This document shows positions 1-47,560 of a DNA stretch of 47,560 nucleotides, piece by piece; the first letter of the stretch is position 1, and each line of letters opens with the position of its first letter. This stretch comes from a virus, in the IMG/VR virus record IMGVR_UViG_3300030329_001677, positions 1 through 47,560 of that record; one strand, written 5' to 3'. Below the pieces are notes generated by a model. It made no database searches. It was not told the DNA's origin and saw nothing but the letters and a program-made list of their open reading frames with translations. The translations under genes were made by a program, and so were the position numbers.

Positions 1-2
1 AT

Positions 3-134
3 TCTAATAAAAAAGAAATAGATGAAGATATATATGAAGACATAATAAATCATTTTATAAACACAGAAGAATATGAAAAATGCGCTGAAATAAAAAAAAT
101 TAAAGATAGTATATATAATAAAAAAAATTCTTAA
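3..134 (+). CDS. C-terminal fragment of a small charged protein
   Basis: An open frame enters from the left edge and ends at TAA 132-134, giving 43 C-terminal residues rich in Glu, Lys and Ile. The segment INTEEYEKCAEIKKIKD resembles the short UvrB/UvrC-type helical hairpin that small phage and bacterial proteins use for protein contacts; this is a resemblance only. The stop codon overlaps the promoter that drives the next gene. The start lies outside the window, so size and function cannot be judged. Confidence 0.6.
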   Translation, partial: SNKKEIDEDIYEDIINHFINTEEYEKCAEIKKIKDSIYNKKNS

Positions 135-139
135 CTTTG
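132..139 (+). promoter_or_regulatory. Bacteroidota-type promoter -7 box
   Basis: TAACTTTG matches the TAnnTTTG -7 element of the Bacteroidota primary sigma factor and lies 16 nt before the ATG at 156. It overlaps the stop codon of the upstream gene. The same TAACTTTG octamer recurs at 1573 and 31811, each time just ahead of a gene. Confidence 0.75.
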
Positions 140-155
140 TAAAAAATAAAAAACA

Positions 156-545
156 ATGCCTAAAAATTACACATTTAATGCGAGCTGTAGTGTGACAGCT
201 TCTTCAGATACTGGATATTCGCAATCACAATCTTGTGATTTTAGTTTAAATATAACAGGTGTAGACCAAATAGCTACAGGAAGATTAGATTGCGCTCATG
301 ATGGTGATAATACTGTTATGGCAGCAGCTGGATATGGAAGAGCGATATATATTCGTAATCTTGATGAAACTAATTTTATAACAGTTTATAATGGAGCAAG
401 TACAAATGCGGACCCAATAGGCGTGTTAGAACCAGGTGAATTTTTATTTACTATAATTCGTTCTACTACTACAACAGTAGCAAGAGCAGACACAGCTACA
501 GTAACAATAGAATATTTTGCAGTAGAAATAGATTCAGCAGCATAA
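156..545 (+). CDS. Small beta-rich probable virion protein (PGEF family, copy 1)
   Basis: A 129-residue protein made almost entirely of Ser/Thr/Val-rich strands, with no signal peptide or membrane segment. The C-terminal half has the pattern IYIRNLDE...LEPGEFLF...VTIEYFAV, which recurs in the next gene and weakly in the protein at 33181. That layout fits a compact beta-sandwich such as a phage decoration, fibre-head or tail-attachment protein. It starts a three-gene plus-strand group behind a TAnnTTTG promoter, with an A-rich leader. The family is not named; the structural role is inferred from composition and from the match to a gene inside the late block. Confidence 0.7.
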   Translation: MPKNYTFNASCSVTASSDTGYSQSQSCDFSLNITGVDQIATGRLDCAHDGDNTVMAAAGYGRAIYIRNLDETNFITVYNGASTNADPIGVLEPGEFLFTIIRSTTTTVARADTATVTIEYFAVEIDSAA

Positions 546-571
546 TTATTAATAATTAAAAAAAGATAGAC

Positions 572-985
572 ATGTCTATAATGACCACAACATTTACAGC
601 TTCAGCTAGTTTTAGCTTAACAGATGCAAACGGAGTAACCTTATTTTCTTATAGCCCTTCATTTACAAGTTCTAGAAACACAACAGCACACGCTTTATAT
701 GCGGGAGAACATTTAGCTCAAACAGGAAATTCTCAATTAGAGTGTGGCTCTGATTTAAATGTAGATAGAATATATGCATTTATAAAAAATGTAGATTCGG
801 ATTACGCTGTAACTGTTCTTCCAGATTCTGGTCAAAATGTAGAAATAAGTCATTTAAAACCAGGTGAATTTGTGTTTGCTCCAATGGATTTAAATGCTGA
901 TGGTTCTGGTACAAGCTTACGAGTTACTGCTGCAACTGCAGACCAAAAAGTTCAATACTTAATTGTAGACGCTATAGATAATTAA
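572..985 (+). CDS. Small beta-rich probable virion protein (PGEF family, copy 2)
   Basis: A 137-residue protein with the same overall plan as its upstream neighbour: Ser/Thr-rich strands at the N-terminus, then IYAFIKNVDSDYAVTV, then LKPGEFVF, then a closing strand QYLIVDAID. It lies 26 nt after the previous gene with no visible promoter or terminator, so the two are probably co-transcribed. An ancient duplication is likely, since the shared spacing of NLD/NVD and PGEF is kept while most residues differ. A virion surface or attachment role is inferred. Confidence 0.7.
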   Translation: MSIMTTTFTASASFSLTDANGVTLFSYSPSFTSSRNTTAHALYAGEHLAQTGNSQLECGSDLNVDRIYAFIKNVDSDYAVTVLPDSGQNVEISHLKPGEFVFAPMDLNADGSGTSLRVTAATADQKVQYLIVDAIDN

Positions 986-993
986 TAGATATT

Positions 994-1572
994 ATGTCTT
1001 TAATTAGTGATAAAGATAGATATAAGAAATTATCAGCTAGTGATAGAGCAAGAAGCCGTGTACAAGAAGACCCTAACTTACCTAATAAATTAATCAAAGT
1101 AAATCAGAGAAACAGACAAGATTCTATTGATAGAAGAAGGTCAGAGGAAGCTCTTGATTCTCGAAATAGAACAAAAATATACGGAACAACTCCCAAAGCA
1201 AATGAAGTTGTTAATTTATTTACTTTAAATGAAGGAGAGTCATTGGTTAATGTAATATTATGTAACAAAGAAAGTACTCCTATATGTGATATACATTGGA
1301 GCTACAATAAACCAGAAGATTTAACATTTACAAATACTGGCGGAATGATTACTGGAGTTACTGGAGGAACAACAACAAGGGTATTAGCAAAACAATGGGG
1401 AGCTAGGGAAACAGAAACATTCTCACAAACATTTGCTAGTATAGTAGAGAGTAGAGAAGGTCACTCAGTATCTACATTATCTATGTTTACTAATGTTCCT
1501 AGAAATATATATTTTTACTATGTTACAAGTGCTGCAACTATAGATATAACATATTCAATACAAGGCAGTTAA
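994..1572 (+). CDS. Probable virion protein with charged N-terminus and beta-rich C-terminus
   Basis: A 192-residue protein in two parts. Residues 1-65 are highly charged (KDRYKKL, RDRR-type clusters) and probably helical or extended; residues 66-192 are beta-rich with LFTLNEGESLVNVILCNKES and a terminal IDITYSIQGS strand. The second half recalls the two preceding proteins, so this may be a longer relative with an anchoring N-terminal tail, as in fibre or decoration proteins that dock through a disordered arm. It starts 8 nt after the previous stop and closes the group. Function is inferred. Confidence 0.65.
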   Translation: MSLISDKDRYKKLSASDRARSRVQEDPNLPNKLIKVNQRNRQDSIDRRRSEEALDSRNRTKIYGTTPKANEVVNLFTLNEGESLVNVILCNKESTPICDIHWSYNKPEDLTFTNTGGMITGVTGGTTTRVLAKQWGARETETFSQTFASIVESREGHSVSTLSMFTNVPRNIYFYYVTSAATIDITYSIQGS

Positions 1573-1580
1573 TAACTTTG
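1573..1580 (+). promoter_or_regulatory. Bacteroidota-type promoter -7 box
   Basis: TAACTTTG immediately follows the stop codon of the previous gene and lies about 80 nt before the ATG at 1662. It implies an unusually long AT-rich untranslated leader for the phosphoesterase gene compared with the 15-30 nt leaders elsewhere in the window. Confidence 0.65.
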
Positions 1581-1661
1581 TTAATAAATAAATTTTAATC
1601 ACCTATTACACAGCGTATTATATAATAATTTTATAGACATATAAAATAAAAAAACAGAATT

Positions 1662-2948
1662 ATGTCTTTAACTGATAAAATTAAAAAATTTCTTTTAGAA
1701 AATCCACACTTATTAAGAAGTAAATACGCGGAAACAGCTGAGATGTTCAATACAAATTATGAGGTAATAAGAGGGACAGCTCGTAGACTACGAAAAGAAA
1801 TTGGTGATACACAAAATCAAAAAGAAAAAGAAGTTATTAACATAGAAGAACAGGATGATAAATTAAAATTATATGTAGAAAACTCTAATAGAGTAAAATC
1901 AATTGACGATTTAATTAAACATTGTAAGATAGATTTAGACGAATGGGAAATTAATAAATACGATATAGGTACTTACGAAGTTACAGGATTTGATAAAGAC
2001 AATCACCCCACAACAGTTACTATGTATCGTATGAAAGCTTGGTTAACCAGAATTAAACCAGAGCTAAATCTTAAATTAGTAAAAGAACAATTAAAAGAAG
2101 ATTTATCTGATTTATCACCTAAAGTAGAGCGTAAAAAAAGAGATAGAAATGACAAAAAAGATAAGTATCTTTTAGAAATATCCGCTTTTGATTTACATTT
2201 AGGTAAAATAGGAATTAAAGGTGATGAGTATAGTTTAGAAATAGCAGAGACAAGAATGTTTGACGCTATTGAACATCTATTATATAGAGCTCAAGGATAT
2301 TATATAGATAAAATATTATTTATAGCAGGTCATGACTTCTTAAATTCTGATGGGGATTGGCCGATACCTACTACAACTAAAGGTACTCCTCAATTTAATT
2401 CTAATTATCATATAGATATGTATAGAGCTGGTAGAAAATTACTTATCAAAGCAATTAATTATTTATCAGAAATAGCGAATGTACATGTAATGGTTGTTCC
2501 AGGTAATCATGATAGAGAATCAATGATGCACTTAGGAGATACTTTAGAATTATATTATGAAGAAAATGAAAATGTTAAAGTAGACAATAGTGATTGTTTA
2601 ATGAAGATGATAGTGTATGGTAAAAATATGGTTATATCTGACCATGGTGACGGACCTAAAGCTAATGATTTACCTGGTATTATATCACAAAGATACAAAA
2701 ACGCTTGGAGTGATGTAGATTATGTCGAGGTTCATAGAGGTCATCTACACACAAATAAGTCTACAAAAATGCAAGCTATTGAAGAACTACAAGGAATAAC
2801 TATTCGTAATTTATCTTCTATGTCAGCTACAGACTTTTGGCATGATAGTAAAGGATATATTGGCAACATTAAAAAAGCCCAAGCTTTCCTTTATCATAGA
2901 AAGAATGGGCTTCAAGGTATTTTAAATTATAATGTAGAATTAAATTAA
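1662..2948 (+). CDS. Calcineurin-like metallophosphoesterase with N-terminal DNA-binding-like region
   Basis: 428 residues. The C-terminal two thirds carry the metal-binding blocks of the calcineurin-like phosphoesterase superfamily in order: DLHLGK (D177, H179), an AGHDFLNSDG block, PGNHDRES near 280-287, SDHGDG near 327 and a closing HRGHLH near 360. Residues 1-50 (NPHLLRSKYAETAEMF...VIRGTARRLRKEIG) look like a helix-turn-helix of the kind used to bind DNA. Members of this phage group are often found with recombination genes (SbcD/Mre11-type nucleases or phosphatases), but substrate cannot be told. It is the last plus-strand gene before the strand switch, and its stop overlaps the stop of a convergent small gene. 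Confidence 0.9.
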   Translation: MSLTDKIKKFLLENPHLLRSKYAETAEMFNTNYEVIRGTARRLRKEIGDTQNQKEKEVINIEEQDDKLKLYVENSNRVKSIDDLIKHCKIDLDEWEINKYDIGTYEVTGFDKDNHPTTVTMYRMKAWLTRIKPELNLKLVKEQLKEDLSDLSPKVERKKRDRNDKKDKYLLEISAFDLHLGKIGIKGDEYSLEIAETRMFDAIEHLLYRAQGYYIDKILFIAGHDFLNSDGDWPIPTTTKGTPQFNSNYHIDMYRAGRKLLIKAINYLSEIANVHVMVVPGNHDRESMMHLGDTLELYYEENENVKVDNSDCLMKMIVYGKNMVISDHGDGPKANDLPGIISQRYKNAWSDVDYVEVHRGHLHTNKSTKMQAIEELQGITIRNLSSMSATDFWHDSKGYIGNIKKAQAFLYHRKNGLQGILNYNVELN

Positions 2949-3082
2949 GTTCTTTGTAATTCCTTTATATATTTATCTAAAGTTTTTATACATTTTTCAA
3001 GATATCGTTTATATTTTTTTAAATATCTAAGTTTATCCTGCCTCCTATAATTAGGAGGAGATATTTTACTATAATTTCTCAT
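2945..3082 (-). CDS. Small basic hypothetical protein (45 aa)
   Basis: ATG at 3082 opens 45 codons rich in Lys, Arg and Tyr, with a helical stretch (RYLKKYKRYLEKCIKTLDKYIKEL) likely to form a basic amphipathic or coiled-coil helix. The start overlaps the end of the upstream minus-strand gene by 14 nt, and the stop overlaps the stop of the convergent phosphoesterase gene. No family recognised. It would be the last gene of the long leftward transcription unit. No terminator hairpin is visible between the converging genes. Confidence 0.55.
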   Translation of the reverse strand: MRNYSKISPPNYRRQDKLRYLKKYKRYLEKCIKTLDKYIKELQRT

Positions 3083-3281
3083 TTCTCTTTTTTCTATCTT
3101 TTAATAATATTTCTTTTAGTTTTTTGTCCCCATAAATAGGTCTCGAATTGGGTAGTTTAGAATATTCTTCAGGATTAAAGATACATTTTACCTCTCTAAT
3201 TAACCCCTCTTTATTTCTTTTCACAATCCATCTTCTTAATGGATATGTGTCTGTTTTTAAAAATGTATTTAAAAAGCTCAT
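3069..3281 (-). CDS. Hypothetical protein (70 aa)
   Basis: A 70-residue basic protein with no recognisable domain. It contains RRWIVKRNKEGLIREVKCIFNPEEYSKLP and ends in a Lys/Arg-rich tail. Its ATG sits in an ATGA overlap with the stop of the upstream small gene, so its translation is probably coupled to it. It lies at the far end of the minus-strand operon, downstream of the methylase. Confidence 0.65.
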   Translation of the reverse strand: MSFLNTFLKTDTYPLRRWIVKRNKEGLIREVKCIFNPEEYSKLPNSRPIYGDKKLKEILLKDRKKRNEKL

Positions 3282-3424
3282 AATTTAAATTTTTTATGGG
3301 TGTTACCCGTTATTAAACAAATATATTTATCTTTAGTAGTAAATAGTCTTCTTCTACATTTAGAATTATGAAATCCTAATTTATGCTTAAGGAATCTTAA
3401 TTTTTTTATATATTTTTTATTCAT
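3278..3424 (-). CDS. Small basic hypothetical protein (48 aa)
   Basis: 48 codons from ATG 3424 to TGA 3278-3280. The reading frame fills an otherwise empty gap exactly: it starts 8 nt inside the end of the upstream gene and stops in an ATGA overlap with the next. The protein is strongly basic (MNKKYIKKLRFLKHKLGF then CRRRLF) and resembles small nucleic-acid-binding phage proteins only in composition. No family recognised. Confidence 0.6.
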   Translation of the reverse strand: MNKKYIKKLRFLKHKLGFHNSKCRRRLFTTKDKYICLITGNTHKKFKL

Positions 3425-3746
3425 AAGCTCCAGTTATATTATTTCTAATTTGTTCACTTTTCTTTACATGAGTATATCCTATATTTTTTCTTTTAAACCC
3501 TGTTCTAGCGTGAACCTTTAAATCTATGACACGAACATCACATTCTAAAGGTTTCTTACGATTTATTTTTAATATATCTCTTTTATATGTTTTGTATTCT
3601 AGTAGAGGGTATGTATCTACATACTCTCTACCAAATACAATATTTATTAATTCTACAGTTTCTGTTTTAGTTCTATTGCGATAAGGTCTTTCATATTGGT
3701 AAGTAATATCACAATAAACTATTTCTCCTGGTTCTATATTGTCCAC
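3417..3746 (-). CDS. Hypothetical protein (109 aa)
   Basis: 109 residues, no recognised family. The first 70 residues have alternating hydrophobic residues suggesting a small beta-barrel (GEIVYCDITYQY, TVELINIVFGREYVDTYPLL), followed by a basic C-terminal region (RTGFKRKNIGYTHVKKS). The gene begins 2 nt after the methylase stop and overlaps the next small gene, so it is co-transcribed with them. A nucleic-acid-related role is possible given charge and context, but nothing specific can be claimed. Confidence 0.65.
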   Translation of the reverse strand: MDNIEPGEIVYCDITYQYERPYRNRTKTETVELINIVFGREYVDTYPLLEYKTYKRDILKINRKKPLECDVRVIDLKVHARTGFKRKNIGYTHVKKSEQIRNNITGAYE

Positions 3747-3748
3747 AT

Positions 3749-4561
3749 TTAATAATTCATGATTAATAATTCTTCTCCTTTATTTTGTTTTTTTCCTTTA
3801 CTAGCTCCAGCAGTTTTAGCAAACTCTTTGCTTACCCATCGGAAATCTTTTCTAGGATACATCTCTTCTAGCTCTTCAAAATAATAATAAGATAATGCAA
3901 ATTTACCTCTTATATTTTGTAGCCACTTAGATAATGTTTCATGGTCTAATGCGTCAAAATCATGATTAGAATAATATTTTTCTGTTTTCCAATAAGGAGG
4001 GTCTAAATAAAAGAAGCTAGTAGTTCCATCATATTTAGAAATACATTCTGTATAGTCCAAGTTTTCACATTTAGTAATTTTAGATAAACGATTAACTGTA
4101 TCAAAATGTAATAACCTATCACGAAAAGAATCAAATTTTGACTTGTATTTACCTTTTAAATCTACATATTTAGATTCCATTATTTTACTACCACTAAATA
4201 CTTGTGTAGCTAAATAAGCATATTTCATACCTAAGTCCATTGAAAAGTCTGGGAAGCCTAAATCACATGTATCATTAATTTCTTTTTGATATTTATAGAA
4301 TAATTCTTCATCTTGAGATTTTACGTCTTTTATATGGTTATAAAATACAACTGGTTCTGTACAACACTGCATAAGATTTACCATAAATCTATTTTTATCG
4401 TTATAAACGATTTCTTTTAGTTTTGAACCCTCATGTATATCTCCTTTGATATATACCCAGAAAGCTCCTCCAAATACCTCTACATAGGTTTCTATATCTT
4501 TTGGTATATATTCACATATCCATTTAGCCATTCGGCTTTTACCTCCTATATAACTAATCAT
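3749..4561 (-). CDS. dam: DNA adenine methylase (D12/Dam class)
   Basis: 270 residues, the usual size for class D12 N6-adenine methyltransferases. It begins with the family's N-terminal motif YIGGKSRMAKWI, followed by YVEVFGGA (AdoMet-binding motif I) near residues 26-33, then the catalytic DPPY near residues 187-190 within FFYLDPPYWKTEKYY, and ends with the conserved LSYYYFEELEEMY region. It transfers methyl from AdoMet to adenine N6, which in phages commonly protects DNA from host restriction or marks replicated DNA. No cognate nuclease is visible nearby, so it looks like an orphan. The target site cannot be read from sequence. Confidence 0.93.
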   Translation of the reverse strand: MISYIGGKSRMAKWICEYIPKDIETYVEVFGGAFWVYIKGDIHEGSKLKEIVYNDKNRFMVNLMQCCTEPVVFYNHIKDVKSQDEELFYKYQKEINDTCDLGFPDFSMDLGMKYAYLATQVFSGSKIMESKYVDLKGKYKSKFDSFRDRLLHFDTVNRLSKITKCENLDYTECISKYDGTTSFFYLDPPYWKTEKYYSNHDFDALDHETLSKWLQNIRGKFALSYYYFEELEEMYPRKDFRWVSKEFAKTAGASKGKKQNKGEELLIMNY

Positions 4562-4697
4562 ACTTTTCTTTATCTAGTCTATCTAAATTTTTTTTCAGGT
4601 TTTTAGTGTTTATATTTCTTTCTATTCCTTTTTCTAATTGAGTTACCACATACATTCCTGATATAAAACCTACTACAAATATAATTACCTCTAACAT
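4554..4697 (-). CDS. Small single-pass membrane protein (47 aa)
   Basis: ATG 4697 opens 47 codons. Residues 1-20 (MLEVIIFVVGFISGMYVVTQ) form one hydrophobic helix, and the rest is a charged tail rich in Lys, Asn and Asp, suggesting N-terminal membrane anchoring with a cytoplasmic C-terminus. It overlaps the start of the methylase gene by 8 nt. No family recognised. Single-helix proteins of this size recur three times on this strand (also 8885 and 18122). Confidence 0.6.
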   Translation of the reverse strand: MLEVIIFVVGFISGMYVVTQLEKGIERNINTKNLKKNLDRLDKEKYD

Positions 4698-4701
4698 AAT
4701 T

Positions 4702-4983
4702 TTATTTTTTTAATTTTTCTAATTCAAATTCTAAATGAGCTATTGCTTTTTTAATACAATCTATAGGGGTGTCGTGTTTACGATATGCTCTTAATAAATA
4801 CGTTACAGCTGTTCCTATATGATATGTTAAATCAAAGTTATCACATACTTTTCTAGCTTCATATCCTTCTTTACCTTTATAATATTCAGGTATTCTATCA
4901 TCACCTAATGTTGTTGTAGGATAGTATCCGTTCCTACCATAATCATAGTAATGTTCGTTGTGTTTTTCATCTTCCTTGGCCAC
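4702..4983 (-). CDS. DUF3310-like protein
   Basis: 93 residues. The C-terminal half, YHIGTAVTYLLRAYRKHDTPIDCIKKAIAHLE, follows the signature of DUF3310 (phage 'nucleotide kinase'-type small proteins: FxxGNAxKYLxRxxxK...xDLxKAxxYLE). The first 40 residues are Tyr/Gly/His-rich and poorly conserved. Proteins of this family are common in phage replication modules; some are annotated as nucleotide kinases, but that activity is not supported by any motif here. It lies between a micro-protein gene and the methylase. Confidence 0.75.
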   Translation of the reverse strand: MAKEDEKHNEHYYDYGRNGYYPTTTLGDDRIPEYYKGKEGYEARKVCDNFDLTYHIGTAVTYLLRAYRKHDTPIDCIKKAIAHLEFELEKLKK

Positions 4984-5098
4984 GATATTTCTTTTTATAA
5001 TTAATACTTTGTTTTAATTTAGAAGTTTTAGACTTAGCGTGAACGCCAGGTCTCTTTCTTTGTTTTTCTTTTTTAAATACAAATGATTTTACCGCCAT
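4967..5098 (-). CDS. Small basic conserved phage protein (43 aa)
   Basis: 43 codons from ATG 5098, which overlaps the preceding stop as TAATG, to TGA 4967-4969 inside the start of the next gene. The protein is extremely basic and low in hydrophobic residues: RKRPGVHAKSKTSKLK in the middle and KKYRGQGR at the C-terminus. I recall small proteins with this RPGVHAK...YRGQGR pattern from other phages of Bacteroidota; function is unknown, and charge suggests nucleic acid or ribosome contact. Too short for standard gene callers. Confidence 0.7.
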   Translation of the reverse strand: MAVKSFVFKKEKQRKRPGVHAKSKTSKLKQSINYKKKYRGQGR

Positions 5099-5520
5099 TA
5101 GTCTAGTTTAGTTTTATAATGTTCAACAATTTTATTTAACTCTCTTTTATAAAATAAATCAAATTCAACCAATTCTATATTACCTGAATCAGGATTAATT
5201 TGCTTTGGTTGTGTTTTTTCCCAGTATACATATAACACTGCACGTAATCTTTGACTAGGAGTTTTATTTCCAAATTCTGTAGATTCGTGTTCTATATTTT
5301 CTGCAGCTTTTTCTACAGCGTCTTTTTGGTCTTGATTTATAGGATATGGTGATAACAATACATATCCTGTTTTTCTATTTAAATTAAATAGATTTACCAT
5401 AGTTTCGTTTGATAACTCAGGAGTACCTATATGTACTCTTAATGAGCCGTCAGCAAGGGTAGATATTTTCTCTACCCCGCCTTCGAATAATACTGATTTA
5501 GATTTCATGGACTTCGTCAT
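5098..5520 (-). CDS. Hypothetical protein in recombination cluster (140 aa)
   Basis: 140 residues, no recognised family. A beta-rich N-terminal part (SVLFEGGVEKISTLADGSLRV) is followed by a long helical region. The stretch TPSQRLRAVLYVYWEK occurs, as I recall, in phage proteins encoded next to RecE-like nucleases, but its role is not known to me. The gene overlaps the end of the exonuclease gene by 23 nt, indicating tight co-expression, and could encode a partner or regulator of that enzyme; this is inference from position. Confidence 0.75.
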   Translation of the reverse strand: MTKSMKSKSVLFEGGVEKISTLADGSLRVHIGTPELSNETMVNLFNLNRKTGYVLLSPYPINQDQKDAVEKAAENIEHESTEFGNKTPSQRLRAVLYVYWEKTQPKQINPDSGNIELVEFDLFYKRELNKIVEHYKTKLD

Positions 5521-6313
5521 AATTGCCTAATATATGAATTGTTCTTTCTGATTTTTTGTCAAGAGGGTCAAATCCAGCCCCAGGCCAGTAATCATTCTCT
5601 TCACAATATTTATATATTTCTAACTCGTGGTTATACATATCTCTACCTCCATCTATCATGTCGTCTCCCAACTCAAATACATTGATAGAGAACGGTGGGG
5701 TTTTTTCTACAGCTATTATAATAAATCTTGTAGCTTGTACAGCGTCTAAATAAAAAGCTGCTTGTTTATGATATTTATATTTTATAACAGACCTCATAAA
5801 ACCATTGTAAGACGCGTCTTGTGTAGTTTTAAGGTCTACTATCATATCAGCTGATTTTCTGTAGTAATCTAACATACCCTTACAATTAACATCGTAATTT
5901 TTGTTATTCCACTGTATAATCTTTTCTGGTTCTCCGTTTTTTAACAAATCTTTAACTAAAGAATCTTTAAATACTTTTAAAGATATTTCTGTTATTAACT
6001 CATAATCAGATTCAGAAATAACAGTCTTAAACATATTATTTTTAGTAAATTCTGCAAAATCCTCTTTACCCTTTTTAGTTCTTTTATCAAACTTAGGGGA
6101 TATCGCATAGTGATTAAGAAATTCTCCAGGCTGTAATATATCCATATGTATAGCTGAACCTAACTTCATAGCAGGTGTAGCGGGTTGTGGATTATCTTGT
6201 CTAAACCTAAAGTATTCAGGAGAAACAGATATATGATTCAACATACTATTAGATATGTAGTCTGTATCACTATAATAGTTATTGTAATCTAAATTATTTT
6301 TTAACAGTTTCAT
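5498..6313 (-). CDS. RecE-like PD-(D/E)xK exonuclease
   Basis: 271 residues with the pattern of the DUF3799/RecE-like exonuclease group: N-terminal DYISNSMLNHISVSPEYF, then MKLGSAIHMDILQP near 50-62, then catalytic IVDLKTTQDAS near 163-173 (Asp, then Glu/Asp-x-Lys positions seen as DLK), then KYHKQAAFYLDAV with the usual Gln. It would resect 5' ends of double-stranded DNA to make 3' single strands for the Rad52-family annealing protein encoded upstream. No iron-sulphur cysteine set is evident. It overlaps the genes on both sides. Confidence 0.88.
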   Translation of the reverse strand: MKLLKNNLDYNNYYSDTDYISNSMLNHISVSPEYFRFRQDNPQPATPAMKLGSAIHMDILQPGEFLNHYAISPKFDKRTKKGKEDFAEFTKNNMFKTVISESDYELITEISLKVFKDSLVKDLLKNGEPEKIIQWNNKNYDVNCKGMLDYYRKSADMIVDLKTTQDASYNGFMRSVIKYKYHKQAAFYLDAVQATRFIIIAVEKTPPFSINVFELGDDMIDGGRDMYNHELEIYKYCEENDYWPGAGFDPLDKKSERTIHILGNYDEVHEI

Positions 6314-6629
6314 CTACTTTTTCTTCTTCTTTTATATCTTCTTTTCTTTTATCTATCTCCATCATGTTAGCCAATATTTCGCTAGCGTTAGGTATTCTCA
6401 TAGCGTATTCATACATGCTTTTACTAAAATTATTTATATCACTTTCATCAAAAGCTTGTTTGTTCCAAATTTTATGAACCCAAGTCAATAAAGCAACTTC
6501 ATGAGCCCTAATGATTTCACTTAAAAACTTAATAGATTCTTCTACTTGTTTATCTACCATAAAGTTTTTACCTTGTATTTTAATTTTGGTTTTTGTAGAT
6601 TTTTTTGTTTTTGTTGTTTTCTTAGCCAT
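6294..6629 (-). CDS. Hypothetical protein with lysine-rich N-terminus (111 aa)
   Basis: 111 residues. The first 20 are almost all Lys and Thr (KKTTKTKKSTKTKIKI), like nucleic-acid-binding tails. The middle is helical (ESIKFLSEIIRAHEVALLTWVHKIW, ASEILANMMEIDKRK), and the end is highly charged and acidic/basic mixed. No family recognised. It overlaps its neighbours by 8 and 20 nt inside the recombination operon, suggesting a DNA-related accessory role, which is inferred. Confidence 0.65.
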   Translation of the reverse strand: MAKKTTKTKKSTKTKIKIQGKNFMVDKQVEESIKFLSEIIRAHEVALLTWVHKIWNKQAFDESDINNFSKSMYEYAMRIPNASEILANMMEIDKRKEDIKEEEKVDETVKK

Positions 6630-7050
6630 TTTCTTCTAAATTTATTAATTGTTTAATTAGTTTTTCGTTTGATTCAATTTTTTCTTTTAATTTTTCATTA
6701 TCTATTAAAAGTTGAGAATAAATATCTACATTACTATTTATTAAATGTTTATGTTTTTTAAATAAATTATTAGCCGCTTGAAACATTCTTTGTAAATGAG
6801 GATAAACATCTATATATCCCTCTACTTTAGTAGCGTAATGTATGATTGAAGCGTGATTTCTATTCATAATATCTCCTATTGCTTGCCATGTTAGTTCTGT
6901 TCTGTTTCTTAAAAGGAAAGCTAAGACCATTCTTCTTTCAACTAGAGGCCTATCTCTTCTTTTAGAAAATAATATATCTCTACTTACATTTTGTAGTTCA
7001 CAATATTCGTCTATGAAATCATCTATATAATGTTTTTTTATAATATTCAT
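6622..7050 (-). CDS. DnaA domain IV-like DNA-binding protein
   Basis: 142 residues. Residues ~15-75 match the DnaA C-terminal DNA-binding domain pattern: RDILFSKRRDRPLVERRMVLAFLLR, then TWQAIGDIMNRNHASIIHYATKVEGYI, equivalent to the R-x-IAMYLxR helix and the GxRDHSTVxHAxxKI signature that recognises DnaA boxes. There is no AAA+ ATPase portion, so it is a stand-alone recognition domain followed by a helical, coiled-coil-like tail (IDNEKLKEKIESNEKLIKQL). It could recognise the phage origin or compete with host DnaA. It overlaps RusA-like and 6294 genes by 4 and 8 nt. Confidence 0.85.
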   Translation of the reverse strand: MNIIKKHYIDDFIDEYCELQNVSRDILFSKRRDRPLVERRMVLAFLLRNRTELTWQAIGDIMNRNHASIIHYATKVEGYIDVYPHLQRMFQAANNLFKKHKHLINSNVDIYSQLLIDNEKLKEKIESNEKLIKQLINLEENG

Positions 7051-7415
7051 AATACTTTAATTGTTACTCCAGGATTTTCTTTATTATATTCATACTCTTC
7101 AAAATATGGTATCATAAATAGACAGTTATCATCTTCTATCCATCCGTATTTTACCATTAAATCTTGTACTGTTTGAGCTGGATTGATATAATCAAATTTA
7201 CGCCTAGAGCCTCTATGGAAGGTAAATGAAATTTTATAGGGGGGTTGTTTACTTTCTATTATATCGTGAAACTTTTCCTTATACTTTACGTATTCCTCTT
7301 TAGTTTTCTTGATATAATTCATAGTAGTTTTAGAATGTATAAGATATTTCCCTGTCCATCTTTTACCATTCTTACTAGAAGGAACATTCCCTGCTATAAA
7401 AATTTCATCTCCCAT
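7047..7415 (-). CDS. RusA-like Holliday junction resolvase
   Basis: 122 residues, typical RusA length. N-terminal IAGNVPSSKNGKRWTG is the SKN-type start of the family, and the C-terminal half has the acidic core: RKFDYINPAQTVQDLMVKYGWIEDDNCLFMIP, equivalent to FDxDNxxKxxxDxLxxxGxxxDDxxI. The Asp residues in FDY, VQD and EDD are the expected metal ligands. RusA-family enzymes cut Holliday junctions made in recombination and replication. The gene ends in an ATGA overlap with the DnaA-like gene and follows the SSB gene. Confidence 0.85.
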   Translation of the reverse strand: MGDEIFIAGNVPSSKNGKRWTGKYLIHSKTTMNYIKKTKEEYVKYKEKFHDIIESKQPPYKISFTFHRGSRRKFDYINPAQTVQDLMVKYGWIEDDNCLFMIPYFEEYEYNKENPGVTIKVL

Positions 7416-7425
7416 AGATTAATTA

Positions 7426-8001
7426 CTAGAACGGCATGTCTTCGTCAACGTCTACAGTTTCCGTAGTTGCGTTAGATTTATTCCATTGCTCTACCATTAC
7501 TTGATATTTACTTTTATCCTCTTCAGACAGTCTTTTGTTCATGTCTTTATTATATAAACAATTAGCCCCAGATTTATTACTCCATCTGTATTTAAGAGCT
7601 TGTCTAATAACAGGCTCTCCTGTTTCTTTGTTTGTAGAAACATACTCTTCAGATATAAAAGTAATCATTAAATCTTTTCCAATAGCGTCATTCATAGCTT
7701 TAGAATCATCAGTAAAATCTTTAACTCCTGCGTTCACTAAGAAATCTTTCATTTGTTTTTTCTTCCAATCTTGTGTAGAGGGTTTATCAGTCTGTTTAAC
7801 TGCCCACATTTGAACTCTACCTAACTTATCATTGCTGGTTACGTTAAATGTTATAAAAGGTGAGCCCTTGTAATTATCTAATAAATCAGAAGTGGTTATA
7901 CTTATAATTTTACAGTGATAAGCTCCTGGTTCTTTTAAATAATCTACTTTTTCATTAGTCTTTTGACTAGTAGTGTTTAAATCAAATGGTAGTACTTTCA
8001 T
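7426..8001 (-). CDS. ssb: Single-stranded DNA-binding protein
   Basis: 191 residues. The N-terminal ~120 residues have the strand-rich character of an OB fold (GAYHCKIISITTSD, SPFITFNVTSNDKLGRVQMW), and the protein ends with the acidic, hydrophobic-tipped tail DVDEDMPF, the hallmark by which SSB proteins dock partner enzymes. A variable linker with KSNATTETV precedes the tail. It would coat phage single strands and recruit replication and recombination proteins. Position between Rad52-family and RusA-like genes supports this. The fold match is by eye; DUF669-like phage proteins are an alternative. Confidence 0.82.
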   Translation of the reverse strand: MKVLPFDLNTTSQKTNEKVDYLKEPGAYHCKIISITTSDLLDNYKGSPFITFNVTSNDKLGRVQMWAVKQTDKPSTQDWKKKQMKDFLVNAGVKDFTDDSKAMNDAIGKDLMITFISEEYVSTNKETGEPVIRQALKYRWSNKSGANCLYNKDMNKRLSEEDKSKYQVMVEQWNKSNATTETVDVDEDMPF

Positions 8002-8153
8002 TTTTTTTCTTTTTTATTGTTTAATTTTTTCATTTCTTCTTCATGAACTTTATTTAAAGTTTTAGTTAAAAACTCTCCAAGTTGGTCATAAGTCATTGTT
8101 CCTAAATGTCCTTTTTGATTACTTAATGGTATATCTCTATCTTTATTTTCCAT
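7998..8153 (-). CDS. Small charged hypothetical protein (51 aa)
   Basis: 51 codons from ATG 8153, ending in an ATGA overlap with the SSB start. The sequence is hydrophilic, with LSNQKGHLGTMTYDQLGEFLTKTLNK forming a probable amphipathic helix and a Lys/Glu-rich tail. It overlaps the Rad52-family gene by 11 nt. No family recognised. The exact fit between two genes with overlaps at both ends is the main evidence that it is real. Confidence 0.6.
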   Translation of the reverse strand: MENKDRDIPLSNQKGHLGTMTYDQLGEFLTKTLNKVHEEEMKKLNNKKEKK

Positions 8154-8604
8154 TTTTAATTTTCCAATTAATATACTTAGTTAATGTATCCCCATCAAAT
8201 ATAATTTTATCTTTCTCAGGAGCGTAAGGATATTCTCTACCTTTATACTCCTTAGTTTTAAGGGTTTGTATCGGTAATCTATATAAGAATCTACCTATAC
8301 CCCATGATACACACGCACGCTTGAAAGCGTCTGATGCGTGACCTTTTTGTTTTTCTACATTAGATTCAGAACCAGTATCTGATTTCCATACCCAACCATG
8401 TTCTGTGTGTATACCAACACGACACATCAATAATCCACATGATTCGTAGTATTCTGTAGACCATTTATTAGGTCCTACAACCTCGTCTAATAAATCTTGA
8501 GCATCTCTAGCGTCTATGTAAGCTACACAAGTAGCTTTACCATACCTAGCTGATTGAACTCTCCATTTATATGGTAGTTCTTTCTTTAAATCTTCTAAAT
8601 TCAT
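8143..8604 (-). CDS. Rad52-family single-strand annealing protein
   Basis: 153 residues with the Rad52/Rad22 core: YKWRVQSARYGKATCVAYIDARDAQDLLDEVVGPNKWS at the start, then the family's most conserved block WKSDTGSESNVEKQKGHASDAFKRACVSWGIGRFLY. In phages such proteins (Sak/DdrA-like) anneal complementary single strands, working with a 5'-3' exonuclease, here the RecE-like enzyme three genes downstream, and with SSB. The gene overlaps the HU-like gene by 4 nt. The protein is short, consistent with a minimal annealing domain without a C-terminal partner-binding region. Confidence 0.92.
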   Translation of the reverse strand: MNLEDLKKELPYKWRVQSARYGKATCVAYIDARDAQDLLDEVVGPNKWSTEYYESCGLLMCRVGIHTEHGWVWKSDTGSESNVEKQKGHASDAFKRACVSWGIGRFLYRLPIQTLKTKEYKGREYPYAPEKDKIIFDGDTLTKYINWKIKNGK

Positions 8605-8845
8605 TTTTCTTTTGTTTTCATTTTACTTAAATCTTCCCTTATTTTGTTATATCCTTTTAATGCTATTACGAATTTAACAAATCTTCTTATCAATACTGGC
8701 TTACCTCTTAAGATAAGTGTTATTGCTATTTCTTTAAATAATAAAGTGAGTACGTTTCGTACAGTTTGTTTATCTATACCTAAGTCGTGAGCTATCTCAT
8801 TAACAATTTTTTTAAATCTTGTCTTCTTTTTCTTTATACTTTCCA
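8601..8845 (-). CDS. HU/IHF-like DNA-binding protein
   Basis: 82 residues from ATG 8845. The pattern LGIDKQTVRNVLTLLFKEIAITLILRGKPVLIRRFVKFVI follows HU/IHF: helix-turn-helix dimer core, then ...L..GxxVxLxxFGxF with the FVKF block. The DNA-wrapping beta arm is shortened. A longer frame could use GTG at 8852, but that GTG lies in an inverted repeat near the predicted transcription start, so ATG is preferred. HU/IHF-like genes are typical of crAss-like phages. It heads the recombination operon behind a TAnnTTTG promoter. Divergent, so moderate confidence in the fold. Confidence 0.65.
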
Positions 8846-8849
8846 TAAG

Positions 8850-8867
8850 CACTTATTTATTTAAGTG
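8850..8867. repeat. Inverted repeat near predicted transcription start (possible operator)
   Basis: CACTTA and TAAGTG flank a 6-nt AT spacer, a perfect 6-bp dyad. It lies between the minus-strand -7 box (8873-8880) and the ATG of the HU-like gene, so it would sit at the very 5' end of the mRNA, as an operator or a leader hairpin. Confidence 0.45.
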
Positions 8868-8872
8868 ATTGG

Positions 8873-8880
8873 CAAATATA
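8873..8880 (-). promoter_or_regulatory. Bacteroidota-type promoter -7 box (minus strand)
   Basis: On the minus strand this reads TATATTTG, matching TAnnTTTG, about 28 nt upstream of the ATG of the HU-like gene. It is the clearest host-type promoter on the minus strand and would drive the HU-like, Rad52, SSB, RusA, DnaA-like and RecE-like operon. Confidence 0.65.
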
Positions 8881-8884
8881 TATA

Positions 8885-9037
8885 TTATTTATTTAATGAC
8901 AAAACTTTGTTAATAAAATTTTTTATACCATAGTACAACACTATAGCAGCACAAAGATAACTTAGTAGAGTTATTGATATATACATTAATAGTATGGTGG
9001 AGGAAACTCCGAATATCAATTTACTTTTGAGCGTCAT
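8885..9037 (-). CDS. Small membrane protein (50 aa)
   Basis: 50 codons from ATG 9037, which overlaps the helicase stop as ATGA. Residues ~7-40 are strongly hydrophobic (LIFGVSSTILLMYISITLLSYLCAAIVLYYGI), enough for one long or two tightly packed membrane helices, followed by a short basic end. No family recognised. It is translationally coupled to the helicase gene. It may be a membrane anchor or an inhibitor of a host membrane process; this is speculation. Confidence 0.6.
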   Translation of the reverse strand: MTLKSKLIFGVSSTILLMYISITLLSYLCAAIVLYYGIKNFINKVLSLNK

Positions 9038-10320
9038 GCGTTTTCAAATTTTGTTAAATTACTTATAAATTTCAATGGTATTTCTCCAACACCTATATTT
9101 CTACCTTTAGCAAATATAATATTAGCCATACCCTTTGTATCGTTTCCTGTGTCATCATGTTTTATACCATAATATTCAGGCCTATGTATCAATATAACAA
9201 CGTCAGCAGCTTGTTCTATTTCTCCAGATTCTCTAAGGTCAGATAAAGTGGGTTTACCCATAGCTCTCATTCCGACTCCTCTATTAAGCTGAGAAAGAGC
9301 TATAATTGTTATATTCAATTCTTTAGCTAAGTTTTTTAATGTTCTAGCTACTTTACTTACCTCTTGTTCTCTAGTAGAATTTTTATTATTAAATGTTACT
9401 AATTGTAAATAATCTACAAGAACAAGCTTTATCCCTTTTTTATTAACATAGTCTCTTATTCTGCTTTTTAAATAATTAAGAGATGTTATATTACACTCGT
9501 CTATATTGATAGGTAGTTTTTCTATTCTTCCTATAGCTTTATTAACTTCTAAATATTCATCTTTACCAAGAGTTCCATTAATGATATAACTGTTATTAAC
9601 TTCAGACTCCATAGATATTAATCGTTTTAAAAGTTGATTGCTACTCATTTCGTAAGAAAATATAACAGACGGAGTGTTAGAGTATTTACAAGCATTTAAT
9701 AATACAGCAAGAGCAAAACTAGTCTTACCCATAGATGAAGCTCCACCTATGATTACTAAATCTGTTTCTTGCCAGCCCCCTGTAAATTTATCAATCTTAT
9801 CAAATCCTGTGGCAATACCTAACAAACCATCTGTTGACATTCTTTTATTAATATCTTCTAATGTATTTTTTATTTGTAAAGATATATCATCAAGTTTTTC
9901 AACTTTAGATATATTTATATTAGACAATTCACTTTCTATAGAAGCAATAATATGATGTAAATTTTCTTTATTTTTTACTCCATTATTTATGTCTTGAGAT
10001 ATAGATATTAACTTATTTTTTTGAAAAATGTTTTCTAATGCCTCTATACAAGAAGATACTCTAGCTTGTGAATGTCCTTTGTTGGTCATTTGAGCAAGTA
10101 TAACCGCAGATTGCTCTGTTTTCTTTTTCATCCCTTCATTTAATGTTACTAAATCAATTGTTTTTCCTTCTGATTGATATTTTATCATTAAATCAAAAAC
10201 TGTTCTACTCATTGGATATTGAAATAATCCTTTATGAAGTTCTGATGAATATTTTTCTAGTAAATTAGATTCTATAATAATTTTTCCTAGTAGTATTTGT
10301 TCTATTTCTCTATCTTCCAT
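9034..10320 (-). CDS. dnaB: DnaB-like replicative helicase
   Basis: 428 residues, close to bacterial DnaB length. The N-terminal domain (residues 1-~105) is helical and begins with the DnaB-type EIEQILLGKII. The RecA-like C-terminal domain starts with LGIATGFDKIDKFTGGWQ, then Walker A GGASSMGKTS near 191-200, Walker B KLVLVDYLQLV near 299-309, and the sensor block IIALSQLNRGVGMR, with an arginine-finger region in the HRPEYYG segment. It unwinds the phage replication fork. It begins just past a terminator and is followed by a membrane micro-protein in ATGA overlap. No primase or polymerase is visible in the window. Confidence 0.95.
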   Translation of the reverse strand: MEDREIEQILLGKIIIESNLLEKYSSELHKGLFQYPMSRTVFDLMIKYQSEGKTIDLVTLNEGMKKKTEQSAVILAQMTNKGHSQARVSSCIEALENIFQKNKLISISQDINNGVKNKENLHHIIASIESELSNINISKVEKLDDISLQIKNTLEDINKRMSTDGLLGIATGFDKIDKFTGGWQETDLVIIGGASSMGKTSFALAVLLNACKYSNTPSVIFSYEMSSNQLLKRLISMESEVNNSYIINGTLGKDEYLEVNKAIGRIEKLPINIDECNITSLNYLKSRIRDYVNKKGIKLVLVDYLQLVTFNNKNSTREQEVSKVARTLKNLAKELNITIIALSQLNRGVGMRAMGKPTLSDLRESGEIEQAADVVILIHRPEYYGIKHDDTGNDTKGMANIIFAKGRNIGVGEIPLKFISNLTKFENA

Positions 10321-10352
10321 ATTTTAATTTTAAGAGGGTAAATATACTATAA

Positions 10353-10380
10353 AAAATTAAAAGGGGGTCAAAGACCCCCA
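10353..10380 (-). terminator. Rho-independent terminator
   Basis: On the minus strand GGGGGTC-TTT-GACCCCC forms a 7-bp GC-rich stem followed by a T-rich run. It lies just after the stop of the 73-aa gene and before the helicase gene, separating two transcription units. Confidence 0.85.
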
Positions 10381-10385
10381 AATAA

Positions 10386-10607
10386 TTATATTACCCAACA
10401 TCCATTGTAGGTTTCTTTTAGAATATAATAATCTTCACACTCATCTTTATCAAGAAATTGAATACCATTAACTATTAAGTCATCAATATTTAATGTATTT
10501 AAATCAACATCTATATCTAAAAGATAATCATAGAGTTCATCATAATATTCATTGTCTATTGTTACACAACAATTATCCATAAGCCTTCTTAAATTAAATT
10601 CTTTCAT
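10386..10607 (-). CDS. Acidic hypothetical protein (73 aa)
   Basis: 73 residues, strongly acidic (DEYYDELYDYLLDIDVDLNTL), with no recognised family. It starts in a TAATG overlap with the upstream gene's stop and is followed directly by a strong terminator, making it the last gene of its unit. Acidic phage mini-proteins of this type are sometimes DNA mimics, but nothing here proves that. Confidence 0.65.
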   Translation of the reverse strand: MKEFNLRRLMDNCCVTIDNEYYDELYDYLLDIDVDLNTLNIDDLIVNGIQFLDKDECEDYYILKETYNGCWVI

Positions 10608-11116
10608 TAATCCATTTCAAAATAAGGTATTAATTCTGTATATCCTTCAGGTATAGAGTTTTCAACTGATATTCTGTGTCTTGCCCATGCTCCTATCCAA
10701 TTATTATCTTTCCTGTAGTCTCCACCTCCTCTACCATTTCCTTCACAGGTTAATAGAGGTAAAGGATGAACCTTCCATCCTTCTTCATCTTCAGGAACTA
10801 TGTCTTTATCTACATACTCTTTATCTGTATGATTGATTATATATCTACCAGCAGATAAAGTCATAGGTTTTTCAACTTGAATCTCTTTAGCTAATGTAAA
10901 TAAATTGCTTCCAGATGGCTCTTCATCTGCATAATCTCCAGCCCATACAAACGAATGTTTATACCATTCTCCTTCAGGAGAAAGTAAATCTTCTGCTATA
11001 TTTACAAAATCATTTCCTATATAGCTATGTTCCATTAATTTTGCCATGCTTCCATAGTCATGTGAGTACAATGACTCCATTTTGTCCACTGATGTGGGTT
11101 TATAATATTGTCCCAT
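10607..11116 (-). CDS. Conserved phage protein of unknown function (169 aa)
   Basis: 169 residues. The start MGQYYKPTSVDKMESLYSHDYG and the phrases SHDYGSMAKLMEHSYIGN and FVWAGDYADEE are ones I recall from phage proteins of unknown function, often encoded in early modules. Trp/Tyr/Gly-rich throughout, with no membrane segment or catalytic motif that I can name. It lies 22 nt after the next upstream gene, which also begins MGxxxY, and is followed by the acidic 73-aa gene in a TAATG overlap. Confidence 0.75.
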   Translation of the reverse strand: MGQYYKPTSVDKMESLYSHDYGSMAKLMEHSYIGNDFVNIAEDLLSPEGEWYKHSFVWAGDYADEEPSGSNLFTLAKEIQVEKPMTLSAGRYIINHTDKEYVDKDIVPEDEEGWKVHPLPLLTCEGNGRGGGDYRKDNNWIGAWARHRISVENSIPEGYTELIPYFEMD

Positions 11117-11138
11117 TTTCTTTATTTTTAATTATTAA

Positions 11139-11498
11139 TTACCACCAAGAACTATAAACAACTTCGTCTCCTTCCATTATAGCTTGTCTAGCTTCTTCTA
11201 TGAATTTTAAATCATCTTCTTTTTGTTGTTTTAATTCATCTTTATTATAACTATAGGAATCATTTCCAAAGAAAAATCCTTCTGTTTCAGGCAACTCATC
11301 ATTAATGATAGCTTTCTCTAAATTCGTTATATCTATTAACTCTAATGTAACTTCTTCACAGTTAAATACTCCTTCTTTACCTGTTTTTTCTCTCCAAAGT
11401 TCTTCCATCCAACCCTGAAGTCTATTGTGTTTTCTCCAATAATGTATTTCTTCATTTTGTATTGGAGCTCGTCTTGTTGCATACTGGTCTAATCCCAT
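11139..11498 (-). CDS. Conserved 'MGLDQY...YWRKHNxLQGW' phage protein
   Basis: 119 residues. It begins MGLDQYATRR and continues IHYWRKHNRLQGWMEELW, the signature of a small family found widely in phages and some bacteria, with a conserved Cys in FNCEEV and acidic helices afterwards. The activity of the family is unknown to me. It ends in Trp-Trp. The gene has a short A-rich leader and precedes the 169-aa protein with a 22-nt gap. Confidence 0.8.
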   Translation of the reverse strand: MGLDQYATRRAPIQNEEIHYWRKHNRLQGWMEELWREKTGKEGVFNCEEVTLELIDITNLEKAIINDELPETEGFFFGNDSYSYNKDELKQQKEDDLKFIEEARQAIMEGDEVVYSSWW

Positions 11499-11500
11499 AA

Positions 11501-11659
11501 TTATTTATTTTTTAAAATTGATATTATTGATTTAATTTCATCTATTTCATCAGAGCCGATTCTGTCGCTCCATTTTAACATTCCTTCTAGCATATGAATA
11601 GCTATTTGTCTAGACTTTTTTTCAGTCCATTTATTTATTGTGTGTGATATATGTCTCAT
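11501..11659 (-). CDS. Small helical hypothetical protein (52 aa)
   Basis: 52 codons from ATG 11659, in ATGA overlap with the upstream stop, to TAA 11501-11503, two nt before the next gene's ATG. The sequence is helical and mixed-charge (INKWTEKKSRQIAIHMLEGMLKW, then DEIDEIKSIISILKN). No family recognised; the exact fit and the stop-start overlap support that it is real. Confidence 0.6.
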   Translation of the reverse strand: MRHISHTINKWTEKKSRQIAIHMLEGMLKWSDRIGSDEIDEIKSIISILKNK

Positions 11660-11910
11660 AATTCATATTCATGATAGTAACTCTTTATTCTTTCTATTAT
11701 ACCTCTACCATTAGATGTATGAAACCCATAACTATGTGTATGTAAAGATGGTATAGGTTTATTTTCTACTAATAAGTGAAATAAGTCCCACTCATTTTCA
11801 TAGTCCATGTCTTCACGTGTTTGATTTATAGCATCTGCCATAGCATATTCATCATGCCTACATTCACCATATGTCTCTGTTAAATAAGTTTTAACTTCTT
11901 TTGCTGTCAT
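11656..11910 (-). CDS. Hypothetical protein (84 aa)
   Basis: 84 residues. The N-terminal half is helical and acidic (MTAKEVKTYLTETYGECRHDEYAMADAINQ). The C-terminal half has a polar run with SLHTHSYGFHTSNGRG that looks like a loop or metal-binding segment rich in His. No family recognised. It overlaps the HTH gene upstream by 20 nt and the 52-aa gene downstream by 4 nt. Confidence 0.65.
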   Translation of the reverse strand: MTAKEVKTYLTETYGECRHDEYAMADAINQTREDMDYENEWDLFHLLVENKPIPSLHTHSYGFHTSNGRGIIERIKSYYHEYEL

Positions 11911-12142
11911 GATTAATTAATTTATATTCTGAATAACTTACTTTTCTACCAAATCTATTTTCAGCAGTTTGCATATTTGTATCAATGATATATCCATCAT
12001 CTCTCAAATTATATATGATAGCTGATAATCTTGTAGCTCCATATTCTTTAATTGCTTCCCATGATGTAATGGTGTTATACTCATTAAGATGCCATAAGAC
12101 AGCTTCATGTTGATTTTTTGGTGTATCTACTAATTTTGTCAT
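11891..12142 (-). CDS. Phage helix-turn-helix protein
   Basis: 83 residues forming a single winged-helix-type domain: NQHEAVLWHLNEYNTITSWEAIKEYG, then ATRLSAIIYNLRDDGYIIDT, the pattern of phage HTH_39-like proteins (IT...A...YGxxRLSAxIxxLRxxGYxI), ending with a wing-like FGRKVSYSEYKL. It may be a small regulator or an origin-binding protein. It is the first gene after the two structured RNA elements at 12.16-12.45 kb and is the obvious gene to be affected by them. Confidence 0.82.
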   Translation of the reverse strand: MTKLVDTPKNQHEAVLWHLNEYNTITSWEAIKEYGATRLSAIIYNLRDDGYIIDTNMQTAENRFGRKVSYSEYKLINHDSKRS

Positions 12143-12159
12143 ATAATTATTTTTAGAAT

Positions 12160-12251
12160 AATAAAGAGAGCCCAGTGACCTGAGTATATTGTTTCTTCGT
12201 TTCCTCGCGGACCCACTTGTCTTCCAATACTGCTTAGGTATGAGCTCTCTA
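12160..12251 (-). ncRNA. Structured RNA element 1 (unknown family)
   Basis: This 92-nt non-coding block folds into an imperfect rod: AGAGAGC 12165-12171 with GCTCTCT 12244-12250; ACCT 12178-12181 with AGGT 12236-12239; AGT..ATTG 12183-12191 with CAATACT 12225-12231. The apical loop is about 33 nt with GC-rich spots. On the minus strand the closing stem is followed by TTTATTATT, like a terminator tail, so transcription from the minus strand is favoured. It shares its flanks with element 2. It could be a leader, a processed RNA or an attenuator of the HTH gene. Confidence 0.5.
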
Positions 12252-12265
12252 TACTATTATTAAAT

Positions 12266-12446
12266 AATAAAGAGAGTATAGGCTTGCCGTTGATTCACAC
12301 TTATCTTAAACTGTTCACCATATTCACAGTAAAGTACTTACGCGCTTTCCTTCAATAAGTGTATCCGTTTTTGCTGGACCGTCTATAGTGGTGTCTTCTA
12401 ACCACACGTAATGGGGCGTTTCTTATGTTCGCACTATACTCTCTTA
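12266..12446 (-). ncRNA. Structured RNA element 2 (unknown family)
   Basis: About 180 nt closed by a perfect 12-bp helix (AAGAGAGTATAG 12270-12281 with CTATACTCTCTT 12434-12445). Inside, on the minus strand, are ACACTTAT/ATAAGTGT (8 bp), GTGGT/ACCAC and ACTGT/ACAGT pairs, i.e. a multibranched fold. No open reading frame fills it. Its 3' strand can alternatively pair with the 5' strand of element 1 (CTCTCT with AGAGAG plus TATTATT with AATAATA). It follows the 61-aa gene in transcription order. No known riboswitch or ribozyme recognised. Confidence 0.55.
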
Positions 12447-12449
12447 TTA

Positions 12450-12635
12450 TTATTGATTAATATATTTAATTGCTTCATCTAAATCATCAAACTTTTTATG
12501 TTTAATAAACACATAAGGAATGAATTTTTTGTATACATAGAATATATCTCTCTCCGATTTTATGTAATACTTTGATTTAGTGTTAGTTATGTCAATACCT
12601 AGAAATACTCTTAACACTCTTCTAATTACCTTCAT
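12450..12635 (-). CDS. Small basic hypothetical protein (61 aa)
   Basis: 61 residues, basic and aromatic (MKVIRRVLRVFLGI, then YYIKSERDIFYVYKKFIPYVFIKHKKFDDLDEAIKYI). The last segment, KKFDDLDEAIKYI, is a common closing helix of small phage proteins. The gene overlaps the end of the DUF932 gene by 14 nt, and its stop is followed within 5 nt by structured RNA element 2. No function assigned. Confidence 0.6.
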   Translation of the reverse strand: MKVIRRVLRVFLGIDITNTKSKYYIKSERDIFYVYKKFIPYVFIKHKKFDDLDEAIKYINQ

Positions 12636-13503
12636 TGACTAACCATTTGAATGCATTGTCATTCATTTTCTGGCCTGAGCCAGTATAAACAGACTCTTCT
12701 CTACCATTTTCTCTGTTAGGTATAGATTTATGATGAGATGTATACATAGTCACACCATTAAACAAACCCCACTTATTCATACCAAGTCTGTTTGTTTCTC
12801 TAGTAATACAAGTAGTTAAACCATCTCTAATATTCATCTTTCTTGTAGTATAATTATCAGCCCATCCAATTTGTGTAGAATCCATACCAGTAAGATGGTC
12901 TACCAATTTAGATGCTAGAATGCTTGGTACATACTCTAAACTCATCTTTTGTAGCTGAGCAATTCTTTCTTCCTGTCCATCAAAGTTAAGAATCTCTGGT
13001 AGGTTATCTACTTTGTCTTGAATAGATTGTTTATGAACATATCCTTTAAGTCCATTATTACTCATCCAAGCAAATTGATTTGAACAATATATCACTTGAT
13101 TCATAAAGCCAAACTTTAAAGCTGATGTACCATCATGAGAATTAATAGCGTATACATATTGTTTAGTTTCTTGGTCACCTATATATACTGTATTATCAGG
13201 CTTTTGCATTTGTACTAATATTTTTCTACCACCATTTATCGCTAAAGCTTTAGTAATTATTAAATCATTATTACCTGCGATTGATTGCATAGTATCTATG
13301 ATTTTAGAGTTCTGTGTAGGAGTGTACCCTTCCTTAACTGTAGTGAATACTTCTCCAGTATCTTCACGAACTATACCGTAATAGTCTGTGTGATGTAAAC
13401 CATTGTTAGCCTCAGGAGTACATTCTCCAGCATACATTAACTTTTCTTTAGTTACATTCCAGTTAAGTCCGTTTTCATTAAGAATTTGTTCTGTTGTTTT
13501 CAT
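12622..13503 (-). CDS. DUF932 phage/plasmid protein
   Basis: 293 residues matching the DUF932 (phage/plasmid-like protein) pattern: TEQILNENGLNWNVTKEKLMY, GIVREDTGEVFTTVKEGYTPTQNSKII near 45-70, AINGGRKILVQMQ, then YVYAINSHDGTSALKFGFMNQVIYCSNQFAW near 115-147 with the family's NSHDG and (V/I)xCxNQ features, and a helical C-terminal part. DUF932 proteins are widespread on phages and plasmids and have no established biochemical role that I know. It is the largest gene of this early block and begins 1 nt before the 63-aa gene stop. Confidence 0.88.
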   Translation of the reverse strand: MKTTEQILNENGLNWNVTKEKLMYAGECTPEANNGLHHTDYYGIVREDTGEVFTTVKEGYTPTQNSKIIDTMQSIAGNNDLIITKALAINGGRKILVQMQKPDNTVYIGDQETKQYVYAINSHDGTSALKFGFMNQVIYCSNQFAWMSNNGLKGYVHKQSIQDKVDNLPEILNFDGQEERIAQLQKMSLEYVPSILASKLVDHLTGMDSTQIGWADNYTTRKMNIRDGLTTCITRETNRLGMNKWGLFNGVTMYTSHHKSIPNRENGREESVYTGSGQKMNDNAFKWLVNEGN

Positions 13504-13504
13504 A

Positions 13505-13696
13505 TTATTTATAATTTTTATTTACCCATATTAAAAAGTCATCCATCATATTGTGTTCGTCTAGGTATTCTAAACACATATGTAATTCTACATCTTCTTC
13601 AGCAAATGCTTCAGCTTCTCCTTCATCGTGTTCTGTAGGGTCATCACAATGTTGATATGTAGCCTTTACCCAGTTTTCGTAATTAAGATTCATCAT
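13505..13696 (-). CDS. Acidic hypothetical protein (63 aa)
   Basis: 63 residues, extremely acidic (HCDDPTEHDEGEAEAFAEEDVELHMCLEYLDEHN), with aromatic residues at the ends. No family recognised. Two adjacent ATG codons could start it; the first overlaps the stop of the upstream gene as ATGATG. Located directly upstream of DUF932 in the same unit. Confidence 0.62.
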   Translation of the reverse strand: MMNLNYENWVKATYQHCDDPTEHDEGEAEAFAEEDVELHMCLEYLDEHNMMDDFLIWVNKNYK

Positions 13697-14166
13697 TGTT
13701 TGTAATATTTTTCATAATCTCTATCATCTGCAGTTGGGTAATTTGGGTCTTCTGCATTAAGAACCGCCTGTTCATTTTCTTTATCAAGTTCTTCTTTACT
13801 ACTTTTTTGTGTAATTTTAAAAATACTTTTTATACTTTCCTGAATATTTTCTGTTAATATATCTTTACTATTATAATAGAGACCACTAAGATAAAGTTCT
13901 CTACCACTAAACTCAGGGTCATAATCAAAATTATCGTCTTCAAAATTAGTGTTATCTATACCGTCTGTTATAGCGTCATAAAGTAAATCAAATTGTTCTT
14001 GACTTAATTCAGGCTTATTTAAATCATCTAATGTTCTTTGTTTATTACTAATTTCTGTATTTAATTCATTTACTTGTTTTTGTAAACTGTCAATCATACC
14101 TTGTAGTGCATTCGATGTTAATTCGTCTTTATACTTTACTATGTTTTCTAAATCTTTATTTTCCAT
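13693..14166 (-). CDS. Acidic coiled-coil protein (157 aa)
   Basis: 157 residues from ATG 14166 (MENKDLENIV). A longer in-frame start at 14220 exists, but it would cover most of the overlap with a well-fitting small gene, so the internal ATG is preferred. Residues ~15-55 form a coiled coil (ALQGMIDSLQKQVNELNTEISNKQRTLDDL); the rest is acidic, with DGIDNTNFEDDNFDYDPEF and a polar end. No family recognised. It overlaps the 57-aa gene upstream by 11 nt and the 63-aa gene downstream by 4 nt. Confidence 0.65.
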   Translation of the reverse strand: MENKDLENIVKYKDELTSNALQGMIDSLQKQVNELNTEISNKQRTLDDLNKPELSQEQFDLLYDAITDGIDNTNFEDDNFDYDPEFSGRELYLSGLYYNSKDILTENIQESIKSIFKITQKSSKEELDKENEQAVLNAEDPNYPTADDRDYEKYYKQ

Positions 14167-14329
14167 TTTTAATAATTTTATTATACATACAATAATCAAA
14201 TAATTTTTCTGTTTGTTCAATTAGTTGTTCAACAGATAGTTGTTCATAAGGAGTATTCAAGGTGGCTATAATTTTAGCACACCTTGCTCTTATGTTAGAT
14301 TTTAATTTTAATTCTTCAGTAACTATCAT
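14156..14329 (-). CDS. Small helical hypothetical protein (57 aa)
   Basis: 57 codons from ATG 14329, which overlaps the upstream stop as ATGA, to TAA 14156-14158 just inside the next gene. The protein looks helical (IVTEELKLKSNIRARCAKIIATL, then YEQLSVEQLIEQTEKLF) and has two cysteines. No family recognised. Its fit between neighbours argues for the shorter start of the gene at 13693. Confidence 0.6.
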   Translation of the reverse strand: MIVTEELKLKSNIRARCAKIIATLNTPYEQLSVEQLIEQTEKLFDYCMYNKIIKNGK

Positions 14330-14691
14330 ATATTATATTTTTCAATTAAGGCATTAAACTGTTCTTGTTTAGGAGGTTTATTTTTATGCCTGTTATTCCA
14401 TTTTCCTATTACTTTATAATATCTTTTGATATACTTTCTTCTAGCAGATTTATACCATTTATTAATTATTTTAATTTCGTTTAATAAAGATATAATTGAA
14501 GGAAATTTCTTTACATCACCGTTTATAAATGTGATAGTTAATTTTCTTTTATCTGTAGAACTAATTATACAGTGTTGATTTGCTTTTCTAAACGAAGCAT
14601 GAGCTACGTCATAAGAAGTAATTTTCTTCATTCGTAATAGTGTTTTCAATTTTTTGATGTAATCATCAGTTAATTCAAATTGCTTATTCAT
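14326..14691 (-). CDS. Basic hypothetical protein (121 aa)
   Basis: 121 residues, very basic, no recognised family. The N-terminal half includes a beta-hairpin-like segment (CIISSTDKRKLTITFINGDVKKFP), and the C-terminal half is a Lys/Arg/Trp-rich helix region (KWYKSARRKYIKRYYKVIGKWNNRHKNKPPKQ), consistent with nucleic acid binding. It is the first gene downstream of promoter-like cassette block H and structured element 3. Confidence 0.68.
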   Translation of the reverse strand: MNKQFELTDDYIKKLKTLLRMKKITSYDVAHASFRKANQHCIISSTDKRKLTITFINGDVKKFPSIISLLNEIKIINKWYKSARRKYIKRYYKVIGKWNNRHKNKPPKQEQFNALIEKYNI

Positions 14692-14707
14692 AAATATAAA
14701 TTTAAGG

Positions 14708-14762
14708 GGTTAATAATTTATATGCAATGAAAAGACCGAAAGACGAAGTCGCTTCGAGGGCA
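14708..14762 (-). promoter_or_regulatory. Cassette block H: hairpin plus TATTAA motif upstream of the 121-aa gene
   Basis: On the minus strand a hairpin region with CGAAGCGACTTCG and CTTTCGG is followed by GCATATAAATTATTAACC, with TATTAA 18 nt before the ATG. The same order of elements occurs at 17092, 17541 and, more loosely, 18280. No TAnnTTTG box is present, so a different promoter or a processing signal is inferred. Confidence 0.5.
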
Positions 14763-14763
14763 A

Positions 14764-14846
14764 AAGAGAGAGCGTTAACCGATAGGCGCGTTGACTTTAT
14801 CCTATTTTGTACGTAACGCTCGTTGAACGATAATACTCTCTCTTAT
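14764..14846 (-). ncRNA. Structured RNA element 3 (unknown family)
   Basis: Non-coding block between two genes with helices AAGAGA 14764-14769 / TCTCTT 14839-14844 and GAGCGTTA 14770-14777 / TAACGCTC 14814-14821, giving a stacked 14-bp stem with a one-sided 17-nt bulge. Read on the minus strand it ends in CTCTCTTTT, so it can terminate transcription of the 125-aa gene. The loop carries a second short pair (ATAGG/CCTAT). It directly precedes cassette block H. Confidence 0.5.
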
Positions 14847-14851
14847 AATTA

Positions 14852-15229
14852 TTATGCAGTAACTTTATTCTCTACTGCTCTACTCTCTTTCTCAAAATCT
14901 TCGCCGAATACATCATCAGCTAGGTTTTGAGCGTCTTTATGCCAGTATTCATCTAACACTGGAACATGAGAACGATTCTCTTTGCTTGATGGTATAAACT
15001 TGATGTTAACCCAAGAGTTACCGTCTTTACTTACTCTCTTATTATTATTAAGGAAGTCAATAAAGTCAGGTAATTTAATACCAATATTTAATACAGTTGT
15101 ACCAGTTTTATAAGTATGGTCTGTAATAAATAGATTAGGAACTAATGTAGATTGAGCTTTAGTAGTTTCTGCTTCTACTGTTTTTGCTACTGCTTTAGTA
15201 GCTTTCTTTGTTGTTTTAGCTTTTGCCAT
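14852..15229 (-). CDS. Protein with Lys/Ala-rich tail, function unknown (125 aa)
   Basis: 125 residues. Residues 1-25 are a Lys/Ala/Thr-rich extension (AKAKTTKKATKAVAKTVE) resembling DNA-binding tails of histone-like proteins. The remainder is a compact domain (LFITDHTYKTGTTVLNIGIKLPDFIDFLNN, SWVNIKFIPS) that I do not recognise. It forms a single-gene cassette: upstream motif at 15245 just after the previous terminator, downstream structured element 3. An abundant early protein is likely from that arrangement, which is inference. Confidence 0.7.
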   Translation of the reverse strand: MAKAKTTKKATKAVAKTVEAETTKAQSTLVPNLFITDHTYKTGTTVLNIGIKLPDFIDFLNNNKRVSKDGNSWVNIKFIPSSKENRSHVPVLDEYWHKDAQNLADDVFGEDFEKESRAVENKVTA

Positions 15230-15244
15230 TTTTTAATATTTTAA

Positions 15245-15263
15245 ATTAATACTTATACATAAC
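15245..15263 (-). promoter_or_regulatory. Cassette motif D (GTTATGTATAAGTATTAAT)
   Basis: The only sequence between the preceding terminator and the ATG of the 125-aa gene is about 35 nt, and this motif fills its upstream half, with TATTAA 16 nt before the ATG. It must hold the promoter if the terminator works. Nearly identical to the motif at 15806. Confidence 0.55.
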
Positions 15264-15287
15264 AAAAAAAGAGCCCAAAGGGCTCTC
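15264..15287 (-). terminator. Rho-independent terminator
   Basis: On the minus strand AGAGCCC-TTT-GGGCTCT forms a 7-bp stem followed by seven T residues, a canonical terminator, directly after the stop codon of the 167-aa gene. Confidence 0.92.
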
Positions 15288-15791
15288 TTATAATTCTTCA
15301 ATTTGTGCTTTTAAAGTATCTAAAAATGATTCATAATAATCATCTACTACTTTATTACATTCTTGTGTTACATAATCGATAGTTCTATATTCTCCCGACT
15401 GATGACCAGGAGTCCAGTCTCCTGAATGACTACAATCAAAACCTATCCATGTTAATGGTTTATTGATATGAAACGACATAAATCCATTATCTGTACGTTC
15501 AGGACCCCAGGTTATGCCTCCATGTACATTAACAAATACATGTAAACAACCTTCGTCAAAGTATCCGTTATCTTCTACTTGAAACCAAGGATGTTCATAA
15601 ACATGAGAACCTAAATCAACTTCGTCTGGTAATCCAATGTATGCATTTAAATGTTTCCAATCTGAATGTCTATTGATTATACACCAAATTCCTTTGTATT
15701 GCCATACTTTCCAGTCAAATTCTTTATCTATAATTTTTAGATACTTATCATTAAGTTCTTCAGCTGTTAATTGTTTAGATTCTTTTGTCAT
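15288..15791 (-). CDS. Conserved phage protein of unknown function (167 aa)
   Basis: 167 residues, Trp/His-rich. The segments GGITWGPERTDNG and WIGFDCSHSGDWTPG followed by YRTIDYVTQECNKV form a pattern I recall from phage proteins with very different hosts (FDCxHxGD...YVxxEC). Conserved Cys, His and Asp there could bind metal, but no activity is known to me. It is a free-standing cassette: motif at 15806 upstream, strong terminator immediately downstream. Confidence 0.8.
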   Translation of the reverse strand: MTKESKQLTAEELNDKYLKIIDKEFDWKVWQYKGIWCIINRHSDWKHLNAYIGLPDEVDLGSHVYEHPWFQVEDNGYFDEGCLHVFVNVHGGITWGPERTDNGFMSFHINKPLTWIGFDCSHSGDWTPGHQSGEYRTIDYVTQECNKVVDDYYESFLDTLKAQIEEL

Positions 15792-15805
15792 AGTTTTATT
15801 TTTAC

Positions 15806-15824
15806 ATTAATATTTATATATAAC
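15806..15824 (-). promoter_or_regulatory. Cassette motif E (GTTATATATAAATATTAAT)
   Basis: Lies between the terminator at 15825 and the ATG of the 167-aa gene, with TATTAA 15 nt before the ATG. It matches motif D at 16 of 19 positions in the same relation to an upstream terminator, supporting a shared promoter-like role. Confidence 0.55.
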
Positions 15825-15849
15825 AAAAAAAGAACCCCGAAGGGTTCTT
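15825..15849 (-). terminator. Rho-independent terminator
   Basis: Minus strand AAGAACCC-TTCG-GGGTTCTT: an 8-bp stem with a stable TTCG tetraloop and a T-rich tail, right after the stop of the 65-aa gene. Confidence 0.92.
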
Positions 15850-15851
15850 AA

Positions 15852-16049
15852 TTAATCTGTATATCCAAATGTTTTATTAGCTGTTTCTAATAATATTTCT
15901 GTAAGTGATTCGTCAAAGAATAAATTCCCGAATCTTTCTATCATTATATATGCTACGTCTTGATGATGTTTTGTAGAACTATTATTTATAACGTCTAATA
16001 TTTTGTTATATGCGTTTACTTTTTTTATACTTAACTCTACCATGGACAT
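15852..16049 (-). CDS. Small hypothetical protein (65 aa)
   Basis: 65 residues, probably all helical (SIKKVNAYNKILDVINNSSTKHHQDVAYIMIERFGNLFFDESLTEILLETANKTFGY). No family recognised. The first ATG overlaps the end of the upstream secreted-protein gene by 13 nt; a second in-frame ATG lies 6 nt later. Ends at a strong terminator, so it is the last gene of a two-gene unit. Confidence 0.65.
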   Translation of the reverse strand: MSMVELSIKKVNAYNKILDVINNSSTKHHQDVAYIMIERFGNLFFDESLTEILLETANKTFGYTD

Positions 16050-16285
16050 TCGTGATTAGATTCTTCTCTAATATACACACCTTTGTATATTGTAGGTTGA
16101 AGAGTTGTGTCCTTAAATGTAGGAGGATGAATAGTTACAACACTAGTTTTATTAGATATACTATCATAGATATAACATATTGTATCTATTTGTGTTGATG
16201 TTGTTGTATCATCACATTCAGATAATACTGTCGGAGGGTTCATCATGCAAGTTGAAACTAACATGAAGATGGCTACTAATTTCAT
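16037..16285 (-). CDS. Probable exported small protein (82 aa)
   Basis: 82 residues with an N-terminal signal-like segment (MKLVAIFMLVSTCMMN) that could be a signal peptide or a weak lipobox (LVSTC, with Thr instead of Gly/Ala at -1). The mature part is Thr-rich with Cys residues (SECDDTTTSTQIDTICYIYD, ESNHECPW) that could form disulphides outside the cytoplasm. A secreted or outer-membrane lipoprotein made by a phage could act in superinfection exclusion; this is inferred. The structured RNA at 16320-16512 lies just upstream and may be its leader. Confidence 0.65.
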   Translation of the reverse strand: MKLVAIFMLVSTCMMNPPTVLSECDDTTTSTQIDTICYIYDSISNKTSVVTIHPPTFKDTTLQPTIYKGVYIREESNHECPW

Positions 16286-16319
16286 AATTTTATTATTTAA
16301 TTAAACATTCATTTGATTG

Positions 16320-16512
16320 CAAAAGGAAGGAAAGGAGTTGTAATCACACACAAAGTATAACAGCAATTATAAATTATTTGTATTACTAACCTTTCCAACC
16401 TGTTTTAACATTAACCTTACTAATATTATGTTGATAATATGTGCTTGAGTTTTAGTCGTAGTTACTTAATCACTCTGGTATTATTTGGCCACACATATAT
16501 CTATAGATAACA
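16320..16512 (-). ncRNA. Structured RNA C, possible sRNA or leader
   Basis: A 190-nt stretch without genes. On the minus strand it starts after a cassette-type motif (16495-16523), contains a long-range ATATGTG/CACATAT pair (16492-16498 with 16437-16443), and ends with a large hairpin: GGAAAGG/CCTTTCC (16390-16396 with 16329-16335) stacked on GTAAT/ATTAC (16382-16386 with 16340-16344), followed by TTCCTTTT. It could be an independent small RNA or the 5' leader of the exported-protein gene that begins at 16285. Confidence 0.5.
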
Positions 16513-16523
16513 TAAATTGAACG
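16495..16523 (-). promoter_or_regulatory. Cassette motif C ahead of structured RNA C
   Basis: Minus strand reads TTTATGTTATCTATAGATATATG, sharing TTTATGTTA and the TATAG step with motifs A (17217) and B (17740). It follows a terminator at 16541, so a transcription start here is expected. Confidence 0.45.
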
Positions 16524-16540
16524 AACAAAGTGAGTTCTAA

Positions 16541-16561
16541 AAAGAGAGGCTAGCTCTCTTT
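16541..16561 (-). terminator. Rho-independent terminator overlapping the stop of the 74-aa gene
   Basis: Minus strand AAAGAGAG-CTAGC-CTCTCTTT, an 8-bp stem followed by TTTTAGA. The stem overlaps the last codons of the upstream gene, a compact arrangement also used at 17269. Confidence 0.85.
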
Positions 16562-16774
16562 AGGTAACATTGATGTAAATAGTGAGAACATAACTCCTGC
16601 TAATACAGCTGTAGCTAGTCCACTAAATGTGCCGATAAATAGTATTGGTAAACCAAGTGTAAATAATATATCCCACAAGACTTGTGTCTTTCTTAGTCTA
16701 TCTATACCTATCATCTTCCAGACTATTATAAAATAGCCTATAGCGGTGAAGAACGCGATTAAAAGTATACTCAT
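16550..16774 (-). CDS. Small membrane protein, two or three helices (74 aa)
   Basis: 74 residues, mostly hydrophobic: helix 1 MSILLIAFFTAIGYFIIVW, a short basic loop (DRLRKTQV), helix 2 LWDILFTLGLPILFIGTFSGL and helix 3 ATAVLAGVMFSLFTSML. No holin or other family recognised with confidence; size and topology would fit a small holin-like or exclusion protein, but its location in the early module and not beside the lysin argues against a lysis role. Single-gene cassette ending in a terminator. Confidence 0.7.
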   Translation of the reverse strand: MSILLIAFFTAIGYFIIVWKMIGIDRLRKTQVLWDILFTLGLPILFIGTFSGLATAVLAGVMFSLFTSMLPKES

Positions 16775-16792
16775 AATTTAATATTTATGTAA

Positions 16793-16819
16793 GTTAATAA
16801 TTAGTTATAATATACATAC
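16793..16819 (-). promoter_or_regulatory. Cassette motif J upstream of the 74-aa membrane protein gene
   Basis: Minus strand TGTATATTATAACTAATTATTAAC: a divergent version of the TATA...TATTAA block, with TATTAA 19 nt before the ATG, the same spacing class as the other cassettes. It overlaps the end of a possible 23-aa frame. Confidence 0.35.
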
Positions 16820-16872
16820 AATGTATTGTATACTTTAACGATAAAGTTTTGAACTGATTGATAATATTTCAT
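16801..16872 (-). CDS. Possible micro-protein (23 aa)
   Basis: ATG 16872 overlaps the stop of the 69-aa gene as ATGA and opens 23 codons (MKYYQSVQNFIVKVYNTLYV then YYN). Many neighbours use the same overlap, which is the only support; the frame is too short to judge and may be chance. Confidence 0.25.
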   Translation of the reverse strand: MKYYQSVQNFIVKVYNTLYVYYN

Positions 16873-17078
16873 AATTTAATTTTATAATATTTTATTCCAC
16901 TTAAATCAACATCACGCAATGAATAGTTCATATGTTTATGATGTAATGATTTGATTACATTTCTGAAATCTTTTTTTAATTCATCTGATACTCGTGAAAG
17001 AACAAGACAGTTGTAACATTCTTCTAATACTTCTAGTTCTTCATAAGATGGTGCATAGTTTGTTTCTTTTTCTTTCAT
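16869..17078 (-). CDS. Small hypothetical protein (69 aa)
   Basis: 69 residues, helical, mixed charge, with two cysteines (YEELEEVLEE-like acidic start, then ECYNCLVLSRVSDELKKDF). No family recognised. Its ATG is preceded by cassette block F, making it one of the single-gene units of this region. Confidence 0.62.
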   Translation of the reverse strand: MKEKETNYAPSYEELEVLEECYNCLVLSRVSDELKKDFRNVIKSLHHKHMNYSLRDVDLSGIKYYKIKL

Positions 17079-17091
17079 AATAATATATATT

Positions 17092-17140
17092 GATTAATAG
17101 TTATATGTAATATAACACCGAAAGGACGTAGTCCGCTTCG
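17092..17140 (-). promoter_or_regulatory. Cassette block F: hairpin plus TTACATATA/TATTAA motif
   Basis: Minus strand: CGAAGCG, then GGAC-TAC-GTCC hairpin, CTTTCGGTG, then TTATATTACATATAACTATTAATC, TATTAA 15 nt before the ATG of the 69-aa gene. Directly follows the T-run that ends RNA A. Confidence 0.5.
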
Positions 17141-17142
17141 AG

Positions 17143-17224
17143 AGAAAAAAAGGACATTGTCTTTACTTGATAGCAGCTATATTATATTGTGTGTCTGCCC
17201 GAAAGTTTAGATAAATATGTCCTA
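17143..17224 (-). ncRNA. Structured small RNA A (about 80 nt)
   Basis: On the minus strand AGGACAT at the 5' end (17217-17223) pairs with ATGTCCT at the 3' end (17151-17157), followed by seven T residues: a closed small RNA ending in a terminator. The interior holds short pairs such as ATAG/CTAT around a GCTG loop and no reading frame of note. It begins right after motif A and ends right before block F, so it is bounded like an independent transcript. Not a tRNA: no T-arm or anticodon arm is seen. Unknown family. Confidence 0.55.
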
Positions 17225-17257
17225 TATGTAACATAAACCGAAAGAACCAAAGGTTCT
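17217..17257 (-). promoter_or_regulatory. Cassette motif A with preceding hairpin, ahead of RNA A
   Basis: Minus strand: AGAACC-TTT-GGTTCT hairpin (17243-17257), then CGGTTTATGTTACATATAGGACAT (motif core 17217-17240). The core is almost the same as motif B at 17740 (one short block of differences), and both precede RNA without a gene. Confidence 0.5.
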
Positions 17258-17268
17258 ATTCGTAGATG

Positions 17269-17297
17269 AAAGAAAGAGACTAATAGCCTCTCTCTTT
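17269..17297 (-). terminator. Terminator overlapping the stop of the 81-aa gene
   Basis: Minus strand AAAGAGA (17291-17297) pairs with TCTCTTT (17273-17279) around an 11-nt loop containing the TAG stop, followed by CTTTC. Same compact stop-in-hairpin design as at 16541. Confidence 0.7.
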
Positions 17298-17525
17298 ATA
17301 TTCATGTTTGTTAACTATTGAACCACAGTCTAATATTGTGACATTGTCTTCATAATACTTTTCTATATCAGATTCTGTACAGTCTGTGTTTGTCCAGTGA
17401 TTATCAGGATACTCATAACTATCATCAGGCATATCACATTCTGGACAGCCATCATGATGATTGTGTAATGGTTCATCACATTTCTTTGTGAATAATTGTT
17501 TAATAAAGGTGAATAATCTTTTCAT
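17280..17525 (-). CDS. Small His/Cys/Asp-rich protein (81 aa)
   Basis: 81 residues: a basic start (MKRLFTFIKQLFTKKCDE) followed by HNHHDGCPECDMPDDSYEYPD, in which CxxC and His residues could bind zinc, then an acidic C-terminal part with further Cys. No family recognised; a small metal-binding protein is possible. Single-gene cassette with block G upstream and a terminator over its stop. Confidence 0.65.
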   Translation of the reverse strand: MKRLFTFIKQLFTKKCDEPLHNHHDGCPECDMPDDSYEYPDNHWTNTDCTESDIEKYYEDNVTILDCGSIVNKHEYKERGY

Positions 17526-17540
17526 AATAATATATTTATT

Positions 17541-17592
17541 GGTTAATATCTATATGTAATACAACGCCGAAAGGAGGCACGACGCTTCGTGT
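17541..17592 (-). promoter_or_regulatory. Cassette block G: hairpin plus TTACATATA/TATTAA motif
   Basis: Minus strand: CACGA-AGCG-TCGTG hairpin, CCTCCTTTCGGCG, then TTGTATTACATATAGATATTAACC, TATTAA 17 nt before the ATG of the 81-aa gene. Nearly collinear with block F, and directly follows the terminator of RNA B. Confidence 0.5.
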
Positions 17593-17593
17593 G

Positions 17594-17752
17594 TAAAAGA
17601 AAGACTATCTCTTAATCATCTTTCTTTCTCTGTTTGTTAAGGTAATGAGAATACCTTTGAGTTGTAAGTTTATAGTTCTTCAACTGACTTGTACAACTAT
17701 CGTTGTCTACATCAGATACTAACTCGGTATCTTTCTGTAATGTCCTATTAGT
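17594..17752 (-). ncRNA. Structured small RNA B (about 160 nt)
   Basis: Non-coding, minus strand. A series of local hairpins is visible: GATAC/GTATC, ACAAC/GTTGT with a GATA loop, AGTT/AACT with a GAAG loop, GGTA/TACC, and a final terminator AAGAAAGA/TCTTTCTT (17619-17626 with 17597-17604) followed by TT. It starts after motif B and ends before block G, so it is bounded as its own unit. It shares the 5' ATAGGACAT with RNA A but not the closing helix. Unknown family. Confidence 0.55.
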
Positions 17753-17763
17753 AACATAAACCG
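17740..17763 (-). promoter_or_regulatory. Cassette motif B ahead of RNA B
   Basis: Minus strand CGGTTTATGTTACTAATAGGACAT; matches motif A apart from a three-base stretch (CAT versus TAA). Preceded by TAGTCACTCCGTTCCTT, a weak hairpin region like those in front of motifs A and C. Confidence 0.5.
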
Positions 17764-18107
17764 AAGGAACGGAGTGACTATCGTAAGATATTGTTAATCA
17801 CATAAATACATTACTGATAGTATATAGTTGAAAATAAATGTTGTGCAACACTTGACAATATCAAATATTTTGTATAACTTCGTAGCATATTTGTATTATA
17901 TATTAAACAGTTAAATAAATATAGTAGTTAGTTATTTAGTATATTTTATGATAAATATTCGATAACTTATTGATTATCAATGTATTAAATGATTATAGTT
18001 AGATAATACTAGTAAATAGTATAGTTTTAATGGGTATTAGATTAGCTAGCAAGCTCACACTTTCACATAAATTACAGCATAATTGTGCACTTTCATATAC
18101 TTTAAAG
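17764..18107. other. AT-rich non-coding divergence region, candidate control/origin region
   Basis: About 340 nt with no convincing gene on either strand, noticeably richer in A and T than the coding flanks. It contains small dyads (TGTTG/CAACA 17839-17850; GATAA/TTATC 17961-17978) and a direct repeat CACTTTCACATA 18058-18069 / CACTTTCATATA 18088-18099 spaced by 30 nt. Leftward and rightward transcription diverge from here. Origin or regulatory function is inferred from position and composition. Confidence 0.4.
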
Positions 18108-18131
18108 CAAAAAGAGAGGTATTATCCTCTC
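18108..18131 (-). terminator. Rho-independent terminator
   Basis: Minus strand GAGAGG and CCTCTC (18126-18131 with 18114-18119) form a 6-bp stem followed by TTTTTGC. The stem overlaps the last codons of the 47-aa membrane protein. Confidence 0.75.
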
Positions 18132-18265
18132 AATTCTTTAATAGTATCTAATGTTTTCTTATCTTTTTTGATAAAGATTAAGTATAAAATGTAAACAGCT
18201 ATACCGAAGAATGCTGCTTTTGCTATCACAAGTATGATAGAGATGAATAGAATGAAGTAGTTCAT
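18122..18265 (-). CDS. Small single-pass membrane protein (47 aa)
   Basis: ATG 18265 opens 47 codons: residues 1-32 (MNYFILFISIILVIAKAAFFGIAVYILYLIFI) are hydrophobic, followed by a charged tail KKDKKTLDTIKELRG. The gene has block I upstream with the same TATTAA spacing as its neighbours and a terminator at its stop, so it is a complete cassette too short for ordinary gene callers. First gene of the leftward module. No family recognised. Confidence 0.7.
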   Translation of the reverse strand: MNYFILFISIILVIAKAAFFGIAVYILYLIFIKKDKKTLDTIKELRG

Positions 18266-18279
18266 AGTATTATAGTATT

Positions 18280-18326
18280 GGTTAATATCTATTGGAAATT
18301 CAAACGAGGAGCGTAGCGACGAGAGA
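18280..18326 (-). promoter_or_regulatory. Cassette block I upstream of the first leftward gene
   Basis: Minus strand: CGTCGCTACGCTCCTCG-type GC-rich hairpin region, then CCAATAGATATTAACC, with TATTAA 16 nt before the ATG at 18265. The last 14 nt match block G; the upstream part is diverged. Confidence 0.4.
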
Positions 18327-18432
18327 CCCCCACCCTATCCAAGTTTTAGAAATGGAAGGGGGGATTTACCCATATCGTATCCCTCCCTCACAACAAAATA
18401 CAATTTTTAAAAAATAATAAAAAAATTTTTTC
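18327..18432. other. Intergenic spacer before the late operon with C/G-run hairpin
   Basis: Non-coding. A run of C near 18327 and a run of G near 18357 can pair with a CCA/TGG extension, giving a possible hairpin that would insulate the divergent units. Followed by A/T-rich DNA leading into the promoter at 18433. No gene seen. Confidence 0.35.
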
Positions 18433-18440
18433 TATCTTTG
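18433..18440 (+). promoter_or_regulatory. Bacteroidota-type promoter of the late operon
   Basis: TATCTTTG matches TAnnTTTG, 23 nt before the ATG at 18464, with a long A/T tract upstream. It would start the rightward structural transcription unit. Confidence 0.75.
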
Positions 18441-18463
18441 TAATCAAATAAAAACATAATATT

Positions 18464-18772
18464 ATGCCTAGAAAAAGAAACAACCCTAAAAAGAAGTTTG
18501 ACCCTAAAAAAGATTATATTGGAATGGGACTGAAACAAATTGGTTCCGACTTGGGTAAGTTACACGGAAAAATACAATCAGGATTTTATAAAGATGGTAA
18601 ATCTAGAATTGGAACATCTTTAAGAAAGTTTAAAGAAGGTCTTCAAAGATTAGATTCTAGACTACAAAAGAAGTTTACGAAAAAAAAGAAAGCTGCTGGA
18701 GGAATGAAGTACAAGTATAATCATGGAGGCAAAATTCACAGTACAGGTAAATTCCGTAGACAACACGATTAA
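18464..18772 (+). CDS. Small basic protein with GMKYKYNxGGK motif (102 aa)
   Basis: 102 residues, about one third Lys/Arg. It starts PRKRNNPKKKFDPKKDY, has a helical middle (GTSLRKFKEGLQRLDSRLQKKFTKKKK) and a C-terminal GGMKYKYNHGGKIHSTG. The MKYKYN-GG peptide recurs in the 406-aa protein at 40700, and shorter GGK linkers occur in the 957-aa lysin downstream, pointing to a shared virion-targeting or processing signal. Basic charge suggests DNA contact inside the particle. First gene of the late operon, 10 nt before the lysin gene. Confidence 0.7.
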   Translation: MPRKRNNPKKKFDPKKDYIGMGLKQIGSDLGKLHGKIQSGFYKDGKSRIGTSLRKFKEGLQRLDSRLQKKFTKKKKAAGGMKYKYNHGGKIHSTGKFRRQHD

Positions 18773-18782
18773 AACATAAAAT

Positions 18783-21656
18783 ATGGCAACTTATAGAGAT
18801 ATGATGGAGCTAATAGGTAAGGTTAAGCATGTCCCGACAGTATTAGCGAATATACAAAGATTTTCAGGACTATCGTCTAACCCTGGTTACAGTAATCGTA
18901 AGTTTAAAACTGGAGGTACTTGGGGTGTTCAAGCTACTCAAGGGCTTACCAGTAATCTTGGTTCAGTTACTGGTTCTTTTGTTAGTCCATATTCAACATT
19001 TTTTGGTGAAGGGGTTATTCCTCCGTCAGAAGGTGGTATAGGTGTTGATGAATTTGGAAACGTATTATCAGGAAAAACTGGAGGGGGTGGGTATCAAGGA
19101 TTAACTCCTTACGAAGGGGGTTCTGTAATGGCTCATTCATTGATTAGTCCTAGAGTAACTTCTTTCAAAGAAGGAGGAAAGGTAGAAAAAAAAAGCGAGA
19201 CTCTTACTGAAGAAGATTTTAAATTCACATCTTGGGACGACTTAACCAAAGAACAAAAAACTGAATTACTATCCCATTTTAAATTAACTGAAGGATATAA
19301 AGAACACGGACATCTAGTAACTGATGGGTCTGGTATTACATTTGGCTCAGGGTTAGATGTAATGGCTTTAACAAAAGAAAAAGATTTAATAAAACATGGA
19401 GTAAGTAAAGAAGATGCTAAGACCATTATGGATGGACTTAAGTATACAAAGAAAGACGGAAAGGTTTATAATATGGCTGGTAAAGATATTGCAACCATTA
19501 AAAAAGACCTTGGATGGGACAATGACAAGCTTGAAGAATATGTAGAAAATATTAAATTCTCTAGTACTACACAAGAAGATATCGTTAGTCTCACTGTAAA
19601 CAAAAACTACAATAATAATTCTGATTTATTTGATAAGGTTTCAAACTTTGAAGATTTTACTGTATTATCTTCTTTAATACATTTTACAGGAGATTCTCAT
19701 CTTGAATCCGATATTATTAATAGAAATACTGGAGGAAGTACAAAAAGAGCTATGCAAATCACTCTTTATGAATTAATGAATAAGTATGATGACCAATTAT
19801 CATCAGAAGAATTTAATAGTGTTTTACATCAAACTAAAAAAATAGTTGACGATACAGGGGGTATTGGAGTTAGAACAGACACACATTCCAAAGGACCTTC
19901 CGCTACGTTTAACAGAATGAATAAAGAATTAGATTACTCTACAAATACTTTAGGAGAAGACTATATATATGACGAAACAAAGTATTATACTATTAATATA
20001 GATGATTTAGGAGCTAAAGGTTCTAGTAAAGACAACACACTTACAATACATGACGCCACTTATGTTGAACCAGTAGTAGACCCAGAGGTAACTCCAGAAA
20101 TCACTCCCACGGAAGGAACAGAAGTACTTCCCACGGAAGGAATGAATGTTACGCCCACTCAAGATATAAGTGTACAAGGAAATCCCGACCCAAATTTGAC
20201 ACCTTCGGTGTCGGAAGAAGTTCAGAACCCCTACCTAATAGAAGAAGAATACGCATATAACAATCCAAATATATCGTCTTTTAAGAAGGGGGGTAAATTT
20301 AATACTGGAGGAAAAACTGAAGAAGAAACTAATCCTATATTAGAATATTCAAAATCAGCAGCTTCTAAAAATAGAGGGGCTTTTCCAAGAATGAGATATG
20401 AAGATTCTGATAGAAATCCTAATTTAAATGTAGGTAAGAACGCATTTTTAGCTATAGCTATGGCAAGATATTATGGTTATGACGGAGAGATAAAAATGAC
20501 TAGTGGTCAAAGAGGAGGTAAGGACCAAACGAGAGTATATGGTATATATCAAAGAGACGACGCTCATGTTTATGGAAATTATCCTGAATATCAACAAGCA
20601 ATAGCAGATTCTTTAGGGGTTACACTAAGAGATTATAAACGTAATAATGTAAGTGATGAAGAATGGGATAATCAAGATGTAGATTATATGACTGATTGGA
20701 TTAATAATATTTGGCATAAAGTGATATCTGGAGAAATGACTATGGAAGAAGCTGATAAATTATATCCTATGGAGCATATGACAGGAGATGCTGGTGATTT
20801 CGTTGGAGAATTTAAGCAGTGGTTAAAAGATGGTGATAGCGGGAAAAACAAAAAAGCTGCTGAATTTATAAAAGATTTTAATGTAGATGTATTAGATGAA
20901 CATGACCATTTTCACGTAACATTTGGAGAGATAAGTGTAGATAATCTACCAAAAGAACACCAAGCTGATTATTACCAACATGAAGAACAATTTAACACAC
21001 TATCTGTAGATAGTCCAGATGTTATGGGAACAAGAGTGATAAACATGAATCCTTCGGTTTATCAGGGAGAAGATAGATACAATTTATATAGTAATGTAAA
21101 AATTGAACCTATTTCTATTAAACAAATCTCACCCGACTCTCCAGAGCCACAATTAATAGAAATGACTTCTCCTCCAGGATGGGATAAATATCAAGAATAT
21201 CGTAAAGATATAACAAGTAGAAGAGATAAAAGTTTCGGATATAAACTTTCTGAAAATCTCGGAGCGATGGAAAGTTATAATGACCCTAGATATAATATTC
21301 TAAGTTATGAAGATTGGGCTAAAGAAAATAATATACCTCTTGAACAAGAAACTGTATCTCCTGAAGTAAATAATCCTTACAATCCATTAAACCCACAAGG
21401 TCATACTGAAATTCAAGGACAATTTTCACAAGTTAATAATCCATATACAATTAAAACTGGATTCCCAACTATGGAAGATAAGTATCAACAACATCAAGAA
21501 CAGTCAGTACAACAGAAAGCGTACTCTTTTATGATGCCTACAGAAGACGAGGAAATAATCAAGACTAAAGAGATGCAATGGTGGGAAATGTTTAATCAAG
21601 ATGTACGAGACAAAGCTTCTCAAATAAATAATATGATAAATCCTTATCAAAAATAA
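18783..21656 (+). CDS. Two-domain virion lysin: lysozyme-like domain plus M15-type peptidase
   Basis: 957 residues. After a Gly-rich N-terminal region comes an FKEGGK linker (~122-127), then a lysozyme/pesticin-like domain (~140-410) with LTEGYKEHGHL and SGITFGSGLDV, the Glu and Thr/Gly region of muramidases. A low-complexity TPTEGTEV-type linker and FKKGGKFNTGGK (~500) lead to an M15-like peptidase domain with TSGQRGG, H665-x-x-G-x-A-x-D672 and H709-F-H711 as zinc ligands. A Pro/Gln-rich tail follows. It would cut both glycan and peptide of peptidoglycan. Located at the head of the late operon, apart from any holin, so a structural lysin is likelier than a classical endolysin. Confidence 0.82.
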   Translation: MATYRDMMELIGKVKHVPTVLANIQRFSGLSSNPGYSNRKFKTGGTWGVQATQGLTSNLGSVTGSFVSPYSTFFGEGVIPPSEGGIGVDEFGNVLSGKTGGGGYQGLTPYEGGSVMAHSLISPRVTSFKEGGKVEKKSETLTEEDFKFTSWDDLTKEQKTELLSHFKLTEGYKEHGHLVTDGSGITFGSGLDVMALTKEKDLIKHGVSKEDAKTIMDGLKYTKKDGKVYNMAGKDIATIKKDLGWDNDKLEEYVENIKFSSTTQEDIVSLTVNKNYNNNSDLFDKVSNFEDFTVLSSLIHFTGDSHLESDIINRNTGGSTKRAMQITLYELMNKYDDQLSSEEFNSVLHQTKKIVDDTGGIGVRTDTHSKGPSATFNRMNKELDYSTNTLGEDYIYDETKYYTINIDDLGAKGSSKDNTLTIHDATYVEPVVDPEVTPEITPTEGTEVLPTEGMNVTPTQDISVQGNPDPNLTPSVSEEVQNPYLIEEEYAYNNPNISSFKKGGKFNTGGKTEEETNPILEYSKSAASKNRGAFPRMRYEDSDRNPNLNVGKNAFLAIAMARYYGYDGEIKMTSGQRGGKDQTRVYGIYQRDDAHVYGNYPEYQQAIADSLGVTLRDYKRNNVSDEEWDNQDVDYMTDWINNIWHKVISGEMTMEEADKLYPMEHMTGDAGDFVGEFKQWLKDGDSGKNKKAAEFIKDFNVDVLDEHDHFHVTFGEISVDNLPKEHQADYYQHEEQFNTLSVDSPDVMGTRVINMNPSVYQGEDRYNLYSNVKIEPISIKQISPDSPEPQLIEMTSPPGWDKYQEYRKDITSRRDKSFGYKLSENLGAMESYNDPRYNILSYEDWAKENNIPLEQETVSPEVNNPYNPLNPQGHTEIQGQFSQVNNPYTIKTGFPTMEDKYQQHQEQSVQQKAYSFMMPTEDEEIIKTKEMQWWEMFNQDVRDKASQINNMINPYQK

Positions 21657-21710
21657 AATATTTTTGTAATTTTGTAACTTCTTTACCTTTACATGTTTTC
21701 ATACAGTTAG

Positions 21711-21738
21711 CCCCTTTCTTTAAAGGGGTTTTCTGTTT
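21711..21738 (+). terminator. Rho-independent terminator after the lysin gene
   Basis: CCCCTTT-CTTT-AAAGGGG, a 7-bp stem followed by TTTTCTGTTT. Just upstream, at 21659 and 21667, two overlapping TAnnTTTG matches follow the lysin stop; they may make a very short RNA ending here or be chance in T-rich DNA. Confidence 0.88.
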
Positions 21739-21761
21739 GCAGTCCATAACAATAAATTTCG

Positions 21762-21769
21762 TATATTTG
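21762..21769 (+). promoter_or_regulatory. Promoter -7 box 4 nt before an ATG (possible leaderless mRNA)
   Basis: TATATTTG lies only 4 nt before the ATG at 21774. With usual spacing the transcript would begin at or next to the start codon. A terminator lies just upstream, so this is the expected start of the packaging operon. Confidence 0.68.
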
Positions 21770-21773
21770 TAAA

Positions 21774-22037
21774 ATGAATATAATTAATAAAAATAAAGGA
21801 AGAATAATTAAACATGGTGATTTTTTTTACTTAGAAAAGAACTATGATAATTTTAAGGATTTACTAAAAGAAGAAAGTATACTTATAGATAAAATAGAAG
21901 ATAATAATTTTATTTATTTAGAAAGTACAGTTTCACTTTGTGAAAATCCTTATTACAAATTAGATAAACTATATAAAAGAAAAACTAGTAAGTTAAAATA
22001 TAGAAATACATTCAAATTAATGCACACAGGATTTTAG
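21774..22037 (+). CDS. Hypothetical protein at head of packaging operon (87 aa)
   Basis: 87 residues, rich in Lys, Asn, Asp and Ile; no recognised family. The start has INKNKGRIIKHGDFFYLEKNYDNF, suggesting a small mixed alpha/beta fold. It begins at a possible leaderless start and is followed 1 nt later by the 176-aa gene. Confidence 0.65.
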   Translation: MNIINKNKGRIIKHGDFFYLEKNYDNFKDLLKEESILIDKIEDNNFIYLESTVSLCENPYYKLDKLYKRKTSKLKYRNTFKLMHTGF

Positions 22038-22038
22038 T

Positions 22039-22569
22039 ATGTACTTGTTACAAATAAACAAAAAGGGAGATATTTATAGGGAGGATAATGGAGTTGTTCT
22101 TGTTCCAGAATTTAAAACAGTTCTAGAAACAGAAAAGTTAGGTCAAACTGCAATGAAATGGATTGCTTTGGTATATGATTATGAAAGTCCTTATAGACAT
22201 TATACCGAAAAGGAAAGAATGAAAGCAGTTTCTATGGATTTATACAATAGTTATACGTGGTCAGGTCATAAAAAACCTGAGATGAAAGCTGCTGCAGATA
22301 AATATAAAGAATTACAATTCGACCCTTTAGATGAACAGCTTATAGCTTTTAATAAAAAGATTAATGAGTTTACGAATTTAATTGACAGTATGTTCTTGAA
22401 CGAAGAAAATGCTGAATTATTGCAAAAACTCATGATAGGTGTAGAAAAAATATTAAAAACCAGACAATCTTTATTGGACTCTATTGAAAGAAGAGGTCAA
22501 AGACAGAAAATTGCGGGAGATAAAGGATTGTCGTTTCTAGAGAATCGTAAGAAAATAAAAGAAATGTAA
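22039..22569 (+). CDS. Protein encoded upstream of TerL, possible small terminase (176 aa)
   Basis: 176 residues, mainly helical after residue 40 (ETEKLGQTAMKWIALVYDYESPYRHYTEKERMKAV, then a long helical run with LMIGVEKILKTRQSLLDSIERRG). Proteins of similar look lie upstream of TerL in crAss-like phages, as I recall. Position and size would suit a small terminase subunit, but no DNA-binding motif is clear, so that role is only a suggestion. TAATG overlap with the next gene. Confidence 0.7.
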   Translation: MYLLQINKKGDIYREDNGVVLVPEFKTVLETEKLGQTAMKWIALVYDYESPYRHYTEKERMKAVSMDLYNSYTWSGHKKPEMKAAADKYKELQFDPLDEQLIAFNKKINEFTNLIDSMFLNEENAELLQKLMIGVEKILKTRQSLLDSIERRGQRQKIAGDKGLSFLENRKKIKEM

Positions 22570-22859
22570 TGAAAAAAAGTATTAGAAAACCTATAGGTGT
22601 AAAAAAGAAACCTATTAAAGTTAATCAAAAAGGTAGAACTAGTGCGATTAAAAAAAAGAATAATCTTATTTATTTAAAACAAAGATATTCATTTCATTAC
22701 AGAAAAGGAAATTGGAAGAGAGCCGAAGAATATAATAAGTATAGTATAGAAAACTATAATATTAATTTAAGGGAATGGATGGACAGAAAAGAAATAAGTA
22801 AAATGAAAAATAAAAATGTATTTGGATTTGACAAACCTAAAAAGATAAAGTATGGGTAA
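22569..22859 (+). CDS. Basic hypothetical protein upstream of TerL (96 aa)
   Basis: 96 residues, very basic (KKSIRKPIGVKKKPIKVNQKGRTSAIKKKNN), followed by an aromatic helical part (YSFHYRKGNWKRAEEYNKYSIENYNI). No family recognised. It overlaps the genes on both sides (TAATG and 8 nt), so it is coupled to the terminase. A DNA-binding packaging accessory is possible from charge and position. Confidence 0.68.
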   Translation: MKKSIRKPIGVKKKPIKVNQKGRTSAIKKKNNLIYLKQRYSFHYRKGNWKRAEEYNKYSIENYNINLREWMDRKEISKMKNKNVFGFDKPKKIKYG

Positions 22860-24666
22860 GATAAAATTTGACCCACAAAAATACAGGCCTATTCCAAATA
22901 AAGGTTTTCCTGATTTAGAAGAAGGTTCTGTTTCTTATCAAGAATGGTGGACAGAACAACAAGATAGATGTATTAATGGTTTTAAACCAAAAGGTATGCC
23001 TAAGATTTCTGGTAAATATTATTTTTATTTAAATTTTTATTACATCTTAGGTAATAGTGGAGAGAAGGGAGGACGTAAATCTCTTATACATCCATGGTAC
23101 AGAGAAATGGATAGAGAATATTTTAATCTATTTGAAACATGTAAAGAAGAAGGAAAAGGAATGATTGTGATAAAAGCAAGGGATAAAGGATTTTCTTACA
23201 TGAACTCTGGTATGGTAGCTCATGAATATACATTTTTTCCTTATAATGATATAGGTGTAGCTGCTGGATTACAAGCTACAGCTGACGCGTTCTTTGATAA
23301 AACAAAAAAAGGTCTTAACGGCATACATCCAAACTTTAAACATTCCGTATTAAAAGATACAGATGGTATATTACGTTCAGGATATAAACAAAAAAATAAA
23401 GATGGTAAATGGGAGATAGGAGGATATCAATCTACTATTATATGTAGAACGATGGACAATCCAGAGGTGTTCAAAGGTGAAAGAACATCTTTAATGGTTT
23501 TTGAAGAAGCTGGAGAATTTAAACATTTGAAAAACGCTTATATGTCATCTAAAGCATGTTTTATGGATGGTGATATTCAGTTTGGAGTTCCTATTGTTGG
23601 AGGTACAGGTGGTGATATTTCAAAAGCTTCCAAAGACTTTATGGATATGTATTATAGTTCTGACGCGTATAATCTTATACCTATGTTTATTCCCGCTTCT
23701 AAAGCTTATTATGGTTTCTTCGATATAGAAACAGGAGAGGAGGATGTTTCAGGAGCAAAAGATAAGTTAACAGAAGATAGAGAAATAATAAGAAAATCTG
23801 GAGATAACGAAGCGTATAATTTACATATACAAAACTATCCTTTAACTATAGAAGAAGCTTTTCTTAATACGAAAGAAAGCAGATTTGATATATCTTTGTT
23901 AAACGCTCAAAGGTCAAGAATACTCGGAAGTAAAGATTATAAGAATCAAATACAATCTGGATATTTAGACTGGGTGTTAAATGATGACCAAGAATTAAAA
24001 GTAGCGTGGAGGCCTCATCCAAAAGGACCTTTTAAAATTTTAGCTCATCCAATGCCAGAATTTAGCGGAATTGACATCGGAGGAGTGGACTCTTATGACC
24101 AAGATGAAGCTGGAGCGTCAGAATCCTTGGGAAGTGCAATAATTTATCGTAGATTTGCAAATACAAATATACCAAGCGATTACGTGGTAGCTGAATATAC
24201 AGATAGACCACCTAAAAAAGAAGATTTTTGGGATGGGTGTTTAAAGTTAGCTGTTTATTATAACGCTAAGATGTTAGTGGAGTATACAAAGATAGGGATA
24301 TTAGATTATTTTAAACGTATGAATGCGTTAAAATATTTAAAAGAAAAACCTGAGTCTGCTCATAATCCAGGCTCTAGGACAAGGAATCAATATGGGGTTC
24401 ACATGAACAAACAAGTGAAAGCTTTATTAGAAGATTTGATAGATGATTATATAAGAGAAAATGTCAAAGAAATTTGGTTTTTAGATTTAATAGATGAATT
24501 AGCAAATTATGGATTAAGAAATACAGACCGAGCTATGGCTTTTGGTATATGTCTGATTCATAATATAGATAATTATAGAATGAGGGTACAAGAAAAAGAA
24601 ACAATAGATATAGGTTTTAAGTATTATAAAAGGAGTATTAATGGTACTCCAATTAAATTAAATTAG
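22852..24666 (+). CDS. terL: Terminase large subunit
   Basis: 604 residues, the usual TerL size. The ATPase half contains VIKARDKGFSYMNS (107-119) at the Walker A position; it lacks a classic GxxxxGK(S/T), as in crAss-like terminases where the loop is KARxKGFS. Walker B is SLMVFEEAGEF (E218/E219). The nuclease half begins with IDIGGVDSYDQDEAG near 404, providing acidic metal ligands, and continues to DELANYGLRNTDRAMA near the end, a typical RNase H-fold position. It drives DNA into the capsid through the portal encoded 1 nt downstream. Confidence 0.92.
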   Translation: MGKIKFDPQKYRPIPNKGFPDLEEGSVSYQEWWTEQQDRCINGFKPKGMPKISGKYYFYLNFYYILGNSGEKGGRKSLIHPWYREMDREYFNLFETCKEEGKGMIVIKARDKGFSYMNSGMVAHEYTFFPYNDIGVAAGLQATADAFFDKTKKGLNGIHPNFKHSVLKDTDGILRSGYKQKNKDGKWEIGGYQSTIICRTMDNPEVFKGERTSLMVFEEAGEFKHLKNAYMSSKACFMDGDIQFGVPIVGGTGGDISKASKDFMDMYYSSDAYNLIPMFIPASKAYYGFFDIETGEEDVSGAKDKLTEDREIIRKSGDNEAYNLHIQNYPLTIEEAFLNTKESRFDISLLNAQRSRILGSKDYKNQIQSGYLDWVLNDDQELKVAWRPHPKGPFKILAHPMPEFSGIDIGGVDSYDQDEAGASESLGSAIIYRRFANTNIPSDYVVAEYTDRPPKKEDFWDGCLKLAVYYNAKMLVEYTKIGILDYFKRMNALKYLKEKPESAHNPGSRTRNQYGVHMNKQVKALLEDLIDDYIRENVKEIWFLDLIDELANYGLRNTDRAMAFGICLIHNIDNYRMRVQEKETIDIGFKYYKRSINGTPIKLN

Positions 24667-24667
24667 T

Positions 24668-26962
24668 ATGAGAAGAAAAATAACCTCTTTTCCATCAATG
24701 GTGGTTTCAGAAAAAGAAAAAAACAAAGAATGGTGTAATAATGTATTAGATTCTATTATAGGATATATGTCACATAATGATAGTACCTATACAACGTCAA
24801 GAACTAATGATATTGGAAATTACGCTATTTACAATGGAGATATAAATCAAGATGACTACGCGTATATTACAGAGCAGTATGGATTAACATATCCAGCTAG
24901 ACTCGTAAATTATCCAATAATTACACCTAAAATAGACTTACTTGTAGGAGAAGAGTTAAAAAGACCTATAGACATGAAAGTTTCTACTATTAATAAAGAA
25001 GCTGTAATAAGAAAATTAGACCATAAGGTTGCTATTCAGATGAAATCTTTATTACAAGATATTCATTCAGAGTTTGAAGAAGTATATGGAGCTCCTATAA
25101 CCGATGAAGGTCAAGGTATGCCAGTGCCAGACGATATAAGTATATATATGAAATATAATTATAGAGAAATGGTAGAGGAAAATGCTCAAGACGGATTAGA
25201 ATATGTATTAAATAGATATAACTTAAAAGATAAATTTAAAGAAGGATTTAGAGATTTATTAGTTACAGGTAAAGAATTTTTTAAAGTAGATATAGTAAAT
25301 GGAGACCCTCACGCTCGTAGAGTTGACCCTCGTTCTGTTATATATGATAATTCTGTTCATTCGGATTATTTAGATGACGCTTCTTGGGTGGGAGAAGAAA
25401 GATGGTTGTCTGTAAATGAAATTAATGATGAGTTTAAAGAATGGTTAACTAAAGAAGATTTAGAAGAATTAGACGGAATGAGAAACGCTTTTGGTTCAGG
25501 GACTGAAGGATATAATAGTAATTTTCAATGGTTAGACGCGGGTTATGGAAAAGAAAATCGTATTCGTGTTATATCAGTGGAATGGAAATCATTAAGAGCT
25601 ATCAAATTTAAATTATCTCCGAATAAATACGACCCTGATAGACCATTTAGAAAGATGGTAAAAGATACTTATAGAAAAAGAAAAGGAGAAACTATAGAAA
25701 CAAAATGGGTGGATGATATATGGGAAGCTACTAAAATCGGAGGAAAAATTCTTGTTAAAGCTAAAAGGAGAGATAATCAAGTTAGAAGCGTAGATGACCC
25801 AGGAAAAACAGCTTTATCTTATATTGGATGTATAAAAGGAAATACTACAGGGAAAAGTACCTCTATAGTAGATTTGTTACATAACGTACAAATGTTATAT
25901 AATATTGTAGTATACCAAATAGAATTAGCTATGGCTCGTTCTGGAGGAAAAGCAGTTGTGTATGATACGTCACAAATACCTACAAACGTAGGAATGGATA
26001 TGCAGACTGTATTATATCATTTAAAAACAGATGGTATTATACCTATTAATTCAAAAGATGAAGGAGGCCAAATACAATCATTTAATCAGTTTCAACAAGT
26101 AGATTTTACATTATCTCAATCGGTTCAACAATTAATTAATTTAAAACTGATGTTAGAAGATATGGCTGGACAACTTTCTGGGGTAACCAGACAAAGAGAG
26201 GGAGCGGTAGAACAATATGAATATGTAGGTAACGTACAAAGGAGTGTAGTTCAATCTTCTACAATAACTGAATCATGGTTCTATTCTCACGCGGAAGTTA
26301 AACAAAGAGTATTAGAAAGTTTATGTAATAACATGAAAATTGCTTGGGCTGATGGTAAAAAAGCTGCGATGATATTAGGAGACGGAGCTTATAAATTCCT
26401 AAATATAATGCCTTCTATTGCTTTACAAGATTACGGAGTTTATGTTGGAGACAGTGGTAAGGACGACGCGATGAAACAAGTTGTACAACAATTAGCTCAA
26501 TCCGCGTTACAAGCTGGTAATATTGACTTATTAAATATATTAAAGGTTATTAAAGCTGATACTATGACCGAAGCTGAAAAAGTTCTGGAAAAAGGTATGG
26601 AAAAAATGAAAGAACAAGCAGCGGAACAACAGCAAAGAGAAATGCAGCAAATACAAGCTCAGCAAGAAGCTGAACAGTCTAAATTTGAAGCAGAAGCTCA
26701 ATTAAAACAAATGGATAATGATACAAAAATACAAGTCGCTGAAATCCAAGCTGAATCCAGAATGGCTGTAGCAAAATTACAATCAGAAGACAAAAGAGAC
26801 ATACATGATTCGTCTCAAGACGCTGAATTTAGTAAAAAATTAGCTGACCATGAATTAAGCAAAGACACTGATAATAAAGAGGGTGAAAGAAATGTTTATA
26901 GTGGAGAGTCAGAAGCTACAGCAGAGGATAAAATGAGAGCGAAAGAAAAAGTTAAAAAATAA
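24668..26962 (+). CDS. Portal protein
   Basis: 764 residues, matching the large portals of crAss-like phages. The N-terminal region has YAIYNGDINQDDYAYITEQYGLTYPARLVNYPIITPKIDLLVGEELKRP, the characteristic entry of this portal type. The middle has LNRYNLKDKFKEGFRDLLVTGKEFF. The end is a long helical, Gln/Glu/Ala-rich barrel/crown segment (EQAAEQQQREMQQIQAQQEAEQ-like) and a charged tail. It forms the dodecameric channel at one capsid vertex. Follows TerL by 1 nt and precedes the scaffold-like gene, an order typical of tailed phages. Confidence 0.9.
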   Translation: MRRKITSFPSMVVSEKEKNKEWCNNVLDSIIGYMSHNDSTYTTSRTNDIGNYAIYNGDINQDDYAYITEQYGLTYPARLVNYPIITPKIDLLVGEELKRPIDMKVSTINKEAVIRKLDHKVAIQMKSLLQDIHSEFEEVYGAPITDEGQGMPVPDDISIYMKYNYREMVEENAQDGLEYVLNRYNLKDKFKEGFRDLLVTGKEFFKVDIVNGDPHARRVDPRSVIYDNSVHSDYLDDASWVGEERWLSVNEINDEFKEWLTKEDLEELDGMRNAFGSGTEGYNSNFQWLDAGYGKENRIRVISVEWKSLRAIKFKLSPNKYDPDRPFRKMVKDTYRKRKGETIETKWVDDIWEATKIGGKILVKAKRRDNQVRSVDDPGKTALSYIGCIKGNTTGKSTSIVDLLHNVQMLYNIVVYQIELAMARSGGKAVVYDTSQIPTNVGMDMQTVLYHLKTDGIIPINSKDEGGQIQSFNQFQQVDFTLSQSVQQLINLKLMLEDMAGQLSGVTRQREGAVEQYEYVGNVQRSVVQSSTITESWFYSHAEVKQRVLESLCNNMKIAWADGKKAAMILGDGAYKFLNIMPSIALQDYGVYVGDSGKDDAMKQVVQQLAQSALQAGNIDLLNILKVIKADTMTEAEKVLEKGMEKMKEQAAEQQQREMQQIQAQQEAEQSKFEAEAQLKQMDNDTKIQVAEIQAESRMAVAKLQSEDKRDIHDSSQDAEFSKKLADHELSKDTDNKEGERNVYSGESEATAEDKMRAKEKVKK

Positions 26963-26966
26963 TTTG

Positions 26967-26974
26967 TATCTTTG
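26967..26974 (+). promoter_or_regulatory. Bacteroidota-type promoter before the scaffold-like gene
   Basis: TATCTTTG lies just after the portal stop and 28 nt before ATG 27003. It also shows that an upstream in-frame ATG at 26964 cannot be the start of the protein made from this promoter. Confidence 0.72.
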
Positions 26975-27002
26975 CAAAATAGGGACCAATAAAATAAATA
27001 AT

Positions 27003-27986
27003 ATGTCAGAAGAAAAATCAAGCTTAGTAGAAGAAGTTGCTAACGAAGCATCTACAGAATCAAAAGAAGTTAAAGACGAATTTAATCCATTAGCATTTAC
27101 AGAATCCGCTCCTATAGGAGATACTGATTCTTCAGAATCTAAAAAAGATGAAGATGATGAAGGGGAGTCAGTAACAGAAGAAGATGGATGGAAATGGGAA
27201 AAAAAACAAGAATCAGAAGAAGAGTCTAAAGAAGAAGAAGAATATGAATGGGAGCCAACTCTAGAGTCAAAAGAAGAAAGTGATTTAGACTGGAACAAAG
27301 TGGCTAAAGAGCTGGGTATTGAAGGAGCTACTAAAGAAGAAGTAAAACAAACTTTAGCAGCGATGAATAACAAGGATGAATCTCCTAAAGACGAGGTATC
27401 TAGTCCAGAAATAGAGACACTAGAAAAATATTTAGACTATTCTAACAAAGAGCTTATAATTGAAGAATTAAAAGCTGACGGATTGACTCAGTCTGAAATT
27501 GATGATACAGTAGATAAAATGCAGCGTAATGGAATGATTGCTGTTAAGGGTAGAGAAATAAAAAGAACTATTAAAACAGCTATCAAACAACAAAGAGAAC
27601 TTATAACTAAAACTCATCAACAAAACGCTGAACAAAAAAATAAACAAATAAGTGAAGCAAGAAAAGGATTGCAAAATCACTTAAAAGAAATGGATAGATT
27701 CATGGGGGGTAAAGTAACTAGAAAACAGAAAGAAGAAGTATATAGATTTGCTACTAAAGATATGGCACAAGAATTGTGGTCAAGTCACGCCAATGTTGCT
27801 GACGTCGCTATGTTTCTGCTGTATAAAGACCAAATCAAAGATATTCTTCGTTCTCAAGGACGTAACGAAGGTAGTAAGAGTCTAATGGACAAAATACAAT
27901 CGCCAAGCCTTAATACTGGGAAAAACCGAAGCCCTTATCAACCTAAGAGCTCTGGATTTGACCCAAAAGCTTTTATGAGCGAGTAG
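27003..27986 (+). CDS. Acidic scaffold-like protein
   Basis: 327 residues from ATG 27003. The first 130 are extraordinarily acidic and low-complexity (runs of Glu, Ser, Asp with a few Trp). The centre has a short ordered segment (DWNKVAKELGIEGATKEEVKQTL); the C-terminal half is helical and basic (RTIKTAIKQQRELITK, KNKQISEARKGLQNH). Placement between portal and capsid genes, size and charge fit a phage scaffolding protein that templates capsid assembly. No protease domain is visible. Confidence 0.75.
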   Translation: MSEEKSSLVEEVANEASTESKEVKDEFNPLAFTESAPIGDTDSSESKKDEDDEGESVTEEDGWKWEKKQESEEESKEEEEYEWEPTLESKEESDLDWNKVAKELGIEGATKEEVKQTLAAMNNKDESPKDEVSSPEIETLEKYLDYSNKELIIEELKADGLTQSEIDDTVDKMQRNGMIAVKGREIKRTIKTAIKQQRELITKTHQQNAEQKNKQISEARKGLQNHLKEMDRFMGGKVTRKQKEEVYRFATKDMAQELWSSHANVADVAMFLLYKDQIKDILRSQGRNEGSKSLMDKIQSPSLNTGKNRSPYQPKSSGFDPKAFMSE

Positions 27987-28067
27987 ACAAAAGTAAGACA
28001 AAGTCTAATGAAGTTGAAAGTTAATTGAGCAAATTAGAATAATGTTTAATTAATAAAATTTAAAAAA

Positions 28068-29546
28068 ATGGCAACAGTATCAACGGGTACGTATGGTAAT
28101 GGAACAAGCGCTGCAAACGCTTTAAACGCAAACTTGTTACAATATCCAGAAATTGCTAAAACTTTAATATCTCTTTACCCAAGATATTCTATGACATATC
28201 TTTTAGAACACACTAGAAGACATGCTGCTGAAAAAGTTTTAGGAGATAGTTCTTACGAATGGAAAGTAATGAATAGACTATCAAGAAAATGTTTAATAGA
28301 CGCGACAGGTTCAGGTACAACTGTAGCTGCTGGTGCAACAGACACATTTGATTTTGAAAACACTTCAGGTGGTGGTGCTGAAGATTGGTTCAATTTATAT
28401 GATGTAGTTAGATTCTCTGATGGAGCTACTGGTTTAGTAGTTGCTCATGATGGTTCTAACACATATACAATTGAAATGATTTCAGCTTTATCAGCTGCTG
28501 CTAATACAGTTGGACAAGTAGTAGGTAGAATAGGTTCTGCGTTCCCTGTAGGTTCTTCTGGAGCTGATGTAGGTGAAAACAACATGTATCCAGATACTTA
28601 TAAAAACTGGATGACTATTAACAGAAAGAAATGTACAATCACTGGTAAAGATGCCACTGATGTTTCATGGATTGAAAATAATGGTCAAGCTCTTTGGTAT
28701 TTTACTAAAGAACAACACATGATGGACCAATTTATGTATGAGCAAGAATTACAAAGATGGTATGGTGAAACTTCTGTATCGTCTGCTGTTACTTCTTACG
28801 CTGGTACAAATACTGATATTATATCGTCTATCGCTGCTGGAGAATACGCTGATGGTTCAGCAAGACCTGCGGTTGCAGTTGGTGATGGAGCTCATACTAT
28901 TGGTGATGGTGTATTAGCTCAAATTAGTACATCTAATCAAGCTACATATACTGCTGGTAGTTTAACAGAAGATATCATTACTGAATTTATTGGAAAAATT
29001 TCTCTTAACGCTCAAACAGCTGAAGGTAACCACTGGGTTGTGTTCACTGGAACTGAAGGAAGAATTGCTTTCCATAGAGCTATGAAAGACCTTATTGTTG
29101 CTCCTGCTGGTGCAATGACAGGAGGTACAATGATGGACGTTAAAGCAGGTTCTGATATCGAGTTAGGAGGTAACTTTACTTCGTACAATGCTTTAGGAAA
29201 TAAAATTACTATTGCTTATTGTCCAGTATTTGACGACCCACATATGCATGGTGCGTCTGGAGGTACAAATTCATTCGGAGACACTAGATTAAAAGAGTCT
29301 TTCAAAATGGTATTTATGGACTTCGGTTCTACATCTGGAGTTTCTAATGTAGAATTAATTACAAAAGGTGCTGCTGGTATTAATCGTTCACTAGTTAAGA
29401 AATATGTTGGAGGTATGGTAAATCCTTACGATACTAAAGGCATGATGGCTCAAAACGGTGATGATAGATTCCAATGTCACGTTTTATCTGAATCAGGTAT
29501 TATTGTTAGAAATCCACTATCTTGTGGTATTCTTTCAGCTGCCTAA
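28068..29546 (+). CDS. Major capsid protein
   Basis: 492 residues, matching crAss-like major capsid proteins in length and place. It begins with an Ala/Asn-rich N-arm (STGTYGNGTSAANALNANLLQYPEIAKTL) and the segment SLYPRYSMTYLLEHTRRHAAEKVLGDSSYEWKVMNRL; later VVFTGTEGRIAFHRAMKDL and KITIAYCPVFDDPHMHG suit the A-domain of an HK97-type fold. Gly/Ala/Ser-rich codon choice and low charge fit a highly expressed structural protein. An 81-nt leader without a clear TAnnTTTG box precedes it, and a stable hairpin follows the stop. Confidence 0.88.
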   Translation: MATVSTGTYGNGTSAANALNANLLQYPEIAKTLISLYPRYSMTYLLEHTRRHAAEKVLGDSSYEWKVMNRLSRKCLIDATGSGTTVAAGATDTFDFENTSGGGAEDWFNLYDVVRFSDGATGLVVAHDGSNTYTIEMISALSAAANTVGQVVGRIGSAFPVGSSGADVGENNMYPDTYKNWMTINRKKCTITGKDATDVSWIENNGQALWYFTKEQHMMDQFMYEQELQRWYGETSVSSAVTSYAGTNTDIISSIAAGEYADGSARPAVAVGDGAHTIGDGVLAQISTSNQATYTAGSLTEDIITEFIGKISLNAQTAEGNHWVVFTGTEGRIAFHRAMKDLIVAPAGAMTGGTMMDVKAGSDIELGGNFTSYNALGNKITIAYCPVFDDPHMHGASGGTNSFGDTRLKESFKMVFMDFGSTSGVSNVELITKGAAGINRSLVKKYVGGMVNPYDTKGMMAQNGDDRFQCHVLSESGIIVRNPLSCGILSAA

Positions 29547-29563
29547 ATTGTTAATTTGATAGA

Positions 29564-29581
29564 GGGAGGCTTCAGCCTCCC
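29564..29581 (+). terminator. Hairpin after the capsid gene (attenuator or RNA-end stabiliser)
   Basis: GGGAGGC-TTCA-GCCTCCC, a perfect 7-bp GC-rich stem just after the capsid stop. There is no T-run, so it is unlikely to be a full terminator; it could reduce read-through or protect the capsid mRNA 3' end. Confidence 0.55.
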
Positions 29582-29605
29582 AATATCGCCTAAAAAATAA
29601 AAAAA

Positions 29606-30055
29606 ATGGCAAATTATTTAAGTATTTCAACAAAATCCTCAGAACAAGGGAAAGGTAGACTTCCTAAGTTAAGAGGTCAAATTGCTCCAACAAGCACATT
29701 AACATCAAATACGACATTATATGATTATAATAGTGGTACTACTTATTTTTTAGATGGTTCAAGTACGTTTGACGTAACTTTACCAACTGTAAAAGCGGGT
29801 GTTAATTTTAAATTTATCATAACAGATGTAACTGCTGATGTAGATATTGTTCAAGCAGCAGCTACAGAAGACTTTGTTGGTACAATTGTAACTGGAGCAG
29901 GAGGTAGTGATTCTGCTGTTTCTGGTGATACAAAAATTATCTTTGACCAATCTGGTGGGGTTGTTGTAGGAGACCAAGTGTCTCTAGAATGTGACGGCAC
30001 AAACTGGTACGTAAAAGGAACTTGCGATGCTGCAGGTGGAGTAGTTTTTGGATAA
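29606..30055 (+). CDS. Probable capsid decoration or head-fibre protein (149 aa)
   Basis: 149 residues, beta-rich, Thr/Ser/Gly/Asp composition with no charge clusters. After a short charged N-terminus (KSSEQGKGRLPKLRGQIAP) the pattern is LYDYNSGTTYFLDGSSTFDVTLPTVKAGVNFKFIITDVTADV...IIFDQSGGVVVGDQVSLECDGTNWYV, a repeated-strand plan common in phage decoration and tail proteins. It lies directly after the capsid gene and is closed by its own terminator, suiting an abundant head accessory protein. Role inferred. Confidence 0.72.
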   Translation: MANYLSISTKSSEQGKGRLPKLRGQIAPTSTLTSNTTLYDYNSGTTYFLDGSSTFDVTLPTVKAGVNFKFIITDVTADVDIVQAAATEDFVGTIVTGAGGSDSAVSGDTKIIFDQSGGVVVGDQVSLECDGTNWYVKGTCDAAGGVVFG

Positions 30056-30070
30056 TAATTAATGGAAAAC

Positions 30071-30089
30071 GGAGGGGCTTGTCCCCTCC
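30071..30089 (+). terminator. Terminator-like hairpin
   Basis: GGAGGGG and CCCCTCC form a 7-bp GC stem around CTTGT, followed by AAATTCCTT. The T-run is weak, but a promoter follows at once, as expected at a unit boundary. Confidence 0.6.
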
Positions 30090-30097
30090 AAATTCCT

Positions 30098-30105
30098 TAT
30101 ATTTG
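30098..30105 (+). promoter_or_regulatory. Promoter -7 box 3 nt before an ATG (possible leaderless mRNA)
   Basis: TATATTTG ends 3 nt before ATG 30109. As at 21762, the transcript would start at or beside the start codon. A longer reading frame from 30022 would span the hairpin and promoter and is therefore rejected. Confidence 0.68.
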
Positions 30106-30108
30106 CAT

Positions 30109-30321
30109 ATGACAAAAAGATTAAAACATAAGTTAGTATTTAGAGATGGTAAAATTATTGACATCGCTAATGAAAAAGAAGAACCTAGAAAAGAAGGTCC
30201 ATATATAGGAAAAAATACAATTTCTAAAGGACTTAAATGGGGACAAAAAGGTTATCAAGAAACAAGAATCTCTACAAATGAGAGAGGACAAAGAGAAATC
30301 TTTAAAGAAGTAAAAAAATAA
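30109..30321 (+). CDS. Small basic hypothetical protein (70 aa)
   Basis: 70 residues from ATG 30109, basic, no family recognised: KRLKHKLVFRDGKIIDIANEKEE at the start, then GPYIGKNTISKGLKWGQKGYQETRIS. Start chosen because the promoter and a terminator hairpin lie immediately upstream. It precedes the 248-aa structural gene by 27 nt and may be co-transcribed with it. Confidence 0.65.
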   Translation: MTKRLKHKLVFRDGKIIDIANEKEEPRKEGPYIGKNTISKGLKWGQKGYQETRISTNERGQREIFKEVKK

Positions 30322-30348
30322 AAGGGAGTATTAATTAAAATTAAAAAA

Positions 30349-31095
30349 ATGGCACATTTAGTTTATGTAAAAGCAAAGGATGATAAAAGATTTAGTTATG
30401 TTAAATTTGGTCCTTACACAAGAAGAAACGGCAAAAAAGCTGTATTATTAAATCCAGATGACGTAGCTGTAGATGGGTGGTCAATGTCAGACCCATTAAG
30501 TACTTTGGATATAGACAATGAATTTGATAAACGTATATACGATTATTTAGTAGAACATCCGTTTATTGTAAGTGGAAAGCACTATGAACTTATTGACACA
30601 AAAGCAAATGTTCAAAAACAAGCAGACAGCGTATTAAAATCTGCAGAAGCTGTACAAGTAGCTACAAAGATTAAAGACACGGAATTAGTTGATTTAGCAA
30701 AATTATTCGGTATTCCAGAAAATCATGAAGACAAAATAATTAAAGCTAAATTAATACAAATGGCAGGAGCGGCTCCTGAAAAGTTTTTAAGTATTTATAA
30801 TGATGCTGATAAATCTTATAGAATATTCTTAAAAAACGCTTTAGCTAAAAAGGTAATTCAAAAAGTTAACGATGTTTGGAAGCATGGTAGTTACACGCTA
30901 GGTATTTCTGACGAACACGCTATCGCTTGGTTAAAAGAAAATTCTGAGGTATACGCTGTTATGAAAAATCAAGTTAGAGGTAATTTTAAAACTAAAGTAC
31001 AAGATATAGTAGAAATAGATACATCAGACATGAAGTCTAGTGCTGGTGTAACTGCTTTAGAAAAAGAAATAGAAAAGCAGAAAAATAATAAATAA
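30349..31095 (+). CDS. Probable structural protein downstream of capsid (248 aa)
   Basis: 248 residues, no family named. The first 95 residues form a small alpha/beta region (HLVYVKAKDDKRFSYVKFGPYTRRNGKKAVLLNPDDV); the rest is helical (DTELVDLAKLFGIPENHEDKIIKAKLIQMAGAAPEKFLSIYNDADKSYRIFLKNALAKKVI). The helical part is reminiscent of short repeat-binding adaptor domains. Its stop overlaps the ring protein start by 1 nt (AATAATG). Its place between capsid and connector genes suggests a head or connector accessory; not proven. Confidence 0.68.
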   Translation: MAHLVYVKAKDDKRFSYVKFGPYTRRNGKKAVLLNPDDVAVDGWSMSDPLSTLDIDNEFDKRIYDYLVEHPFIVSGKHYELIDTKANVQKQADSVLKSAEAVQVATKIKDTELVDLAKLFGIPENHEDKIIKAKLIQMAGAAPEKFLSIYNDADKSYRIFLKNALAKKVIQKVNDVWKHGSYTLGISDEHAIAWLKENSEVYAVMKNQVRGNFKTKVQDIVEIDTSDMKSSAGVTALEKEIEKQKNNK

Positions 31096-31715
31096 TGAAT
31101 ATAAACGAAGCATACGACTATATAGATTTATTGCTTGATAAAGCGAATCAACCATATTTTGTAAATAATGAAAAAGATATGTTTTTAAATATGTCTATAA
31201 CTGAATTTATGAACTCTAAGTATGCGGCAATGGGAATTAATCAAGATTTTTCTGAAATGACAGGAGCTAGAGTAAGTATAAATCAAGGTTCAGGAGTTAC
31301 AATTGTAGATAATTATGTGGAATTAACAGATTATCATCATATAACAACTGCTGTTTTAAATGGTGTTAATTGTAAAATAGTTTCAGATGATGAAGCTGTA
31401 GAGTTAATAGGAACAAATAATCCGTTTAAAAATGTAGTTGAATTTCATCCTATATGTTGGGTTACAAACAACGCAGGTGGAGGAACGCGTATTTATTTTG
31501 CTCCAGACATAGGAAGTAACCCTGGTGATGGTACTCTTGATTTTAATGTAAATGATACATTTAATATTCGTTATTTAAGACATGTAACTGTAGCTGAGTG
31601 GGATGATATTCCAGAACAATACCAGTATGATATTTTAAATATAACAGTTAGAAAATTATCAGCAAACATAGAGAGCCCAAATTATCAAGTACAGGTGCAC
31701 GAAGAACAACAATAG
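31095..31715 (+). CDS. Head-tail connector/ring protein (206 aa)
   Basis: 206 residues. It begins with a helix that often starts adaptor proteins (NINEAYDYIDLLLDKANQPYF), has a central beta region (TIVDNYVELTDYHHITTAVLNG, GGGTRIYFAPD), and ends with EWDDIPEQYQYDILNITVRKLSANIES, a helix typical of portal-adaptor (gp4-like/ring) proteins of podoviruses and crAss-like phages. It would form the first ring below the portal. A terminator follows 37 nt later. Assignment is by pattern and gene order. Confidence 0.7.
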   Translation: MNINEAYDYIDLLLDKANQPYFVNNEKDMFLNMSITEFMNSKYAAMGINQDFSEMTGARVSINQGSGVTIVDNYVELTDYHHITTAVLNGVNCKIVSDDEAVELIGTNNPFKNVVEFHPICWVTNNAGGGTRIYFAPDIGSNPGDGTLDFNVNDTFNIRYLRHVTVAEWDDIPEQYQYDILNITVRKLSANIESPNYQVQVHEEQQ

Positions 31716-31751
31716 ATATATCTTATCAATATTTTGCTCCCTGTGCAAATG

Positions 31752-31793
31752 AAATAGGTCTAAACATTAATTTGTGAGGGCCTATTTCTGTTT
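31752..31793 (+). terminator. Rho-independent terminator
   Basis: AAATAGG 31752-31758 pairs with CCTATTT 31781-31787 around a 22-nt loop, followed by CTGTTT. A promoter lies 18 nt beyond, marking a unit boundary inside the virion block. Confidence 0.65.
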
Positions 31794-31810
31794 AAATGGA
31801 ATAAAATTCT

Positions 31811-31818
31811 TAACTTTG
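31811..31818 (+). promoter_or_regulatory. Bacteroidota-type promoter before tail genes
   Basis: TAACTTTG, 16 nt before ATG 31835, identical in sequence and spacing to the promoter at 132. Confidence 0.75.
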
Positions 31819-31834
31819 TAAATAATATAAGTAT

Positions 31835-32779
31835 ATGGCAACTTTAAATCAAATAGCGTACAATATAAAAGAATTATTATCTGGAGGTGATGAAAGAGAA
31901 GAGCAAAAAATTAGTACCAGACAAATAAAACATTGGATACATTATCATAGAGCGAAGATAATAGAAGAAAAATTATTATCAGGAAGCTCTATAGATAGAA
32001 GATGGATACAACCTATATGTTGCAAAATGTTTGAACCACAAAACTTTCCTGACCTTCATTCTTTAGATGCTGTAATAGACCAATGGGAAGAGCCAAACGC
32101 AGGTGCTAATTCAACAATGTATCAGCATGGATTTTCTACATCATCTTTTTATGGTCAAAAATATACAGACAATTCAGAAAATGATTATTTTGTAGCTACA
32201 ATGCGTGAAATACCAATAACTATTAATGTTAATCAAGTTGACGGAATAACCGACATAAGATTAAAAAGAAAAATTATAAATGCGGTACAACCATTTGAAG
32301 ACCAAACTAGATGGCAGGGATGGGTGAAAGTTCCTGTAAAAACAAAAGATGAAGCGGGGTATCAATGGGCTAATAAATTTGCTAGAAATGAAAATCCTTT
32401 TGCTGTGATATATAATAATAATAGTAATCAATATCATAATGTAGAAATAAATGGATTAAGATATAGTCCAAACCTACATATCAATAAATCTACTCCTCAT
32501 CTTATTAATATGTATAGTTATATGATGGAAATGTATGGAATATTACAAGACCCAACAGAATCAAAAAGTTTTATTGTTGATAATATGGGTATACAAACTC
32601 AGGATTTTATAGATGCTGTTTCTGATTATCCTATATCAAATGAAGATTTACCATTATTAATAAGTAGGGTAGCAGAAGTTGAAATGACTTTATTATTAAG
32701 AACTCCAGAAGATTTAGTAGAGGATAATACTAATACCTCAAAAATAAATATAGGACAACCACAACAACAAAGAAGATAA
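31835..32779 (+). CDS. Tail connector/ring protein, crAss-like stabilization type (314 aa)
   Basis: 314 residues. The N-terminal part, LNQIAYNIKELLSGGDEREEQKISTRQIKHWIHYHRAKIIEEKLL, carries the ISxRQIxxWIxxxRAxLI pattern typical of crAss-like connector proteins. The middle is beta-rich, with FAVIYNNNSNQYHNVEI; the C-terminus is Gln-rich and flexible. It would form a ring in the tail tube or below the connector. It shares a 1-nt overlap with the HU/IHF-like gene, an arrangement also seen in crAss-like genomes. Confidence 0.75.
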   Translation: MATLNQIAYNIKELLSGGDEREEQKISTRQIKHWIHYHRAKIIEEKLLSGSSIDRRWIQPICCKMFEPQNFPDLHSLDAVIDQWEEPNAGANSTMYQHGFSTSSFYGQKYTDNSENDYFVATMREIPITINVNQVDGITDIRLKRKIINAVQPFEDQTRWQGWVKVPVKTKDEAGYQWANKFARNENPFAVIYNNNSNQYHNVEINGLRYSPNLHINKSTPHLINMYSYMMEMYGILQDPTESKSFIVDNMGIQTQDFIDAVSDYPISNEDLPLLISRVAEVEMTLLLRTPEDLVEDNTNTSKINIGQPQQQRR

Positions 32780-33174
32780 TGAGTAGCAAGTATAAACATA
32801 AATATACACAAGTAAGAGAAATTTATAATAATGTAAAAAGTAATTTATTAAAAAAAATAAATTATAGTACATTTTATAAAATAGTAAAAAGATATTTTGA
32901 GATACTTATAAGAGACTTAGTGGTTAGAGAAGAAAAAATACATTTACCAAATAATATGGGATATGTGTATTTAGACAAAAGAGAACATACAAGAGCTTTT
33001 CATGTCAGAATAGACCAGAAAGCCAGTAAAGAAACAGGGGAGTTAGTAAAATATAAGGTTCCAATACTTGATGATTTTTATCATAAATTAGTATGGGTAA
33101 GACCAAAGAAATATAAGAATTGTAAAATTATGCCACTTGGTATATACAAAAGAGTGATAAATAATATAAAATAA
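32779..33174 (+). CDS. HU/IHF-like protein in tail operon (131 aa)
   Basis: 131 residues. Residues ~25-70 (STFYKIVKRYFEILIRDLVVREEKIHLPNNMGYVYLDKR) follow the HU/IHF core: paired helices, then a strand with LPxxMGY in place of LxGFGxF. It ends with a basic tail. crAss-like phages carry IHF-like genes next to tail genes, which fits this position inside the connector cluster. It may act in the virion, or bind phage DNA; a second, shorter HU-like protein is encoded at 8601. Fold call is tentative. Confidence 0.6.
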   Translation: MSSKYKHKYTQVREIYNNVKSNLLKKINYSTFYKIVKRYFEILIRDLVVREEKIHLPNNMGYVYLDKREHTRAFHVRIDQKASKETGELVKYKVPILDDFYHKLVWVRPKKYKNCKIMPLGIYKRVINNIK

Positions 33175-33180
33175 AAAATT

Positions 33181-33642
33181 ATGGCAGATACTGATTTAAA
33201 CGCAGGAAACCTGGTAGTAACAATAACAGAAGCTTTAGCTGTAGGACACGATGTAGCAGCAGACGAAAGAGATTTTGCACAGACATGTACACATACATTT
33301 AGTGGAATCTTAAATACATCAAAAAGAATTATTAAATTAGTAGATACTGCTTTAATAAAAGTAGCTACATTTAGTACTGATACAGATGACGGAGCTTTCG
33401 TTAGGAGTGATGTAAGATATATTAGGGTGACTAATTTAGACGGAACAGCGACACTACAGGTGGGGTTAGATGACGGAGCTTCAGATGCCGCTTATACAGA
33501 ATTAGCTCCAGCTACTAGTATTATGTATACAGCAGTAAAATGTGAGGGAGGAAATGACGGAACAACATTAGATAACGCTGTAGCTTTAAAAGTAAAAGGT
33601 GTAGCAGACCATCAATTAGAAGTATTTATAGCATCAGTATAG
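33181..33642 (+). CDS. Small beta-rich virion protein (PGEF-like family, copy 3)
   Basis: 153 residues, beta-rich, few charges. The segment VRYIRVTNLDGTATLQVGLDDG...YTELAPATSIMYTAVKC follows the same plan as the proteins at 156 and 572 (RNLD ... LxPGExxF), though the PGEF residues are replaced by PATS. It lies in the tail-protein operon between the IHF-like and ring-protein genes, supporting a virion role for the whole set. Probably a small attachment or tail-decoration subunit. Confidence 0.7.
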   Translation: MADTDLNAGNLVVTITEALAVGHDVAADERDFAQTCTHTFSGILNTSKRIIKLVDTALIKVATFSTDTDDGAFVRSDVRYIRVTNLDGTATLQVGLDDGASDAAYTELAPATSIMYTAVKCEGGNDGTTLDNAVALKVKGVADHQLEVFIASV

Positions 33643-33646
33643 AATT

Positions 33647-34729
33647 ATGTACGCGCATATAGAAAGAATATATAACACAGTAGGACGTAATCTTGGTTTA
33701 AAAGATTATAGTCAATATGTTGATTCGTGGGTCGAATGGGCTTTTGAAGCGGAGTTATTGATTGGAAGTCGTGATACATTTGAAGAAAGAGAATATACTT
33801 ACTCTTCCACAGGAGCGTCATCAACAGGAACTATAACATTCACAGCTAATCCGTCTCATGGGGATTTTATTGTACTTAATGGAGTAACAATATATTTTTG
33901 GAAACAAGTTAGCGCAATCCCAAATCCCTCTGCTCAATATCCTAATCAAGGGGTAGAATGTGGTGTAGATTTAGCGACCACACTAACCTCTTTAAAAGAC
34001 AAACTAGACAAAAATACTGCTTCAGCTTTATTAGGAAGCCAAAGTATAATAGGATTGTTTGCAGAATCTTTAGAGGGGTATACATATAGTGTAGACACAA
34101 CAACTTTAACTATTACAAAAGATGAGGTAGGAATAGATGGTAATAATTATACATTATCTTCTAGTGATGTAAATGCAAAATGTAGTGGTTCTCATTTAAC
34201 AGGAGGTAAAGGACTTTTAAACAACCAACAATTAAGATTACCCGATAATATGGTAAAATTATTAGGAGTAAGAGTTGGGGCTGATTCTTCTAAAGATAAG
34301 CATAGAGAATTAAGAAAGCCAACAGCAGTACACAAGCAAAGAGTAGGTAAGAATTGGAACGAATCACAACAAAGAGCGTTTAGATATTATATTCAAGGAA
34401 ATAGATTAAATATACAACACGACCAAATTGATGAAATAACAATAGTCTGTTCTACATATCCTGTAGACGCAAGAGGATACCCAATGATAAGAGAAAGTCA
34501 CGCTACTGCGGTAGCTCAATATATTATGTGGCAACATAAAAATATAGATTATATTAATGGAAGATTGTCTATGTATGTTGTAAAAGACTTAGAAAAGAGA
34601 TGGTATTTTTTATGTGGTAAAGCGAGAGGAGATGATAACATGCCTACTGCGGAAGAATTAAAACAAATAGGTAAAATTTGGAATACAATGGTTCCTCTAA
34701 AAAGTAATACAGGATTAATAGATTTATAA
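33647..34729 (+). CDS. Connector/ring protein with inserted beta domain (360 aa)
   Basis: 360 residues in three parts. Residues 1-50 (YAHIERIYNTVGRNLGLKDYSQYVDSWVEWAFEAELLIG) and ~190-360 form one adaptor-like fold ending in a basic helical part. Residues ~55-185 look like an insertion: TGTITFTANPSHGDFIVLNGVTIYFW and LTITKDEVGIDGNNYTLSS match a beta domain seen in phage tail proteins (G..F..NP..GD.I.ING...F ... GxxGN). The insert would project from the ring. It precedes the giant tail gene by 1 nt. Confidence 0.72.
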   Translation: MYAHIERIYNTVGRNLGLKDYSQYVDSWVEWAFEAELLIGSRDTFEEREYTYSSTGASSTGTITFTANPSHGDFIVLNGVTIYFWKQVSAIPNPSAQYPNQGVECGVDLATTLTSLKDKLDKNTASALLGSQSIIGLFAESLEGYTYSVDTTTLTITKDEVGIDGNNYTLSSSDVNAKCSGSHLTGGKGLLNNQQLRLPDNMVKLLGVRVGADSSKDKHRELRKPTAVHKQRVGKNWNESQQRAFRYYIQGNRLNIQHDQIDEITIVCSTYPVDARGYPMIRESHATAVAQYIMWQHKNIDYINGRLSMYVVKDLEKRWYFLCGKARGDDNMPTAEELKQIGKIWNTMVPLKSNTGLIDL

Positions 34730-34730
34730 G

Positions 34731-37700
34731 ATGGCTAAAAAGCAAACTAAAAAGTCAAACGAATCTTTATCTCAGGCTCAGGGTTTTACAGGTGGAATGA
34801 TTACAGACCCAGACCCGAGATATCAAATTAAAGGAAGTTATAGAGACGCTTTAAATATAAGATTGTCAAATGACGATGCTAGTACATTTACAGTTGAAAA
34901 TATTTTAGGAAATAGAAAAACCTTTAATCTAGATGAGATATGCTCTCAAACACATGACGCAGGTCTTCCAGAGGGTATTCTAGGGACAAGAACAGCAAGT
35001 AAAGCTGGAGATACAGCAGTTGGTGATAATTTCTCTGAAATATATATGGACCCTAGCACTTTAGACGCTAACGGTAATCCAGTAGGAGATTATTTTCCAA
35101 GTGACAATAATAATACTACACCTCCATTAAGCCCGACATTTGAAGGAATAGTTCCTTTTATAGGGACAATGGTTGCGAATGGATTAACTTCTTATCCTGG
35201 TAAATTTAACGCTAGTATCGTGGGTCATTATTCTTATAACAAGAATGTTATATTTATAGTTGTTATACCTCATTACAGCTTCCCTACAACTAAAACACAA
35301 ACTATATTTTTAAATGTACAATTTGATAAAGATTTAAATGTAGAGTTAATTACAGATTTAATGGTTTGTTACGACCATTTAAGTGGCTCTAAATATCCTG
35401 ATTTAAATATGGATATGGATATGCCTGTAAGAACAGAAGGAATTGTAGAAAACGAATGTATATCTAGAATATTTTGGACAGATAATAAAAACCCATTAAG
35501 GTCTATTAATATACAACAACCAGGAAAAAATAAATTATCTCCAGATGTTTTAGATTTAACTCCTATGCACTCTCCTTCTCAAGCTGTTGTAACGAAATCT
35601 TTATCAGGAAGCTTACCTGTAGGTCAATTACAATATTGTTACAAATATGTTTCTTCAAACGGAGGAGAAAGTGTTATGAGTCCTTTTAGTAATCTTTACC
35701 ATACTTCTAAACATTCATTTTCTACTTCTACACAATATTATGGTAGTGTTTCTGGAGACCCATTTATAGATGTTAGTTCGCAGGGATTTGAAATAACTAT
35801 AAAAGATTTAGATGAAGATTTTGATATAATTGAATTATATTCCGTACTACATGTTTCAAATGATGGTCCAGTAAGAGTTTCTAGAGTGGGTAGTAAACAA
35901 TATGGAGTCGGAGCTTCCGAAGTAGTTTTTTATCACACTCAATGGGACGGAGATTTAATGAACGGAATAGACGATGTATTAATAGATATAAATACTTGGG
36001 ATGTATGTAAAGATATAAGTATAAAAGATAATATATTGTTTGCTGGTAACCTAAAAACAAGAGATAATTCAATTAGTGAGAAAGAATGGAATGTTAAAGT
36101 AAGAAGATACAATATCGCTGATGAAGATAATCCATCTACTAATACAGGAACTATAACTTCTACTGACGCTCAAATAAAAGAATATGAATTATTAACAGGA
36201 GCTCAATCCGCTACTGTTGTAACTCCTTCATTAGGTAAAACTTGGTCAAACGGTATGCCAAAATGGAGAACATATAAAGGAGATGATGTTACTACTATTA
36301 ATAGTGTAGATTATGAAGACGAAGGAAGAGTGGACATTATAAAAAAACAATCTCACGAATATAGATATTTAACTGATGGAATGACATTAGGAGCTGAAAG
36401 TTATGATTACGCGGAGAATAGTTTAGGAGGGTGTAGATTAACTTTTGGACTAAAAGAAAAATCAATAGACATACAAAATAATGTTACGGCATCTCCATAT
36501 ATTCAAGCTACATCAATAACTGATATGGCTACAGATAATATATCTGATGATGGAGGTACTGGTAATTTAACTGATAATTCAGACACTGTATATACAGCTA
36601 CTATGGGTATAGGAGGTAGTAAAGACCCCGCTGTAGGAAATTTTAAAGGATATCGTAGAGGAGAAATGTATAGATTTGGAGTTCAGATATACGATAAAAA
36701 TGGAAGACCAGGAAATGTTTTATGGATAGGTGATATAGAAATGCCAGAAATGAATGACCCTTTACGAATGTTAAGAACAGGAGACAGCGACTACAATCCT
36801 ACAAGACCCACAAATGATGGAACTACTAATAGTTTACATCATAGAAAATTATTTTCTCAGCATGAACGTATTGGAGACCACAGAACTTCATATATCTATG
36901 GAGCTCCTACTCCTGCGATAGATGTTGCTTGGTTTAATCAAACAATAGGCCCATATACTACTAGGGATACATTAAGATATATCAAAGATGGAAAATTTGA
37001 ACATAGAGTTAACACTCCTACAGGAGCTCCAACCCTGCAAAACGTAACAGCAACAACAACAACAAGTACAGGGACTAACGCGTTTTCATCTGGACTTAAT
37101 CTACTTGCTGCTTATGTTCATCCAGGTACAGGTGCATGGGATTTGAATGCGTCGCAATCATTTTGGTGGTACAGTCCTAGAGTAATCCAATCACAATCAA
37201 ACATACTACATGATGAATTTACAGTTAGAAGTTTTCCTCAAAAGAGAGGTGTGTCTAATAACGCTTCTGATGAAATTCATTATACTATGGATTTATTTGT
37301 AAATTTTGAATTTAGAATACCCAATGATGTAAGAGATAAAATATCAGGTTTTAGAGTTGTTAGAGCTGAGAGAACTGAAGCTGATAAAAGTATTTTACAA
37401 CAAGGAGTATTAAATCAAACAGTAGCTTATGGACACAATGAAGCTAGAAAAGGATATCATCAAAATAATCAGATAAATAGTGATGACACTGAAGATGATT
37501 TAATTTCTTATGCCTCTGGGGTTATTATGCATAATCCATATGATACATATTTAAATGGATATATAGGTTTAGCTGAAAACTCCAATATAGCGTTTTTTAC
37601 TAATACATCTGGCTCATATAAATTACTACCAAGTAACGCGAACCAAGATGACCATGTTTATGCATTTAAAGAGCGTGAAGAAGCTGCTGGAAAATATGGT

Positions 37701-40700
37701 CCTGGAGGTAATAACGGAGCTTATGTTTGGTGGAACAATATAATTGATTACAATACATATCATATGCCATTTGGTGACAGAGTAAAGAAAAGACATAGTT
37801 CTTATTTTGGATGCTATGAGGTAATGCCAAACACTATGGACAACTATGGTCATTTAAATAAAGCATACATGAATACCAATAATGCTCATCATCGTCAAGG
37901 AGGAGCTACCGCTCAAGCTGTACAGGGAAGTGTTTTTACTCTAGACTGTCCAGACAGTATTTTTGGCTTTTCGGGATATAACTTTAGAACAGGAGATAAA
38001 ATTCGTGTTGATGCTGTTATGAAGTTGATTTATGATTATAGAACAGAGATAAGAGCTAGTAGCGCTTCAGCTCCGTATGATGAAACTCCTTGGGGCTCTC
38101 ATAATAGCGCGGGCAATAACGCTGGAGCTGTTGGAAACACACTACCAGCTAGTGATTTACATAGAGTAGATATAGGCTCGTCAGGAGCTCGTGATTGGTA
38201 TTCAAAAAATAAAACAGAAAGTATAGAAGAATCTTTAAGATATTGTAGAAAGGTTGACGCTGGTAGTATTGAAGAAGGATACGGAGCTTTAATAGCTAAA
38301 TATTATATATACGATACATATTGGGGAATAGGAATGTCTTTAGATGGAGGAGCTGGATATGCCGCAGGATTTAATCCAGGAGATACAGGTATTCAAATGT
38401 TTAACCAAACAGCTCCAGATGGAACTAGTCAACCAATAAATAATACAAGATATAAACCGTGTCAACATCATGATATTTATCATCATAATATATTACAAGC
38501 TAAAGAATTATTTCCAGGAGAAATAGTTGGTAAATCATTTTTTAAAGATGGAGTTTTAATGATAGATGAAGGAGAAAAAGCGTTTGCTAATACTACTGGA
38601 CTTAGTCAAGCCACTAATATTATGAATGGATTTTCAAATAATACATTAGGATTTTATGTTGGAGGTAGACAAAAAAGAGTTTATGGTGGTGAAACATGGT
38701 ACTCTGGAGGAACATCTTTTCTTTTTGGAGCAATTACAAAATGTACAGATACACAGGGTGGAAATAAACATGATAGAACATATGATACTATTTCTACACT
38801 GCAGCAGGGGCAAAGAACTATATTAATACAAATAGATGGAGACGGTGAAGATGGAGAAAAGAGAGGATTATTAAATCCAAGAGATTTATCTGGTATATTA
38901 GAACATAGACATTGGGGGGCGGGGCCAGGAGGAACAGCTTATCATGCCTTTATGAGTAATATAAGTAATGATAGTATAAAAAGAAAAGAAGGAATTACTG
39001 GAACAAATGTAGCGGGTGGAGATTGGGGAGGACCGTCATATATACCATATAAATTTTTATGTTCTATAGTAAGAAATAATATACCTTATGGTGGACCTGG
39101 TTTAAACGCTATTATGAAGACTAGATATATACCTGCTGGTAATTTTCATCCTATCAAAAAAGATGCTAATGGAAATTCAGAAGAAGGTCACTTATCTCAA
39201 GTTTTTGGGGGAGATACATTTGTTACTTTTTTCTCTCATCAAAAAACAACTTGTCCTTATGAACAAAGGTCTTTAGCTAGATGGCAGGTATTTCCAGTAG
39301 AATCTGACGTTAATACAGACATGAGGATGGGATATCATTTAGGAGCTGGAGATATAGATTTAGGAGAAGTTCAACCAGAAATTAATGAAGAGATAGGAAA
39401 TGTACCTGAATATAATGACGTATATAGTCAAGAAAATAATTTGAAATCTGCTGTATCTGTAGATGAAACAAAAACCTGCAAGTCTTTAGAGCGTCCTTAT
39501 CAAATAGTTTATTCAGAAACAAAAATATCTGGAGAGCCTACAGACTCATTTAAAACATTTTTACAAAACTCTTTTCACGATATGGAAAGTGAATATGGAG
39601 AAATTACAAGATTAAAAAAATGGAAAAATGATTTATATGTGTTACAAGAAGAATCTTTAGCAAAATTACTTGTTAATCCTATTTCAATGATACAAGATGA
39701 ATTAGGGACCACTTTAAATGTTGGGACAGGAGAAACTGTAGAAAATCATTTATATATTTCTACTAAATTTGGAACAAGACATATGGATAGTGTTGTTACA
39801 TCAGAACAAGGATTATATTATATAGATAATACATATGCAAAATTATTACAATACACAGGAAGTGAATTAAATATATTATCTGATAATCTAGGACAAAGAA
39901 ATGCTTTAAATAATATTATTAAAGGAGTTGGAGACTTAGATACTCTTAAAAAAATAGACAGAAATTTTATTTGTGATAATTCATTAAGATTTAACGGTAT
40001 AACTAGTGTATTTGATTATAAAAATAATGAATTAATAATCACAATGCATAGTTCAGTGTTAGATGAAAACGGAAACAGAGAAATAAAAGATTATGGTTCA
40101 GGAGAAAATCGTTATTTTATAGCAAATACAAATTCAAAAACTTTAGTTTATAGTGAATCTATAAATGCTTTCACATCTTATTATTCTGTTACTCCAAGAA
40201 AATGGATGAGTATAGGAGGGTATGTAGCGTCTACAGAAAATATGACATATATTGGAGATAGTACTAATAATTTTAATGACAACTATTTATCAGTATGGAA
40301 ATGGGACGACCAAATCTTTAATTATAAAACTGTATTTTTTGATGAGCAAGCTGTGCCTGCAGAAATAGAAGAGAGCAGTATAACTAAAACTATATCTGAA
40401 TTACCTTCAATTTCAAAAGTTTTTGACAACGCTCAAATGATTATGACTCCAGACGCAAAAACAACATTAGGCTTACAAGGGATTCAATTTGGTACAGAAA
40501 TAACAGGGCCTGACAATCTAGATGTGTCTCATAATGTTGTAAAATATCAGGAAGGAATATTAAGATTTCCTTTACGTGACCCTAATAAACCAGGACCAAG
40601 AATGAGAGGTACATACATAAATATAAAATACTCTACAAGAAGTTCAAATAAATTTAATATCTTTGCAATACTTGCAAAATATAGAAAATCTTATCAATAA
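34731..40700 (+). CDS. Giant tail hub/muzzle-type (DNA stabilization) protein
   Basis: 1989 residues, the largest complete gene here. After a short Lys-rich start comes GFTGGMITDPDPRYQIKGSYRDALNIR, then VENILGNRKTF, the entry pattern of crAss-like stabilization/tail-closure proteins related to P22 gp10-type hubs. The rest is Tyr/Gly/Asn-rich and beta-dominated, with no transmembrane or enzymatic motif visible; a long central region has VRRYNIADEDNPSTNTG and many Gly-Ala turns. It would form the distal tail that seals packaged DNA. Length exceeds what I recall for typical members, suggesting inserted domains in the middle third. Confidence 0.78.
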   Translation: MAKKQTKKSNESLSQAQGFTGGMITDPDPRYQIKGSYRDALNIRLSNDDASTFTVENILGNRKTFNLDEICSQTHDAGLPEGILGTRTASKAGDTAVGDNFSEIYMDPSTLDANGNPVGDYFPSDNNNTTPPLSPTFEGIVPFIGTMVANGLTSYPGKFNASIVGHYSYNKNVIFIVVIPHYSFPTTKTQTIFLNVQFDKDLNVELITDLMVCYDHLSGSKYPDLNMDMDMPVRTEGIVENECISRIFWTDNKNPLRSINIQQPGKNKLSPDVLDLTPMHSPSQAVVTKSLSGSLPVGQLQYCYKYVSSNGGESVMSPFSNLYHTSKHSFSTSTQYYGSVSGDPFIDVSSQGFEITIKDLDEDFDIIELYSVLHVSNDGPVRVSRVGSKQYGVGASEVVFYHTQWDGDLMNGIDDVLIDINTWDVCKDISIKDNILFAGNLKTRDNSISEKEWNVKVRRYNIADEDNPSTNTGTITSTDAQIKEYELLTGAQSATVVTPSLGKTWSNGMPKWRTYKGDDVTTINSVDYEDEGRVDIIKKQSHEYRYLTDGMTLGAESYDYAENSLGGCRLTFGLKEKSIDIQNNVTASPYIQATSITDMATDNISDDGGTGNLTDNSDTVYTATMGIGGSKDPAVGNFKGYRRGEMYRFGVQIYDKNGRPGNVLWIGDIEMPEMNDPLRMLRTGDSDYNPTRPTNDGTTNSLHHRKLFSQHERIGDHRTSYIYGAPTPAIDVAWFNQTIGPYTTRDTLRYIKDGKFEHRVNTPTGAPTLQNVTATTTTSTGTNAFSSGLNLLAAYVHPGTGAWDLNASQSFWWYSPRVIQSQSNILHDEFTVRSFPQKRGVSNNASDEIHYTMDLFVNFEFRIPNDVRDKISGFRVVRAERTEADKSILQQGVLNQTVAYGHNEARKGYHQNNQINSDDTEDDLISYASGVIMHNPYDTYLNGYIGLAENSNIAFFTNTSGSYKLLPSNANQDDHVYAFKEREEAAGKYGPGGNNGAYVWWNNIIDYNTYHMPFGDRVKKRHSSYFGCYEVMPNTMDNYGHLNKAYMNTNNAHHRQGGATAQAVQGSVFTLDCPDSIFGFSGYNFRTGDKIRVDAVMKLIYDYRTEIRASSASAPYDETPWGSHNSAGNNAGAVGNTLPASDLHRVDIGSSGARDWYSKNKTESIEESLRYCRKVDAGSIEEGYGALIAKYYIYDTYWGIGMSLDGGAGYAAGFNPGDTGIQMFNQTAPDGTSQPINNTRYKPCQHHDIYHHNILQAKELFPGEIVGKSFFKDGVLMIDEGEKAFANTTGLSQATNIMNGFSNNTLGFYVGGRQKRVYGGETWYSGGTSFLFGAITKCTDTQGGNKHDRTYDTISTLQQGQRTILIQIDGDGEDGEKRGLLNPRDLSGILEHRHWGAGPGGTAYHAFMSNISNDSIKRKEGITGTNVAGGDWGGPSYIPYKFLCSIVRNNIPYGGPGLNAIMKTRYIPAGNFHPIKKDANGNSEEGHLSQVFGGDTFVTFFSHQKTTCPYEQRSLARWQVFPVESDVNTDMRMGYHLGAGDIDLGEVQPEINEEIGNVPEYNDVYSQENNLKSAVSVDETKTCKSLERPYQIVYSETKISGEPTDSFKTFLQNSFHDMESEYGEITRLKKWKNDLYVLQEESLAKLLVNPISMIQDELGTTLNVGTGETVENHLYISTKFGTRHMDSVVTSEQGLYYIDNTYAKLLQYTGSELNILSDNLGQRNALNNIIKGVGDLDTLKKIDRNFICDNSLRFNGITSVFDYKNNELIITMHSSVLDENGNREIKDYGSGENRYFIANTNSKTLVYSESINAFTSYYSVTPRKWMSIGGYVASTENMTYIGDSTNNFNDNYLSVWKWDDQIFNYKTVFFDEQAVPAEIEESSITKTISELPSISKVFDNAQMIMTPDAKTTLGLQGIQFGTEITGPDNLDVSHNVVKYQEGILRFPLRDPNKPGPRMRGTYINIKYSTRSSNKFNIFAILAKYRKSYQ

Positions 40701-41920
40701 TGCCAAATTACTTAGACTTAATGAATCAGCTACAGGACAAGCGTAGAGCTAGTCTAGCTGAATACAGCCCAACAAATCCTTATACTTCTTCCGCGTATAC
40801 ACATCAATATTCTCAAGATTTGTATACTCAATCAGAGGGGGAAGTTATGAATTTACCAATAGCAGAAGGGTATATTCCTTCTGAATTTTATACCGCTCCT
40901 ACAATGGAAGAAAAATTAATGAAGGGAGTTAGTAATGTTGCTACATCTCAACAGCTTTCTGCCACGTTAAAAAATGTAGCTTCAGGGGTAGGTCAAAAAT
41001 ATTTAGGGGGAGTTGCTCAAACAATACCTAACCCAGCAGTGGGAGCAGCGGGACATGTATCTGGAGTTAAAGTAGGAGCTCCAATAGCAAATCCAGCAGT
41101 GGGAGCAGCGGGACCTATTGCGGGTGTCACTCCTGGAGGATACGGAGCGATATCAGCTATAGCTTATGCGGCAGCTAATGACAATAATCCATATACATAT
41201 GGCACAAAAGAAGCTGTAGGAATGGGAATAGGAGACGCAGCTTTAACGACAGCTGCAACTACCGCTATGGGAGTTTACGCTCCTTGGATGCCTCTTGTAG
41301 CTGCAGGTTTAGGATGGTTATTTAGAAAAAGAAGAGCAAAAAGACTTAAAGCAAAAGAAGATAAAATAATATCAGGAGGAGATGAAAGTATAGTAGGAAG
41401 GTATAATCAGAAACTAATAGAAGAAAGAAAGAAAAGAGATTATTATCAAAGTTTAAGAGGTAGAGAAAAAGGAAATTTACCCTATGGAGTTAGTCCGTCT
41501 TCTACAGGGGCGTTACCAGCTTCACAGGGTATGAAATATAAATATAATACAGGAGGTATAAAAATAGGAGATATTCAAGCTGAATTTACAGGAAATGAAT
41601 TAATTGTAAATAATCAAGATGTAGTAGAATCTGGATTAAAAGAAAAAAATTATTCAAAAGCAGCAGCTCCTATAAGACAAGCTATGAGAAGTGGATATAT
41701 TACCCCTGGACCAGAAACACATCAAAATAATCCAATGCCTGTAACCACAGACGGAACTATATACGCTGGTGGAGGTCCATTAAATTTTAAAGTTAAAAAT
41801 GGAGCTGGAGTATATGACCACGCTACTGACCAATTTAAATCTACAATGTCAGATAAACAAATAGCTATGGTAGCACAGAAGAATATAAATAAGTGGAAAT
41901 CAAATAATATGTACTCATAA
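40700..41920 (+). CDS. Virion protein with hydrophobic Gly/Ala region and GMKYKYNxGG motif (406 aa)
   Basis: 406 residues. The N-terminal part is Tyr/Ser-rich. Residues ~110-215 are hydrophobic and Gly/Ala/Pro-rich, with a 20-residue tandem unit (NPAVGAAGxxxGV, period exactly 60 bp) and a probable membrane-active helix (MGVYAPWMPLVAAGLGWLF) followed by KRRAKRLKAKED. A GMKYKYNTGGIKIG linker leads into an ordered C-terminal domain (AEFTGNELIVNNQDVVESGLKEKN ... GAGVYDHATDQFKS). This resembles ejected proteins with a membrane-inserting middle. It overlaps both neighbours by 1 nt. Confidence 0.7.
   Translation: MPNYLDLMNQLQDKRRASLAEYSPTNPYTSSAYTHQYSQDLYTQSEGEVMNLPIAEGYIPSEFYTAPTMEEKLMKGVSNVATSQQLSATLKNVASGVGQKYLGGVAQTIPNPAVGAAGHVSGVKVGAPIANPAVGAAGPIAGVTPGGYGAISAIAYAAANDNNPYTYGTKEAVGMGIGDAALTTAATTAMGVYAPWMPLVAAGLGWLFRKRRAKRLKAKEDKIISGGDESIVGRYNQKLIEERKKRDYYQSLRGREKGNLPYGVSPSSTGALPASQGMKYKYNTGGIKIGDIQAEFTGNELIVNNQDVVESGLKEKNYSKAAAPIRQAMRSGYITPGPETHQNNPMPVTTDGTIYAGGGPLNFKVKNGAGVYDHATDQFKSTMSDKQIAMVAQKNINKWKSNNMYS
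41031..41114 (+). repeat. In-frame 60-bp direct repeat
   Basis: A block of 24 nt (41031-41054, containing CCAGCAGTGGGAGCAGCGGG) recurs at 41091-41114 with one mismatch, exactly 60 bp later. Encodes NPAVGAAG twice within the 406-aa protein. Near-identity at silent positions indicates a recent tandem duplication. Confidence 0.85.
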
Positions 41921-44900
41921 TGCCAGACCCTATAATAACAAGAAGAGGAGATAGTGGTGGAGCTGTAAGTTCTGAAGTGAACGCTTTTATACAAGAGCTA
42001 GTAAAAATGAATTTAGGGTTTACTATTACGTCTAGTAAAAGAGAAAAAGCTAGCCCAGGCTCTAGACATTTAACATATGATGCAATAGATATAGGAGTCA
42101 AAAGTAATGATGATGCTTCTATGTTAAAATTCTTTTTTGGAGAAGATTTTGACCCAACAGATTATTCTAATATGGGTAAATTAAAAATGACTCCAGAAGG
42201 ATTAGCGTTTTGTAAAAGACACAATATAAGAATAATAGACGAAAGGGACGGAAAGTATGGGCCTCATTTCCATATTGAAGTTATAACAGAAGACAGAGCA
42301 GATAAAGTTGTGGAATCAGAAGATGAAGCGACATATCACACTGAAGGTAGGTCTATACAAATAAGTGGAAGAACAGCTTATGAATATGGTTTAGAAGTTA
42401 CAAAAGATAATTTTATATATGTAAAAAATGATTATAATAAATCAGAAGAATATCAAAATTCTGTTAATGATGGTCCAATTGTAGATTTAAGAGATATGAC
42501 TCCTGGAGGAGGCTCAAGTGGAGAGGTAGAGTGGATAAACAATAATGAAGAAATATTAAATTACGATACAGAAAAAGAGAATATTGAAGAAGAAGAAAGT
42601 AAAGAATTAAAAATATTTAAAAATGATGAAGAGGTTTTAGACGCTATGGCAAGAGGGGAAATATCCTCTACTGATGTTATTAGAATTGAATATGACGGTT
42701 CAAATCCAAAAAAACCAAAAGGAGAAGTATATGAAGGTACAGTAAAAATGGGTATGGACTCGAATGACAATGAGTTTGTACAATTTTTAGATGGGGTACA
42801 TACAAACGCGAAAGGAGACACAAATACACATGAGGGAGGAAGTATAGTTAAAACAACCCCAAAAGAAGAGATAGAAACAGAAGAAATAAAAACAGAAGAA
42901 ATAAAGTCATTCGATAGTTTAGGTGACGTTCCTGCTGGATTAGAAGACCAAAATATCATTGTAAATGGAATAAAATATTATAAAAGTGAAGATGGTACAG
43001 AGTGGATAGAAGAACCAGGGCCAGACAATATGACTCAAGAAGACATAGAGAATTATCAAGAGCAAATAAAAGAAGAAGAAGTTCCAACATATAAAGGAAC
43101 TAATGAAGTTTATGATTCTATAATGAAAGGTGATATAAAAGGAGATGATATTATTAGGATTGAATTTAATGATGGAAGTATATACGAAGGAACAGTAGAT
43201 TATGAATACGCAGAACCAGGGGAGCCTATAAATTTAAAATTTTCTAACGGAACACATACAGATAAAGAAGGAAGTGTAAATAAATATGAAGATGGATTAA
43301 CGATAGAAAAAAATCATAATCTAAAAGCTGAAGATTATGTAGAAGAATACATAGATAAAGAGAAAGAAATAGAAACTCCAGAAACAACAGAAGTTCCAGA
43401 GGTAACAGAAACTCCAGAAATAACAACAGGGGGTGAAGAGATACCAAAAGCAAGTATATATGATGATAAAGAAACAATAAGAAAAAGATTAATAAGTGAA
43501 GGATACGAAGGAGAAGAATTAGAATCTGAAATTCAAGCAACATTAGAATGGAATGAAATCGAAAAAGAATGGGTTCAAGATAATATAATAGATAATAAAG
43601 AAATAATAGATAAGATATTTGCTGAAAATCCTGAGTTAGCTGAAAAGTTTAAAGATATAGACCCAGAATATTATAGTGAGGTAGATGAATTTTATTATAT
43701 AAATGACGAAGAAGGTGGATTAAATGAATTAATTAAATCTACTAAAGAAGGAATATTAAATGACGAAAGAGAGTTTAATAAAACAGAAACTGGACTACCA
43801 GAAACTAACGAAGAAAGAACTGAAAGAGAAGATAATATAAAAAGATATGATGATTTAATTACTAAAAGAGATAACGAAGGGTTAAGTGCAGAAGAAGAAG
43901 TAGAGTTACAAAATATTATAGACAACCATGGAGGATATAATCCTTCTGAATTATATGAAGAACATAAAAAAGAAGAAGCTGAAAGAGACGCTAATGAAGA
44001 AGCGGGTCATGGAAGAATTACCAATTGGGAGTTAGAAAATAAAATAATTGAGGAAGAAGAGTTACAGCAAGAAAGAGAAGACAATTATAAAATAACAGGA
44101 ATTAGTGAAACTGACGAAGAAAAATTCAATAGATTTGAAAGAGAAAAAGAACAAAATCAAGAAGACGGATTTGGGTATATTACCAATGTACAAAAAGAAG
44201 ACCAAGATGTAATTTGGAGTACTTCTGATTCAGAAAAAGAATTAAGAAATGAATTAAAAAAAGAACTTGATAAAGAGGAAGCTTCTCTAAGAGCAGCTGC
44301 AGGAGATAAAGAAGCGGAAGATAGAATAAAAGAAGATATAAAAGTAACAAAATTAGCTTTAGAATATTTAGAATTAAAAAATAAACATGGTAGAAAAGAC
44401 GATGTATTTGATATAAAATCATTTAGAGAGGCTATAAAAAATAAAGATGTACAACAGCTTAACATGTGGTATAACGACCAGAGAAAAGAGGTAATACATT
44501 TATTAGAAAAAGATAGAAAATCTATTGAAGACGGAACATATACAGGAAGCGAAGAGGAAAGAGAATACGTATTAAGCACATTAGAGACCTTAAAGAAATC
44601 GTCACCTAAAAGTGAATTGCCTGATTTTGATAATCAAACACATATGTTAAAATATGTTACTTTAGGTTCTGAGGAAGACTTTACAAAGTTAGAAGGTCTA
44701 CAAAAAGATAGAAAATATATAAAAGAATCAGCAGATATAAATGGAAAAATTATAAACGCAGCTAATTCTGATAAAACAGGTTCTGGGATAACAACTGAAA
44801 ATAAATATGGAGATAGAGATTATCAAGAAGTAATAGACTGGAATAACGGAACAACTTATTATATAAAGGTAGATTGGCTTAATACAAGTGAAAGTAGTCG

Positions 44901-45993
44901 AGCAGTAGAGCTTCGAGAAAAACAAAATAAAGGAACAATAACATCTGAAGAATTAATAGAGTTAAATAAATTATCAAAGGATTTTCATAGAAGAGATGTA
45001 AGAACCCGAGGTAATCTTTATATGAACACAGAGCATCATCCAGATGGAGTAACAGTTCACTATAGCGAAGGGTTAAACGATATAGATAAATTTATAGCTA
45101 ATAGAAAAGACCAAATAATAAAAGCGGGATTAAATCCTGATATCAATTTAACTGCAGAACAAATTGCTTTATTAAATAAAATACAACAACCTGATTACGA
45201 TAATGCAAATTTACAAAATGATTTAGACGCTATAATATCATATAGCCCAGAAGTATTTGACGTAGATTATACTCCAGAAGAAACAGATGAGGACAAAGAA
45301 TTAAGAAGTCAAGGTTTAACAGGACAACAAATATTGCAAGGAACAATTGAAGCAGCTAAAGGAGTTGTAGATGCGTTTGGAGGTCCAGATGCTCTTATAA
45401 ACGCTGTTATGGGTAAAAAAGCTTTAGCCGCAGCTATGAAAGACGTAACACCAATGGAGCAGGCTAAACTGAGTCCTATGTTTATGGAACATTTAAGAGA
45501 AACTAGAGAATTATCTAAAAGAGGATATCATCCAGCAGAAGAGCTTAAAATAAGAAGAGAGATAGATAGAGCTTATCAAACAGGACTAGAAAATACTATA
45601 CGTGGTACAGCTGGAGATAGAGCTAAATATTTAGCCGCTTCAGGAATATTTGACGCAAAAAGAACTTTAGCGTTATTAGAGGTAGCTGAACAAGACGCGG
45701 TCTTACAAAGAGAAAATCAAAAGCAATATTCAGATTTATTATTATATAAAGAAAATTTTGAAGCTACCCAACAAGAAAATAAAAGAACAGAAAATTTACA
45801 AATGCAATTAGCAAACAAAAAAGCAGCTTCAGAATTTGCAGGATTAACATTTGCAAATGTTATGTCAGGATTAAATAATAGTAGTTCTCTTATAGATAAA
45901 TTAAAACAAGGAATGATGAACAATTATAATGGAGGATTTAATTTATCAAGTGTATACGAAAATAACAATACAAATAACGAAGAAAATCAATAA
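41920..45993 (+). CDS. Very large cargo-type virion protein with N-terminal M15-like peptidase
   Basis: 1357 residues. Residues ~30-125 form an M15-type zinc peptidase: TSSKREKASPG, S48-R-H50-xx-Y-x-A55-x-D57, then G114-P-H116-F-H118; H50, D57 and H118 are the expected zinc ligands. Two copies of an ~80-residue beta module follow (~228-314 and ~388-467; core EVxxxIxxGxI...IRIE...YEGTV...GTHT). A long Glu/Lys-rich helical rod with its own short repeats (~600-770) leads to a helical C-terminus ending Asn-rich. Acidic, non-membrane. It may be packed in the head or tail and carry a peptidoglycan-cutting tip for DNA entry. Overlaps both neighbours by 1 nt. Confidence 0.75.
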   Translation: MPDPIITRRGDSGGAVSSEVNAFIQELVKMNLGFTITSSKREKASPGSRHLTYDAIDIGVKSNDDASMLKFFFGEDFDPTDYSNMGKLKMTPEGLAFCKRHNIRIIDERDGKYGPHFHIEVITEDRADKVVESEDEATYHTEGRSIQISGRTAYEYGLEVTKDNFIYVKNDYNKSEEYQNSVNDGPIVDLRDMTPGGGSSGEVEWINNNEEILNYDTEKENIEEEESKELKIFKNDEEVLDAMARGEISSTDVIRIEYDGSNPKKPKGEVYEGTVKMGMDSNDNEFVQFLDGVHTNAKGDTNTHEGGSIVKTTPKEEIETEEIKTEEIKSFDSLGDVPAGLEDQNIIVNGIKYYKSEDGTEWIEEPGPDNMTQEDIENYQEQIKEEEVPTYKGTNEVYDSIMKGDIKGDDIIRIEFNDGSIYEGTVDYEYAEPGEPINLKFSNGTHTDKEGSVNKYEDGLTIEKNHNLKAEDYVEEYIDKEKEIETPETTEVPEVTETPEITTGGEEIPKASIYDDKETIRKRLISEGYEGEELESEIQATLEWNEIEKEWVQDNIIDNKEIIDKIFAENPELAEKFKDIDPEYYSEVDEFYYINDEEGGLNELIKSTKEGILNDEREFNKTETGLPETNEERTEREDNIKRYDDLITKRDNEGLSAEEEVELQNIIDNHGGYNPSELYEEHKKEEAERDANEEAGHGRITNWELENKIIEEEELQQEREDNYKITGISETDEEKFNRFEREKEQNQEDGFGYITNVQKEDQDVIWSTSDSEKELRNELKKELDKEEASLRAAAGDKEAEDRIKEDIKVTKLALEYLELKNKHGRKDDVFDIKSFREAIKNKDVQQLNMWYNDQRKEVIHLLEKDRKSIEDGTYTGSEEEREYVLSTLETLKKSSPKSELPDFDNQTHMLKYVTLGSEEDFTKLEGLQKDRKYIKESADINGKIINAANSDKTGSGITTENKYGDRDYQEVIDWNNGTTYYIKVDWLNTSESSRAVELREKQNKGTITSEELIELNKLSKDFHRRDVRTRGNLYMNTEHHPDGVTVHYSEGLNDIDKFIANRKDQIIKAGLNPDINLTAEQIALLNKIQQPDYDNANLQNDLDAIISYSPEVFDVDYTPEETDEDKELRSQGLTGQQILQGTIEAAKGVVDAFGGPDALINAVMGKKALAAAMKDVTPMEQAKLSPMFMEHLRETRELSKRGYHPAEELKIRREIDRAYQTGLENTIRGTAGDRAKYLAASGIFDAKRTLALLEVAEQDAVLQRENQKQYSDLLLYKENFEATQQENKRTENLQMQLANKKAASEFAGLTFANVMSGLNNSSSLIDKLKQGMMNNYNGGFNLSSVYENNNTNNEENQ
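42601..43320 (+). repeat. Two-copy internal protein repeat in the 1357-aa gene
   Basis: DNA 42601-42860 and 43081-43320 encode related modules. Shared features in order: a short helix with two Asp/Glu, DVIRIEY / DIIRIEF, VYEGTV / IYEGTV, then a Gly-Thr-His-Thr turn and a final Gly-rich hydrophobic strand. Nucleotide identity is low, so this is an old duplication. Confidence 0.75.
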
Positions 45994-47560
45994 TGGCAAT
46001 AGACTACGGATATTGGTCAGCTTTAAGCACAGGGTACCAGTCTTCACAAGACAGGAAAAGAGAAAGAGACGCTCAGTCAATGAGAGAAATACAGATGTTG
46101 CAAATGTTACAGACGCAACAAGCTCAAAGAATAGACCAGCAAAATAAAATTCAACAAGAATTAGATAACGCAGCATTATCAGCTACACAACTATTAAACA
46201 GTAGTTTTGGTAGACAAAAAGATATTGACGACATGAAGAAATGGCATTCAGAACACTCTGGATGGCAAGATATAAAAAATGTAATACAACAATATAACGG
46301 AGATTATACACAAGCTAGATTGTACGGCAATTTAGATTATTATATAAATCAATATAAGATGAATATAAATAATCCACATGCAGACCCTACACAGGGAAAT
46401 CCGATATTAAGAAGAGTAGCTAATAATAAAGCAAATCTAACAAATTTTATAGCGGCCCAACAAAACGCAGAAACAAAAGACTTACTTATGCCTGGAGATT
46501 TAGATAGGTATCAAGCTTTTATATCAGGAGAAACAGATGAATTTGATTTTAGAGGAATAAGAGGAGATTGGGATATTACCACTATGATGGCTGATACTGA
46601 TTTAGGTCAAGAAATAGACCTAGACACCTTTTACGCTCATAATATGCATGCTATATTATCAGACATGTCAAAGGATACTGGAATAGATATGGGCACACTT
46701 CAAAATAATCCAGAAGCAGTAAAAACATGGATAAAAGACGCCTTGAATTGGACTGGAGAACCTGTATATGGAGAGAAAAAAGTAGACACATCTTATAGGT
46801 TAAGATTCAAAAGTAATTTAGACGAAATGCCTGGATTATTTGCTAAATACAAAGGTTCCGCACAGCCGTTTACAGTAAAAGAAGTTTTAGAATTAGATGA
46901 AAAATATGGAGAAGGAGATGTAAGTGGGTTCGCAAGATTATTAGAAGGAAGAGGAATGGAAGGAGAAGCTTATTCTGATATATGGGCAATGTTAGGTGGA
47001 TATGAACAAGGAGATACTCCGCATAGTAAATTAGGAGGAACTAATGTAATAGCTGGACATCAATTAATGGCTTCTGGTAGAATTTTAACAGACCCAGCTC
47101 TACAAACGGCAGTGCTAAAATCAATGTATGGAGACAATTATTTTGCGGATGGACAAAGTGTTAATAGTTTATCTGTTCATGGATTGTATACAGAAACTGG
47201 AACTATGGTTACAGATGATGATATATCTGGAACTTGGTGGCAAAGAGGGGTAGAGGTTGGAGCTGCGTCTGCAGTTACAGGAGCTGGTATAGGAGCGGTT
47301 ACAGGTCCAGGAGCATTGGTAGCTGGAGGGGTTAGTGGGGCTGTTGGATTTGCAGGTGGAGCTTTAGGATTCAATCCTTTTGGTGAAGGAGAAGAAATGG
47401 ACCTTAAGTATAATGGAACTTATTTAGGGTTTAGAGTGCATGCAGTAGATTCTCAAACAGGAAATATGACATCATTTTTATTAACTAGAGATTCAGATGA
47501 ATCAGATATTAGTAAAATTAAAGAGCAATATGGAAATATGTCAGTAGAAGTAGTTATGGT
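45993..47560 (+). CDS. Cargo/ejection-type virion protein, 3' end outside the window
   Basis: ATG 45993 overlaps the preceding stop as TAATG, and the frame stays open to the window end, giving the first 522 residues. The N-terminus is Gln/Met-rich and helical (REIQMLQMLQTQQAQRIDQQNKIQQ), typical of internal virion proteins. Residues ~420-455 are a Gly/Ala/Val-rich hydrophobic run (AVTGAGIGAVTGPGALVAGGVSGAVGF) that could insert in membranes as a pore. The stretch SKLGGTNVIAGHQL precedes it. Together with the two upstream genes it likely builds an ejectable complex; the rest of the protein may hold an enzyme. Confidence 0.78.
   Translation, partial: MAIDYGYWSALSTGYQSSQDRKRERDAQSMREIQMLQMLQTQQAQRIDQQNKIQQELDNAALSATQLLNSSFGRQKDIDDMKKWHSEHSGWQDIKNVIQQYNGDYTQARLYGNLDYYINQYKMNINNPHADPTQGNPILRRVANNKANLTNFIAAQQNAETKDLLMPGDLDRYQAFISGETDEFDFRGIRGDWDITTMMADTDLGQEIDLDTFYAHNMHAILSDMSKDTGIDMGTLQNNPEAVKTWIKDALNWTGEPVYGEKKVDTSYRLRFKSNLDEMPGLFAKYKGSAQPFTVKEVLELDEKYGEGDVSGFARLLEGRGMEGEAYSDIWAMLGGYEQGDTPHSKLGGTNVIAGHQLMASGRILTDPALQTAVLKSMYGDNYFADGQSVNSLSVHGLYTETGTMVTDDDISGTWWQRGVEVGAASAVTGAGIGAVTGPGALVAGGVSGAVGFAGGALGFNPFGEGEEMDLKYNGTYLGFRVHAVDSQTGNMTSFLLTRDSDESDISKIKEQYGNMSVEVVM

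Follow-up and report, generated by a model that had tools for sequence, protein, structure and literature searches.

A repeated AT-rich core as a probable early promoter in an uncultured crassvirus, with a giant virion RNA polymerase as its candidate reader

Crassviruses are abundant, and their virion RNA polymerase is an unusual enzyme, related to the eukaryotic polymerases of RNA interference. The early genes of crAss phages are transcribed by this virion polymerase, a transcription that is rifampicin resistant in phi14:2 (PMC10136315). Elsewhere, virion-polymerase promoters are AT-rich and lie near -10 (PMC7598289); the early promoter of AR9, for instance, is AAATATATATTAT-6N-G, with the G at +1 (PMC5312081). 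The virion polymerase of Thermus phage P23-45 is a single-polypeptide, two-barrel enzyme, fused to the tape measure protein and structurally compared with phi14:2 gp66, and its promoter motif is absent from relatives without that polymerase (PMC10770324). While such promoters are thus known elsewhere, none was found described for the Crassvirales in the literature searched (the phi14:2 polymerase paper lying outside its scope), nor was a description of how the crassvirus polymerase chooses its start sites; the core reported here would provide start sites that are directly testable.

The window, i.e., the whole 47,560-nt stretch of DNA analysed, is, judging by its marker genes, part of an uncultured crassvirus of the order Crassvirales. 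It encodes TerL (phrog_6681, E 5e-96; ~30% identical to crAss-like phages), portal (phrog_6547, E 2e-125) and a muzzle protein (crAss_MUZ PF25731, 463.6 bits). Using the D-x-D-x-D catalytic motif as the criterion for a giant virion RNA polymerase gene, we found ORFs of 3,390-3,972 aa (one incomplete at the sequence end) with the motif GADLDGD in relatives G001, G002 and G004. These ORFs match phi14:2 gp66 behind the catalytic motif (local hhalign, E 9e-7) and crAss RNA polymerases more generally (tblastn, best E 3e-5). A phi14:2 polymerase segment used as a query gave no match on the relatives' contigs, where the gene was located via the catalytic motif instead, and the polymerase segment matched neither solved structures nor PHROGs. 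As the giant gene of G001 comes directly after genes matching the last ones of the window, the relatives' gene order suggests that this virus carries its polymerase gene just past the window's end.

The original prediction described at least nine minus-strand sites sharing an ordered block, consisting of a hairpin with CGAAGCG, then CTTTCGG, TTAyATATA and TATTAA. The recurrent signal is real, but the full block was found only near 14708, 17092 and 17541; what the sites share is an AT-rich core of 16 nt (consensus TTTATATTACATATA-R), present on the minus strand at eight to nine sites between 14.7 and 18.3 kb. Ranks below are leave-one-out ranks among 95,120 positions.

18289-18304, minus strand: weaker core TTTGAATTTCCAATAG; leader 24 nt, ATG 18265; rank 67; counterparts in L009, L024 and L025 strong
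17745-17760, minus strand: core TTTATGTTACTAATAG; putative +1 at 17745; gene-less unit downstream; rank 8
17550-17565, minus strand: core GTTGTATTACATATAG; putative +1 at 17550; leader 25 nt, ATG 17525; rank 5
17222-17237, minus strand: core TTTATGTTACATATAG; putative +1 at 17222; structured RNA downstream; rank 1; included in an alignment
17101-17116, minus strand: core GTTATATTACATATAA; putative +1 at 17101; leader 23 nt, ATG 17078; rank 7
16501-16516, minus strand: core TTTATGTTATCTATAG; putative +1 at 16501; structured RNA downstream; rank 5; retained in L002, L003, L005 and L008
15814-15829, minus strand: core TTTTTGTTATATATAA; overlaps the T-tract of the preceding terminator; leader 23 nt, ATG 15791; rank 6
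15253-15268, minus strand: core TTTTTGTTATGTATAA; overlaps the T-tract of the preceding terminator; leader 24 nt, ATG 15229; rank 10
14718-14733, minus strand: weaker core TTTTCATTGCATATAA; leader 27 nt, ATG 14691; rank 48; counterparts in L002 and L005 strong

The pattern [TG]TT[ATG][TA][AG]TTA[CT][AGC]TATA[AG], composed after the sites had been seen, matched six times in the window versus 0.23 matches expected in second-order Markov sequence, and all six matches were on the minus strand between 15.2 and 17.6 kb. When a position weight matrix (PWM) was scanned over the window, seven of the nine left-out sites ranked within the top 10 positions; the combined PWM incorporates some sites picked by eye. 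The two weak sites (14733 and 18304) have strong counterparts in relatives. Outside the early region, ~54 kb of a close relative contained only three marginal matches. The core is AT-rich, as is the surrounding genome, and two sites are weak when taken singly. A site originally placed at 16793 was dropped: TATTAA is present, but the core is too poor.

At six sites, the purine that ends the core (R) lies 23-27 nt upstream of the ATG of an early gene, a distance that is also found in close relatives:

18122-18265, minus strand: early gene, 47 aa, hydrophobic as read from the sequence
17280-17525, minus strand: early gene, 81 aa
16869-17078, minus strand: early gene, 69 aa
15288-15791, minus strand: early gene, 167 aa, phrog_2164
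14852-15229, minus strand: early gene, 125 aa
14326-14691, minus strand: early gene, 121 aa

Among the core sites, TATTAA is confined to those with an mRNA downstream. Its reported position 15-19 nt before the ATG holds for these mRNA units, although 3 of 25 other minus-strand genes and 2 of 23 plus-strand genes have TATTAA ahead of them as well. TATTAA was rejected as the promoter core, as the non-coding units lack it; it is a leader element 3' of the likely +1, outside the promoter. We also considered whether the sites reflect a translation-initiation leader common to early genes, rather than a transcription signal. Such a reading would account for the constant spacing of TATTAA and the AT-rich leader from the ATG, and Bacteroidota use A-rich upstream positions instead of a Shine-Dalgarno sequence (PMC6847099); further, minus-strand genes that lack the core are likewise enriched in TTAA at -30 to -8 (12 of 25, vs 3 of 25 at -60 to -38). 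Leader and core are separable, however, so that this reading explains TATTAA only, and three of the units headed by the core have neither an ATG nor TATTAA; the RNA of one of the three shows conserved pairing. That non-coding units carry the core largely refutes a translational role for it, and we consider this explanation very improbable.

In these three units R begins a stretch without a gene:

17595-17745, minus strand: gene-less structured unit with a terminator-like hairpin at its end; fold z -3.3; this window only
17145-17222, minus strand: small structured RNA; fold z -2.9; eight sequences, all pairs kept, two compensated
16321-16501, minus strand: structured RNA; fold z -2.4; 3' domain common to distant relatives

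The original prediction had entered the sites at 16495, 17217 and 17740 as mere related cores; the cores are confirmed, TATTAA is present at none of the three, and their role at the head of gene-less structured units had been missed. These units are the strongest evidence for the position of the transcription start. In the 17145-17222 RNA, the 5' GGACAU, starting at R, pairs with AUGUCC, the terminator arm ahead of the U-tract; across the eight sequences, 100% of the cells in this pairing were paired, with compensatory changes at two pairs, whereas slid controls gave 33-52%. The core precedes R in the homologues of this RNA in the window, L002, L003 and L011, and in weaker form in L024 and L025; in the alignment, no recognisable core stood ahead of R in L007 and L008. 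No homologue of the 17595-17745 unit was found among the loci fetched from relatives. A search of the whole window against Rfam gave no match at gathering scores, and matches in the early region were at chance level only. Judging by these units, the first products of the phage may include small RNAs, which gene calling alone would overlook.

The surroundings of the core differ from site to site:

17567-17589, minus strand: CGAAGCG...CTTTCGG hairpin-like element preceding the 17565 core
17118-17140, minus strand: CGAAGCG...CTTTCGG hairpin-like element preceding the 17116 core
14736-14756, minus strand: CGAAGCG...CTTTCGG hairpin-like element preceding the 14733 core
15830-15849, minus strand: intrinsic terminator adjoining the 15829 core
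15267-15289, minus strand: intrinsic terminator adjoining the 15268 core

On the minus strand, CGAAGCG occurs at 14756, 17140 and 17589 only; several sites in the window have an ordinary terminator in place of the CGAAGCG/CTTTCGG hairpin, and the upstream hairpin is missing at several first-gene sites of distant relatives L039, L052 and L073. The hairpin was rejected as a general promoter element, being variable and, at some sites, absent. The claim that blocks directly follow terminators was borne out: those at 15245 and 15806 abut intrinsic terminators, and those at 17092, 17541 and 14708 come after the T-tract hairpin ends of upstream units. This layout bears on the alternative, raised with the original prediction, that the core recurs as a signal for RNA processing: cleavage of a long transcript between ATATA and R would give mRNAs and small RNAs uniform 5' ends. 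In sequence, uniform 5' ends at R look the same under either reading; RNase E-like cleavage suits A/U-rich single-stranded sites, and distant relatives contain RNA-like units in tandem, some with no obvious core ahead. With intrinsic terminators immediately 5' of many cores, little read-through RNA would reach the cores; further, a host-type promoter is missing upstream on the same strand, and the core merges into the T-tract of the terminator, so that terminator and promoter are compactly arranged. We therefore judge processing improbable, and less likely than a promoter.

The relatives retain this anatomy, usually a terminator, core, R and a leader of ~25 nt, while the core sequence drifts by clade. 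Distant relatives (TerL 80-83% identical) have versions such as TTTACTATTATTATTAA (L039) and TTCAACTTAATAATAG (L056 and L073), usually 3' of terminators and 5' of early ATGs. In the 59.5 kb of G002, eight sequences match its own core with one mismatch; six of these precede early genes or fall within the early region, five of the six within about 2 kb. When the PWM was applied to held-out relatives, an ORF start followed R by 18-36 nt for 12 of 38 matches, a number reached by none of 300 column-permuted controls (mean 0.56, maximum 5). A PWM built from relatives only gave, at a threshold of 11, three matches in the region of the window and seven elsewhere; it is weak because the core differs among clades, but 0 of 300 permuted PWMs reached three in the region. 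Block copies do cross-match at non-orthologous places within and between relatives, and CGAAGCG-type hairpins are similar across non-orthologous sites, as expected if the blocks were mobile or recombining repeat cassettes (REP-like hairpin plus flank), alike by recent duplication and without a regulatory role. While shuffling may spread cassettes, it leaves the constraint unexplained: core, R and leader length are constant where the flanking hairpins differ, and distant clades with a different core keep the geometry. A cassette origin without function thus appears very unlikely.

As candidate promoters the cores are well supported by these patterns, and a phage-specific promoter, as originally suggested, is the best-supported reading; the clade has an RNA polymerase encoded by the phages themselves. 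TATTAA and the hairpin do not belong to it. We consider it probable that the core is a crassvirus early promoter with R as +1, read by a giant RNA polymerase packaged in the virion. Under this proposal, the polymerase would be injected from the virion along with the DNA and would read TTTATATTACATATA-R, starting at R or within 1-2 nt of it. Most early genes and small RNAs between 14.7 and 18.3 kb would then form their own short transcription units, each beginning at a promoter and ending at a terminator, which in many cases directly adjoins the promoter of the next unit; between the two would lie a structured non-coding RNA or, for the genes, an AT-rich leader of 23-27 nt (usually of the form R-n-TATTAAyC...) with its ATG. 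Host-type promoters would drive the rightward (structural) direction and one leftward gene further along:

17852-17882, plus strand: host-type promoter TTGAC...TAACTTCG; faces the structural genes; position conserved across a dozen lineages
8873-8902, minus strand: host-type promoter TTG...TATATTTG; precedes the leftward gene; kept at the same offset in relatives

In agreement with the original claim that the blocks have no host box, TAHHTT(T/C)G is absent from the minus strand between 14.6 and 18.45 kb. A simple sigma-70 scan was uninformative (70 matches vs 73 in shuffles). Upstream of the DnaB helicase gene (10320-10384), a terminator-like hairpin and TTTTAATTTTTTATAGTATATTTACC have similar geometry and may represent a host-like promoter.

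The same promoter-level evidence (PWM ranks, leaders and held-out relatives) would be seen if these phage-specific promoters were read by the RNA polymerase of the host, retargeted by a factor that the phage encodes or injects. Reprogramming of the host enzyme is common in phages (PMC5312081), and phi14:2 and crAss001 have their own virion polymerases, yet no core was found in the early regions of these two crassviruses, the two with transcript data; the link to the virion polymerase accordingly rests on position and analogy. We nonetheless find redirection unlikely: the clade encodes a giant crAss-type RNA polymerase, no sigma-like gene was found among the proteins scanned (small proteins covered in part), and the core adjoins the likely start and has no distinct -35-like element, a layout also seen in virion-polymerase promoters (PMC7598289). 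More tentatively, reading by the virion polymerase might extend to a clade-specific promoter code that drifts with the fast-evolving giant polymerase and gives rise, among the earliest products of infection, to early proteins and also to a set of small structured RNAs not described before. The 16-nt core with its predicted +1, about nine natural templates per genome and swappable clade variants offer a simple in vitro test.

Among known systems, the Bacteroidota primary-sigma promoter (-33 TTG, -7 TAHHTTTG) is conserved in this virus at 17852 (plus strand) and 8902 (minus strand), whereas the early core has neither TTTG nor a -33 element, and no -7 TAHHTTTG was found in the early minus-strand region. 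As with the hairpin promoters of the N4 virion RNA polymerase, many cores are preceded by a hairpin; an N4-type promoter, however, has a short, conserved hairpin in a constant position immediately 5' of +1, whereas the hairpins of this virus differ from one another in sequence, length and distance and better fit terminators. The phages phi14:2 (gp66) and crAss001 share the opposed early and structural arcs, with early genes adjoining the divergent junction, and, with this clade, a giant polymerase gene of detectable homology behind cargo protein genes; they differ in having early regions without the core motif. P23-45 likewise has an AT-rich motif at its pre-early promoters but infects a host of another phylum, and its promoters are backed by ONT-cappable-seq and ChIP-seq (PMC10770324). 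The phiKZ-like jumbo phages, including AR9, have a virion RNA polymerase and, as here, a phage-specific, repeated AT-rich motif of ~10-15 nt near -10 before early units, with a purine start (PMC5312081, PMC7598289), the start in this virus being the predicted one. The spacing is ~5 nt from TTAC to R, the putative +1, compared with 6 nt from TTAT to G in AR9, and the spacing of the motif here is constant relative to both the ATG (23-27 nt) and the 5' arm of the pairing in the small RNA, as read from sequence alone. Unlike in phiKZ-like phages, the units are short and packed behind terminators, several are non-coding RNAs, and the polymerase of this clade is a single giant crAss-type polypeptide.

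The window comprises 47,560 nt from an uncultured virus. Its terminase, portal and muzzle proteins show its crassviral affiliation, and no near DNA match to its 3-22 kb portion was found among GenBank phages. It is a partial genome spanning the junction between an early/replication arc and a structural arc, with the GC-skew turning point falling between the two.

18.3-3.1 kb, minus strand: leftward genes
18.5-47.5 kb, plus strand: rightward structural genes

The original prediction described an ordered minus-strand block of a CGAAGCG hairpin, CTTTCGG, TTAyATATAr and TATTAA. Alignment of the proposed places on that strand yielded a common 16-nt core ending in a purine (R); CGAAGCG was not borne out as a general part, its minus-strand occurrences being limited to 14756, 17140 and 17589, and cores 15268 and 15829 are preceded by ordinary terminators.

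17760, 17565, 17237, 17116, 16516, 15829, 15268, 14733 (5' ends), minus strand: core sites
18304 (5' end), minus strand: weaker core site

Leave-one-out models placed seven core sites within the top 10 of 95,120 positions, core 14733 at rank 48 and core 18304 at rank 67. Counterparts of the latter two in loci of relatives (L numbers) match the core better: GTTTCATTACATATAA in L002 and TTTTTATTGCATATAA in L005 for 14733, and TTTATATTACACATAG in L025 and TTTACATTACTAATAA in L009 for 18304. Because the window's sites were first noticed by eye, the tests in relatives outweigh these numbers. Several counts rest on eye-chosen sites. The window's core recurs in close relatives, both at orthologous sites and at further ones; relatives whose terminases are 80-83% identical have a different, recognizable core in the same place.

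TTTACTATTATTATTAA: clade core variant, L039
TTCAACTTAATAATAG: clade core variant, L056 and L073
TTACAATTAATAATAG: clade core variant, L083

Applied to 16 loci left out of its construction, a combined position weight matrix gave 38 matches, and in 12 cases an ORF start follows 18-36 nt downstream, versus a mean of 0.56 and a maximum of 5 such cases for 300 column-permuted matrices. Over 59.5 kb of G002, the genome of a relative, a search with that genome's core allowing one mismatch gave eight matches, of which five lie within 2 kb directly ahead of early genes (52970-55000); in a close relative, the ~54 kb beyond the early region contain three marginal core matches. Judged from sequence, the core is very probably a promoter of some kind.

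Six units consist of R, a leader of 23-27 nt and an ATG (for 18304, the ATG read from sequence at 18265 gives 24 nt), and three are gene-less, with R at 17745, 17222 and 16501. TATTAA follows the core in the ATG-bearing units, as predicted, but not in the gene-less ones, which marks core and leader as separate elements. The 17222 unit spans 78 nt and shows 84-95% identity in relatives. Its 5' GGACAU pairs with AUGUCC immediately upstream of a U-tract, closing the RNA upon itself; across eight sequences 18 of 18 pairs are kept, two with compensation on both sides. This closing pairing points to a putative 5' end at R, an argument with a gap in L007 and L008, where the RNA is present and the upstream sequence is no longer core-like. 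The 16501 unit ends 3' in a domain (GGUUAGUAA...GUUAUACUUUG...UUACA) shared with distant relatives, in which the closing stem is altered yet still pairs; the copies probably constitute a new RNA family of the clade. The 17745 unit, without a counterpart in the relatives' loci compared, was found only in the window.

16321-16400, minus strand: shared RNA domain, GGTTAGTAA...GTTATACTTTG...TTACA
L039:3813-3884, L052:710-779, L056:2612-2683, L069:3585-3655, L112:11905: the domain in relatives

Another three conserved stretches lack genes and have no Rfam match, and in each the two ends pair mutually ahead of a T-rich stretch; they look like additional small structured RNAs.

14766-14848, minus strand: 84-96% identical in relatives
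12160-12262, minus strand
12268-12448, minus strand: 88-92% identical in relatives

At L073:3227, L044:3855 and L088:55 there is a second RNA-like element that recurs, GCGTGTGGCCAnGGAATGATAAC...GTTAT, its ends pairing ahead of a T-tract.

The expected absence of a host box was confirmed, TAHHTT(T/C)G being missing from the early minus strand. The virus retains host-type promoters elsewhere and has another signal in this region.

17852-17882, plus strand: TTGAC...TAACTTCG, toward the structural genes at the junction; kept in about a dozen lineages
8873-8902, minus strand: TTG...TATATTTG, ahead of a leftward gene; conserved

The junction at 17780-18110, conserved, non-coding and near the GC-skew turning point, holds palindromes of TTGATAATCAA and of a TTGACAATGTCAA-like sequence as well as ATTTAnnTGATTAA repeats, and is a candidate replication origin overlapping the rightward host-type promoter. 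Ahead of the DnaB helicase gene, 10320-10384 (minus strand; GGGGGTCTTTGACCCCCTTTTAATTTTTTATAGTATATTTACC) is nearly unchanged in relatives with helicases of 70-89% identity.

The window's end cuts a gene starting at 45993. In G001, another relative's genome stretch, the equivalent gene precedes a 3,972-aa ORF with GADLDGD, which has counterparts in G002 (3,951 aa) and G004 (at least 3,390 aa). Compared with phages, a segment of the GADLDGD ORF matched crAss RNA polymerases (best E 3e-5), and in profile comparison the stretch behind GADLDGD aligned with that behind DFDID of phi14:2 gp66 (E 9e-7, probability 91%). The polymerase segment is 44-56% identical among these lineages, and their terminases share ~82-95% identity with the window's. 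A rapidly changing polymerase would be in keeping with the drift of the core.

Early crAss genes are transcribed by an injected polymerase and late genes probably by the host enzyme (PMC10136315; PMC8375218). The proposal of a phage-specific promoter is well supported by the conserved core and by the lack of a host box on the early minus strand; a phage polymerase gene is seen in relatives, and its product would be the enzyme that reads the core. The arrangement of early and structural arcs is the same in phi14:2. The core of this clade was not found in the early regions of phi14:2 and crAss001. Within 900 nt of the crAss001 early region (L132, 7966-8870), a GTGTATnATA...TTACTTCAA-like element recurs about five times, surrounding tRNA-like sequences. 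Known multisubunit or two-barrel virion polymerases use AT-rich motifs near -10 (PMC7598289; PMC5312081; PMC10770324). In place, composition, spacing and strand the core agrees with virion-polymerase promoters elsewhere, and by this analogy it is probably read by the virion polymerase, with R as the putative +1.
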